Below, piece by piece: positions 1 to 37,933 of a DNA stretch of 37,933 bases. How positions within the stretch are numbered: position 1 is the first letter of the stretch; each line of letters opens with the position of its first letter. Made by a program: the position numbers and the translations under genes. This DNA is from a virus: positions 1-37,933 of the IMG/VR virus record IMGVR_UViG_3300020020_000017; one strand, written 5' to 3'. Below the pieces are notes generated by a model. It saw only the letters and a program-made list of their open reading frames with translations, was not told where the DNA came from and did no database searches.

Positions 1-127
1 CAAAAGGTAAAAGTAATTCGGGTATCAAAAACTTAAAGAAGTTTGAGAAAGGAAAGAGTGGCTATCATTTTAAGAGAAGAAAAAGAAATTGTGATCATTG
101 TGAAATTGAATACACAACAACTGTGGA
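1..127. repeat. Terminal direct repeat (circular-assembly overlap), left copy
   Basis: The first 127 bases are identical to the last 127 (37807-37933). The HNH gene reads through the junction in frame, and a single start codon at 37797 serves the joined gene. An overlap of exactly 127 is what a de Bruijn assembler with k=127 leaves on a closed circle, so I read this as a circular genome of 37,806 bp and not as a biological terminal repeat. A true short terminal repeat is less likely but is not excluded by sequence alone. Confidence 0.93.
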
Positions 128-596
128 GCATTCAAAATACTGTTCTGCAAAATGCAGGGATAAGTATAGACCAGATAGGCAGCCTAAAGGGTGTTATCAA
201 AAAGAGATAGCTTGCAAATTTTGTGGAGAATTATTTTTAGATAAGGCGAGACGATTAAAAGCTCAATTTTGCACAAGACAATGCTCTGGTATGTATATGA
301 TAGCTACTGGAAAAATGAATTATGTTACAAAGGCTTTAATTCATTATCCAAATATTTGTAATCGGTGTGGAATAAATGATGATATGGTTTTGTGTGTTCA
401 TCATATAGATCATGATAGGAGAAACAATCATATTGATAATTTAGAAGTTGTTTGTGCCAATTGTCATCACAAGCATCATTATGGACGTGGATTAACAAGA
501 AGACGTAAAATTGATTCAATAAGGAATTTTATCAATAAAAATCCAGAATGGAGGATTGAAGATGCCCCTTTTAAAAGGAAAAGCAGCGAAAAGTAA
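3..596 (+). CDS. HNH endonuclease (5' end wraps to 37797)
   Basis: This is the 3' part of a gene whose ATG lies at 37797 across the circular join, giving a protein of about 201 aa. Two treble-clef-like zinc motifs come first (CDHC...CSAKC and CKFC...CTRQC). The HNH core follows, with a CNRC pair, the VHHIDHD catalytic stretch, an N...NLEVVC segment and CANCHHKHH. HNH proteins coded beside the large terminase often assist packaging in tailed phages. The position directly upstream of TerL fits that role, but a free-standing homing nuclease is the alternative. The zinc knuckles and HNH core are seen directly; the packaging role is inferred. Confidence 0.88.
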   Translation, partial: KGKSNSGIKNLKKFEKGKSGYHFKRRKRNCDHCEIEYTTTVEHSKYCSAKCRDKYRPDRQPKGCYQKEIACKFCGELFLDKARRLKAQFCTRQCSGMYMIATGKMNYVTKALIHYPNICNRCGINDDMVLCVHHIDHDRRNNHIDNLEVVCANCHHKHHYGRGLTRRRKIDSIRNFINKNPEWRIEDAPFKRKSSEK

Positions 597-711
597 GAAG
601 GGATTCTCGGATAACGTGTCTCGTGAGGTAAAGGCCGGAAAGCCACAGAAGCAGGCGATAGCCATTGCATTTAGCGAAGCAAGACGATCTAAGGGTAAGA
701 AAAAGAAATAG
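562..711 (+). CDS. Small basic protein, DUF6496-like
   Basis: A 49-aa protein that starts inside the 3' end of the HNH gene in another frame (35-bp overlap). The core reads SDNVSREVKAGKPQKQAIAI followed by AFSEARR and a lysine-rich tail. This S-NI-EhxxGKPqkQAvAIA pattern is typical of the DUF6496-type small proteins seen in many phage genomes. The function is unknown; the high charge suggests nucleic-acid contact. The family assignment is from memory of the motif. Confidence 0.72.
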   Translation: MPLLKGKAAKSKKGFSDNVSREVKAGKPQKQAIAIAFSEARRSKGKKKK

Positions 712-724
712 GAATTATCTTTAT

Positions 725-928
725 ATGAACTCACAAAAATGCCATATCCACGGAGAACATGGAATACTTTATATTTGTCCTGATTATTCTATTGAACTTC
801 AGAAAGAGATTGAAAAAATTGGGGAAGAATTTAGAGAGGATTGTCTATCTGGTGAAATTATAATTAAAAATATTAATTCTAAAGGCGAGACAGTTAGTGA
901 ATGTAAGTGGAAAGATCTTATTGAATGA
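725..928 (+). CDS. Hypothetical 67-aa protein
   Basis: Starts MNSQKCHIHGEHG at an ATG preceded by an AGGAA ribosome site near 710-714. An upstream in-frame start at 665 would overlap the DUF6496-like gene and lacks a ribosome site. It carries a CxxHGEHGxxYxC pattern near the N-terminus that may bind a metal. The rest is acidic and helical. It lies between the small DUF6496-like gene and TerL. I do not recognise the family. Confidence 0.6.
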   Translation: MNSQKCHIHGEHGILYICPDYSIELQKEIEKIGEEFREDCLSGEIIIKNINSKGETVSECKWKDLIE

Positions 929-981
929 ATTTAAGTTAATTTTAATTAACAAGGAAAGTTAATTAAGGAATTTAGTTAAGG

Positions 982-2556
982 ATGAAAATTGATTATGAAA
1001 AAGAACAAGAAGCTTCTCGCCTACGTGGTTCTCTCCTTGAGTTTACCCGTTACTTTTTTCGTCATATCACTGGCCGTGATTTCATTGTCTCCCAGCCAAT
1101 TGGACGAGAAAGCCATCATATTACTGTGTGCAGATCACTTACACAAATTAAAAGGCTTGAACTCTTAAGAGAAATAATTAATTTACCTCCCGGGTGTGGA
1201 AAATCAACTTTTGTTAGCATGTTTGTAGCATGGTGTTGGGCTGAATTTCCAGATTCAAATTTTCTATATATTTCATATGGACATGATCTTGCAACAAAGC
1301 ATACTACTTTTATTCGTTCAATTGTTTCATCACAAATGTATTCTTATTTATTCGATGTTGGTATTGATCCAGATAGCAGGGCTAAAGATCGATTTAAAAC
1401 GACTCATGGCGGTCAAATGAGAGCTTATGGGAGCTCAGGATCGGTGACTGGCCATGATGGAGGATGCCCGGGATTAGATAGATTCAGTGGCGCTGTAATC
1501 ATTGACGATGCGCATAAACCTGATGAAGCGCATTCCGATACTATTAGACAAGGTGTTATTGATAATTATGATGAAACAATAAGACAGCGTGTTCGTGGTA
1601 TTAATGTTCCTATTATTTATGTTGGTCAACGCGTACATGAATCAGATTTAACCGATTATTTAACGAGCGGTAAAGATGTAGATGAATGGCATACAACTAT
1701 ACTCCAAGGATTAGATATAGCTGGAAATGCTCTTTATCCTGAAATGATGCCCAAAGAAAAACTATTAGTATTGCAAGAGAAGTCTCCTTATGTTTTTGCA
1801 TCCCAATATCAACAAAATCCCTTACCTTCAGGCGGCGCATTATTTAAACCTGAATGGTTTGTTGAGTTAGATCAAGAGCCAGATATATTTTGTACATTTG
1901 TAATTGCGGATACAGCAGAAACAGAAAAATCCTGGAATGATGCTACTGTTTTTAGCTTTTTTGGCGTCTATGAAATAGAAAACTTTGGTAAGAAAATTGG
2001 AGAATTGGGATTGCACTGGCTAAATTGTATTGAATTGCGTATAGAACCTAAAGACTTAGAACAGGCATTTATCGATTTCTATGCAAATTGTACTTTGCAT
2101 CCTAAACCTCCGATGATTGCTGGAATAGAAAAAAAATCAACTGGTGTGACCCTTATTAGTACACTTAAGAATATTAGAGGTCTTCACATAAGGGAAATTG
2201 AACGCACCCGTGAATCAGGGAGCAAAACTAAAAGATTTCTTGAAATGCAGCCTTTTATTTCATCAAGACGTATTTCTTTTACCACTGGAGCTAGACATAT
2301 AGGAATGTGCACTACTCATATGTCAAAAATTACGGCAAATGAATCCCATTCATTTGATGATATAGCTGATACATTATCAGATGGTATACGTATCGCATTA
2401 ATTGAAAAAACAATATACAATATTGACAAGAGACAGGAGTCTCAAAAGCGAATGGTTCAAAATATGAATCAATCACTGCATCGAAAAATCAGAGCAGGAG
2501 AGGCAAGGAATGCCGGAACTCGCAAAGTTACATACAGACCGTTTACCCGATCTTAA
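982..2556 (+). CDS. Terminase large subunit (packaging ATPase/nuclease)
   Basis: A 524-aa packaging motor that pumps DNA into the prohead through the portal and cuts the concatemer. The ATPase domain shows Walker A LPPGCGKST at about residues 68-76 and Walker B AVIIDD at about 171-176. The C-terminal RNase H-like nuclease shows acidic positions in FVIADTAE (D310), GIEKK (E383) and SFDDIADTLSD (D459-D466). The length is normal for the family. The start lies behind a run of AAGG/TTAATTAA repeats at 930-980. The last 47 bp overlap the portal gene. The small subunit is not adjacent; it lies at 35396-35914, about 2.9 kb away across the circular join. Confidence 0.95.
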   Translation: MKIDYEKEQEASRLRGSLLEFTRYFFRHITGRDFIVSQPIGRESHHITVCRSLTQIKRLELLREIINLPPGCGKSTFVSMFVAWCWAEFPDSNFLYISYGHDLATKHTTFIRSIVSSQMYSYLFDVGIDPDSRAKDRFKTTHGGQMRAYGSSGSVTGHDGGCPGLDRFSGAVIIDDAHKPDEAHSDTIRQGVIDNYDETIRQRVRGINVPIIYVGQRVHESDLTDYLTSGKDVDEWHTTILQGLDIAGNALYPEMMPKEKLLVLQEKSPYVFASQYQQNPLPSGGALFKPEWFVELDQEPDIFCTFVIADTAETEKSWNDATVFSFFGVYEIENFGKKIGELGLHWLNCIELRIEPKDLEQAFIDFYANCTLHPKPPMIAGIEKKSTGVTLISTLKNIRGLHIREIERTRESGSKTKRFLEMQPFISSRRISFTTGARHIGMCTTHMSKITANESHSFDDIADTLSDGIRIALIEKTIYNIDKRQESQKRMVQNMNQSLHRKIRAGEARNAGTRKVTYRPFTRS

Positions 2557-4639
2557 AAAGTATGTTGAAGAAGCCCAGCAATACAATAACGAAAATGTTG
2601 AACGGTTTGAAAAATTTGTTAAGTTCGTATTTAAAACTTCTCTTTCAGATGAAGAAGCAGCGACACTTGCTGATAATGGTTACCCTACCCTTGAATTCAA
2701 CATATTAGAATCGTTTGTTTCTCGTAAACGCGGGGAATTTGCTAAACAACAACCCAGTTTAACTGTTCGTGCGGCTGATGGTATTCCATTGCCGATGTTA
2801 ACTCGTGAATTTACTGAGACATTAAAAGTCATAGAAGCCCATTTGCGCGCTATATTTTTTGACGGCGCCAATGATATGCTTGACTATAATGTATACAGTG
2901 ATTTATTAGCTGGCGGCTTTTCTGTTTTGCGCGTATTTACTGAATACGTTAATGAAATGAGCTTTGAGCAAAATATCTGTGTTGAACGTGTATTCGATCC
3001 TACACTTACTGTCTTTGATCCATTAGCGCGTAAATCACATAAAGGGGATGGTCGATTTTGCGCTGAACTTTATCCTATGACTCGAAAGCAATTTGAAGAC
3101 GAGTTTGGAGAAGAAATAGCCAAAGAAATGACTTATACCCGTGCATTGTCAGGCTTTGACTGGTCTTTTCAAAACGAAAAAGAAGAAATTGTTTTAGTAT
3201 GTGATTTTTATGAGAAAAAGACCAAACGTGCGACTATTTATAAATTATCAAATGGTCATAGCGTAACGAAAGACGAATATAAAAGATTTATTGAGGAATG
3301 GGAAAAAAGAGGATTGATTGAACAGCCACCTATTCCTATTAGCGAAAGAAAAACACTTATTGAATATATATGCCGCTATCGTTTTTGTGAAAGTCGTTTA
3401 TTAGATTTTAAAGAAACAGATTTCAAATTTTTACCCTTAGTTTTTGTTGATGGTAATAGTATTATCATCAAAGAATCTGGTACTTATACGCAGATGACTC
3501 GACCTTATGTTTATCATGCTGAAGGTATACAACGTTTAAAGAATTTTGCTGGTCAATCGCTTGGTAACGAGTTAGAAAATACAGTCCAACATAAATTTAT
3601 TGTAGCTGTTGAGTCTATTCCAGAGGATTACCAAGAAGCGTATCAGAATGTGCAAAAAGCTGATACATTAATGTACAATCATTTTTTAGATTCTAATAAT
3701 CCAAATGTAACTTTACCTCCTCCTCGTGAAGTCATGCGCACGCCTATTCCTCCTCAGATTTCAGATACGTTTAGGATGTCAGACGAAATGACCCAAACTA
3801 TTTTGGGATCATATGACATGGCTCAAGGAGTTAATCAAGGAGCTATGTCTGGTATTGCATTTGCTAGGAGCGCAATACAAGGCGATGCTACGTCTGTTCC
3901 TTATATCGTAGGTTATATTAAAGGGTTAAATAGAGTCGCTCAGATCATCATTGATTTGATTCCTAAGTACTATCGCACACCTAGAAGCTTGCCTATTCTT
4001 TTACCAAACGGTAAACGTTCATTTAAAGAGATAAATAAAAAAGGTTCTCTTTATATGAATTACGACCCTAATACTTTACAGGTTAAAGTTGAAACAGGGG
4101 TGAATTTCGCTATGCAAAAAGAAATGGCGCTCCAAACAGTTATTGCTATGTCGCAGGCAAATAAAGGCTTTGCAGACTTTTTTAATGAAGAAGGATTGCC
4201 CACACTTCTCGATAATATAGAAATGCGCGGTATAGATGAATTGAAAGAAAAAGCTAATGAATGGATGGCACAGCAAAAAGCAATGAAGCAACAAGCATCA
4301 CAAATGCAACAGATGCAAATGCAATCTGATGCTAAAAAGCAAGCTATGGAAATGGCGAAGCTTCAAAAAGAAGTTCAATCACCTTCTGATGGAGAAGTAG
4401 CTATTATGGCTATTCAAGAAAAATCTAAAGTTGATGCGGCTAATCTTGAGATTAAAGAAAGAGATTCTGAGACTAAATTTATTGAAACCATTAGTAAAAT
4501 TCGTAATGCAAACGTTCAAAATGAATTAAAGTCTGCTGAACTAGATGCTGAAAACACACGCAGCGCCGTGGAAGCTGCAATTAATATAAGTTCTCATATG
4601 AGAGAAACATTTAAAGGTCAAGAAAGTCGCAGTGAATAG
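2510..4639 (+). CDS. Portal protein, P22 gp1-like
   Basis: A 709-aa protein, close in size to P22 portal (725 aa). It forms the dodecameric ring at the capsid vertex. Support comes from length, position between TerL and scaffold, and portal-type sequence: the N-terminal SDEEAATLADNGYPTLEFN region, a central GNELENTVQHKF stretch, and a Gln/Met/Lys-rich helical C-terminus (about 590-640) resembling the P22 portal barrel. The ATG at 2510 lies inside TerL and has a strong upstream AGGAGAGGCAAGG ribosome site. The overlap implies coupled translation with TerL. Confidence 0.87.
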   Translation: MPELAKLHTDRLPDLKKYVEEAQQYNNENVERFEKFVKFVFKTSLSDEEAATLADNGYPTLEFNILESFVSRKRGEFAKQQPSLTVRAADGIPLPMLTREFTETLKVIEAHLRAIFFDGANDMLDYNVYSDLLAGGFSVLRVFTEYVNEMSFEQNICVERVFDPTLTVFDPLARKSHKGDGRFCAELYPMTRKQFEDEFGEEIAKEMTYTRALSGFDWSFQNEKEEIVLVCDFYEKKTKRATIYKLSNGHSVTKDEYKRFIEEWEKRGLIEQPPIPISERKTLIEYICRYRFCESRLLDFKETDFKFLPLVFVDGNSIIIKESGTYTQMTRPYVYHAEGIQRLKNFAGQSLGNELENTVQHKFIVAVESIPEDYQEAYQNVQKADTLMYNHFLDSNNPNVTLPPPREVMRTPIPPQISDTFRMSDEMTQTILGSYDMAQGVNQGAMSGIAFARSAIQGDATSVPYIVGYIKGLNRVAQIIIDLIPKYYRTPRSLPILLPNGKRSFKEINKKGSLYMNYDPNTLQVKVETGVNFAMQKEMALQTVIAMSQANKGFADFFNEEGLPTLLDNIEMRGIDELKEKANEWMAQQKAMKQQASQMQQMQMQSDAKKQAMEMAKLQKEVQSPSDGEVAIMAIQEKSKVDAANLEIKERDSETKFIETISKIRNANVQNELKSAELDAENTRSAVEAAINISSHMRETFKGQESRSE

Positions 4640-4648
4640 GAGAAAGAG

Positions 4649-4708
4649 ATGGCTGAAAAATGGATACAAAAAGCAATTAAGCCATCATCAAAGAAAATGA
4701 AAAAATAG
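4649..4708 (+). CDS. Tiny protein, 19 aa (MAEKWIQKAIK...)
   Basis: A very short frame (MAEKWIQKAIKPSSKKMKK) with an excellent AGGAGAAAGAG ribosome site immediately after the portal stop. Its first residues match the start of longer small proteins (AEKWIQKAIK-PG...) that I recall between portal and head genes in many podophages, so this looks like a shortened member. The function is unknown. It is too short to be certain it is expressed. Confidence 0.45.
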   Translation: MAEKWIQKAIKPSSKKMKK

Positions 4709-4718
4709 AAGGATTTTT

Positions 4719-4850
4719 ATGAAAATGCAAAGAAAACAGGTTTCTAAGATGAAAAGAAACATGAAAGACAAATCAAAACATGAAGACAAAATGCAAGATA
4801 AAAAGTTAATCAAAAAAATGGTCAATAAAAAATCTTTAAATAAGTATTGA
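4719..4850 (+). CDS. Small lysine-rich protein, 43 aa
   Basis: MKMQRKQVSKMKRNMKDKSK..., about 40% Lys/Arg and with no hydrophobic core. An AAGGA ribosome site sits just before the ATG. It lies in the portal-scaffold gap. It may bind nucleic acid or be a minor head component, but the family is not recognised. The stop codon overlaps the -35 box of the next promoter. Confidence 0.5.
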   Translation: MKMQRKQVSKMKRNMKDKSKHEDKMQDKKLIKKMVNKKSLNKY

Positions 4851-4882
4851 CAATGTGGTGTAATAGGAAAATAATCTATAAT
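4847..4882 (+). promoter_or_regulatory. Putative sigma70 promoter before scaffold/coat
   Basis: A perfect TTGACA at 4847-4852 is followed 17 bp later by AATAAT (4870-4875). A perfect TATAAT lies at 4877-4882 but is badly spaced from that -35. Either would drive the scaffold-coat genes separately from the terminase-portal transcript, which fits the need for abundant coat protein. Confidence 0.5.
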
Positions 4883-4884
4883 AG

Positions 4885-5015
4885 ATCAAAAATCTAGCGA
4901 CACGGCGCATCACCGTGGCATACGCACTCATGCGGAAAAATGGGCGAGACTCCATCGTTACCGAGGAAACTTACCGCAATGAAGCGGGTCAAAAAATCAT
5001 TATGGAAGATGATAA
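4885..5015 (+). promoter_or_regulatory. Long GC-richer 5' leader of the scaffold gene
   Basis: About 130 untranslated bases, clearly richer in G+C than the flanking genes. They hold small hairpins such as CACGG-cgcatca-CCGTG (4901-4917) and GCAT-acgcactc-ATGC (4918-4933). The composition and hairpins suggest a structured leader that controls scaffold or coat output, or stabilises the mRNA. No known riboswitch core was recognised. Confidence 0.4.
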
Positions 5016-5750
5016 ATGGACGAAAAACAAGTTTCAGATATGAGTGGTAATGCGGATAATATTGTTACGTCTCCTAAAAAAGAACCTGAAAAACTCTTTA
5101 CTCGGGATGAACTAGCAAAGATTGTTGCGCATCAATCCTCTCAAGCGGCAGATAACGCCAAGCGTGAAGCTGAGGCAAAATACCAACGTGACTTAGAGTC
5201 AGCAATTCAAGCCAAACAACAGCAACGAAATGCTGAAATTCCTAGAGATGTTGATACAGATGCTATTTACCAGCGAGTACAAGAAAGATTTAATCAAGAT
5301 ATGCGCGAGCACCAAGAGAAACAACAGATGGAAGCTCATAGAGCTGAAATGAACCGCGCTGCTGATTCATATCTTTCAAAAATTGCGCAAGGCAAAACCG
5401 CATATCAAGACTTTGATGAGATCACGAAGGATTTTGACCCCGCAGCATTCCCACAATTACTTTATTTATTGTCAGGAATGGAAAACGCTGCTGATATTGT
5501 CTATGAACTTTCTAAGAATCCATTAAAGCTTGCTGGACTTGATCGGCTTGCTGAAAGAAATCCGCGACAAGCACAAGGCGCATTGACAAGTTTGGCACAA
5601 TCTATTAGTACCAATAAACAAGCGCAGTCTGATGCTGGATCGCAAAGCACATCCGAACCCCTCGACCGTTTGCAACCTTCCAGAGTTTCCGGTAGCAACG
5701 GCAAAATGAGTATTAAAGACCTGCAAAACCAACCTTGGCTTAGAGGTTAA
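5016..5750 (+). CDS. Scaffolding protein
   Basis: A 244-aa, charged, Gln/Ala/Glu-rich and largely helical protein with a likely coiled coil at about 40-125. It sits directly between portal and coat, where P22 codes gp8. Scaffolds guide coat assembly and leave the capsid before packaging. The basic/aromatic C-terminus (SIKDLQNQPWLRG) is compatible with a coat-binding helix. The call rests on position and composition, since scaffolds are poorly conserved in sequence. The start has a GGAAG site about 10 bases upstream. Confidence 0.75.
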   Translation: MDEKQVSDMSGNADNIVTSPKKEPEKLFTRDELAKIVAHQSSQAADNAKREAEAKYQRDLESAIQAKQQQRNAEIPRDVDTDAIYQRVQERFNQDMREHQEKQQMEAHRAEMNRAADSYLSKIAQGKTAYQDFDEITKDFDPAAFPQLLYLLSGMENAADIVYELSKNPLKLAGLDRLAERNPRQAQGALTSLAQSISTNKQAQSDAGSQSTSEPLDRLQPSRVSGSNGKMSIKDLQNQPWLRG

Positions 5751-5808
5751 CTCTAACCATACAACTCATAAGTCGTTGCAAATTGTTCTCTGACAGGGAG
5801 TCTTTGCG

Positions 5809-7053
5809 ATGCCTACTAATATTTTGCAACAAGTTATTACTTACAACGAATCAAATTTAGCATTACTTTTAAATAGTTTTGCGTTTATTTCTACATCAAA
5901 CAAAAAATTCCAACGCTTCAATGATGATGTTCCGAAAAACTTGGGCGATACAGTATCATTTGATTTGCCCCCACGTTTTACTACGACTAATAGTTTAGTA
6001 ATTACTTTTCAAGCAGCCGAACAGCGCGTTCAACAATTAACAGTAAATGAACAAGCATCAACTGCTTATGAATTTACAGCGCAACAGTTCATTTTTAACG
6101 TTCGTGATTATATGGATAAATTTGGACGTTCAGCAATTGCTGAAATTGGTTCAAAGGTTGAAGCAAACGTAGCTGCATTGGCTGAGAGTAATACATTTAG
6201 ATTCTATGGCGACGGGATTACTCCAATTAGCACATATCTTCAGCTCGCGAATTCATTAGCCTTTTTTAGAAACTTTGGCGCCGCTAAAGATAAAACCTGT
6301 GGTTATTTATCAGACTTGACATTTCCTCCTATTGTTAACAGCGGTTTAAATCAATTTACACTTGATCGTGGTAATCGTGAAGCAAATAGCTGGGAAATTG
6401 GTCGTTTTTCAAATTGCGAATGGTATCAATCTAACTTGCTTAAAACCCATTTAGCAGGCACTGAAGGCAATGCTGGCACGATTTTAACAGTAGTAAGTGT
6501 TGTAACCAATGCGGCTGGCGGTGTCATTCAAATTACTTTTAGCGGTACAACAGCAGCAAGTGATGCTAATTCTATTAAACTGTACGATAAATTCCAATTT
6601 AGTGATGGTGTTTCTGGTTTTACTAATCTGCGATTCCTCACATTTATTGGCCATGAGGTTTCTCAATCTCCAGTACAGTTTAGAGCAACAGCGGCAGCAG
6701 CTTCCACTGCTGGTTCACAAGTAACTGTTAATATTTTTCCTCCTTTGCAAGCCACGGCTGGAAATACTCAAAATATTAATACTGCGATTGTAGCGGGTAT
6801 GCAGGTTAGTGTTTTACCAGACCATCGATGCGGATTATTAATGGCAGGTGATCCTTTGTTCCTTGCGATGCCTAAATTACCTGAAGAAGTTCCTTATCCA
6901 ACGTCTGCTATGACTGATCCTAATAGTGGTGCATCTATACGCCAATACTATGGTTCTTTGTTTGGTCAAAATCAGCGCGGGATGGTACATGATATTATCT
7001 GGGGAAAAACATTGGTTGATGAATATGCAATGATGATCGCATTGCCTGTTTAA
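5809..7053 (+). CDS. Major capsid protein, P22 gp5-like
   Basis: A 414-aa coat protein (P22 gp5 is 430 aa) with an HK97-type fold expected. Support: it follows the scaffold; the N-terminus MPTNILQQVITYNESNLALL resembles P22-type coats; and NLGDTVSFDLPPRF is followed by a long helical spine segment. A beta-rich stretch (about 225-325, TILTVVSVVTNAAGG...) fits the inserted telokin-like domain of P22 coats. The ribosome site is AGGGAG. A strong hairpin follows the stop. Confidence 0.87.
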   Translation: MPTNILQQVITYNESNLALLLNSFAFISTSNKKFQRFNDDVPKNLGDTVSFDLPPRFTTTNSLVITFQAAEQRVQQLTVNEQASTAYEFTAQQFIFNVRDYMDKFGRSAIAEIGSKVEANVAALAESNTFRFYGDGITPISTYLQLANSLAFFRNFGAAKDKTCGYLSDLTFPPIVNSGLNQFTLDRGNREANSWEIGRFSNCEWYQSNLLKTHLAGTEGNAGTILTVVSVVTNAAGGVIQITFSGTTAASDANSIKLYDKFQFSDGVSGFTNLRFLTFIGHEVSQSPVQFRATAAAASTAGSQVTVNIFPPLQATAGNTQNINTAIVAGMQVSVLPDHRCGLLMAGDPLFLAMPKLPEEVPYPTSAMTDPNSGASIRQYYGSLFGQNQRGMVHDIIWGKTLVDEYAMMIALPV

Positions 7054-7064
7054 TTAATACTATA

Positions 7065-7089
7065 AACCGGTGAAATTATTTCGCCGGTT
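7065..7089 (+). terminator. Hairpin terminator after coat gene
   Basis: AACCGGTGAAAT / ATTTCGCCGGTT pair over 12 positions (one G-T) around a single central base. A pyrimidine-rich CTCTTTCTC tract follows. It probably reduces read-through from the highly expressed coat gene into the tail genes. Confidence 0.65.
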
Positions 7090-7137
7090 GGTCTCTTTCT
7101 CACAGTTAAAAATTAATGGAATAATTTGGAGAATAAA

Positions 7138-7917
7138 ATGACAACACCTAATACCCCTATCGTTAATGCTGGCGAACTTTATGTAAACGGATTTTCACTT
7201 GATACAAGTGCCGCCAATACATTAGCTATTGAAAGTGGAATGGCACGTGATAGCACTAATAGTAATGATTTATCTGTGTCGAGCGGCTCTACATCATTAT
7301 TAATGAGCAGAGTTGGTTTAAACGGAATAGATACCGGCGTTCTAGTTGCGAATAAGTTTTATGCAGTTTTTGTCATTGGCGATTCAACAAAATTTATGCC
7401 CACTGGATTTTTAATATCACTAAGCTCAACTAGTCCTTCTTTACCTAAAGGTTACGATATGTTTCGTAGAATAGGCTGGGCAAGAACAGACGGTTCTGCG
7501 ATCAATACAAGGCTGTTTCAATATGGGGATGGCGTAAATCGTAAATATTATTATGAGGTTCCATTAACTATTCTCACAGGTGGTACAGCTACTACGTTTT
7601 CTGCCGGAACTGTTGATCTATTTACAGCTAGCTATGTTCCACCTTTAACACTAGAAGCTCCTATTGGTAAAAAAGAATCACTAGCAACAGTTGGAATTGT
7701 TTATACAGCCGCAGCAGCTACAAATACGGCTGACTTTGCATTATTAAACGGTACTGCAACACCTATGGTTAGATTTGGGACTGGTGTTGCAGCCGTGCAA
7801 ATTGGCACTATGGAAATACCAACAATTTCTTTTACAACTGGTATGAATTTTAGATATCGAGTAGTAGCAGGTGATGCTTTAACATTGACAATTTGCGGCT
7901 TTACCGATCTTCTTTAA
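7138..7917 (+). CDS. Putative head decoration or completion protein
   Basis: A 259-aa, Thr/Ser/Ala/Gly-rich protein that looks all-beta. I chose the ATG at 7138 because a GGAG site (7128-7131) precedes it; the in-frame TTG at 7126 would overlap that site. Its place between the coat gene and the gp4-like tail factor suggests a virion component that decorates the capsid or completes the head. No specific family is recognised. Confidence 0.5.
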   Translation: MTTPNTPIVNAGELYVNGFSLDTSAANTLAIESGMARDSTNSNDLSVSSGSTSLLMSRVGLNGIDTGVLVANKFYAVFVIGDSTKFMPTGFLISLSSTSPSLPKGYDMFRRIGWARTDGSAINTRLFQYGDGVNRKYYYEVPLTILTGGTATTFSAGTVDLFTASYVPPLTLEAPIGKKESLATVGIVYTAAAATNTADFALLNGTATPMVRFGTGVAAVQIGTMEIPTISFTTGMNFRYRVVAGDALTLTICGFTDLL

Positions 7918-7947
7918 TTTATAAATCTTTCCTTAAAGGTAAAGATA

Positions 7948-8658
7948 ATGACGTATATGACGACAGAGCTTATTACAGGATCGTATTATTCCTCTGGCGT
8001 CGTATCACGTGAATTTGAAACAGTCAGCGGAGGTCAAATATCAGATGGTCTTTTGTGGTTAAATGATATTTTGACTGAAAAAGATGTTGATCAAGGAATG
8101 ATACCTTACGAGAGTACCTATACGGCTAATTTCGTAACAGGACAGGAAGTCTACCCTATTCAAAACTTGACCCAGATCGATACGTTAGTATTCTTCCTGG
8201 ATCAAGTGCGTTATGCCATGAAATACACTAAGCGAAATCAATTTTTTGGATCAAGCCGTGTTGAAAATATAAGAACACTTCCTTTTGAATGGTATTGGGA
8301 AAGACAATTTGGCGGCGGAAATCTTCATATTTATTTTAAACCGGATAGAACTTATCCAATGGAAATTCATGGAGTTTTTAGATTAGATACGGTCATCTTG
8401 GGTCAAGATTTAAGTCTTACTATTGATCAATTTTATTTGACTTATTTGCGCTATGCTTTATCTGATCGAATTTGTTCTGAATATGAACTGGAAACACCAT
8501 TAAATGTAATGAGACAGCTTAGTAAATATGAATCATGGATTAACAAAAAATCAAGGACTCTTGATTTAATGATAAATAAAACCTCTACCTTGCAAAAACG
8601 TGGAGGATTGAATTACGGGTTCATTAACCTTGCAAAAGGATGGAAAAAACCCGGATAA
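7948..8658 (+). CDS. Tail accessory factor, P22 gp4-like
   Basis: A 236-aa protein in the position of P22 gp4, the first adaptor ring added to the portal after packaging. Features expected of head-tail connector adaptors are seen: an N-terminal helical part with SDGLLWLNDILTEKDVD, then a beta segment with YTANFVTGQEVYPIQNLTQID, and a C-terminal helix-rich end. The gp10-like hub gene follows directly. The ribosome site is AAAGG. It is longer than P22 gp4 (166 aa), as in many distant relatives. Confidence 0.77.
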   Translation: MTYMTTELITGSYYSSGVVSREFETVSGGQISDGLLWLNDILTEKDVDQGMIPYESTYTANFVTGQEVYPIQNLTQIDTLVFFLDQVRYAMKYTKRNQFFGSSRVENIRTLPFEWYWERQFGGGNLHIYFKPDRTYPMEIHGVFRLDTVILGQDLSLTIDQFYLTYLRYALSDRICSEYELETPLNVMRQLSKYESWINKKSRTLDLMINKTSTLQKRGGLNYGFINLAKGWKKPG

Positions 8659-8684
8659 AAGTATCTTTAAAATGGATTTTATAG

Positions 8685-10259
8685 ATGGCTATGAGTGCAC
8701 GACAAAATGTAGAACCCGCACCAGTCAATGTCGTTGGCTCTAGTGTATTTGGCCGTTATCCTAAAATAAGTGCTGAAAGAACCTATAATATGTTCATTTC
8801 AGATGGTTGGCTTGTTAATTATGCAGGTTTTAAAAAACGCCTTAATCTTCTACCTATGGGTCAAGGACGCGCTCTTTTCAAATCCGTTCGTGGAAATTTC
8901 ATTCTAGCGATTGAGTCATCAACAGTTTATAAGTTAAACGCTAATTTGGCACCTATCTTTATAGGACAAATAAATACAACGACAGGCGATGTATTTATTG
9001 CCGAAAATCTTGCAAATCAAATTTGTATTGTTGATGGGGAAAGTGCTTATATTTATAATTATTTGACTGGCACATTTACTAAGCAGACATTAACTTTTTT
9101 AGCGCAGCCAATTATTCCTAGCTGCGTATGTTATCATAATTCATTCTTTTTAATAGGTTCATCGAAGTTAAGTCAAAATTCTCAGAATTGGTATGTCTTT
9201 GAAAGAGATACCGATTCTACTATTAAATTAAATAAACAATTAAGCATTCAAACAAAGTCAGATTTTGCATTGGCTATTAATCGTTTGCCGGGCAAAGGAA
9301 ATAATGTTCTTGTATTAGGATCAACAGTCGGAGAAGTGTGGACACAAGTAGGCGGTGCTGAAAATTATAGACGTGTTCAATCATTTAATATTGATAGTGG
9401 TACGGTATCGGTATCAACCATTGCGGCAAGTGAAGAACTTATTTGTTGGTTATCACAAAATGAAAATAACTCACCGTCTATTATGATAACTGATGGAAGT
9501 TCAACTAAAAGAATATCTACAGACGGTATCGATTTTCTCCTGTCAACGATTAAGCACCCTGAGCAATCTACTGCCTTCTTTTATCGACAAGACGGTCATT
9601 TATTTTTTCAATTAACTTTTTATCATGCATCAGATAATTTAACGTTGGTTTATGACTTTAATACAGAACTTTTTTTTGATATTCGTGATGATAAGATGAA
9701 TTATCATCCTGCACGAGATGTTGTTTATTTTAATGAAAAAACTTATTTCATTTCTATCAATGATGCAAGTATATATGAAATGAATTCGACATTCATCTCG
9801 TATGATTACAGCACAGATATAACTTCTTTAGGTCAAGAAATACCACGTATAAGAATTTGTAAATCTATCAGAAAAGAAGATTCTTCTATCTTTAGAGCCC
9901 GAATGTTTACTTTTTGGATAGAGCAAGGTGTCAATAAATTCTTTCTATCAAGTCCTGAAAATGGATTTATCTTAACGCAAGATGGTGGATTCGTTTTAAC
10001 GCAACAAGGTGGACATATGTTAACCCAACAGGGCGATTTTACAGTTAATAACAATATTCCTCGCGTTGATATGTCATTTTCAAAGAATGGAAACCAATCA
10101 TTTAGCAATGTAGTAGGGAGAGATTTAAATCCTGCCGGAAATTTTAGAAATCAAATAAGATGGCGAAAATTAGGGCGTGCTAATGAATTTACAGTCCAAT
10201 TAAGGTTTTGGGGATTCCAGCGTTTTGTATGTAGCAATGGCATTCTGGAGGTTTATTAA
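8685..10259 (+). CDS. Packaged DNA stabilization / tail hub protein, P22 gp10-like
   Basis: A 524-aa protein, near the length of P22 gp10 (472 aa). The hub plugs the portal channel and carries the needle and spikes. The N-terminus holds the characteristic SVFGRYPKISAERTYNMF and LVNYAGFKK segments, then repeated beta strands consistent with a propeller. A small internal repeat occurs at about 425-450 (FILTQDGGFVLTQQGGHMLTQQG, three LTQxGG units). Its stop overlaps the next ATG (taATG), giving coupled translation. Confidence 0.87.
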   Translation: MAMSARQNVEPAPVNVVGSSVFGRYPKISAERTYNMFISDGWLVNYAGFKKRLNLLPMGQGRALFKSVRGNFILAIESSTVYKLNANLAPIFIGQINTTTGDVFIAENLANQICIVDGESAYIYNYLTGTFTKQTLTFLAQPIIPSCVCYHNSFFLIGSSKLSQNSQNWYVFERDTDSTIKLNKQLSIQTKSDFALAINRLPGKGNNVLVLGSTVGEVWTQVGGAENYRRVQSFNIDSGTVSVSTIAASEELICWLSQNENNSPSIMITDGSSTKRISTDGIDFLLSTIKHPEQSTAFFYRQDGHLFFQLTFYHASDNLTLVYDFNTELFFDIRDDKMNYHPARDVVYFNEKTYFISINDASIYEMNSTFISYDYSTDITSLGQEIPRIRICKSIRKEDSSIFRARMFTFWIEQGVNKFFLSSPENGFILTQDGGFVLTQQGGHMLTQQGDFTVNNNIPRVDMSFSKNGNQSFSNVVGRDLNPAGNFRNQIRWRKLGRANEFTVQLRFWGFQRFVCSNGILEVY

Positions 10260-10609
10260 TGACCCTTCCCTCATTGCCTGCATTTTTTGATATGCCTTAT
10301 ACGGATAAGGAAGGAAAATTAACGCCTGATAGTCATTTATACAATGATCAAACCTTTCAGGTATTGAACAATTTAGTCACATTTTTTAATGACTTTGTTA
10401 ATACATTGTTAGCCGATATAACAGCTTTACAGGCGGTTGGAATTAATTCTCCTGCTTTATTAGGAATCAATCCACCTTCTTACACTACGGCACAAATTAT
10501 AGCCATAGAACCTAATGTAAATAATGGTACAATGTGGTTTAACAATAATTTAAAAAAATTACAATTCAAGACAGATTCAGGTGTAATTGAAACAATTACC
10601 AGCACTTAA
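10259..10609 (+). CDS. Small tail-associated protein of unknown type
   Basis: 116 aa, beginning MTLPSLPAFFDMPYTDKEGK and coupled to the hub gene by a 1-base overlap. It sits where P22 codes the tail needle gp26, but it is too short and shows no long trimeric coiled coil. The N-terminal half has a helical stretch (DQTFQVLNNLVTFFNDFVNTL). The C-terminal half reads like a small beta module (GTMWFNNNLKKLQFKTDSG). It is likely a virion or fibre-linked protein; the function is not known. Confidence 0.55.
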   Translation: MTLPSLPAFFDMPYTDKEGKLTPDSHLYNDQTFQVLNNLVTFFNDFVNTLLADITALQAVGINSPALLGINPPSYTTAQIIAIEPNVNNGTMWFNNNLKKLQFKTDSGVIETITST

Positions 10610-10621
10610 AGGAATAAGAGC

Positions 10622-11248
10622 ATGGGCATTTTTGATGATTTTTTTGGAGGCAATGATACTAATCCAGCAGATGCTGCGATGCCTTATTATAATAAAATAC
10701 CCGGGATGGAAAAAGAAAATTATAATCCATATATCCAACGTGGTAATTCGGCATATGACCGATTTAATCCTATCTATAACTCCATGTCTTCTGATCCAGC
10801 CGGCTTTCTTGAGCAAATCATGTCAAAGTATGCGCCCTCAAAAAGTTTTCAATTAAAGCGTGATGAAATGAATAAAGCCGCGGGAAATACAGCAGCAGCA
10901 GGTGGTATGCGTGGCAGTATGGATGATATATCTAATGAGGCACATATTAGTGATTCATTAATGGGTGACGATATGCAGCAATGGTTAAAGAATGTTTTAG
11001 GCATTCAAGATACCGGTTTGGAAGGCGAAAGACACCTATACGATACAGGTTATGATGCATCTAAAAGTTTAACCAGTGATTTGTCTAATGTTTATGGAAC
11101 GCAGGGAAGCCTTGCATTTCAGGGGCAGGCAAATCAAAACAAATCCAGAAGCGATATGCTATCTTCATTAATGAAGATGGGCGCAGGTGGAGCAGGTTTC
11201 TATTTTGGGGGCCCTGCTGGCGCTACTGCTGCAAGTAAGTTTTTCTAA
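10622..11248 (+). CDS. Putative DNA ejection protein (gp7 position)
   Basis: 208 aa, starting MGIFDDFFGGND. The middle is helical and Gly/Ala/Met-rich, with a Gly/Ala-rich hydrophobic C-terminus (GAGGAGFYFGGPAGATAAS) suited to membrane insertion. Size and order match P22 gp7 (229 aa), the first of three proteins expelled into the host envelope. The ribosome site is AAAGGAATAAG. The assignment is by position and composition. Confidence 0.65.
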   Translation: MGIFDDFFGGNDTNPADAAMPYYNKIPGMEKENYNPYIQRGNSAYDRFNPIYNSMSSDPAGFLEQIMSKYAPSKSFQLKRDEMNKAAGNTAAAGGMRGSMDDISNEAHISDSLMGDDMQQWLKNVLGIQDTGLEGERHLYDTGYDASKSLTSDLSNVYGTQGSLAFQGQANQNKSRSDMLSSLMKMGAGGAGFYFGGPAGATAASKFF

Positions 11249-11258
11249 GGAATAGAAC

Positions 11259-12335
11259 ATGCCATTTCAACCAGTTAATTATGCAACTATTGAACCGCAA
11301 GGTATTCCTTGGGTACGTGATATTGTCGATAATTTAGCGACTGGATATAAAGCAGGTCAATTACCAGCCGAGCTTGAAAGGCAAAAACAAAAGGAACAAT
11401 TAGCAAATGCTATGCAATCTCTTTTAGTCCAACAAGAGCCACAAAAGTTTGGCTCGGAAATGAAAACTGCTGAAGTAGCACGTGCTCTCGATCAAGCTAA
11501 TATTGGAAAATTACAACGTGAAGCATCAATGCCATTTGGCGGTCAAATAGCGCCAGGTTCTATAGGGCAAGCGATGTGGTTAGATCGAATAAGACAACAA
11601 TATGGTGAAAAGAGCCCTCAATATAGTTATGCAAAACAAGCGTATGATTCAGATATCAGTAAAACACAAGCCTTAAATGCTTATAGAACTGAATTAACAA
11701 GTACCGCAGATAAAAGAGTTTCAACACCCGTTGCAAAAATTGATCAAGAAATGGAAGATGTAAAAGCAGGTTTTGTTCCGGGAACTGGAAGAAAGCAAAC
11801 TCTTGATCCGAAAGATCAGGAGCAGAGGTTAAATGAGCTTTATTTAAATAAACAAAAAGCAATTTCTGATGCTCAAACGAGAAACAGAAGCTTATTTGCG
11901 TCAAATATAGATAAAACAATTAATTTAATTAATCCAGATCATTTGGTTCAATATGGTGGTTTATCTGGACAGACAAAATTAAAAGCCGATCAATTCTCTA
12001 GTGCATTAGGTAAAGCACCTGATAGATATGTTAATTATCAAAAAGCATTAACAAATTCTATTATTTTAGCAAAACAAGTTCGTCAATTTTATGGCGATTC
12101 AATTCAACCTTCTGTTCAAGAAAAACTAGCAGAACTAACAAACCCAGCAACTTGGCAGAATAACCCTAAAGTTGCATTAGAAAATTATAAATCATTCATT
12201 AAAACATTGAAGAATGAAACAGGTACATATAAATCAGCATTAAGATCACCAGAAGAATATCAACAAAAATCTGATTCTGATGTATCTCAGAAATCAGGAA
12301 GGGTCTTTAATTTAGGCACAGGAGAATTTGAATAA
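11259..12335 (+). CDS. Putative DNA ejection protein (gp20 position)
   Basis: 358 aa, almost entirely helical, Lys/Gln/Ala-rich and without a signal peptide. It has a region around 265-325 (KQVRQFYGDSIQPSVQEKL...NPKVALENYKSF) that looks like an ordered helical domain. It lies between the gp7-like and gp16-like genes, as P22 gp20 does. Its stop overlaps the ATG of the next gene. P22 gp20 is larger (471 aa), so equivalence is by synteny, not sequence. Confidence 0.65.
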   Translation: MPFQPVNYATIEPQGIPWVRDIVDNLATGYKAGQLPAELERQKQKEQLANAMQSLLVQQEPQKFGSEMKTAEVARALDQANIGKLQREASMPFGGQIAPGSIGQAMWLDRIRQQYGEKSPQYSYAKQAYDSDISKTQALNAYRTELTSTADKRVSTPVAKIDQEMEDVKAGFVPGTGRKQTLDPKDQEQRLNELYLNKQKAISDAQTRNRSLFASNIDKTINLINPDHLVQYGGLSGQTKLKADQFSSALGKAPDRYVNYQKALTNSIILAKQVRQFYGDSIQPSVQEKLAELTNPATWQNNPKVALENYKSFIKTLKNETGTYKSALRSPEEYQQKSDSDVSQKSGRVFNLGTGEFE

Positions 12336-14362
12336 TGGCTACCATTCAAGTTCGTATGCCTGATGGTTCGTTACAAGCTATGTCACATCCTGATAATTGG
12401 TCTGATGATCAAGTAAAAACTGCTATTTATAAAAATTTTCCTAATGTTAATAAATCAGATACTGATGTGTCTAAAACAAAACAGGGATGGGGCGGTATAG
12501 GAGAGGACGTTGAATCGACATTAAGTTCTTTACCTTCTGATTTAGTCAGTTCATTGATTAACTTACCATCTCATGCTTTAAATGTAGCCAAACAAATAAC
12601 TGATCCATCCGACATGCTTAGACCTATTATTAATGTAGGAGGTGGCGTCAGAAAGGGATTAGAAGGTTTTGCTAATATACCAGCAAATATTTCAGGTTAT
12701 TTATCCTCTAAAGGCATTGGTAATAAACTTCCACAGGGATCATTAGCCTCTATACTAAAAGAAAATCCATTAGATTTAATTAAAAAATTAAGAATTCCTG
12801 AATCTGGTTTAGAAGAATCATTATTAGGTGCGCCTAAGCCGGGTGATGAAGAACTAAGAGCACTTGGTAGTCTTTTGCCTTATGCAAAGATTGGAGGCGC
12901 TGCAAAAGGACTAGAAGGACTTGCTAAGCGTTCTGGAGCCACGTCTGTATATGCTACAGGACAAAATCAAGATCCATTGAAAGCAGCCTTAATGACATTA
13001 ATTGGAGAAGGCACAGTTCGAGGAGGCGCAAAAGGAATAAAGTCATTAGATCCTGCTAATTTATTCAAAGGACATCTTTCTCCAGAAGAATTAAAGGCTA
13101 ATTTAAAAGCAGCACAAGGAACAAATACGCCTTTGGGTCGTATTATAGAGTCACCCACACTTAATACATTATTTGAAAATGTCACAAGTGAAGTACCTTT
13201 TAGCGGTGCTGATACAACACTAGGTAAAATTAAAAATCAAATTAAAGAAGAAGGATCAAATATAATTGATAAAACTGAACCTGAAGGAATACAAGGTGAT
13301 AACAATTATGCTCTAAAGAAAGCATTAACAGATGCGTTTTATAAAAATAGACAGATTAAAAATGATATTTATACTGAAAGAAATCAAATTGCTGATAAAG
13401 AATTGTTTATGCCTGATTTAACAAATTTTAATAAATTAGCATCAGAGTTAAAAATAGGTATTAAAGGATCAGCTTTTTATAAAATCAATCCTGTATTTAA
13501 AAGCTTATTCAATAAAGTTAGCGGAATAGAAAAAGGTTCTGATATGGTTTCTCAGGGGAAGCCTAAACAATTAGCCAATGACGAATTAATGAGAAAAGGA
13601 ATTATTGTTTCGCCCACAATAACAGAATCAACTATGCTGGCTCGTGATTTAGATGAAAAAGGTGGTCAATTATTAAAATCAACTAATTCAAGTGATAAAG
13701 CGGCAGGCGGATTGTATAAACAACTTTCAAAAACATTACGTAATGATATTGAAAGTTCAATAGAGAACAAAGGTTCTCCAGAATTAAAAAATGCTCATGA
13801 AAAAGCTAATAAAAACTTCATAGAAAATTATGTACCTTTTTTAGATGAAGATATTGACAAAATTTTAAAGAAAAAAGATGCTCAAATTTTGGTCGCTAAA
13901 ATTGTTAAACCAAGTAAAAAGTTTGATGAATATAAGACAATCGAAAAAATTAATAGTTTAGTTTCTCCAGAAGAATCTAAATTATTAGGTCATCATTATT
14001 TAAAGGGTTCTCTTGATAAATTTGGACGAGTCAAACCTAAGAAATTAGCATCATTAATAGAAAATCTAGGTGATAGACAATTTCAAGCATTATTTCCAGA
14101 TAAAGGACTTCAAGAAAAATTAAAGAATTATTCAACTTTACGAAATATGAACGAAAAAGCATTAAGTTTAATGTATAACCCACAAACTGGTGCAAAAAAT
14201 GTCAAATTATTATTAGGTGGTGTTGCAGCAGGAATGGCACCACATACCGCTGCTGGAGCTTATTTAGGATCAGCAGGATTCAATAAGCTAATGACAAATC
14301 CTAAAGCTCGTGAATGGCTTGTTAATAGAATGATTGAAAAACAAGGTCAAGGAATAAAATAA
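12335..14362 (+). CDS. Putative DNA ejection protein (gp16 position)
   Basis: 675 aa, the largest of the three ejection candidates (P22 gp16 is 609 aa). The N-terminus MATIQVRMPDGSLQAMSHPD with WSDDQVKTAIYKNFP is a small module I associate with injected virion proteins. A long helical body follows. The C-terminal hydrophobic Gly/Ala segment at about 618-650 (LLLGGVAAGMAPHTAAGAYL) could span a membrane. It is coupled by 1-base stop/start overlaps to both neighbours. Confidence 0.67.
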   Translation: MATIQVRMPDGSLQAMSHPDNWSDDQVKTAIYKNFPNVNKSDTDVSKTKQGWGGIGEDVESTLSSLPSDLVSSLINLPSHALNVAKQITDPSDMLRPIINVGGGVRKGLEGFANIPANISGYLSSKGIGNKLPQGSLASILKENPLDLIKKLRIPESGLEESLLGAPKPGDEELRALGSLLPYAKIGGAAKGLEGLAKRSGATSVYATGQNQDPLKAALMTLIGEGTVRGGAKGIKSLDPANLFKGHLSPEELKANLKAAQGTNTPLGRIIESPTLNTLFENVTSEVPFSGADTTLGKIKNQIKEEGSNIIDKTEPEGIQGDNNYALKKALTDAFYKNRQIKNDIYTERNQIADKELFMPDLTNFNKLASELKIGIKGSAFYKINPVFKSLFNKVSGIEKGSDMVSQGKPKQLANDELMRKGIIVSPTITESTMLARDLDEKGGQLLKSTNSSDKAAGGLYKQLSKTLRNDIESSIENKGSPELKNAHEKANKNFIENYVPFLDEDIDKILKKKDAQILVAKIVKPSKKFDEYKTIEKINSLVSPEESKLLGHHYLKGSLDKFGRVKPKKLASLIENLGDRQFQALFPDKGLQEKLKNYSTLRNMNEKALSLMYNPQTGAKNVKLLLGGVAAGMAPHTAAGAYLGSAGFNKLMTNPKAREWLVNRMIEKQGQGIK

Positions 14363-16533
14363 TGGCACTCGATGAACGATATATAGTCGCAAGCGACCTA
14401 GAATCTTTATTTAGAGATAAAGACGATGGCCTTCCATTGGCAAATGGAAAACTTCAATTTTTTAAAGATAATGCAAGAACAACACCCAAAGAAGTTTTTC
14501 AATTATCAGGTTCCCCGCCGAACTACACCTATACATCAATGGGTGCTGAAATAACATTAAGTGCTGTCGGAACTGTGCAAAATTCAGGTGGAGATAATGA
14601 GGTTATCTACTGGTATCCTTATGATTTAGAGGGAAACCTTGATTTATATTTTGTTCGTGTTTTTGACCAAGGTGGAATTGAGCAATTTACTCGAGAAGCT
14701 TGGCCTAATGTAACGAATGCCAATGATCCGACAAAAAATCAAATGGGATTGAATAATCAAATCTCTAATCCGACATTTACCAACATTTTTATTAATGAAG
14801 GTAAAACCACAGTTTTCACTGTAGCATCCGCTACAAATCAGGTATTTGAATTAGCGCCAAACTGGGATTTTGTCATAAGCGGAACCGGTACAGTTACAGT
14901 GCAAAGAATTGCCATTACAGGAAATGATAAAGTTCCTACAAGCCCGCCATATGTTTTAGATGTTCTAACGTCTGTGGGAATTACTACCTGCTATTTAAGA
15001 CAGCGTTTTCTATTCAATTCAGGATTATGGTCAAGCACTGCAAATGACAATATATTTCTTGCAGGAAGTTTATTGGTTCGTAATGAAGTGCTTGGAACAA
15101 CGGGCATTCAAATGCTTTATAGTCCTTCCAGCGGGGGCACACCAATAGTCGTTGTTGATGGTACGTTCCAATCAAATTATCAGGTATTATCAGGCTCTAC
15201 TGAAGATCCGATTCCAGCATCTAATGATGTTAATAGTGGTATCGATGGATACATAGATATTTACTTGTCATTTACTCCAAGCAGTCATGTCCGTGTTAGC
15301 TCTATTCAGGTTGTTCCTACTCAAGGTGAATCAATTGATTTAGTTCATTTTGATATGGATTCATCGAATAGAAATGAAGCATTTCAGGGGGATTATTATA
15401 TTCCTCGAAATAATGCAAAACGCATATCAAGTTTATTGACAGGATGGGATTTCACAGTTAATCCATTTCAGTTTGGATTAGGAGGTAATCTTTCAACAAG
15501 TGCTGCTTATGTTGTTGATCAAACGATTGCTGCGAGAGGATCGACAGGGAATGTTGCTTGGTCTGAAAACGTTTCAACTCATGGATTAAGTTTCGGAACA
15601 GCAGGAACAAATGATGCTTTTTATATACTCACTTATCTAACAGGCGAACAAGTAAAAGAAATAGTAGGAAGTCGTTTATCAGTAAATGTCTATGGATATA
15701 AATTAATACCAGGCGATAATGTCTCAATGAGAATTTATCTCTACAGAGGAACATTAGCTGCATTAGTTCCCACCCTTCCTACAACTATTGGTACTTTATC
15801 TGCTGATGGTACATTTACATTGACGGCGGCTAATTGGACCTTGATTCCAAGGAGTGGATTAGATACTCCACAAGTTAATTTGAGCAGCATTGTTGATAGT
15901 GCAGGTGTAGACGATGGAAAAAATGATTATGGATTTACTGGATGGGAAATAACAGATGCGGCACAATTAAGTGATACTGAAAAATTAGCAGTAGTAGTAA
16001 CTTTTCATTATCCAGATGCTGGTACTAGTATCATTATTAATTCCATTTCAGTTACACCGGGCGATATTCCAACGCGTCCTGCGTTACAAACACTAGATCA
16101 AGTATTGCGTGAATGCCAATATTATTATGAAAAAACTTACGCGAACGGAATTCCTCCTGGAACAATTACCCCTGCTGGAAATTTAATACAAAATGTGCCA
16201 CTGCTGTTTGATACTGGCTTTGATGGTGTATATGCAAAAACATTTTCTATATCTTATAAGACAGTAAAAAGGGTTGCTCCTACAATGGTTTTTTATGCGC
16301 CGACATCAGGCACGCCCAATTTATTTCGTGTATTTGTTGGCCTCCCTATTGGCGCATCTAATCCTGTTTTAGCTAATTTTAATACTTGGTGGGTTGATAC
16401 CGATCAAAATGTCTATTCAGTTGTAGTACGTGCTATTAATAATACGCCTATAACAAGTATTGCTTATGATCCAGCAAATCAAGGTTATTATGAATTTCAC
16501 TATGTGGCCGATGCAAGGCTTGGAATTGTTTAA
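14362..16533 (+). CDS. Tail fibre / tailspike-like protein
   Basis: 723 aa. The N-terminal ~110 residues (ALDERYIVASDLESLFRDKD, ANGKLQFFKDNARTTPKEVF, ...YWYPYDLEGNLDLYFVRVFDQGG) look like a virion-attachment domain. The rest is beta-rich with two stretches resembling carbohydrate-binding jelly-roll folds (about 140-330 and 350-575). The end carries strands typical of receptor-binding tips. It is the first of a fibre gene group that runs to 20846. No catalytic signature for a depolymerase was seen. Confidence 0.72.
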   Translation: MALDERYIVASDLESLFRDKDDGLPLANGKLQFFKDNARTTPKEVFQLSGSPPNYTYTSMGAEITLSAVGTVQNSGGDNEVIYWYPYDLEGNLDLYFVRVFDQGGIEQFTREAWPNVTNANDPTKNQMGLNNQISNPTFTNIFINEGKTTVFTVASATNQVFELAPNWDFVISGTGTVTVQRIAITGNDKVPTSPPYVLDVLTSVGITTCYLRQRFLFNSGLWSSTANDNIFLAGSLLVRNEVLGTTGIQMLYSPSSGGTPIVVVDGTFQSNYQVLSGSTEDPIPASNDVNSGIDGYIDIYLSFTPSSHVRVSSIQVVPTQGESIDLVHFDMDSSNRNEAFQGDYYIPRNNAKRISSLLTGWDFTVNPFQFGLGGNLSTSAAYVVDQTIAARGSTGNVAWSENVSTHGLSFGTAGTNDAFYILTYLTGEQVKEIVGSRLSVNVYGYKLIPGDNVSMRIYLYRGTLAALVPTLPTTIGTLSADGTFTLTAANWTLIPRSGLDTPQVNLSSIVDSAGVDDGKNDYGFTGWEITDAAQLSDTEKLAVVVTFHYPDAGTSIIINSISVTPGDIPTRPALQTLDQVLRECQYYYEKTYANGIPPGTITPAGNLIQNVPLLFDTGFDGVYAKTFSISYKTVKRVAPTMVFYAPTSGTPNLFRVFVGLPIGASNPVLANFNTWWVDTDQNVYSVVVRAINNTPITSIAYDPANQGYYEFHYVADARLGIV

Positions 16534-16553
16534 TTACTAAAAGGAATTTTATA

Positions 16554-16910
16554 ATGGTTGCGCCCTATATATCTCAACAACCCGTAGATGATTTCGGGCT
16601 AAGATTTTCTGAATTAAAATATAGTGCTAGTTTAGCAGCTACTACAGACACAGCACTTACTATACCCGGCAATGCAGGCCGATATAAAGCTATTATTAAA
16701 GTTGAAAATAATGGATTAGTTTGGGTTGCATTAAATGCTACTGCCGCAGTTCCAGCGGGTGCCGGATTTGCTGCAACTACTTCAGAGTTAATTACAGATG
16801 CAAAAAGTTTATGTCGGGAAGTAAAGGCAGGTGACGTACTGCATTTTATTACAGCAACGGCTGGCACGGATGTCAGTGTTGTTCTTTATGCTTTAGGAAC
16901 AAATAACTAA
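16554..16910 (+). CDS. Small beta-rich protein in fibre cluster
   Basis: 118 aa, beginning MVAPYISQQPVDDFG. It is rich in Ala, Thr and Val and lacks strong charge clusters, as in small decoration or fibre-cap proteins. It lies between the first fibre and a set of paralogous fibres, and an AAAAGGAATTTT site precedes the ATG. A virion surface role is likely from context; the family is not recognised. Confidence 0.55.
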   Translation: MVAPYISQQPVDDFGLRFSELKYSASLAATTDTALTIPGNAGRYKAIIKVENNGLVWVALNATAAVPAGAGFAATTSELITDAKSLCREVKAGDVLHFITATAGTDVSVVLYALGTNN

Positions 16911-16925
16911 ACTAAGGAGCCAAGG

Positions 16926-18218
16926 ATGGCTACCGATTTAAAGTTTGACCAATTCCAACCTGGTGGTGAAATGCAATTTGGTGATAAACCAGTTGGATTG
17001 CGCTCAAGTGATTTAACAAAAAATTATATCTTTGATTTTCCTGGCACTGGAATTAAAGATGCAAGCGGAAATTATTTTTTTCGCTATGGAACGGTTGGTG
17101 TCTCTGCGGTAAATTATCCTCGTTTGGTTAATTCTCTTACTAATACAGCAGTTTTATATACAGCAGAGGGAATTGATGGTGATATCGATGTTTCTGTTCA
17201 ACCAAAAAATAATGGTCAGTTAATATTAGATGAATTGATATGGCCAGCTTCTGATGGTATTGCAGATAGTGTTATAAAAACTGATGGATTTGGAAATTTA
17301 AGCTTTACTTCTGGCGCAACAGTTGATGATATTATAGGTACAGCAAATCAAGTACTTGCCAATGGAACATTTGGTATTCCGCAAAGTGGAGCTGTTACAT
17401 TAACGACACCTCAAGATATTGCACCGACAAGTACACCAACATTTTCATCATTAACCTTAACAAATCCATTAACACTTGCTAATGGTGGATCAAGCAAAGC
17501 CTTAACTGCAAATGCAGGCGGAATTGTTTGGACTGATGCCAATTCAATGGAAATATTAGCCGGCACATCCACAGCGTTGCAAATGCTCCAATCAGGAAGT
17601 TTAGCTACCCCCACGTGGTCTACAGCAACATGGCCTGTAACTACAACCATTAATCAGATTCTTTATTCATCGGCTGCAAATACAGTAACGGGGCTGCCTA
17701 CATCTAACGGCGCTATGATTCGCACAAGTTCTACTGGCGTACCATCATGGAGCGCATCCTTAACGGATGGACAAGTAATGATAGGCGCCACCGGTGGATC
17801 ACCATCGGCTGCTTCAATTACGGCAGGAACGGGAATCACGCTTACACCGGGCGCTAATTCCTTAACAATAGCTTCTAGCGGCGGCGGTCTATCTTGGACT
17901 GATGTAACAGGTATCTCACAAGCAATGGCGATTGATAGTGGATATACAGCAAATAATGCAGGATTAGTTACATTGACGCTCCCAGTAACAGCAGTCTATG
18001 GCACAGCAATAAGTGTATTAGGAAAAGGCGCTGGAGGATGGTTGATTGCTCAAAATGCAGCACAATCTATACAATTCGGAAGCAGTACAACAACTATTGG
18101 CGCAGGTGGTTCATTAGCATCAACTAATGCAGGTGATTCTATTAATTTAATATGCACTACTGCCAATACAGTTTGGACAGTACAGGGAGCCCCACAGGGA
18201 ATAATAACCGTCGTTTAA
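16926..18218 (+). CDS. Tail fibre protein (paralogue 1)
   Basis: 430 aa. The N-terminal ~90 residues (MATDLKFDQFQPGGEMQFGD...) may attach to the virion. Low-complexity Thr/Ser/Ala/Gly fibre repeats follow, such as STATWPVTTTINQILYSSA and ITAGTGITLTPGANSLTIA. The ~110-residue C-terminal domain opens with WTDVTGISQAMAI, contains NNAGLVTLTLP and GKGAGGWLIAQNAAQSI, and is shared with the next gene. The pattern is typical of long tail fibres with a terminal receptor-binding head. The ribosome site is AAGGAGCCAAGG. Confidence 0.75.
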   Translation: MATDLKFDQFQPGGEMQFGDKPVGLRSSDLTKNYIFDFPGTGIKDASGNYFFRYGTVGVSAVNYPRLVNSLTNTAVLYTAEGIDGDIDVSVQPKNNGQLILDELIWPASDGIADSVIKTDGFGNLSFTSGATVDDIIGTANQVLANGTFGIPQSGAVTLTTPQDIAPTSTPTFSSLTLTNPLTLANGGSSKALTANAGGIVWTDANSMEILAGTSTALQMLQSGSLATPTWSTATWPVTTTINQILYSSAANTVTGLPTSNGAMIRTSSTGVPSWSASLTDGQVMIGATGGSPSAASITAGTGITLTPGANSLTIASSGGGLSWTDVTGISQAMAIDSGYTANNAGLVTLTLPVTAVYGTAISVLGKGAGGWLIAQNAAQSIQFGSSTTTIGAGGSLASTNAGDSINLICTTANTVWTVQGAPQGIITVV

Positions 18219-18230
18219 AAAGGATTTTAA

Positions 18231-19334
18231 ATGGCTACAAATAATGCTGTAAATAATGCTCTATCAGGACAGACTGGAACTGGTTTGTTTGTTGGGCAAA
18301 CAAGTCCTACTCTTATTACGCCAGCTTTAGGCACACCTACAGCTATCATTTTAACGAATGGTACAGGGTTGCCAATTTCTACGGGTGTGAGTGGTCTAGC
18401 CGCAGGTATTGCGACCTTCTTAGGAACTCCTTCAAGTGCTAACTTAGCTGCGGCAGTTACAGATGAAACTGGAACCGGCTCTTTAGTATTTAATACTTCG
18501 CCTACTTTTATCACTCCGATATTAGGCACACCCACCTCTGGAACTTTAACAAATTGTACAGGATTGCCTTTAACGACTGGTATTACTGGAGTGCTTGGAT
18601 TATCTAATGGAGGATCCAATAAGGCACTTATAGCCAGCAATGGAGGCATAGTCTATACAGATTCGGATAGTATGGAAATTTTGTCTGGAACTGCAACAGC
18701 GGGACAAATGCTAAGATCGGGTTCTTCAGCCGCACCAACATGGTCTACCGCTACATGGCCAGCCACAACAACAATAAATCAACTTCTTTATTCATCGGCT
18801 GCAAATACTGTCGCAGGAATAGCCACAGTAAATAGCGCGGTTTTGGTTACAAATTCAACAGGTGTTCCTGCATTTAGTAGCACTATGACGAATGGACAAT
18901 TGATTATTGGTTCTACTGGTGGCACGCCTACTGCTGCAACAATAACAGCAGGAAATGCACTATCAATTACAAATGGTGCGGGATCAATAACTGCTAATGT
19001 TACGGGCGGTGGTTATGGATGGTCTGAAGTAACTGGAACATCGCAAGCAATGACGATAAATAATGCTTATATTGCGAATAATGCAGGATTAGTGACGCTA
19101 ACAATCCCTGCAACCTTAGCAGTTGGAGATTCTTTTTCTATTGTAGGAAAAGGCGCTGGTGGCTGGTTAGTACAAGCTAATACTGGTCAAACTATTTATA
19201 TGGGAAATCAAACTTCTTCTGTTGCAGGAAACATATCATCTTCTAATAGAAGAAATTGTGTGGAATTTACGTGTATTACTGCAAATACTGAAGTTGAGGT
19301 AAGGAGCAGCATAGGAAATATCAATATTGCATAA
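18231..19334 (+). CDS. Tail fibre protein (paralogue 2)
   Basis: 367 aa. From about residue 130 to the end it is clearly homologous to the upstream 430-aa fibre (STATWPATTTINQLLYSSAA, ITNGAGSITANVTGGG, WSEVTGTSQAM, GKGAGGWLVQANTGQ). The N-terminus is different and contains its own TSPTLITPALGTPT / TSPTFITPILGTPT repeat. So the pair shares shaft and head but differs at the attachment end. A 25-base stretch of exact identity (17659-17683 and 18784-18808) marks the duplication. Confidence 0.73.
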   Translation: MATNNAVNNALSGQTGTGLFVGQTSPTLITPALGTPTAIILTNGTGLPISTGVSGLAAGIATFLGTPSSANLAAAVTDETGTGSLVFNTSPTFITPILGTPTSGTLTNCTGLPLTTGITGVLGLSNGGSNKALIASNGGIVYTDSDSMEILSGTATAGQMLRSGSSAAPTWSTATWPATTTINQLLYSSAANTVAGIATVNSAVLVTNSTGVPAFSSTMTNGQLIIGSTGGTPTAATITAGNALSITNGAGSITANVTGGGYGWSEVTGTSQAMTINNAYIANNAGLVTLTIPATLAVGDSFSIVGKGAGGWLVQANTGQTIYMGNQTSSVAGNISSSNRRNCVEFTCITANTEVEVRSSIGNINIA

Positions 19335-19343
19335 GGAATGATT

Positions 19344-19802
19344 ATGGGAATGAATAATTCTATAGATAATTGGATGATGGGAACAACGACTACTGATAAT
19401 GCAGTAGCAGGAGCCGTTGGAGAAATAATTGAATCGACTGTAGTCTTAGGAAGTGCTGTCTCATTAACTACTGCTACAGTCGCGGCAGTAACTTCTATTA
19501 TATTAACACCAGGAGATTGGCAAGTATTTGGAAATGTATTTTTTGTGCCTGCTGCAACTACAGTTATAACCAATTTAATTGGATCAGTTAGTTTTAATTC
19601 TTTTGCCCATCCAACAGCTCCTGGGGCGGGTGCTTTTGCAAATTATTCATTAGCATTTCCATTAAATTCTGTACAAGGATTTTCTGTCGGGCAAAGAAGA
19701 ATTTCTACTGCGGGTGCGACTATTTATTTAGCCGTAAGTGCAGTATTTATTACGAGTACTTTAGCAGCATATGGCTATATTGGAGCACGCAGAGTTAGAT
19801 AA
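19344..19802 (+). CDS. Fibre-cluster protein with possible receptor-binding domain
   Basis: About 152 aa. I chose the ATG at 19344 because the AAGGA site at 19333-19337 is then 6 bases away; the ATG at 19338 directly abuts it. The protein is beta-rich with GEIIESTVVLGSAVSLT near the start and a Gly/Ala/Phe-rich end (AAYGYIGARRVR). It lies among fibre genes and is probably another surface or receptor-binding module. The family is not recognised. Confidence 0.55.
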   Translation: MGMNNSIDNWMMGTTTTDNAVAGAVGEIIESTVVLGSAVSLTTATVAAVTSIILTPGDWQVFGNVFFVPAATTVITNLIGSVSFNSFAHPTAPGAGAFANYSLAFPLNSVQGFSVGQRRISTAGATIYLAVSAVFITSTLAAYGYIGARRVR

Positions 19803-19838
19803 GGGAAAAAATTTTATAATTTAATCAAGGAGCGATAA

Positions 19839-20846
19839 ATGAGTATTTTAAATTTTCAATTAGGACAAGTTGGGGAAGAAGGAATTGAACCCAGATTTAT
19901 ATTTTTTAACACAAATGATACGGTTGCAACCGTCACTACTGCGGGATATTTGAATAAATTTGTAGAACAAGGAAACAAAGTTTCAGAAACTGATATGGCA
20001 GTTGTAGTGACAAGACTCACGCCGAATGCAAGAGTTGCTCAGGTAAATCTATTTAACGTGTCATTTTCAGCCGGTGATTGGTCATTTACTGCAAATTCCA
20101 CCCCTAATACCCTTCTTAATGGTTTAATTTTCATAGGAAATGCTAGTGACGTTGCGACAGGCGTTTCTATGTCAGGAGACGCTACAATATCAAATTCTGG
20201 TGTTTTAACAATCTCTAATAATGCTATTACTAATGCTAAAGTATCGGCTTCTGCTGCTATCGCATTTAGTAAACTAGCAGCGTTAACAAGTGGTAATATT
20301 ATAGTAGGTTCGGCAGGTAATGTGCCAACCGCTGTTACCATGTCTGGTGATGCTACAATTTCAGATACAGGTGCTCTTACTATTGCTAATAGCGCCATTA
20401 CTGATGCTAAGGTTTCAGCTTCCGCTGCTATTGCATTCAGCAAGCTAGCTGCATTAACTAGTGGATTAATTATAGTTGGTTCTGCTGGAAACGTACCGAC
20501 TGCTGTTACTATGTCGGGAGATGCAACTATTATTGCATCCGGTGCTTTAACAATTAGTGCAGGCGTTGTGACATTAGCTAAATTAGCAGCAGGTGTCGCA
20601 CCTGCTGGCGTAGTTAAATTCATGGGACAACATACAACGGTTGGAGGAGCTGCGGCTGAGGTTATTACCGTTACAGGTGCCGTTGCTGCTACGGATCGCG
20701 CATTTGTTCAAATGGTAAATAATGGAACTGGAAATGTAACTGTCGTTGAAGCTGTCGTAACTAATGATACATTAACTGTAACATTTAGCGCAGATCCGGG
20801 AAATGATGCTATTGTTAATTATCAATTATTGCGTGCTGCTTCATAG
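19839..20846 (+). CDS. Tail fibre protein with 57-residue repeats
   Basis: 335 aa. The first ~100 residues form a distinct head (MSILNFQLGQVGEEGIEPRF). Then a 57-residue unit begins at residues 111, 168 and 225 (MSGDATIS...GALTI...AKVSASAAIAFSKLAALTSG). The first two copies are full length and the third is cut short. The last ~85 residues form a separate domain (FMGQHTTVGGAAAEV...YQLLRAAS). Phage fibres with hexapeptide-like shaft repeats have this look. It is the last gene of the rightward late block. Confidence 0.72.
   Translation: MSILNFQLGQVGEEGIEPRFIFFNTNDTVATVTTAGYLNKFVEQGNKVSETDMAVVVTRLTPNARVAQVNLFNVSFSAGDWSFTANSTPNTLLNGLIFIGNASDVATGVSMSGDATISNSGVLTISNNAITNAKVSASAAIAFSKLAALTSGNIIVGSAGNVPTAVTMSGDATISDTGALTIANSAITDAKVSASAAIAFSKLAALTSGLIIVGSAGNVPTAVTMSGDATIIASGALTISAGVVTLAKLAAGVAPAGVVKFMGQHTTVGGAAAEVITVTGAVAATDRAFVQMVNNGTGNVTVVEAVVTNDTLTVTFSADPGNDAIVNYQLLRAAS
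20169..20510 (+). repeat. Two tandem 171-bp coding repeats
   Basis: Units 20169-20339 and 20340-20510 code nearly the same 57 residues, with a partial third unit from 20511. Many codons differ silently between copies, so the repeats are old and kept by selection on the protein, not a fresh duplication. Confidence 0.85.
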
Positions 20847-20858
20847 TAGTGTATTTTA

Positions 20859-20931
20859 AATAAGGACATCTCCTTATTAGCGTTACCTACCAATCAATCA
20901 TGGGGTGACTCACCCCGTCCTCCCATGATTG
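20859..20931 (+). terminator. Two hairpins ending the late operon
   Basis: The first is AATAAGGA-catc-TCCTTATT (20859-20878, 8 bp perfect), 12 bases after the fibre stop. The second is CAATCATGGG (20895-20904) with CCCATGATTG (20922-20931), which encloses a competing GGGGTG-act-CACCCC hairpin at 20902-20916. Neither has a clear U tract, so a processing or stability role is also possible. Bases 20932-20997 hold no gene that I can see. Confidence 0.5.
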
Positions 20932-21015
20932 TTCCACGTAGAACTATTAATTTCTTTTTCCTTAATACTATGATAATAATTTCATTAGCTATTATCTATG
21001 GATGGAGAAAGGGAG

Positions 21016-21297
21016 ATGGTTACAATGCGCTTCAATGCAATCAATTATGCGAACAAATTAAAGAATGCTAGAGATGCAAATGAAATGGCAGAAATACAAG
21101 CTGAAGAACTTTCCGAAATTATCAATAATGATGTTGCGTTAAAACAAGACATACTCATCCTAGATACAAAATTAAGCAATGAAATAAAAAACATTAAAAA
21201 CGAAATGGTAATTAAGTTAGGTAGTCTTGTTATTGGTTGTACATTTATTATATCTCTTATGATAGGAATACTGGGGTTTTTACTTCATAATTTTTAG
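21016..21297 (+). CDS. Coiled-coil membrane protein, DUF1640-like
   Basis: 93 aa from the ATG at 21016 (GGAG site at 21004-21007); 21025 is an equally good start and 20998 is possible. The order is a short N-terminal domain (RFNAINYANKLKNA...EMAEIQAEELSEI), a charged coiled coil to about 65, and one C-terminal TM helix (LVIGCTFIISLMIGILGFLL). This KLG-TM ending is typical of the DUF1640 family, common in proteobacteria and their phages, whose bacterial function is unknown. It lies convergent to the partition genes. Confidence 0.65.
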   Translation: MVTMRFNAINYANKLKNARDANEMAEIQAEELSEIINNDVALKQDILILDTKLSNEIKNIKNEMVIKLGSLVIGCTFIISLMIGILGFLLHNF

Positions 21298-21310
21298 AAT
21301 TTATAAATCT

Positions 21311-21358
21311 ATACATTAATAAATAAATACATATAGATGTATTTATTTATTAATGTAT
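21311..21358. repeat. Perfect 22-bp-arm palindrome at end of partition cassette
   Basis: Arms 21311-21332 and 21337-21358 are perfectly complementary around ATAG. The sequence is all A/T-rich and lies between two convergent genes, and the right arm encodes the last residues of the ribbon-helix-helix protein. Its centre (21328-21342) is identical to a 15-bp site upstream of parA. It could be a bidirectional terminator, an operator or a centromere-like site. Confidence 0.8.
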
Positions 21359-21549
21359 TTCTCTAACATGTCCATCAAAATGGATTTAATTGTTACGCCA
21401 TCTTGAGCTGTTTTTACTTTTACTTTTCTATATAATGTTGTAGGCATTTTTAATGTATATTGAGTGACGTCCATATTTTCCATGCGCTTTTTCATTTTTT
21501 TGTAATTATCATCTTTATTAAAAGATTTACCAGATTCAATGAACGCCAT
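21343..21549 (-). CDS. Ribbon-helix-helix partition partner (ParG-like)
   Basis: 68 aa from the ATG at 21549, which follows an AAAAGGAAAAAAAG ribosome site. Longer in-frame starts would lie deep inside parA. A basic flexible N-terminus (~30 residues) precedes a ribbon-helix-helix fold (TQYTLKMPTTLYRKVKVKTA, then DGVTIKSILMDMLEKYI). Small RHH proteins directly behind a short ParA are the centromere-binding partner and operon repressor in type Ib partition. The fold is clear; the partition role follows from the neighbour. Confidence 0.78.
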   Translation of the reverse strand: MAFIESGKSFNKDDNYKKMKKRMENMDVTQYTLKMPTTLYRKVKVKTAQDGVTIKSILMDMLEKYINK

Positions 21550-21562
21550 CTTTTTTTCCTTT

Positions 21563-22213
21563 TCAGAATTTATCAACTTCGCTGAATTCAGACCCTTCAA
21601 TTTCGCAGATGATTTGTTTAATTTCTTTGCAAGCTTCCGTGTCATAATATTCTCCATCTAGCACACTTAAACCTTTTTCAACGCTCGTTGCATAGGCTAC
21701 ACGCTGAGAGGTTGTACTAGAAAAGATAGGTAATTCTAATTTTTTAAGCTCTTCTTGAATGTCTCGCCCAAGGTTAGTGCCTGTTATTTTTCTGCTTATT
21801 ATAAAAGCTGCTTTAGTTTTACCATCGGACATAGATATCTTATCTTTAACATTTCTAACTAAATCTTCTGTTGCCCAGACATCGTAAGGGGAAGGTTGGA
21901 CAGGAATGAGAATTAAGTCAGCGCATTTAATTGCACAAATAGTTAGAGGAGAAATGCGAGGTATCCCATCAATAATAATGCGGTTGTAGACACTGACATA
22001 TTTTTGAATATCCTTATCTAAGGTATTCATAGGTAAGCAGGTCATATCAATTAATTGGCCATTGCTTCGCTCATGCCATCGCTGTGCTGAACCTTGAATG
22101 TCTGAATCGATTAAAATCGTGCTTATACCTAGCTTTGTATATCCACGAGCTAGATTGACAGCAAGCGTTGTTTTTCCTGTACCACCTTTTTGATTTAATA
22201 TAGAAATAATCAT
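21563..22213 (-). CDS. parA: ParA/ParF-like partition ATPase
   Basis: 216 aa, the short type Ib size. The deviant Walker A KGGTGKTT lies at residues 9-16, and the A' motif ([17 protein letters not shown]) and Walker B region (NRIIIDGIP) are seen. Switch-like residues follow in [12 protein letters not shown]. ParA moves replicated plasmid copies apart using its RHH partner, which is coded 13 bp downstream. On a phage genome this points to a low-copy plasmid prophage, as in P1 or N15. A repeated 15-bp site lies just upstream. Confidence 0.93.
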
Positions 22214-22248
22214 TTAAACACCTATATGTACTAATATATTTATATTTT

Positions 22249-22272
22249 TACATATAGATGTATAAATGTCAA
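22249..22272 (-). promoter_or_regulatory. parA operator/promoter candidate
   Basis: TTGACA lies on the minus strand at 22267-22272. Just downstream of it is the site TACATATAGATGTAT (22249-22263), identical to the centre of the palindrome at the other end of the cassette. A site inside the promoter suits self-repression by the RHH protein. The -10 box is not clear, since the region is nearly all A/T. Confidence 0.5.
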
Positions 22273-22302
22273 AATGTATATATAATTATTATCGATCATT
22301 AA

Positions 22303-22695
22303 TTAATCAGTTTTAGATTTAGAATCTTGATACTGCTTTGTCAATAAATCAAAATTCTTTTTTGACTCCTCATAATTAATTTTTGCATCTTGAAGACCTC
22401 TCATAAAATTAATATATAAATCATCATTTTCCATTTTTTTTAAATATTCTAATGACTTTAAATCAATTTTTATATCATTTTTAAATGATAGTACATCTAT
22501 TGATAACCAAAAAATGTTACCTATTAATAGCCCAATACATATTAAAATAAACTTATTAAGTTCATGTGTTTGAAGTACATATGCGTCATAACAAATAATT
22601 GATGCAGTAATAATGATCACAGCTAAAAAAATCTTTTTATACCTTTTATATAAGTTAATTCTATCCTGAGTGCATTCTATTCTGAAATCTAACAT
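22303..22695 (-). CDS. Two-TM membrane protein, unknown
   Basis: 130 aa. A basic N-terminus is followed by TM helices at about 24-44 (IFLAVIIITASIICYDAYVL) and 48-68 (FILICIGLLIGNIFWLSIDV), then a charged cytoplasmic tail with coiled-coil character. It lies directly upstream of parA in the same direction. Small membrane proteins here could act in superinfection exclusion, but nothing in the sequence shows this. Confidence 0.6.
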   Translation of the reverse strand: MLDFRIECTQDRINLYKRYKKIFLAVIIITASIICYDAYVLQTHELNKFILICIGLLIGNIFWLSIDVLSFKNDIKIDLKSLEYLKKMENDDLYINFMRGLQDAKINYEESKKNFDLLTKQYQDSKSKTD

Positions 22696-22696
22696 T

Positions 22697-23143
22697 TTAA
22701 TTCCTTGTATTTTTTAATGGATCAATAGTAAAAATAATGAGTTGATTATTTTGAATATGATAATCAACTATTCCATGAGACCGTTTTATTAAAGAGGTCT
22801 TGTGCGACCAGGTAAACTGTACTTTATGAGAATTTACCAAACTTTCCTTGGATAGATTAAATCCTCTTCCTGCTTCTGTTTTGACTAAAAGAAAGTTCAT
22901 TAGATTTTTTTTGTCATGCATCACTACGATTTTATCACCGGTATTCCATTTCAATTTTTCTACTACGTTAGCACCAAGACGAATGACAACACGATTGATT
23001 AAGTCAGGCTTAGATTTCTTTGAGGCTACAAAACCGACCGAAATAGCATCACTTGATAGTTTTCCACCGCCTCGATTAGATTCAATGACAGCCCATTCAA
23101 TTTCTTCAATAATATTTTTTAAGTTTTTTTTAATTTTTTTCAT
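22697..23143 (-). CDS. Hypothetical 148-aa protein
   Basis: It has a basic N-terminus (MKKIKKNLKNIIEEIEW). The central stretch VVIRLGANVVEKLKWNTGDKI resembles the strand-loop-helix of AbrB/SpoVT-type swapped-hairpin folds, though that is only a visual likeness. The rest is mixed alpha/beta. Its start overlaps the stop of the gene upstream by 4 bases, so the two are probably translated together. Confidence 0.55.
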   Translation of the reverse strand: MKKIKKNLKNIIEEIEWAVIESNRGGGKLSSDAISVGFVASKKSKPDLINRVVIRLGANVVEKLKWNTGDKIVVMHDKKNLMNFLLVKTEAGRGFNLSKESLVNSHKVQFTWSHKTSLIKRSHGIVDYHIQNNQLIIFTIDPLKNTRN

Positions 23144-23502
23144 TTATTTATCCTTTTAATCCCATTTGGCAATTCTGGTTTTTCATTATCCCACTCGGCT
23201 TTGCAGTTTATAAATGCTAATATTCCATTAAGGACTCCTTTAATTAATTCCTCTCTCTCAACACCAGCATCATCGATTTGGGCTATCTTATTCATTTCAA
23301 CTATCCACTTCCCGCCAATATGTGCAATAATCGTAGTAAGGTAACTTAACGCTTCATTTCCGGTTATTTGACACCCCATTTTTTCACATTCGTCTATGCT
23401 AAAATTCCAAGCTTCTATAAAAATTCTTTTAGCAATAACATGAGCGAGATTTTGTCTTTTCTTCATACCTTCTGGTAAATCTTCGTTTCTAACTATTGTC
23501 AT
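23140..23502 (-). CDS. Hypothetical 120-aa helical protein
   Basis: It starts MTIVRNEDLPEGMKKRQNL and is mostly helical and moderately acidic, with no membrane segment or metal motif. Its stop overlaps the next gene's start. It belongs to the run of small leftward genes. I do not recognise the family. Confidence 0.55.
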   Translation of the reverse strand: MTIVRNEDLPEGMKKRQNLAHVIAKRIFIEAWNFSIDECEKMGCQITGNEALSYLTTIIAHIGGKWIVEMNKIAQIDDAGVEREELIKGVLNGILAFINCKAEWDNEKPELPNGIKRINK

Positions 23503-23525
23503 AAAGGCTCACTTTAATAATACTC

Positions 23526-23786
23526 TCATTCTTTTTCATCTTCATATTTCCATTTATAGCCGGCGCTATGCCTAACAAATCCTTGTGCACAAAGACCTAC
23601 GCTGCATATTGCTCTATTAACTCCCTTAGCCGCTTCAGTAAGGCTATCCCATCTTTTTATAAAGTTACCATCCATATCTAATTGTAATATGGGTTTACGA
23701 GCATTGTTGTTATGAAGTTTTTTCCCTTTACAGCTTTTTGATATTTTTTCTCTATGTTCGTCCGTTAATTCTGATCCACGTTTCAT
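23526..23786 (-). CDS. Orphan NUMOD3-NUMOD1 DNA-binding protein
   Basis: 86 aa. Residues 6-24 (ELTDEHREKISKSCKGKK) fit the NUMOD3 motif and 31-83 (KPILQLDMDGNFIKRWDSLTEAAK...AGYKWKYED) the NUMOD1 winged-helix module. Both normally form the DNA-binding tail of HNH or GIY-YIG homing endonucleases. No nuclease domain precedes it: the upstream frame stops within about 14 codons and the next gene is DUF551. It is either a decayed homing endonuclease or a stand-alone DNA-binding protein. Its ATG overlaps the DUF551 stop (ATGA). Confidence 0.75.
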   Translation of the reverse strand: MKRGSELTDEHREKISKSCKGKKLHNNNARKPILQLDMDGNFIKRWDSLTEAAKGVNRAICSVGLCAQGFVRHSAGYKWKYEDEKE

Positions 23787-23950
23787 CTTGGAGGCTCCGG
23801 CAAGAGCATCCAGTGAGTAACATTATCAACCAAAAAGGTATTTTTTTGATATACCGATATCTCAATATAATCGCTGGCATAGCCATGAGCCCAAACAAGA
23901 CAGGCCGTCATCTCAGTTGGCAATCTATCCTTGATACTGATCCATTCCAC
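23783..23950 (-). CDS. DUF551 protein, 55 aa
   Basis: GTG start, reading VEWISIKDRLPTEMTACLVW... and ending THWMLLPEPPR. WISVkDRLP at the start and VTHWMPLPePP at the end are the signature of DUF551, a common phage and prophage domain of unknown function. The start is fixed by TAGTG overlap with the upstream gene's stop and by a TTGAGGA site. The stop overlaps the next ATG. The gene is easily missed because it is short. Confidence 0.85.
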   Translation of the reverse strand: MEWISIKDRLPTEMTACLVWAHGYASDYIEISVYQKNTFLVDNVTHWMLLPEPPR

Positions 23951-24213
23951 TATATTAAATCCTCAAATAAGTGCCAGACTAATAATCCCATTTGGATAGT
24001 TCCTATGTAAATACTGGTATCAGGATGATGATCAAATTCGTGACCCGATCCAACTATAGTAAAGTAACGATGTTTTAACACTTTGCTTTCATCTAGCAAA
24101 ACCCAGATATAAGGCTTTCCATTTTGTACTTGAAAGGATAGAATCTTGCTGTGAGAGGGCAATTCAAGATCAAATTTATCTTCTATTGGTATTTCATATT
24201 TAAAAATTTTCAT
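23950..24213 (-). CDS. Hypothetical protein, DUF7352-like
   Basis: 87 aa. It begins MKIFKYEIPIEDKFDLELPS, continues AKILSFQ-type strands with NGKPYIWVLLDE, and ends TIVGSGHEFD...YIGTIQMGLLVWHLFE. This order is what I recall of small phage proteins in the DUF7352 group. The function is unknown. Its stop is shared with the GTG of the DUF551 gene, and its ATG overlaps the upstream stop. Confidence 0.7.
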   Translation of the reverse strand: MKIFKYEIPIEDKFDLELPSHSKILSFQVQNGKPYIWVLLDESKVLKHRYFTIVGSGHEFDHHPDTSIYIGTIQMGLLVWHLFEDLI

Positions 24214-24485
24214 TAATTGATTGTTTCCTTTAATTCACTGAATTCTTTAAGATGTATTTTTGCCCCTTTAAAAATTCTTTCTATAAAGTCATCTGGACTA
24301 TATCCTTTATTTTTATTTTCTTTGACTCCACGCGCAAATAAAGATATTAAGACGGAAAACATAAAAGATATTGCTGTGGCTTTTTCATGATCCTTTAAGT
24401 TTTTATTTTCATCTAAAAATTCGATGATAACTTTTAAAACTCGGTGTTTTAATTGTATGGCTAATTCATAATCATTCATTTTCAC
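24213..24485 (-). CDS. Hypothetical 90-aa helical protein
   Basis: GTG at 24485 with AAAGGA five bases upstream; the ATG at 24479 is the alternative. It is helical, with HEKATAISFMFSVLISLFARGV as a moderately hydrophobic helix that is probably buried, not transmembrane. It overlaps both neighbours by a few bases, as is usual in this operon. I do not recognise the family. Confidence 0.55.
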   Translation of the reverse strand: MKMNDYELAIQLKHRVLKVIIEFLDENKNLKDHEKATAISFMFSVLISLFARGVKENKNKGYSPDDFIERIFKGAKIHLKEFSELKETIN

Positions 24486-24729
24486 TGAATTCCTTTTTTT
24501 CTATTTTATTCTTTAATTCACAGTCTCTTTTGAATTCTTTGAATTTTTCAGTTTTTTCAAATTGTTCAATTTCTGATTTTTTGAAAACTAAATCTTCTAA
24601 AGTTATTTTCTTAGATTCGCCATTAAGTAATGTAATAAATGCGTATCCATTCTTAAAAATATCTTCTATAATGTGAACCGGTAGTCTCATTAATCCATCT
24701 TTCGGATAAAAATTTTCAGGTTTAGTCAT
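24472..24729 (-). CDS. Hypothetical 85-aa protein
   Basis: MTKPENFYPKDGLMRLPVHI followed by a beta-rich stretch (AFITLLNGESKKITLEDLVF) and a highly charged helical tail. The ribosome site is GGAGATTATC. A small phage accessory protein; the function is not known. Confidence 0.55.
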   Translation of the reverse strand: MTKPENFYPKDGLMRLPVHIIEDIFKNGYAFITLLNGESKKITLEDLVFKKSEIEQFEKTEKFKEFKRDCELKNKIEKKEFSENE

Positions 24730-24756
24730 TTTAGATAATCTCCGTATTCACTATGG

Positions 24757-24776
24757 CCGGTAAGTCTTATTACCGG
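24757..24776 (+). terminator. Hairpin between rtcB and downstream genes
   Basis: CCGGTAA-gtctta-TTACCGG, a perfect 7-bp stem, is followed on the plus strand by TCTTTATTTT. On the minus strand, where the genes lie, there is no T tract. It could block antisense transcription or act as a processing site between rtcB and the genes beyond. Confidence 0.5.
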
Positions 24777-24800
24777 TCTTTATTTTGAGGAATCTATCAC

Positions 24801-26027
24801 CTATCCTTTTACACATAAAACTTGTTTCAGAGTGTAAACAATCTCAACAAGATCGGACTGTGCAGCCATGACAGCATCAATGTCTTTATAGGCCATTGGT
24901 GTTTCGTCGATGACATCTTCATCTTTCCTGCACTCAACGCCTTGGGTGGCCTTTGCATGATCTTCTAATGTGAAGCGTTTCTTGGCTTCATTACGGCTCA
25001 TTGACCGACCAGCGCCATGCGAGCATGAATGGAAACTCTCATCATTCCCTTTGCCGCGCACAATAAAGCTTTTAGCTCCCATTGAGCCAGGAATAATACC
25101 AAGATCGCCTTCACGTGCACGTACTGCGCCTTTACGAGTTACTAACACGTTAGAATCAAAATGGTTTTCTCGCTCTACATAATTGTGATGACAATTTATC
25201 GCCTTCTCAAGAATATAAGTTCGACTATATGCTTCTTTGAATTTATTTGTAAGAATGTTATGGACAAGATTCATCATTGCTTGACGATTAAAAAAAGCAA
25301 ATAATTGTGCCCAACCTACAGCTTCAATATAATCATTAAAAATATCACTTTTCTCAACTAAATAAGCTAAATCAATGTCAGGAATGAATTTATCAATATA
25401 ATACTTATGCATTTCTTCTTTGGCTTTTTCGATGAAATAACAGCCGATTTTATTACCTATTCCTCGACTTCCACTATGTAACATTACCCAGACATCTTGA
25501 TTCTGATCTAAGCACAGTTCTATAAAATGATTTCCAGTTCCTAATGTACCCATATGGTGCCAAGGTTCTTTACGTGGCTTTAAATCAGGATGTTTATTTA
25601 ATATAACTTGATAATCATCTTTTAACTGCACCCGAATAATATCGATCCATGGCGGTAAATCATGCCATGCTCCTCTATCAGTAGATCCGCCATTATCAGT
25701 ACGCCCATGCGGAATAGCGGCTTCAATAGCTGATCTAATAGATAATAAATTGTCGGGTAAATCACTAGCCTTAATAGGTGTCTTAATAGCCATCATACCA
25801 CAGCCAATATCAACACCTACAGCCGAAGGAATGATTGCACCTTTAGTAGCTATGACACTTCCTATTGTGGCACCCATGCCCCAGTGAACATCAGGCATAA
25901 CAGCAATATGCTTGTGGATAAAAGGCATTTTCGATACATTAATTAGTTGTTGTCTTGCGGAATCTTCAAGCTGAACTCCATCAATCCAAGCCTTAATTGG
26001 TTTTCCACCTTCTATAAAGATTTTCAT
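24801..26027 (-). CDS. rtcB: RNA-splicing ligase RtcB
   Basis: 408 aa from the internal ATG at 26027 (MKIFIEGGKPIKAWIDG); this equals E. coli RtcB in length, so the longer frame to 26060 is not needed. RtcB joins RNA 2',3'-cyclic phosphate or 3'-phosphate ends to 5'-OH ends using GTP and Mn2+. Key sites are present: GVDIGCGM (C76), GTLGTGNHFIE, LHSGSRGIGN, NCHHNY, IPGSMGAKSFIV, and SCSHGAGRSMSR with the guanylated histidine at 337. The C-terminus (PMAYKDIDAVMAAQSDLVE) is nearly identical to E. coli. In a phage it may repair tRNAs cut by host defences. Confidence 0.96.
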   Translation of the reverse strand: MKIFIEGGKPIKAWIDGVQLEDSARQQLINVSKMPFIHKHIAVMPDVHWGMGATIGSVIATKGAIIPSAVGVDIGCGMMAIKTPIKASDLPDNLLSIRSAIEAAIPHGRTDNGGSTDRGAWHDLPPWIDIIRVQLKDDYQVILNKHPDLKPRKEPWHHMGTLGTGNHFIELCLDQNQDVWVMLHSGSRGIGNKIGCYFIEKAKEEMHKYYIDKFIPDIDLAYLVEKSDIFNDYIEAVGWAQLFAFFNRQAMMNLVHNILTNKFKEAYSRTYILEKAINCHHNYVERENHFDSNVLVTRKGAVRAREGDLGIIPGSMGAKSFIVRGKGNDESFHSCSHGAGRSMSRNEAKKRFTLEDHAKATQGVECRKDEDVIDETPMAYKDIDAVMAAQSDLVEIVYTLKQVLCVKG

Positions 26028-26041
26028 TAAAAAAATATTCC

Positions 26042-26272
26042 TTATCTTGTTTTTTTCCAATCGTCACGCATTTGTTTTTTTTCTTCATCGGAAAATTGAC
26101 CAAACCAAAATTTAAATAATTCATTGCAATCGTCACACAACACGTCTGTGGGATCATTCTTTGTTTCAGGATATAATGTTAATAACTCCTCCGCTGCATC
26201 GACATCGTTCCATTCTTCATAAGGACGTTTCTCGTAGGTGTTATTGCACTTGCAGCAAGTAAATTCACTCAT
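26042..26272 (-). CDS. Small zinc-ribbon protein, 76 aa
   Basis: An N-terminal CCKC pair and a later CDDC pair about 40 residues on (TCCKCNNTYEKR ... VLCDDCNELF) form a likely zinc ribbon. An acidic/aromatic tail (KFWFGQFSDEEKKQM) follows. It lies directly upstream of rtcB, whose possible longer start would overlap it. The partner or target is not known. Confidence 0.62.
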   Translation of the reverse strand: MSEFTCCKCNNTYEKRPYEEWNDVDAAEELLTLYPETKNDPTDVLCDDCNELFKFWFGQFSDEEKKQMRDDWKKTR

Positions 26273-26612
26273 CTTTGAATCTCACCGGCTCTATGTTTGG
26301 ATTTCGTCTTTTCCATTCTTCTTCTGTGATTTCTATTGTTTTACCAAGTTCACGAATATAAATTCCGGTTCCAGGTGATTCATTACAAGGATCCGTTTTC
26401 CACCATAATTGAATAGCTGCCATCCAGTCCGCTCGACAACTTTTACAGACTCTCAATGTATGAAATTCATGTGAAGTTTTCCCACAGCATTGGGCTATTA
26501 CCTTTTCTTTTTGAAAAGGAATATCTAACTCATTCATATCATAGAAACATGACATCCATAATGTTCTGTGATCTTCACCAATTTTTTTACATTTTTGACA
26601 AATTTTATCCAT
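26265..26612 (-). CDS. Cysteine-rich protein, 115 aa
   Basis: The ATG at 26612 follows a near-perfect AAAGGAGG site, so the frame's extension to 26672 is rejected. CxxC pairs occur at the start (ICQKCKKIG) and middle (AQCCGK; RVCKSCRADW), suggesting one or two zinc sites. The ending EEWKRRNPNIEP resembles small phage proteins that I have seen but cannot name. It overlaps the zinc-ribbon gene by 8 bases. Confidence 0.62.
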   Translation of the reverse strand: MDKICQKCKKIGEDHRTLWMSCFYDMNELDIPFQKEKVIAQCCGKTSHEFHTLRVCKSCRADWMAAIQLWWKTDPCNESPGTGIYIRELGKTIEITEEEWKRRNPNIEPVRFKDE

Positions 26613-26668
26613 ACAACAGTCCTCCTTTCTGCATTCACGATCCGTAAATTGCGTACAGTAAGCTTGCA

Positions 26669-27085
26669 TCAATTAGGTGCTACCTTTAGCTTTCCATTTT
26701 TAGAAGCCAAGCTGTGTTGCCATCCGAAAGATTCTGTGGTTGCAGCAACATCGCAATATCCTGAAAATGGATAATTAAACGGAAGGGTTGTATTATTTGC
26801 TCTGTTTCTTATTTCACCCGGTTGTAATACAAAACGATCACAAGACTGAAGTATTTTTTTATATTGAGGTGCTGCGTTATAGCAAAGTACAGTCGTCATA
26901 CATACAGCTACGTTTTGAACTATGCCAGAATCATTCTGCACATAATAAGTATGACCTGTACTTATATAATATGGGACATTCGGTATTGCGTGTGTCAATG
27001 GCTGAACATAAACAGTTGTACTTACTCCTGAAAATGCAGAATTTGACAAAAGTAACGCGCAAGCTAAAGCAATTTTCTTTTTCAT
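26669..27085 (-). CDS. Secreted protein of unknown function
   Basis: 138 aa with a classic signal peptide (MKKKIALACALLLSNSAFSG; cleavage probably after SAFS). The mature part has cysteines in MTTVLCYN, LQSCDRF and SGYCDV, so disulfides are likely. It is beta-rich with no enzyme motif. A secreted protein inside an early phage operon is typical of a moron, a cargo gene that alters the host in lysogeny, though this is inference. Confidence 0.65.
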   Translation of the reverse strand: MKKKIALACALLLSNSAFSGVSTTVYVQPLTHAIPNVPYYISTGHTYYVQNDSGIVQNVAVCMTTVLCYNAAPQYKKILQSCDRFVLQPGEIRNRANNTTLPFNYPFSGYCDVAATTESFGWQHSLASKNGKLKVAPN

Positions 27086-27095
27086 AATATTTTCC

Positions 27096-27503
27096 TTATA
27101 ATAATTTGGATACTAACCCATCTTTTATAGTTAATTTTCGGTGAACTTCTTCTTTCTCATACATATTTAAATATTTTAAAGTATATTTTAAAACAGATAT
27201 ATAATGTTTCAAAGACTTTATAGGACTCTTTTCAAGAGTAAAAAGAATTTCTTCTATTACTGATTTATATGTTTTTTTACAACATTCGTTCATTAGACTA
27301 TTGCTTGATAAGTTAGTATTTTCGAATAATAATTTATCTAATTCTTTCTTGCAAAGGGAAACTTTTTTTTCATAGAAATCAGAAGTTCTTTCGTGATTTT
27401 CTTTTATTATTTTGAAAGAATCATCACAACCTTGTTTATATGAAGAAAGAGTATCTAGCAATTTTGTTAACTGTTCTTTCGTTTTATTATGAAATTCATT
27501 CAT
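27096..27503 (-). CDS. Hypothetical coiled-coil protein, 135 aa
   Basis: Highly helical and charged, with three cysteines near the middle (SLCKKEL, MNECCKK). The ATG at 27503 overlaps the SSB stop by 8 bases and has a GAGGA site. It travels with the recombination genes, so it may assist them; no family is recognised. Confidence 0.55.
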   Translation of the reverse strand: MNEFHNKTKEQLTKLLDTLSSYKQGCDDSFKIIKENHERTSDFYEKKVSLCKKELDKLLFENTNLSSNSLMNECCKKTYKSVIEEILFTLEKSPIKSLKHYISVLKYTLKYLNMYEKEEVHRKLTIKDGLVSKLL

Positions 27504-27888
27504 TGATTAAATCCTCATTAATCATATTTCCAATATTGTCATTTTCATTTAAATGTTTATTTTCTTTGTTTTTAATATGCAATACTTTAATATCGCATCC
27601 AGTAATTGAGTGAATAATTTTAACAACCCCATTTTCATCTATTTTTTTGTTGTTTATCTCGCCCTCTATATAGACTAATTCGCCCACCAAGGCATATTTA
27701 TTTGCAACTTCGGCTATGCGGCCAAAGAAATTAATATTATGCCATGTGGTTATGTTCTTTTTATAACCTTGTGAATCAATATACTTTTTATTGGTAGCAA
27801 CTGATAATTGACATAACTGAGTGCCATTTTTTGTAGTTTTAAAATCTTTTTTTCCAACGTGTCCTAAAATAGTTGCTTTATTGATCAT
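27496..27888 (-). CDS. ssb: Single-stranded DNA-binding protein
   Basis: 130 aa. The OB-fold is clear: MINKATILGHVGKKDFKTTK, LCQLSVATNKKY, TTWHNINFFGRIAEVANKY and LVYIEGEIN. The acidic tail (NENDNIGNMINEDLINE) is present, but it lacks the DIPF-type tip that recruits host partners, as in some phage SSBs. It lies beside the annealing protein and exonuclease, completing a phage recombination set. Confidence 0.93.
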   Translation of the reverse strand: MINKATILGHVGKKDFKTTKNGTQLCQLSVATNKKYIDSQGYKKNITTWHNINFFGRIAEVANKYALVGELVYIEGEINNKKIDENGVVKIIHSITGCDIKVLHIKNKENKHLNENDNIGNMINEDLINE

Positions 27889-27898
27889 TTTATCCCTG

Positions 27899-28858
27899 TT
27901 AAGCTCTTGATAATTGAGTCAAGAAAACTTTTGCTTGAGTATTAGTAAGCTCAACAAGTTTTTCTACTTTAAAATAATCCATCGCTTTAAGGCGTCTTAT
28001 TTCATCAAAACCTTTTTCTTCCATTAATCGTTGAATTTCAAGAATATCATCGTCACAAATGGCTGTTCCATCATCGATTGGCTCTATTTTCTTTGATGAT
28101 TCAGTATTTTTCTTTTCTTCTTTCTGCGTGTCTTTCGGAGGATTGTTATTTTTTAAAATATTTTTGAGTTTTTCTACTTGAGTATTTTCAATTACTGAAG
28201 AGGATACCACTTCAGATTCAATAATTCTAGCATCATCTTCTTCAACTTCAGCTTGCCTTAATCCGCGTAATGCATCAGCAAATTTATCGCGCAATGCATA
28301 AGCTCTTGCACGAAGTTGCAACATACGTTCAGGATAATTTTTCCACACGCCGCCTTTTGATAATAACCCCGCATTTGTAGCATCTTGGATAGTAAATGTT
28401 TTTGAATGGGGTTTATGACCTTTTCGTTTAACGGTACAAATATATCCTGTAACAACTTGACCGCTGTATATAGCTATTTCTTCGATATCTTCGCATTCAG
28501 GATGCACAAGAACTAATGCCATTAAACCATCGCCCCAAAGACACGGACGTCCATTGATAACTGCTATATCTTGCAATGCTTGCTCTATTGGAAAACCTAA
28601 TTGATACCCCATAGCCATCGCAACAAAAATATCCTCTGGTTTTCCCTTATAAATATTAGGAATAACCCCTGATTTAGATAGTGTTTCAGAGACCATTTTA
28701 TAATGCGGAAATAAAACAGGTGAAAACAAGCTATCTTCTAAGCGAGAAGCTTTCTGAGCTTGGATTTTTTGAAGCTCAAATTTAAGCTTTAATATTTCAT
28801 TTTCTTGGCGTGCTATTTGCAACTCTTGATTTTGTGTAATTGTTAGATCATTAGACAT
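27899..28858 (-). CDS. RecT-like single-strand annealing protein
   Basis: 319 aa from the ATG at 28858 (GAGGA site, 8-base gap); the frame extends to 28873. The N-terminal ~40 residues are coiled coil. The annealing core follows with KPEDIFVAMAMGYQLGFPIE, QDIAVINGRPCLWGDGLMAL and a WKNYPERMLQLRARAYALRD motif typical of the RecT/Red-beta superfamily. The C-terminal third is an acidic linker and a small helical domain. It pairs complementary strands produced by the exonuclease coded at 29197-30045. Confidence 0.88.
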   Translation of the reverse strand: MSNDLTITQNQELQIARQENEILKLKFELQKIQAQKASRLEDSLFSPVLFPHYKMVSETLSKSGVIPNIYKGKPEDIFVAMAMGYQLGFPIEQALQDIAVINGRPCLWGDGLMALVLVHPECEDIEEIAIYSGQVVTGYICTVKRKGHKPHSKTFTIQDATNAGLLSKGGVWKNYPERMLQLRARAYALRDKFADALRGLRQAEVEEDDARIIESEVVSSSVIENTQVEKLKNILKNNNPPKDTQKEEKKNTESSKKIEPIDDGTAICDDDILEIQRLMEEKGFDEIRRLKAMDYFKVEKLVELTNTQAKVFLTQLSRA

Positions 28859-29207
28859 TTTTGCTTTCCTCATTACTTGAAATATTAATGTTTACTTTAT
28901 ATTGGCTTAAAAAATCTTGTATTCCTTGCTGAACTGCTGAATTTAAAAAACTATCAAGCTGGATCCAAAAATGTTGATTTGTTTTTTCGAGCCTTTCTAT
29001 TATAGGCAACACTTTTTCTAAATTATTAGATATAATTGAATGTCTTTGCTTTAAATAATCAGCCTCTTTTATAAGAACGTTTTCTTGATTAGCAATCAAT
29101 ATCAGCTTTTGATCTAATGCTGTTATTAAATTTTCAATAGGCTTTATTAAACTGTCTTGTACTTCTTTTATATATTGATCTAGTTCTTTTTTAACTTCAC
29201 TCGTCAT
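28851..29207 (-). CDS. Hypothetical coiled-coil protein between recombinase genes
   Basis: 118 aa, helical throughout (ELDQYIKEVQDSLIKPIENL...RHSIISNNLEKVLPIIERLEK). The ribosome site is AAAGGAG. It overlaps the annealing gene by 8 bases and the exonuclease by 11, so it belongs to the recombination operon. It could bridge the two; nothing more is visible. Confidence 0.6.
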   Translation of the reverse strand: MTSEVKKELDQYIKEVQDSLIKPIENLITALDQKLILIANQENVLIKEADYLKQRHSIISNNLEKVLPIIERLEKTNQHFWIQLDSFLNSAVQQGIQDFLSQYKVNINISSNEESKNV

Positions 29208-30045
29208 TGTTTGCTCCTTTAATTAAAAACGTTCGTGACCCTCTTTTATTCGCTTTATATGTTGCCAATGTATCGCCATTGGCGTCAATCAAGCATTCAG
29301 CATCTTGTACATAAGATAAAATATTAAATTTTGTTTTTTCTGCAATATCTTCAAGTTCTTTCATTTTCGATTTAACTTGCTTAAATTTTGATAAATGTTC
29401 CATTACTTCAGCATCTATAGTTTTTATCTTATCTGGCGAATGAGTTGGAAACATTAGCTTAAGATCAATCATGGCCGTTGCTGGCGGTGGGCTATCATTT
29501 TTAATAGAATGCCAAAACTTACATGCCGCATCAATTATTGTTCTTTCTAATTCAAGATCACGATTATATTTGAATTCCCTATAATCGTTGCCCCCAATCA
29601 AAACTGCTATATAAGCACAATCTGCATTCATTACAGAGCAATAAAATGCGACTTGGACTAAATATTCCATTGGAATTGTATCTGAACCATGCTCACCCCA
29701 TACGGAGCTCATAAAGGCATGTGAACATTTGGCCTCGAATATAGCATTCCATTTGGGTATAAATCCATCAAGATTTGCGCCCAAGAAATCATAAAATGGA
29801 TGAATAATTGTATTTGGAATTTCTATTTTTACTTTATTGCGCTTTCGGAATTCTTTGCGAATCAAAACTTCTAGTTGATTGCCCCAGTATTGCAATGGTG
29901 TTTGCTCATAAGATAAATCAAGAATTCCTTTTTTTTCGCAATAAAGTTGATAAGGGGTTTTGTATTTAGATAATCCTAAAATAATTGGCATATCTGAACC
30001 GCCAATGTAATTTTTTCTTGCTAGTAGCTGTTCTTGTGTAATCAT
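29197..30045 (-). CDS. YqaJ-like recombination exonuclease
   Basis: 282 aa. The N-terminus RKNYIGGSDMPIILGLSKYK with TPYQLYCEKKG is typical of the YqaJ/lambda-exo family. The nuclease acids are seen in FLGANLDGFI (Asp) and AIFEAKCS (Glu-x-Lys), followed by the EYLVQVAFYCSV helix. It degrades 5' ends of DNA to leave 3' overhangs for the RecT-like partner. It is the first protein gene after RNA element A, whose 3' end is about 40 bases upstream of the ATG. Confidence 0.9.
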   Translation of the reverse strand: MITQEQLLARKNYIGGSDMPIILGLSKYKTPYQLYCEKKGILDLSYEQTPLQYWGNQLEVLIRKEFRKRNKVKIEIPNTIIHPFYDFLGANLDGFIPKWNAIFEAKCSHAFMSSVWGEHGSDTIPMEYLVQVAFYCSVMNADCAYIAVLIGGNDYREFKYNRDLELERTIIDAACKFWHSIKNDSPPPATAMIDLKLMFPTHSPDKIKTIDAEVMEHLSKFKQVKSKMKELEDIAEKTKFNILSYVQDAECLIDANGDTLATYKANKRGSRTFLIKGANNDE

Positions 30046-30083
30046 TTCATGCCTACTTGATGTTTAGTTCATTTATTTTTGAA

Positions 30084-30185
30084 GAAATCGGTTGGATTCG
30101 AACCAGCTCATGAGCACCCTTCCAGTCCACGCTCAAATTCAACTGCTAGCTTTAGGGTTGCGTTTTCTACAACGCCGCGATTTCC
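30084..30185 (-). ncRNA. Structured RNA element A (leader of exonuclease gene)
   Basis: On the minus strand a 5' GAAATCG pairs with a 3' CGATTTC (7 bp). A CG linker, a 5-bp hairpin GCGTT-gtagaa-AACGC (30160-30175) and, at the 3' end, a TpsiC-like arm with loop TTCGAAT directly beside the closing helix follow. A possible GAGCG/TGCTC helix lies between. It is the same plan as B, C and E. The layout is tRNA-like, but there is no D-loop GG and no normal anticodon arm. It ends 38 bases before the exonuclease ATG. Confidence 0.72.
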
Positions 30186-30190
30186 ATAAC

Positions 30191-30484
30191 TTATTTTACA
30201 AAATCTACTTTTTTTATAAAAAGTAAATTTTCTATTGATTTTAAAATGGAATTTTTAGCTAATTCAATATTTTTAATTAGCTTATCTTCTCCTTCTGTAT
30301 TTTCCTTAATAGCATCTAAAATATTTACTAATGAACTTATAAAAACTCCTAAAATCATATTTAATAGTGGTGAAGTATTAATATCACCAGATAATTCTGG
30401 ATAAGAAGACAACTTATTTAAAAATTCTTTTGTTAAGTATTCTGATACTTTTGGGATAAGATGGTCAAATGTATTATTTTTCAA
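30191..30484 (-). CDS. Hypothetical 97-aa helical protein
   Basis: TTG start at 30484 behind an AGAGGA site; the next in-frame ATG would remove about 40 residues. It is helical, with a moderately hydrophobic middle (LLNMILGVFISSLVNILDAI) and a charged C-terminus. It lies alone between RNA elements B and A. No family is recognised. The weak start codon and the RNA element ending 23 bases upstream suggest controlled expression. Confidence 0.55.
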   Translation of the reverse strand: MKNNTFDHLIPKVSEYLTKEFLNKLSSYPELSGDINTSPLLNMILGVFISSLVNILDAIKENTEGEDKLIKNIELAKNSILKSIENLLFIKKVDFVK

Positions 30485-30506
30485 AAAAAGTCCTCTAAAA
30501 ATTTTA

Positions 30507-30672
30507 GAAAATCGGCCGGAATTGCACCGGCTATGAATATTTTAAGCAGTTGAGCATAATCGCTTTAGGTTTATATGCATTCCTACTTTCATCATATTTT
30601 ATCAAAAACACTATCAAGTCTGAAAGTTTCCTTGATAGCTATTCCAGTGTCACTGTCCACTGCGCGATTTCC
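30507..30672 (-). ncRNA. Structured RNA element B (leader of the 97-aa gene)
   Basis: 5' GGAAATCG pairs with 3' CGATTTTC. A CG linker is followed by hairpin CAGTG-GACAGTGA-CACTG (30645-30662). An 8-bp hairpin CTATCAAG/CTTGATAG is next, then GCATA/TATGC. The last arm is GCCGG-TGCAATT-CCGGC (30515-30531), directly stacked on the closing helix. The element ends about 10 bases before the ribosome site of the gene at 30484. The last arm also resembles hairpin P6 of cobalamin riboswitches, but the rest of that core is absent. Confidence 0.78.
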
Positions 30673-30982
30673 ATAACTGGCGGCCAATTTTCCCAAGCAG
30701 AGATTCCGCGAATGCTCCAATCCTTCCTAGGTGATTAGATGTTACATTAGTATCTTCGGCCATAATCTTTTCTATAATTAAACTGTCGCCTGTCTCTCCA
30801 AGCTGTCACGCCTCTGCTTTTCGCAAGTGTCCGGCTGCAAGTCCTCCGGCGTTCTACACCACTCTGTTTAGGTGCCGTTTCCATCTACCCGACACGTGCT
30901 TGGGGTAGCCATCAGTTACTTCCTTTTTTAAGGGAAACGCACGTGATCGAACTGGTAACGCTATTATCTATTATGATTCATT
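30673..30982 (-). other. Structured intergenic stretch between RNA elements C and B
   Basis: No protein gene is supported here. Visible structure: CGTTTCC/GGAAACG (30876-30882 with 30933-30939) enclosing CTACCC/GGGTAG (30885-30890 with 30903-30908). CACGTGC/GCACGTG (30893-30899 with 30939-30945) could form a competing or pseudoknot pairing. On the minus strand, GGAAACG is then followed by a CACC/GGTG hairpin, recalling the 5' part of the other elements, but no matching closing 3' strand was found. It may be a diverged or rearranged copy. Confidence 0.4.
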
Positions 30983-31155
30983 GGAAACAGGCCGGAATTG
31001 CACCGGCTATTCGGCTATCGGGTTTCTCAACCTAACGGATTTAAAATCCGTATATTCTATTGTTAGCGTTTCAATTCAGCATCTTATGATCCGTTTCAGA
31101 GCTAACCACCTATGACCGTTGGTCTTTGCATATCACTGTCTATGCCGCGATTTCC
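30983..31155 (-). ncRNA. Structured RNA element C
   Basis: 5' GGAAATCG pairs with 3' CTGTTTCC (one mismatch, one G-U). The CG linker is followed by GCATA-GACAGTGA-TATGC (31128-31145). Inner helices are GTTAGC/GCTAAC and ACGGAT/ATCCGT. The 3' arm GCCGG-TGCAATT-CCGGC (30991-31007) lies beside the closing helix. It shares a 21-base exact block (30990-31010) with element B (30514-30534). A good sigma70 promoter places the transcription start at its first bases, so this is the first element of the leftward transcript. Confidence 0.77.
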
Positions 31156-31162
31156 AGTTGCA

Positions 31163-31191
31163 ATAATGCAACAAATACTTTACCCTGTCAA
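31163..31191 (-). promoter_or_regulatory. Leftward promoter for RNA elements and early operon
   Basis: On the minus strand TTGACA (31186-31191), a 17-bp spacer and CATTAT (31163-31168) are seen. The start point is expected about 7 bases on, at the GGAAATCG that opens element C. A GTTGCA-ataa-TGCAAC inverted repeat (31157-31172) overlaps the -10 box and start, and CTGTCAAC/GTTGACAG flanks the -35. Both are candidate operator sites. Confidence 0.7.
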
Positions 31192-31192
31192 C

Positions 31193-31290
31193 AGGAATTA
31201 GCGTTGTTGACAGTGAAATAAATGAAATCATTAACTGAAGCGAGAGAATCCAGCCGACTAGGTTTAATTTCAGTTTCGTGCCTAATTCCT
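31193..31290 (+). ncRNA. Structured RNA element F
   Basis: AGGAATTAG pairs with CTAATTCCT (9 bp perfect). The CG linker is followed by TTGTT-GACAGTGA-AATAA (31204-31221), whose loop is identical to that of B and C. An AACTGAA/TTCAGTT helix (7 bp) follows. Unlike A, B, C and E, no TpsiC-like arm is evident before the closing strand. It is on the plus strand, directly followed by element E, so the two would form a tandem leader. Confidence 0.7.
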
Positions 31291-31298
31291 ATTTTATG

Positions 31299-31432
31299 AC
31301 AATCGCGGCGTGGAAGGAACACGCAGGTGTCAATACTGATAATGGCTGGAGACTATAACCCGCATAGATACCGCACACAGCAATCAGTTAGGTTGAAAGG
31401 CTATGCAATCAGGTGCAATTCCTGACGATTGT
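31299..31432 (+). ncRNA. Structured RNA element E (leader of gene at 31456)
   Basis: ACAATCG pairs with CGATTGT (7 bp perfect). The CG linker is followed by GCGTG-gaaggaa-CACGC (31308-31324). A GCATAG/CTATGC helix comes later, then the arm TCAGG-TGCAATT-CCTGA (31409-31425) stacked on the closing helix. Stem sequences differ from those of A-C, but pairing is kept, which is covariation. The element ends 11 bases before the AAAGGAG ribosome site of the next gene, the spacing expected of a translational control element. Confidence 0.77.
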
Positions 31433-31455
31433 TTATTTATTTAAAGGAGTGTTTA

Positions 31456-31857
31456 ATGATTGATGAATTTGTAGAAATTTTTATTAAAAATGAAGATAAA
31501 TTAAAACATATTTTATCTCAAAAACATCCTGAAAATTATTTAGAACTGCTTAAAATAATAATTAATATTATATATGAGGATTATAATTTAAATGATGAAT
31601 ATAGACTTGACCCCTCTAGAATCGTAGAAATAGACCAAGGTGATTATCAAGGGATGTTATTATTCATAATTGGCTGTGCTGGATATCAACCAGATTATTA
31701 TTACTATACTTCTGTTTATTATGGTAGCTGTTCTGGGTGCGATACCTTGGAAGGAATTCGTGGGTATGAAGATGAAATACCCAATGAAACACAAATTAAA
31801 GATTATTTAACATTGATTTTACATATGGTTCAAAAAATTAAAAAAATGGAGTTATAA
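31456..31857 (+). CDS. Conserved hypothetical protein with YGSCSGCD motif
   Basis: 133 aa from the ATG behind AAAGGAG (31444-31449). The motif GDYQGMLLFII ... YTSVYYGSCSGCDTLEGI is one I recall from unnamed proteins of bacteria and phages, where the YGSCSGCD cysteines are invariant. The function is unknown. The protein is acidic (many Asp/Glu). It is the first gene of the rightward operon and follows tandem RNA elements F and E. Confidence 0.7.
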   Translation: MIDEFVEIFIKNEDKLKHILSQKHPENYLELLKIIINIIYEDYNLNDEYRLDPSRIVEIDQGDYQGMLLFIIGCAGYQPDYYYYTSVYYGSCSGCDTLEGIRGYEDEIPNETQIKDYLTLILHMVQKIKKMEL

Positions 31858-31865
31858 AAATAATA

Positions 31866-32411
31866 ATGACAACAGATGAAATTCATGCATATTTTGGAAG
31901 TATCAGAAAAGCAATAAAAGCTATAGGTCTTACTAGAACCTCTTTTTATCATTGGATGTCACAAGGAAAAGTTCCTTATGACAGACAAAAAAAATATGAA
32001 GAATTGACTAATGGAATTCTTAAAGCATCAAAAGATCATTTTGATGGAGCTGTAATAGAAAACATAAATTACCCTATTTATAGATTTTATTGCGATAAAC
32101 GTGGTATGTGCAAAATTAGATCATTAACATTTAAATCCGATAGTAGACCTACTATTACTTATTTTCATTCAGATAATGAATCTACTAGCTTTACTTCATT
32201 TAATAATGAAAATTTGATGCAAGGATTTCCCATATTTGATAGCTTAGGAAAGCAACTATTTGAAAATGATATTGTAATTAAGTTAGGGTCTCCTACTGAA
32301 TATACAATAAAATTGTTAGAATTCTGTAAATATGATTTGCGTGAAAATGAATTTACAATCATAGGTAATATTTTTGAAAGGATAAAAAATGGACATAAGG
32401 GAAGTAAGTAA
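31866..32411 (+). CDS. HTH protein (Cro/YdaS-like) with YopX-like C-terminus
   Basis: 181 aa. Residues 1-45 (EIHAYFGSIRKAIKAIGLTR, SFYHWMSQGKVPYDRQKKYE) form a helix-turn-helix of the Cro/YdaS type, where a factor binds operator DNA. The C-terminal part (FENDIVIKLG... and FTIIGNIFE) resembles the end of YopX-type phage proteins. The fusion of these two is unusual. It may repress early promoters, possibly those in the RNA-element region. The ribosome site is weak. Confidence 0.65.
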   Translation: MTTDEIHAYFGSIRKAIKAIGLTRTSFYHWMSQGKVPYDRQKKYEELTNGILKASKDHFDGAVIENINYPIYRFYCDKRGMCKIRSLTFKSDSRPTITYFHSDNESTSFTSFNNENLMQGFPIFDSLGKQLFENDIVIKLGSPTEYTIKLLEFCKYDLRENEFTIIGNIFERIKNGHKGSK

Positions 32412-32673
32412 AGAAGAAAAAAAAGAATATATTAAAAAAGTTAATATGACATTTGACGATATAAGGGTTTTATTAAAAACTTTATCTTCTGATATGGAAA
32501 GTGATGATTTGATGATACAAGCCAGCGCCGTCTGGATAGGAGGTAATCTCTGCACTTGGTTTTCTGACTTCATGATTCAAATAAAGAATCTTGATAAAAC
32601 TCAAAAATTTCTTAATGATATAAAGACTGAACTTAAGGATATAGTAAATGACGACTCTCAATCAAGCCATTGA
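32389..32673 (+). CDS. Hypothetical 94-aa protein
   Basis: It begins MDIREVSKEEKKEYIKKVNM. Helical and acidic, with a hydrophobic segment VWIGGNLCTWFSDFMIQI too polar for a confident TM helix. The ATG overlaps the upstream gene by 23 bases and follows AAAGGAT. I do not recognise the family. Confidence 0.55.
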   Translation: MDIREVSKEEKKEYIKKVNMTFDDIRVLLKTLSSDMESDDLMIQASAVWIGGNLCTWFSDFMIQIKNLDKTQKFLNDIKTELKDIVNDDSQSSH

Positions 32674-32932
32674 ACCATGTAAAATTTTAAAATCACCTTC
32701 AGGAAGTAAATTTCAACTGGGTGATAAAATTTATTGTTTTAATATTGGGATGCAGAAACCATTGGTACATGAGTTGACGGTCAATGGAATTGTGAATGAC
32801 CAAGAAAATGATTCAGTACTTTATTCTGATGATAAATCAGCTTGGATTAAAGAAGAATTTTTATTTAAAACGAAAAAAGAAGCCTATAGGCATTTAATTC
32901 TTCAGGCAGAGACTGAAATGAATCAAAGTTAA
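32648..32932 (+). CDS. Hypothetical 94-aa protein with beta-barrel look
   Basis: Strand-rich (KFQLGDKIYCFNIG, LVHELTVNGIVNDQEN, VLYSDDKSAWIKEEFLF) then a short helix, like small SH3-type barrels. AAGGATATAG precedes the ATG. It is the last gene before a strong terminator. The function is not known. Confidence 0.55.
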   Translation: MTTLNQAIEPCKILKSPSGSKFQLGDKIYCFNIGMQKPLVHELTVNGIVNDQENDSVLYSDDKSAWIKEEFLFKTKKEAYRHLILQAETEMNQS

Positions 32933-32938
32933 AAAAAG

Positions 32939-32973
32939 ATTGCTGTAAGCTATTTCTATTAGCTTACAGCAAT
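32939..32973. terminator. Strong terminator hairpin of the rightward operon
   Basis: ATTGCTGTAAGCTA pairs perfectly with TAGCTTACAGCAAT (14 bp) around a 7-base loop. An A tract (32931-32937) on the upstream side gives a T tract for leftward transcripts; the rightward side has a weaker TAGCATTTT. It is probably bidirectional and insulates the replication gene. Confidence 0.75.
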
Positions 32974-33055
32974 AGCATTTTGCATTTAACAGAAGAACGA
33001 ACCCTCTAGTCTTTTCCACTGTTTTAGTAAGTACGAACAAACGCATAAACGAAAT

Positions 33056-33098
33056 ACGTCTAACCGTTGAACGTCTAACCGTTGAACGTCTAACTGTA
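33056..33098 (+). repeat. Tandem 15-bp repeats upstream of replication gene
   Basis: ACGTCTAACCGTTGA occurs at 33056-33070 and 33071-33085, with a third copy diverging after ACGTCTAAC (33086-33094). Head-to-tail repeats 60 bp before a replication gene are either initiator iterons or a regulator's operator. The remaining 32974-33055 holds no gene. Confidence 0.75.
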
Positions 33099-33158
33099 GT
33101 TTTTGATTGTATCATTGACTACGGAAAGGTCAAATTTTTTATTACAGGGAATATAATT

Positions 33159-33926
33159 GTGAAAAAATCTATTAAAAAAAGTTTTAATCCGAAAGCTCAT
33201 GCTCCTTCTGTTTATATCCCTTGCTGGCTTCTTCAAGTTTCTTCTTCAAAATTATCTCACCAAGCTAAGATTTTATATGGTCGGTTAGCCCAGTGGAGCA
33301 GTGCTAAGGGAACTGTACACAGATCAATACCACAATTAGTTGAAGAGGTTGGTATGTCAAAAAGTGCTGTTAATAGAACTCTTAAAGAATTAAGAGATGT
33401 TGAATTAATAGACACTTATCAGGCTGAATCGGGTGGAGTTAATCATTATTGTTTCTTAGAACATCCTTGGATGGATGATCCAATCAATAAAAATTTGGAA
33501 TATTCTTCATCGACACCCCACCCCACAAGTGACACTACCCCCACCCCACATATGGCACTACCCCGCCCCATGCGTGGGGTTCCTAAAATAAAAGAAATAA
33601 AAGTAAATAAAAACAGAGCTAAGCAAATCCCTGTGGATAACTATAAAAAGCCCGCTACGCGGAGCTCTGTTAATCTAAAAATTCTACCTGAAGACTTTGA
33701 ACCGGACGGAAACGGAATGAAGGAACTTTATCGTGTCGCTCAATCTGTAAAAATGCAAACAGTGGAACTATTTGATAAGTTTGTTAGTGTTCATAAAAAA
33801 TACAAAACAAGATCTTCAAACTGGCAAGAAAAGTTTATTGGATTTTTAGCTGATGAAAAACCTAAAAAAACGTATGAAGATTCAACTGGTAAAAAACGGC
33901 GTTATGACAATAAGCCATTGTACTAG
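33159..33926 (+). CDS. Replication protein with winged-helix domain
   Basis: 255 aa, GTG start with an AGGGAA site. Residues 15-110 (HAPSVYIPCWLLQVSSSKLS, AKILYGRLAQWSSAKG, IPQLVEEVGMSKSAVNRTLKEL) form a winged helix of the sort found in plasmid and phage initiators of the lambda O class. A Pro/Thr-rich linker (residues ~115-150) is encoded by C-rich iterons. The C-terminal ~75 residues are basic and helical and may recruit a helicase loader. No helicase or polymerase is coded, so it must rely on host enzymes. Function is inferred from fold and context. Confidence 0.7.
   Translation: MKKSIKKSFNPKAHAPSVYIPCWLLQVSSSKLSHQAKILYGRLAQWSSAKGTVHRSIPQLVEEVGMSKSAVNRTLKELRDVELIDTYQAESGGVNHYCFLEHPWMDDPINKNLEYSSSTPHPTSDTTPTPHMALPRPMRGVPKIKEIKVNKNRAKQIPVDNYKKPATRSSVNLKILPEDFEPDGNGMKELYRVAQSVKMQTVELFDKFVSVHKKYKTRSSNWQEKFIGFLADEKPKKTYEDSTGKKRRYDNKPLY
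33513..33640. other. Lambda-like replication origin candidate inside rep gene
   Basis: Three C-rich direct repeats of about 20-23 bp (33513-33532, 33533-33555, 33556-33577) share CACTACCCC(C/G)CCCCA-type cores in an otherwise AT-rich genome. They are followed by an A-rich tract (33580-33617) and a perfect DnaA box TGTGGATAA (33632-33640). Iterons plus an AT-rich unwinding tract inside the initiator gene is the lambda ori layout. A hairpin CCCCA-tgcg-TGGGG lies at the end of the third repeat. Confidence 0.62.
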
Positions 33927-33935
33927 GAGGATTAA

Positions 33936-34262
33936 GTGAGCCAATCACGTTTGAAAAGTTTTAAAGCACATTGTGCTAGACGGGGTTTCGAATTACTTCG
34001 TGATGATTACCTTTTTATTGATAAAATTTTAAACAAATTTAAGGCAAGCGATTTTAAGCCCATCCTAGATCGTTATCTGGAAGAATGGGGCTATGGAATG
34101 GGTGAAGCCAAAATATTCTCTACAGCGCAAGGATTTGGGCGTAAGAGGGCAAATTTATGGATGCTTCGATATGCAAGTGAAGCTGGAAATTTAAATATGG
34201 CTAAAGAGGCTAGTAAAGTGGTAACAGAAAAATATCATGAAGCAATAGAAAATTTGAAATAA
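33936..34262 (+). CDS. Hypothetical 108-aa protein downstream of rep
   Basis: GTG start behind a perfect AGGAGG, 9 bases after the replication gene stop. Helical and basic (KSFKAHCARRGFELLRDDYL; FKPILDRYLEEWGYGM). By position it could be the lambda P analogue, but it is far shorter and shows no helicase-loader motif. It is likely a replication accessory; the family is not recognised. Confidence 0.58.
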   Translation: MSQSRLKSFKAHCARRGFELLRDDYLFIDKILNKFKASDFKPILDRYLEEWGYGMGEAKIFSTAQGFGRKRANLWMLRYASEAGNLNMAKEASKVVTEKYHEAIENLK

Positions 34263-34263
34263 A

Positions 34264-34290
34264 GGGCATTATTTAGTATAATTAATGCCC
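34264..34290. terminator. Bidirectional terminator between convergent genes
   Basis: GGGCATTA and TAATGCCC pair perfectly (8 bp) around an 11-base AT-rich loop. It is flanked by A/T-rich sequence on both sides and sits between the convergent stops at 34262 and 34297. Confidence 0.7.
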
Positions 34291-34296
34291 ATAAAA

Positions 34297-34518
34297 TTAA
34301 GCTTGTATGTAGCGCTTAATATTTGTTATAAGAACTCCGCTATTGGCGGCTTTAAAAGTTCTTGTTCTAAAACGTCCAATAACACTGACCACAAATTCAT
34401 TGTTAATTTTTGAGACGCTGATAGCACAATTATTCTTTTCAACTAAATTTTGTAAATATGGGATTAATGTTTGTATTGAATCCATAATAAGTCCTTTTGA
34501 ATTAGTTTGATTGTTCAT
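34297..34518 (-). CDS. Small hypothetical protein, 73 aa
   Basis: The ATG at 34518 follows AAAGGTGG; a second good start is 34485 (AAAAGGAC site), giving 62 aa. The frame's extension further upstream runs through another gene and is rejected. The core IPYLQNLVEKNNCAISVSKI and strands to FRTRTFKAANS suggest a small alpha/beta fold. It is the last gene of a four-gene minus-strand island. Confidence 0.5.
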   Translation of the reverse strand: MNNQTNSKGLIMDSIQTLIPYLQNLVEKNNCAISVSKINNEFVVSVIGRFRTRTFKAANSGVLITNIKRYIQA

Positions 34519-34648
34519 AACGCCACCTTTCATAATCTTCGTTATCTTTGTATTCTTTGCTTTTTTCACAATCATCACATATCTTACAATTACCACGACA
34601 ATCCATATCGTCAGGTGTCCAACCATCCATCATGCCCCTAATTTGCAT
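34502..34648 (-). CDS. Small Cys-rich protein, 48 aa
   Basis: MQIRGMMDGWTPDDMDCRGN then CKICDDC; the CxxxCxxCxxC cluster suggests a zinc site. A strong AAAGGAG site lies 6 bases upstream of the ATG, which is better support than the length gives. Overlaps at both ends with neighbours are short. The function is not known. Confidence 0.6.
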   Translation of the reverse strand: MQIRGMMDGWTPDDMDCRGNCKICDDCEKSKEYKDNEDYERWRYEQSN

Positions 34649-34817
34649 TATTGTCTCCTTTGGTTAATTTTAAAAAAACTGCTTGTAGTATTAATTTTAT
34701 ACCAATCAATCTATCTATGTCGGTAAGCCCTATCTGATAGAAAGCTTGATATAATTCTTCTCCTCTCACTGAGTTTAAAAAGCATATTGTTTTTTTGTTA
34801 TCTAATTTTTGTTTCAT
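34638..34817 (-). CDS. Small hypothetical protein, 59 aa
   Basis: The ATG at 34817 (MKQKLDNKKTICFLNSVRGE) has GGAGG five bases upstream; the ATG at 34829 overlaps that site and is rejected. Helical, with a Leu/Ile-rich end (LIGIKLILQAVFLKLTKG). It belongs to the minus-strand island. I do not recognise the family. Confidence 0.52.
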   Translation of the reverse strand: MKQKLDNKKTICFLNSVRGEELYQAFYQIGLTDIDRLIGIKLILQAVFLKLTKGDNNAN

Positions 34818-34830
34818 AAAAACCTCCATT

Positions 34831-35007
34831 TTAGTTAATTCGAAAAAGTCCTTTGCGTGGGATATATTCGTATTGATATTTTTTATCTATTGATTCAAGC
34901 CAATAAATCACAGGAATATATTTATTTTCGGTAGTTAATGAAGTAACACGAAGGATTAATGAGCCAAACTTAACTATTTTACCTATTTGCCATAGCGTAT
35001 TTTGCAT
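34831..35007 (-). CDS. Small hypothetical protein, 58 aa
   Basis: I chose the ATG at 35007 (MQNTLWQIGKIVKFGSLILR) because a GAAGG site precedes it and because the likely promoter lies at 35043-35070. Frames starting at 35073 would begin upstream of that promoter; 35025 remains possible. The sequence is strand-rich. It is the first gene of the island. Confidence 0.5.
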   Translation of the reverse strand: MQNTLWQIGKIVKFGSLILRVTSLTTENKYIPVIYWLESIDKKYQYEYIPRKGLFRIN

Positions 35008-35042
35008 TTGGTATACCTTCTTCATGTCTACTTGATAATCAT

Positions 35043-35071
35043 ATATTACCATGTAAGTTGACCATGTCAAC
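35043..35071 (-). promoter_or_regulatory. Promoter with overlapping palindromic operator
   Basis: On the minus strand TTGACA (35065-35070), a 16-bp spacer and TAATAT (35043-35048). The 15-bp palindrome GTTGAC-cat-GTCAAC (35057-35071) covers the -35 box, so a dimeric repressor could block the island. Bases 35072-35165 hold no gene and are strongly AT-rich. Confidence 0.6.
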
Positions 35072-35165
35072 ATAATATTTTAGTCTATTTAATCTTATGT
35101 TGCATATTTTTTGACTAATAACTTAAATACGTTTAAAATGCTTGCTATTAGTTCATTTATTTTAG

Positions 35166-35200
35166 TTATTCACATACTTATCCACTATTTTTGTGGATAA
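35166..35200. other. DnaA-box cluster (second origin candidate)
   Basis: TTATTCACA (35166-35174), TTATCCACT (35178-35186) and TGTGGATAA (35192-35200, the perfect box on the other strand) lie within 35 bp next to a 90-bp AT-rich stretch. The last box with its flank (TGTGGATAACTAT) is repeated exactly at 33632-33644 in the replication gene. Confidence 0.62.
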
Positions 35201-35226
35201 CTATCGTAGAAATGGAGTTAAGTTTT

Positions 35227-35472
35227 ATGGAAGATAAGATGATTCGTTGTATGCGCTGCAAAGGCCGTAAAAAAATGTATAAAGTTCGTAATATCTATTC
35301 TCATACTGATACAGGTGGTGTTCTCGTTGATTGTCCTATGTGTAATGGTGAAGGAAGAACTAAAACGCTGGAATCAGCCGTAAAGGATATTCAAGATGCC
35401 AAAGAAGAAAGAAAAACAAAAAAGCATAGTCACAGAACAGAAAAAGACATTAGGCCGTCCGACGATTTATAA
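35227..35472 (+). CDS. DnaJ-type zinc-finger protein, 81 aa
   Basis: The ATG at 35227 follows GGAG with a 10-base gap; 35212 is an alternative. CMRCKGRKK and CPMCNGEGR are two CxxCxGxG-like halves of a DnaJ-type zinc finger. Small proteins of this sort are frequent near terminase genes in podophages. The 3' end overlaps the small terminase gene by 77 bases in another frame. The role is unknown. Confidence 0.7.
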   Translation: MEDKMIRCMRCKGRKKMYKVRNIYSHTDTGGVLVDCPMCNGEGRTKTLESAVKDIQDAKEERKTKKHSHRTEKDIRPSDDL

Positions 35473-35914
35473 CGAGGAATTGGCCACAAAAATTTGTGAG
35501 GTTGTTTCAATTTCTTCTTGTGGAATTAGAAAAATATGTTTCAATAATCCTGATTTTCCAACACCTGAGACAATTCGTGTTTGGAGGCTATATAATGAAT
35601 CATTTTCTGCACAATACGCTAAGGCTAAATTAGCTCAAGCCGATATTTTAGCGGAAGAATGCGTTGATATCGCAGATGATTCCAGCAACGATACTATAAC
35701 GACACAAGACGGACGTGAAGTCTTTAATAGCGAGTTTGCAGCGCGCTCTCGATTACGTATCGATACTCGTAAATGGCTTGCTTCAAAGCTTCTTCCTAAA
35801 ATTTATGGAAATACTAAAGAACTCGAAGAAGAAAAAGAAAAGAATGAAACCTTGCGTGAAGAAGTCAGACAGTTGCGTGCTAAGCTTGATGAAAATAATA
35901 GGAAGGATTATTAA
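35396..35914 (+). CDS. Terminase small subunit, Sf6-like
   Basis: 172 aa. The N-terminal HTH-like DNA-recognition region reads GRPTIYNEELATKICEVVSI ... CGIRKICF ... PETIRVWR. The core is YAKAKLAQADILAEECVDIA and RSRLRIDTRKWLASKLLPKI, typical of the Sf6/Bbp25-type small subunits. The C-terminal coiled coil would contact TerL. It marks the start site for packaging. TerL is 2.9 kb downstream, across the lysis genes and the circular join. The ribosome site is AAAGGAT. Confidence 0.88.
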   Translation: MPKKKEKQKSIVTEQKKTLGRPTIYNEELATKICEVVSISSCGIRKICFNNPDFPTPETIRVWRLYNESFSAQYAKAKLAQADILAEECVDIADDSSNDTITTQDGREVFNSEFAARSRLRIDTRKWLASKLLPKIYGNTKELEEEKEKNETLREEVRQLRAKLDENNRKDY

Positions 35915-36081
35915 TGTTGACAGAAGAAGTAATGATATCTCACATTTATCATTCACTACAGCATATTGAATCTGATTTAGATGACATTACTACTGATAGA
36001 ATAAAAAGTATTGAATACACTGTAAAAAATATGTTGAAAAGTATTGAAGAATATTATGATAGAAAACTAAGTTGCTGTTAA
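35914..36081 (+). CDS. Small hypothetical protein, 55 aa
   Basis: MLTEEVMISHIYHSLQHIES..., helical and acidic with a terminal CC. It is coupled to TerS by stop/start overlap (taATG) with a GGAAGGA site. Short but well supported by translation signals. The function is not known. Confidence 0.55.
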   Translation: MLTEEVMISHIYHSLQHIESDLDDITTDRIKSIEYTVKNMLKSIEEYYDRKLSCC

Positions 36082-36097
36082 CTAAATAGGAAGAAAT

Positions 36098-36367
36098 ATG
36101 TTAAGCATTAAATCAGAAATTATAGAAAATGGTTTTGTTATTTATATGAGCAGAGATGGAAAAGAGATCAATACGGCCGTAACTTCTGATTGTATGTCAA
36201 ACCCTTTCAAAATTAAAAAAACGCTTAATATAATGATTGATTCTTTATTGCACATTTTATATCCAGAACTTTCTAACATGGTTGACATGACAAAACAAAA
36301 GATTGAAGAATTAAAAGATGAAATTTGGAAATTGGAAAAAATGATAGAGTTTATGTCTTTAAAATAG
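36098..36367 (+). CDS. Hypothetical 89-aa protein with C-terminal coiled coil
   Basis: MLSIKSEIIENGFVIYMSRD suggests a small beta unit, followed by a helical region and a coiled coil (DMTKQKIEELKDEIWKLEKM). AGGAAG precedes the ATG. It lies between the small terminase and the lysis cassette. I do not recognise the family. Confidence 0.55.
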   Translation: MLSIKSEIIENGFVIYMSRDGKEINTAVTSDCMSNPFKIKKTLNIMIDSLLHILYPELSNMVDMTKQKIEELKDEIWKLEKMIEFMSLK

Positions 36368-36389
36368 ATTTATTTAGAAGGAATGATTA

Positions 36390-36530
36390 ATGGATAAAGG
36401 ATTTATTACAGGATTATTAATAGTAGCAGTAGCAGTTTTAACTATTAGCTTACATTATACAGATAAAAGAGTTTATGAACTTGAAAAGGTCGTAATTAAA
36501 CTGCAAGAACGCACTGGAACATACGATTAA
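36390..36530 (+). CDS. Single-TM lysis-cassette protein (holin or spanin candidate)
   Basis: 46 aa. One TM helix lies near the N-terminus (FITGLLIVAVAVLTISLHYT), followed by a short charged helix (DKRVYELEKVVIKLQERTG). It sits two bases before the lysozyme gene with an AAGGAATG site. Small one-TM proteins directly before an endolysin are often pinholins or spanin-like; with no signal for a lipoprotein partner the exact class is open. Confidence 0.6.
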   Translation: MDKGFITGLLIVAVAVLTISLHYTDKRVYELEKVVIKLQERTGTYD

Positions 36531-36531
36531 A

Positions 36532-36990
36532 ATGCCCAATTTAACCGAAAAACAACGATTGATTATTGTTGGCTTACTTGAGAATGACGAAGGATTTCGT
36601 TCGATAGCTTATGATGATGCCACAGGAGAGCCAGTAAAAGCGCCTCAAGGTAATTTAACCATTGGCATAGGGAGAAACCTTCAGGGTTATAAAATAACGC
36701 ATGAGGAAGCTATTTATCTTTGCCTCAATAATATTAGAAGCTGTGAAAACATTTTAGGAGATCTTTTATTCTTTAATTCCTTAGATTTTCCTCGCAAGTA
36801 TGTTCTCATTAATGTTTGTTTTAATGTTGGAATCAATGGAATTATGAAATTCAAAAAGATGTTAAAAGCAATGCATAACCGTGACTGGCAAGAGGCAGCT
36901 AAGGAATTGCTGGATAGCAATGCAGCTCGTAAGTTATCTAATCGCTATGATCGACTAGCTAAAATTATGATTTCGGGAGTTTTAAAGTAA
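36532..36990 (+). CDS. Endolysin, GH24 lysozyme
   Basis: 152 aa, a T4-lysozyme-type muramidase that cuts the peptidoglycan glycan backbone. The catalytic pattern is seen: NDEGF (Glu20), YDD (Asp28/29) and LTIGIGR (Thr43), as in T4 E11-D20-T26, with a longer hairpin between Asp and Thr. There is no signal peptide or SAR segment, so it needs a holin-type pore; the adjacent TM protein is the candidate. The ATG follows the upstream stop by one base. Confidence 0.92.
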   Translation: MPNLTEKQRLIIVGLLENDEGFRSIAYDDATGEPVKAPQGNLTIGIGRNLQGYKITHEEAIYLCLNNIRSCENILGDLLFFNSLDFPRKYVLINVCFNVGINGIMKFKKMLKAMHNRDWQEAAKELLDSNAARKLSNRYDRLAKIMISGVLK

Positions 36991-37463
36991 TGAGTGATTA
37001 TTTAAAAAATGCAGAAATAACGAGTATTAAATCTGATCTAATGAAATTCTGTCAGGATTTAGAAAACAGGTTGTTAAAATTAGAGCTTAATCGAGAGCAT
37101 TCTTTTCATGACAGAAAAGAAATACGTGAAATATTACGAAATATTCAAACACGGTTTTTAGAGATCGAACAATGGATGGGAACGATTAAAGAAAATTTAA
37201 TACTTCCCATGGTATTTGAAGAAAATATTAATAACTTGCATAAAAGGATTGATGAAGTTGAGCTATTAGCTAATGCGATAAAGAATTCATATAACAATTT
37301 ATGTGCACCTTCATTAAGAAAGGAACCGTATAAGTGTCCTGTGTGTTGTAGTGACGGATCTATTCCGCACAAAGTTCCTGATGAAATGACAGCGGATCAT
37401 AAAGGTTTTTTTGTGAAAATTGTGTGTCATTCATGCGAAGGTAAAGGGGTTATTTGGGGATGA
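36990..37463 (+). CDS. Coiled-coil protein with C-terminal zinc finger, 157 aa
   Basis: Residues 5-105 are helical coiled coil. The end holds KCPVCCSDGS ... CHSCEGKGVIWG, a DnaJ-like pair of CxxC knuckles. Proteins ending in CxGxGVVWG-type motifs are common between lysis and terminase genes; their role is unknown. The start overlaps the lysozyme stop by one base. Confidence 0.65.
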   Translation: MSDYLKNAEITSIKSDLMKFCQDLENRLLKLELNREHSFHDRKEIREILRNIQTRFLEIEQWMGTIKENLILPMVFEENINNLHKRIDEVELLANAIKNSYNNLCAPSLRKEPYKCPVCCSDGSIPHKVPDEMTADHKGFFVKIVCHSCEGKGVIWG

Positions 37464-37600
37464 AAGATAGAATAATGTTCTTTTATAGACTACACAGGGC
37501 TAACGCAAAGGGTCGTATCAAATCATTGTATGGGTCTCTGCGAACTGTTATTAGAGGTATTTTAATAAGAAGATCAATTAGAGATAAATCAGATGAGTAA
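37460..37600 (+). CDS. Small basic protein, 46 aa
   Basis: MKDRIMFFYRLHRANAKGRI..., with an arginine-rich C-terminal half (RTVIRGILIRRSIRDK). It is coupled to the upstream gene by ATGA overlap and overlaps the next gene by 8 bases. It is probably amphipathic and may contact membranes or nucleic acid; the family is not recognised. Confidence 0.5.
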   Translation: MKDRIMFFYRLHRANAKGRIKSLYGSLRTVIRGILIRRSIRDKSDE

Positions 37601-37760
37601 CTATCAAATGGGGCATTACAGATTTGATCCATACATGTCAAATAATCCATGGGAATGCTCCAGATGCGGTAGAATAAATTCACCATTTAATCCAACATGT
37701 TTTTGTAGAAAGGAACAAGATCATGCCACTGATAAAAGGTGCAAAGGCGAAATGGCATAA
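37593..37760 (+). CDS. Small zinc-ribbon protein, 55 aa
   Basis: WECSRCGRINSPFNPTCFCR is a compact CxxC...CxC zinc ribbon that I recall from many phage small proteins before terminase. The ATG overlaps the upstream stop. The function is unknown. Its reading frame continues through the region of a 14-codon frame at 37723 that resembles another gene's start. Confidence 0.65.
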   Translation: MSNYQMGHYRFDPYMSNNPWECSRCGRINSPFNPTCFCRKEQDHATDKRCKGEMA

Positions 37761-37764
37761 TTTA

Positions 37765-37773
37765 TGATATAAT
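37765..37773 (+). promoter_or_regulatory. Extended -10 promoter for HNH-terminase transcript
   Basis: TGATATAAT gives a TGnTATAAT extended -10 box with no -35 match upstream, which is usual for this promoter type. The start point would be near 37780, some 17 bases before the HNH ATG. It would drive HNH, TerL and portal. Confidence 0.55.
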
Positions 37774-37796
37774 TAACCTTTAATTAGGGTTATTGT

Positions 37797-37933
37797 ATGT
37801 CTTTACCAAAAGGTAAAAGTAATTCGGGTATCAAAAACTTAAAGAAGTTTGAGAAAGGAAAGAGTGGCTATCATTTTAAGAGAAGAAAAAGAAATTGTGA
37901 TCATTGTGAAATTGAATACACAACAACTGTGGA
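37797..37933 (+). CDS. HNH endonuclease, 5' part (continues at 3-596)
   Basis: ATG at 37797, reading MSLPKGKSNSGIKNLKKFEK and then the first zinc knuckle CDHC. At the circular join this frame runs directly into the main HNH sequence, so the complete protein is about 201 aa. The basic N-terminus probably helps DNA binding. Confidence 0.9.
   Translation, partial: MSLPKGKSNSGIKNLKKFEKGKSGYHFKRRKRNCDHCEIEYTTTV
37807..37933. repeat. Terminal direct repeat, right copy
   Basis: Identical to bases 1-127, with a constant offset of 37,806. Counted once, the genome is circular with that length. Confidence 0.93.

Follow-up and report, generated by a model that had tools for sequence, protein, structure and literature searches.

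A new family of RNAs built on a tRNA frame is encoded by phages, and five of its members (elements A, B, C, E and F) lie in the stretch of DNA analysed here (the window), a phage record of 37,933 bases. We collected 132, and later 136, distinct elements from about 120 loci, almost all of them on phage contigs of IMG/VR. These elements share a plan: a closing helix of 7-8 bp, a CG linker and a 5-bp D-like arm (loop consensus GAC(A/G)G(T/C)GA) are followed by a hypervariable insert and finally by a T arm, whose loop reads TGCAATT. An earlier note on the window had proposed a tRNA-like RNA family with an invariant plan and compensating changes, and this proposal is supported by the ~120 loci and their covariation. 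The separate parts, namely the T loop, the elbow and the CCA end, are already familiar; the open-access literature, to which our search was confined, holds no description of the family.

Pairing and distribution of the family

The family was gathered by pattern scans of IMG/VR for the T arm and for the D-like arm, together with one genome scan. In an alignment of 39 rows, from most of which the insert had been removed, 99.1% of the cells were paired and 16 of the 17 pairs carried two-sided changes. Double-change cells numbered 194 in this alignment, compared with 46 in shuffles, and the covariation score was 0.81, against 0.19 for shuffled data and approximately 0.1 after a one-column slide; covariation across homologues was therefore very strong. 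As the descriptor itself demands pairing, we repeated the pairing test without it, anchored on the D-like arm alone. Under these conditions, 68 of 88 distinct contexts had a 7/7 matching acceptor beside a T arm, with 43 different acceptors represented, whereas only 7.7% matched when the acceptors were swapped among the D-like-arm contexts. An eighth acceptor pair was present in 122 of the 136 elements (77 expected from shuffling).

Two-sided helix changes also bear on the idea that the elements are coding sequence, in which an ATG at -3 would open a short conserved peptide. While 74 of 136 copies are preceded by ATG or ACG, 66 of the 74 frames meet a stop after 2-35 codons, at scattered positions, and the D-like loop varies in length from 6 to 10 nt, which shifts the frame. 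We consider the coding reading refuted by these features and leave it next to no probability.

Among genome contigs, true elements were found only in three MAG contigs, from Planctomycetota (L105), Chloroflexi (L107) and Legionella (L113), and the remaining matches were due to chance or coding sequence. The 112 genomes of the Legionella MAG's family gave only weak, tRNA-sized matches and no chromosomal copies; a class-wide chromosomal search missed its own positive and is uninformative. No true copy was found in isolates by short-query BLAST of INPHARED and PLSDB, in which 30-base queries are weak, and two phage BLAST matches that we inspected lay inside annotated genes and failed the descriptor. 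Neighbouring genes are mostly co-directional with the elements, and no constant partner was found among them.

Five elements between divergent early operons

Genes in the window include those for terminase, portal, major head protein, RecE/RecT, an RtcB RNA ligase (24801-26060, minus strand; phrog_1075, E 1e-146) and replication proteins. The array of elements sits between the divergent early operons of this phage: C, a unit of a second kind (the GGCC-type unit, see below), B and A point leftward, towards RecE, and F and E point rightward, towards the first rightward genes, with E directly before the rightward early genes.

A covariance model recovered all five elements where the earlier note had placed them. 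On the minus strand, these are C (30983-31155, 120-nt insert; match 31154-30984, 45.0 bits; also found by the descriptor), B (30507-30672, 113-nt insert, arm loop GACAGTGA, T loop TGCAATT; match 30671-30508, 51.7 bits) and the divergent A (30083-30185, 52-nt insert, T loop TTCGAAT, D loop GTAGAA; match 30184-30084, 26.5 bits). On the plus strand, F occupies 31193-31290 (closing helix AGGAATTAG/CTAATTCCT, arm loop GACAGTGA; match 31195-31288, 26.6 bits) and E 31298-31433 (84-nt insert, loop GAAGGAA, T loop TGCAATT; match 31299-31432, 44.1 bits). The training rows of the model included close relatives of B, E and F, so that the independent matches are those of A and C. With ~26.5 bits, A and F fall into a range that 73-nt, tRNA-sized matches in bacterial genomes also reach, and their assignment therefore rests on position and homologues and not on the score alone. 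A descriptor built solely on the plan of the earlier note recovered A, B, C and E in the window, and 100 dinucleotide shuffles of the region gave no match of equal score.

The stems and loops quoted in the earlier note proved correct (GACAGTGA in B, C and F, GAAGGAA in E and GTAGAA in A), and T arms are indeed confined to A, B, C and E. The closing helices were found as quoted, except that the helix of C contains one mismatch, and the stretch replacing the anticodon domain, given as 40-115 bases, has to be corrected to inserts of 52-120 nt. F has lost its T arm in the window, whereas its homologue in the nearly identical phages L002, L004 and L005 retains it (GTACG TGCAATT CGTGC). B and E are conserved at 98% and 98.7%, respectively, in L002, L003 and L005. 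The homologue of A at 1248-1146 of L046 differs in acceptor and T stem and is still paired, and the insert class of C recurs with compensating changes in L054.

Folding energy alone is a poor guide to the elements: relative to shuffles, B was clearly more stable (z -4.3), but A (z -0.4) and E (z -0.9) were no better. Unconstrained minimum-energy folds of A, B and E give the proposed plan, while that of C is an alternative with both arms and without the closing helix.

The best promoter-like site of the region, a strong one and a predicted leftward early promoter (TTGACA-17-CATTAT; 31163-31191, minus strand), reads straight into C, which would place the beginning of C at about the predicted +1 of the leftward transcript; overall, the region is no richer in promoter-like sites than shuffles. 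A palindrome, GTTGCAATAATGCAAC, lies over this promoter (31157-31172, no strand assigned) and is likely an operator. This setting raises the question of whether the elements might be leader RNAs that act on transcription, as lambdoid nut or HK022 put antiterminators do. C and E/F do flank the divergent promoter region, and a domain of the C insert recurs in the leftward leader in another phage (L006), but the copies of most phages lie between genes of many kinds or in tRNA arrays rather than at promoters, and CCA ends would be left unexplained. We regard this reading as quite improbable.

Further sequences were noted in and around this region. The stretch of ~220 nt between C and the GGCC-type unit (30762-30982, minus strand) is 98% conserved in L004 and contains several self-complementary stretches, so that it appears structured; it has no match in Rfam, which also leaves a hammerhead-like reading of this stretch unsupported. 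Between the homologues of E and F, L005 carries a long, GCC-rich repetitive stretch with an extra reading frame (~2937-3700) that is absent from the window. In L054, a near-perfect hairpin of ~17 bp (8297-8341) upstream of the element is probably a bidirectional terminator.

A tRNA-like elbow and tRNA-precursor-like ends

The T loop reads TGCAATT in 110 of 132 elements, and the others have the tRNA-like loops TTCAATT, TTCGAAT or TTCGACT. The D-like loop is GACAGTGA in 99 of the 132. The two loops vary together: a G as the fourth base of the D-like loop (GACG) occurs only with T at the second place of the T loop (TTC), that is, in 9 of 15 such elements compared with 0 of 110 (p 3e-10, a value inflated by the relatedness of the phages, even though the nine cases carry eight different acceptors). 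Bases 18 and 55 of tRNA touch each other. The coupled positions would correspond to these two bases, and the coupling therefore suggests that the same contact, that of the tRNA elbow, is formed in the elements. It also qualifies the claim that a D-loop GG is missing: AG does stand there, as the usual counterpart of GG where the T loop has G for T, but its A becomes G in some members, all of which have a TTC T loop.

Conservation of the flanks is restricted to approximately -7 to +10, with R-T-T-T-A-T-G before the element and C-A-C/A followed by a T-rich stretch after it; each base of the T-T-A-T|G junction is conserved at 56-69%. The ends resemble those of tRNA precursors, with U at -1, G1 paired with C72 and A at 73. 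A templated CCA is present at the tRNA position in 19 of 136 copies, compared with 2% expected; the other 117 are without it, and many copies that come last in an array end in A-C-T-T-T. The tRNA-like features of the elements thus comprise the acceptor, the T arm, the D/T elbow coupling and, in the 19 copies, the CCA end.

Hypervariable inserts

Across the family, the inserts measure 29-254 nt, and a family-wide comparison revealed neither a common insert sequence nor a common anticodon loop. The last base of the insert is nevertheless A in 131 of 132 elements. A helix (score 14 or more) ends within 4 bases of the T arm in 41% of elements, compared with 18% in shuffles and 15-21% at other anchors. 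A pseudoknot involving the bases that follow the D-like arm was found in 57% (22% in the control); since a nested control was also raised (37% versus 19%), such pseudoknots are likely to form often in the inserts according to these sequence comparisons, but are not established copy by copy. The same insert class can occur with different acceptors, as in L034, L129, L155 and L156.

Some inserts contain recognizable parts. One domain of the C insert (stem-TCTGGAATGGGTCGAAAGATGCCA.ACTGAAAC-stem) is present, without the tRNA-like frame, in the leftward leader of RecE in L006, where the stem is different but paired, and it is also found at 8548-8719 of L054. In L256 (~2515, plus strand), L088 (3057-3248) and L221 (1699-1825), the inserts enclose tRNA pieces such as extra T arms and parts of a tRNA body, as if nested.

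Arrays with tRNAs and further structured units

Eighteen elements have a tRNA gene at a distance of less than 600 nt, and all 18 are on the same strand as that gene. In L035, the array consists of a structured unit, an element, a true tRNA-Gln and another element, and all spacers read CCA-GTTTAT-G. In L218, L219, L220, L047, L081 and other loci, this spacer accompanies additional units of different kinds.

One such unit is the GGCC-type unit of the window (30678-30761, minus strand), which has the form GGCC-GAAGATA-CT...insert...GG-GAAAATT-GGCC-G-CCA and is joined to B by CCA-GTTAT-G. The same frame is found in 41 distinct copies in viral contigs (for example L218, L219, L220, L071, L081 and L270), with the consensus GGCC-GACGATA-CT [variable insert] GG-GAAAATA-GGCC-R-CCA, TTTAT before it and often a next unit after it. 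The inner helix of this GGCC family covaries: pairs 3 to 6 vary and are paired in 59-78% of cases, compared with 35-44% expected. Among the loci with a GGCC unit, 12 of 37, the window included, also carry a tRNA-like element recognized by the descriptor, and the interior of the unit in L256 contains the T arm and acceptor of a tRNA-like body.

Other structured RNAs were observed in the same contigs. A third conserved unit, GGGGAGAGAAGGG..AAGTAAGCGTACGATGAAAT..CGGTATAACTCGCGGCCTCTTCCCC, lies between TTTATG spacers in L047 (~250-350, plus strand), L006/L045, L218 and L219; an exact 18-mer of it occurs in four contigs only. L172 (~1570-1760, plus strand) has a tRNA-like unit in which a 9-bp closing helix is immediately followed by two T-type hairpins; it may be a permuted or split tRNA, and this phage also encodes RtcB. 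Finally, L078, whose contig also holds a tRNA-like element, contains a type II hammerhead ribozyme (8877-8813, minus strand; 40 bits, above the Rfam cut-off).

These observations matter for the view that the elements are cis-acting punctuation, i.e., mere RNase P/tRNase cut sites or 5' caps in early polycistronic mRNAs that set ends or stability, with a functionless insert. The elements are intergenic and co-directional with their neighbours, C starts near the predicted start of the leftward transcript, and flanks and CCA are tRNA-like, all of which would fit. However, punctuation leaves unexplained the anchored insert helix and the pseudoknot signal, the reuse of insert classes on different acceptors (in the four phages mentioned above) and the several different CCA-ended RNAs that stand side by side in arrays, and we consider it unlikely.

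Comparison with known RNAs

The earlier note knew of no named RNA family with this plan, and our searches agree: at gathering score, Rfam had no match in the window, to which cmscan assigned nothing, and matched only true tRNAs in 14 further loci. ARAGORN found no tRNA in the window, and the Rfam tRNA model at gathering score matched only neighbouring true tRNAs and none of the elements. By the tests run, the elements are neither tRNAs nor tmRNAs.

The nearest known family is RAGATH-21 (RF03097), which likewise has a T arm with a UGCAAUU loop stacked on the closing helix. In addition, the insert of C contains an AAUAGAA-hairpin-AGGUUGA stretch as in RAGATH-21, giving this element a RAGATH-21-like 3' half; the RAGATH-21 model, unlike our family, has no D-like arm. 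Against a cut-off of 70.3 bits, the best score was 19.5 bits, reached by C alone under permissive thresholds, while most other elements had no match, and a search of 40 records gave weak matches only. RAGATH-21 could be a branch of a larger tRNA-like family.

Like the elements, the tRNA-like domain of tmRNA has a large insert where a tRNA would carry its anticodon arm, next to an acceptor, a D side and a T arm, and tmRNA shares pseudoknots and the D-loop letters GAC(A/G)G with them. The elements differ from tmRNA in having a true 5-bp D-like stem and in lacking a tag frame and the alanine G-U pair. A tmRNA-like or SmpB-binding decoy, that is, an RNA that blocks trans-translation, would account for these D-loop letters and pseudoknots and for the TTCGACT T loop of some copies; against it, there was no Rfam tmRNA match up to E 3, the acceptor has no conserved G-U pair and no tag frame is conserved. 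We hold such a decoy to be improbable.

The bacterial Y RNA YrlA resembles the elements in that a tRNA-like domain is joined to a non-tRNA module. The ends of YrlA lie in the Y stem, those of the elements in the acceptor; YrlA gave no match among the Rfam families searched, although Rfam itself may hold no YrlA model. The 8+5 bp acceptor/T stack is shared with tRNA-Sec, whose model scored C and the L046 homologue of A at 19-27 bits, below the 47-bit cut-off; unlike tRNA-Sec, the elements show no anticodon arm. We know of no array or shared T/D arms for the phi80 M3 and P1/P7 C4 RNAs, which differ from the elements as single RNAs without a tRNA-like chassis. M3 RNA of phi80 and the C4 antisense RNA of P1/P7 are non-tRNA phage RNAs matured by RNase P (PMC11143913).

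The RtcB gene of the window invites the reading that the elements are genuine tRNAs whose anticodon loops hold introns, to be spliced by a phage ligase of this kind. The tRNA-like ends would agree, and in A a 5-bp helix lies one base beyond the D-like arm, a position like that of an anticodon stem. Opposing this, neither ARAGORN nor Rfam sees a tRNA at the elements, and the shortest inserts (29-39 nt) lack an anticodon loop with U33 on a proper stem. RtcB itself was present in 1 of 50 other element-bearing records and thus absent from 49, compared with 0 of 40 comparison records (90 records, some of them fragments, and a few of the 40 also hold elements). On these counts we dropped a general link to RtcB, and the intron-tRNA reading, largely refuted, is very improbable.

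Proposed mechanism and role

Taking the sequence evidence together, we think that the elements are probably phage RNAs carried on a tRNA chassis and set free by tRNA maturation, and that the insert is the part that acts. By comparison of the copies, the chassis consists of the 7-8 bp acceptor, two linker bases, the D-like arm and a T arm, which would stack on the acceptor and dock to the D-like loop; the hypervariable insert of ~30-250 nt, whose last helix ends a few bases before the T arm, replaces the anticodon arm. The elements are encoded in sense direction inside operons and tRNA arrays; in the window phage, their position would put them at the start of both divergent early transcripts. 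Host RNase P would cut at TTTAT|G, and 3' trimming or a templated CCA would then yield stable small RNAs. Release by host tRNA maturation is the most likely route given the pairing, the flanks and the CCA. According to this proposal, the chassis would provide stability and processing, and the insert would do the work. Counting against the proposal are the many copies without a templated CCA, as well as the C8-G9 linker, the mostly absent canonical D-loop GG and the 8+5 stack, three features that could weaken recognition by some tRNA enzymes.

As to the work itself, the combination of a constant frame with a fast-changing insert, reminiscent of an arms race, leads us to favour tRNA-handling host proteins as the targets of the insert. 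The RNAs might occupy or divert such proteins, for example tRNA-cutting defence nucleases, early in infection, a role that we advance as speculative. The rarity of phage RtcB, which would fit a tRNA-damage theme, among element-bearing records argues against it. In Salmonella, YrlA is encoded beside RtcB, and its tRNA-like domain has been put forward as a candidate inhibitor of an anticodon nuclease (PMC7790460); this suggestion is a parallel to the elements and not evidence for their role.

More broadly, we tentatively envisage multi-unit arrays of CCA-ended RNAs on at least two frames, tRNA-like and GGCC, in which fast-changing structured inserts are swapped like cartridges; the RNAs would be matured by the host tRNA machinery, and the inserts may be aimed at various components of the host, tRNA-directed defences for instance. 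We know of no system that matches such frame-plus-cartridge arrays.

The family is well supported, common in uncultivated phages and missing from Rfam, which points to a large blank in phage RNA biology; tRNA finders and Rfam overlook many structured units in phage tRNA arrays. The model, the sharp ends and the predicted cut sites offer a clear route to finding out by experiment how these early RNAs act. If the proposed mechanism is true, phages exploit the body of tRNA as a frame in which other RNAs are matured.
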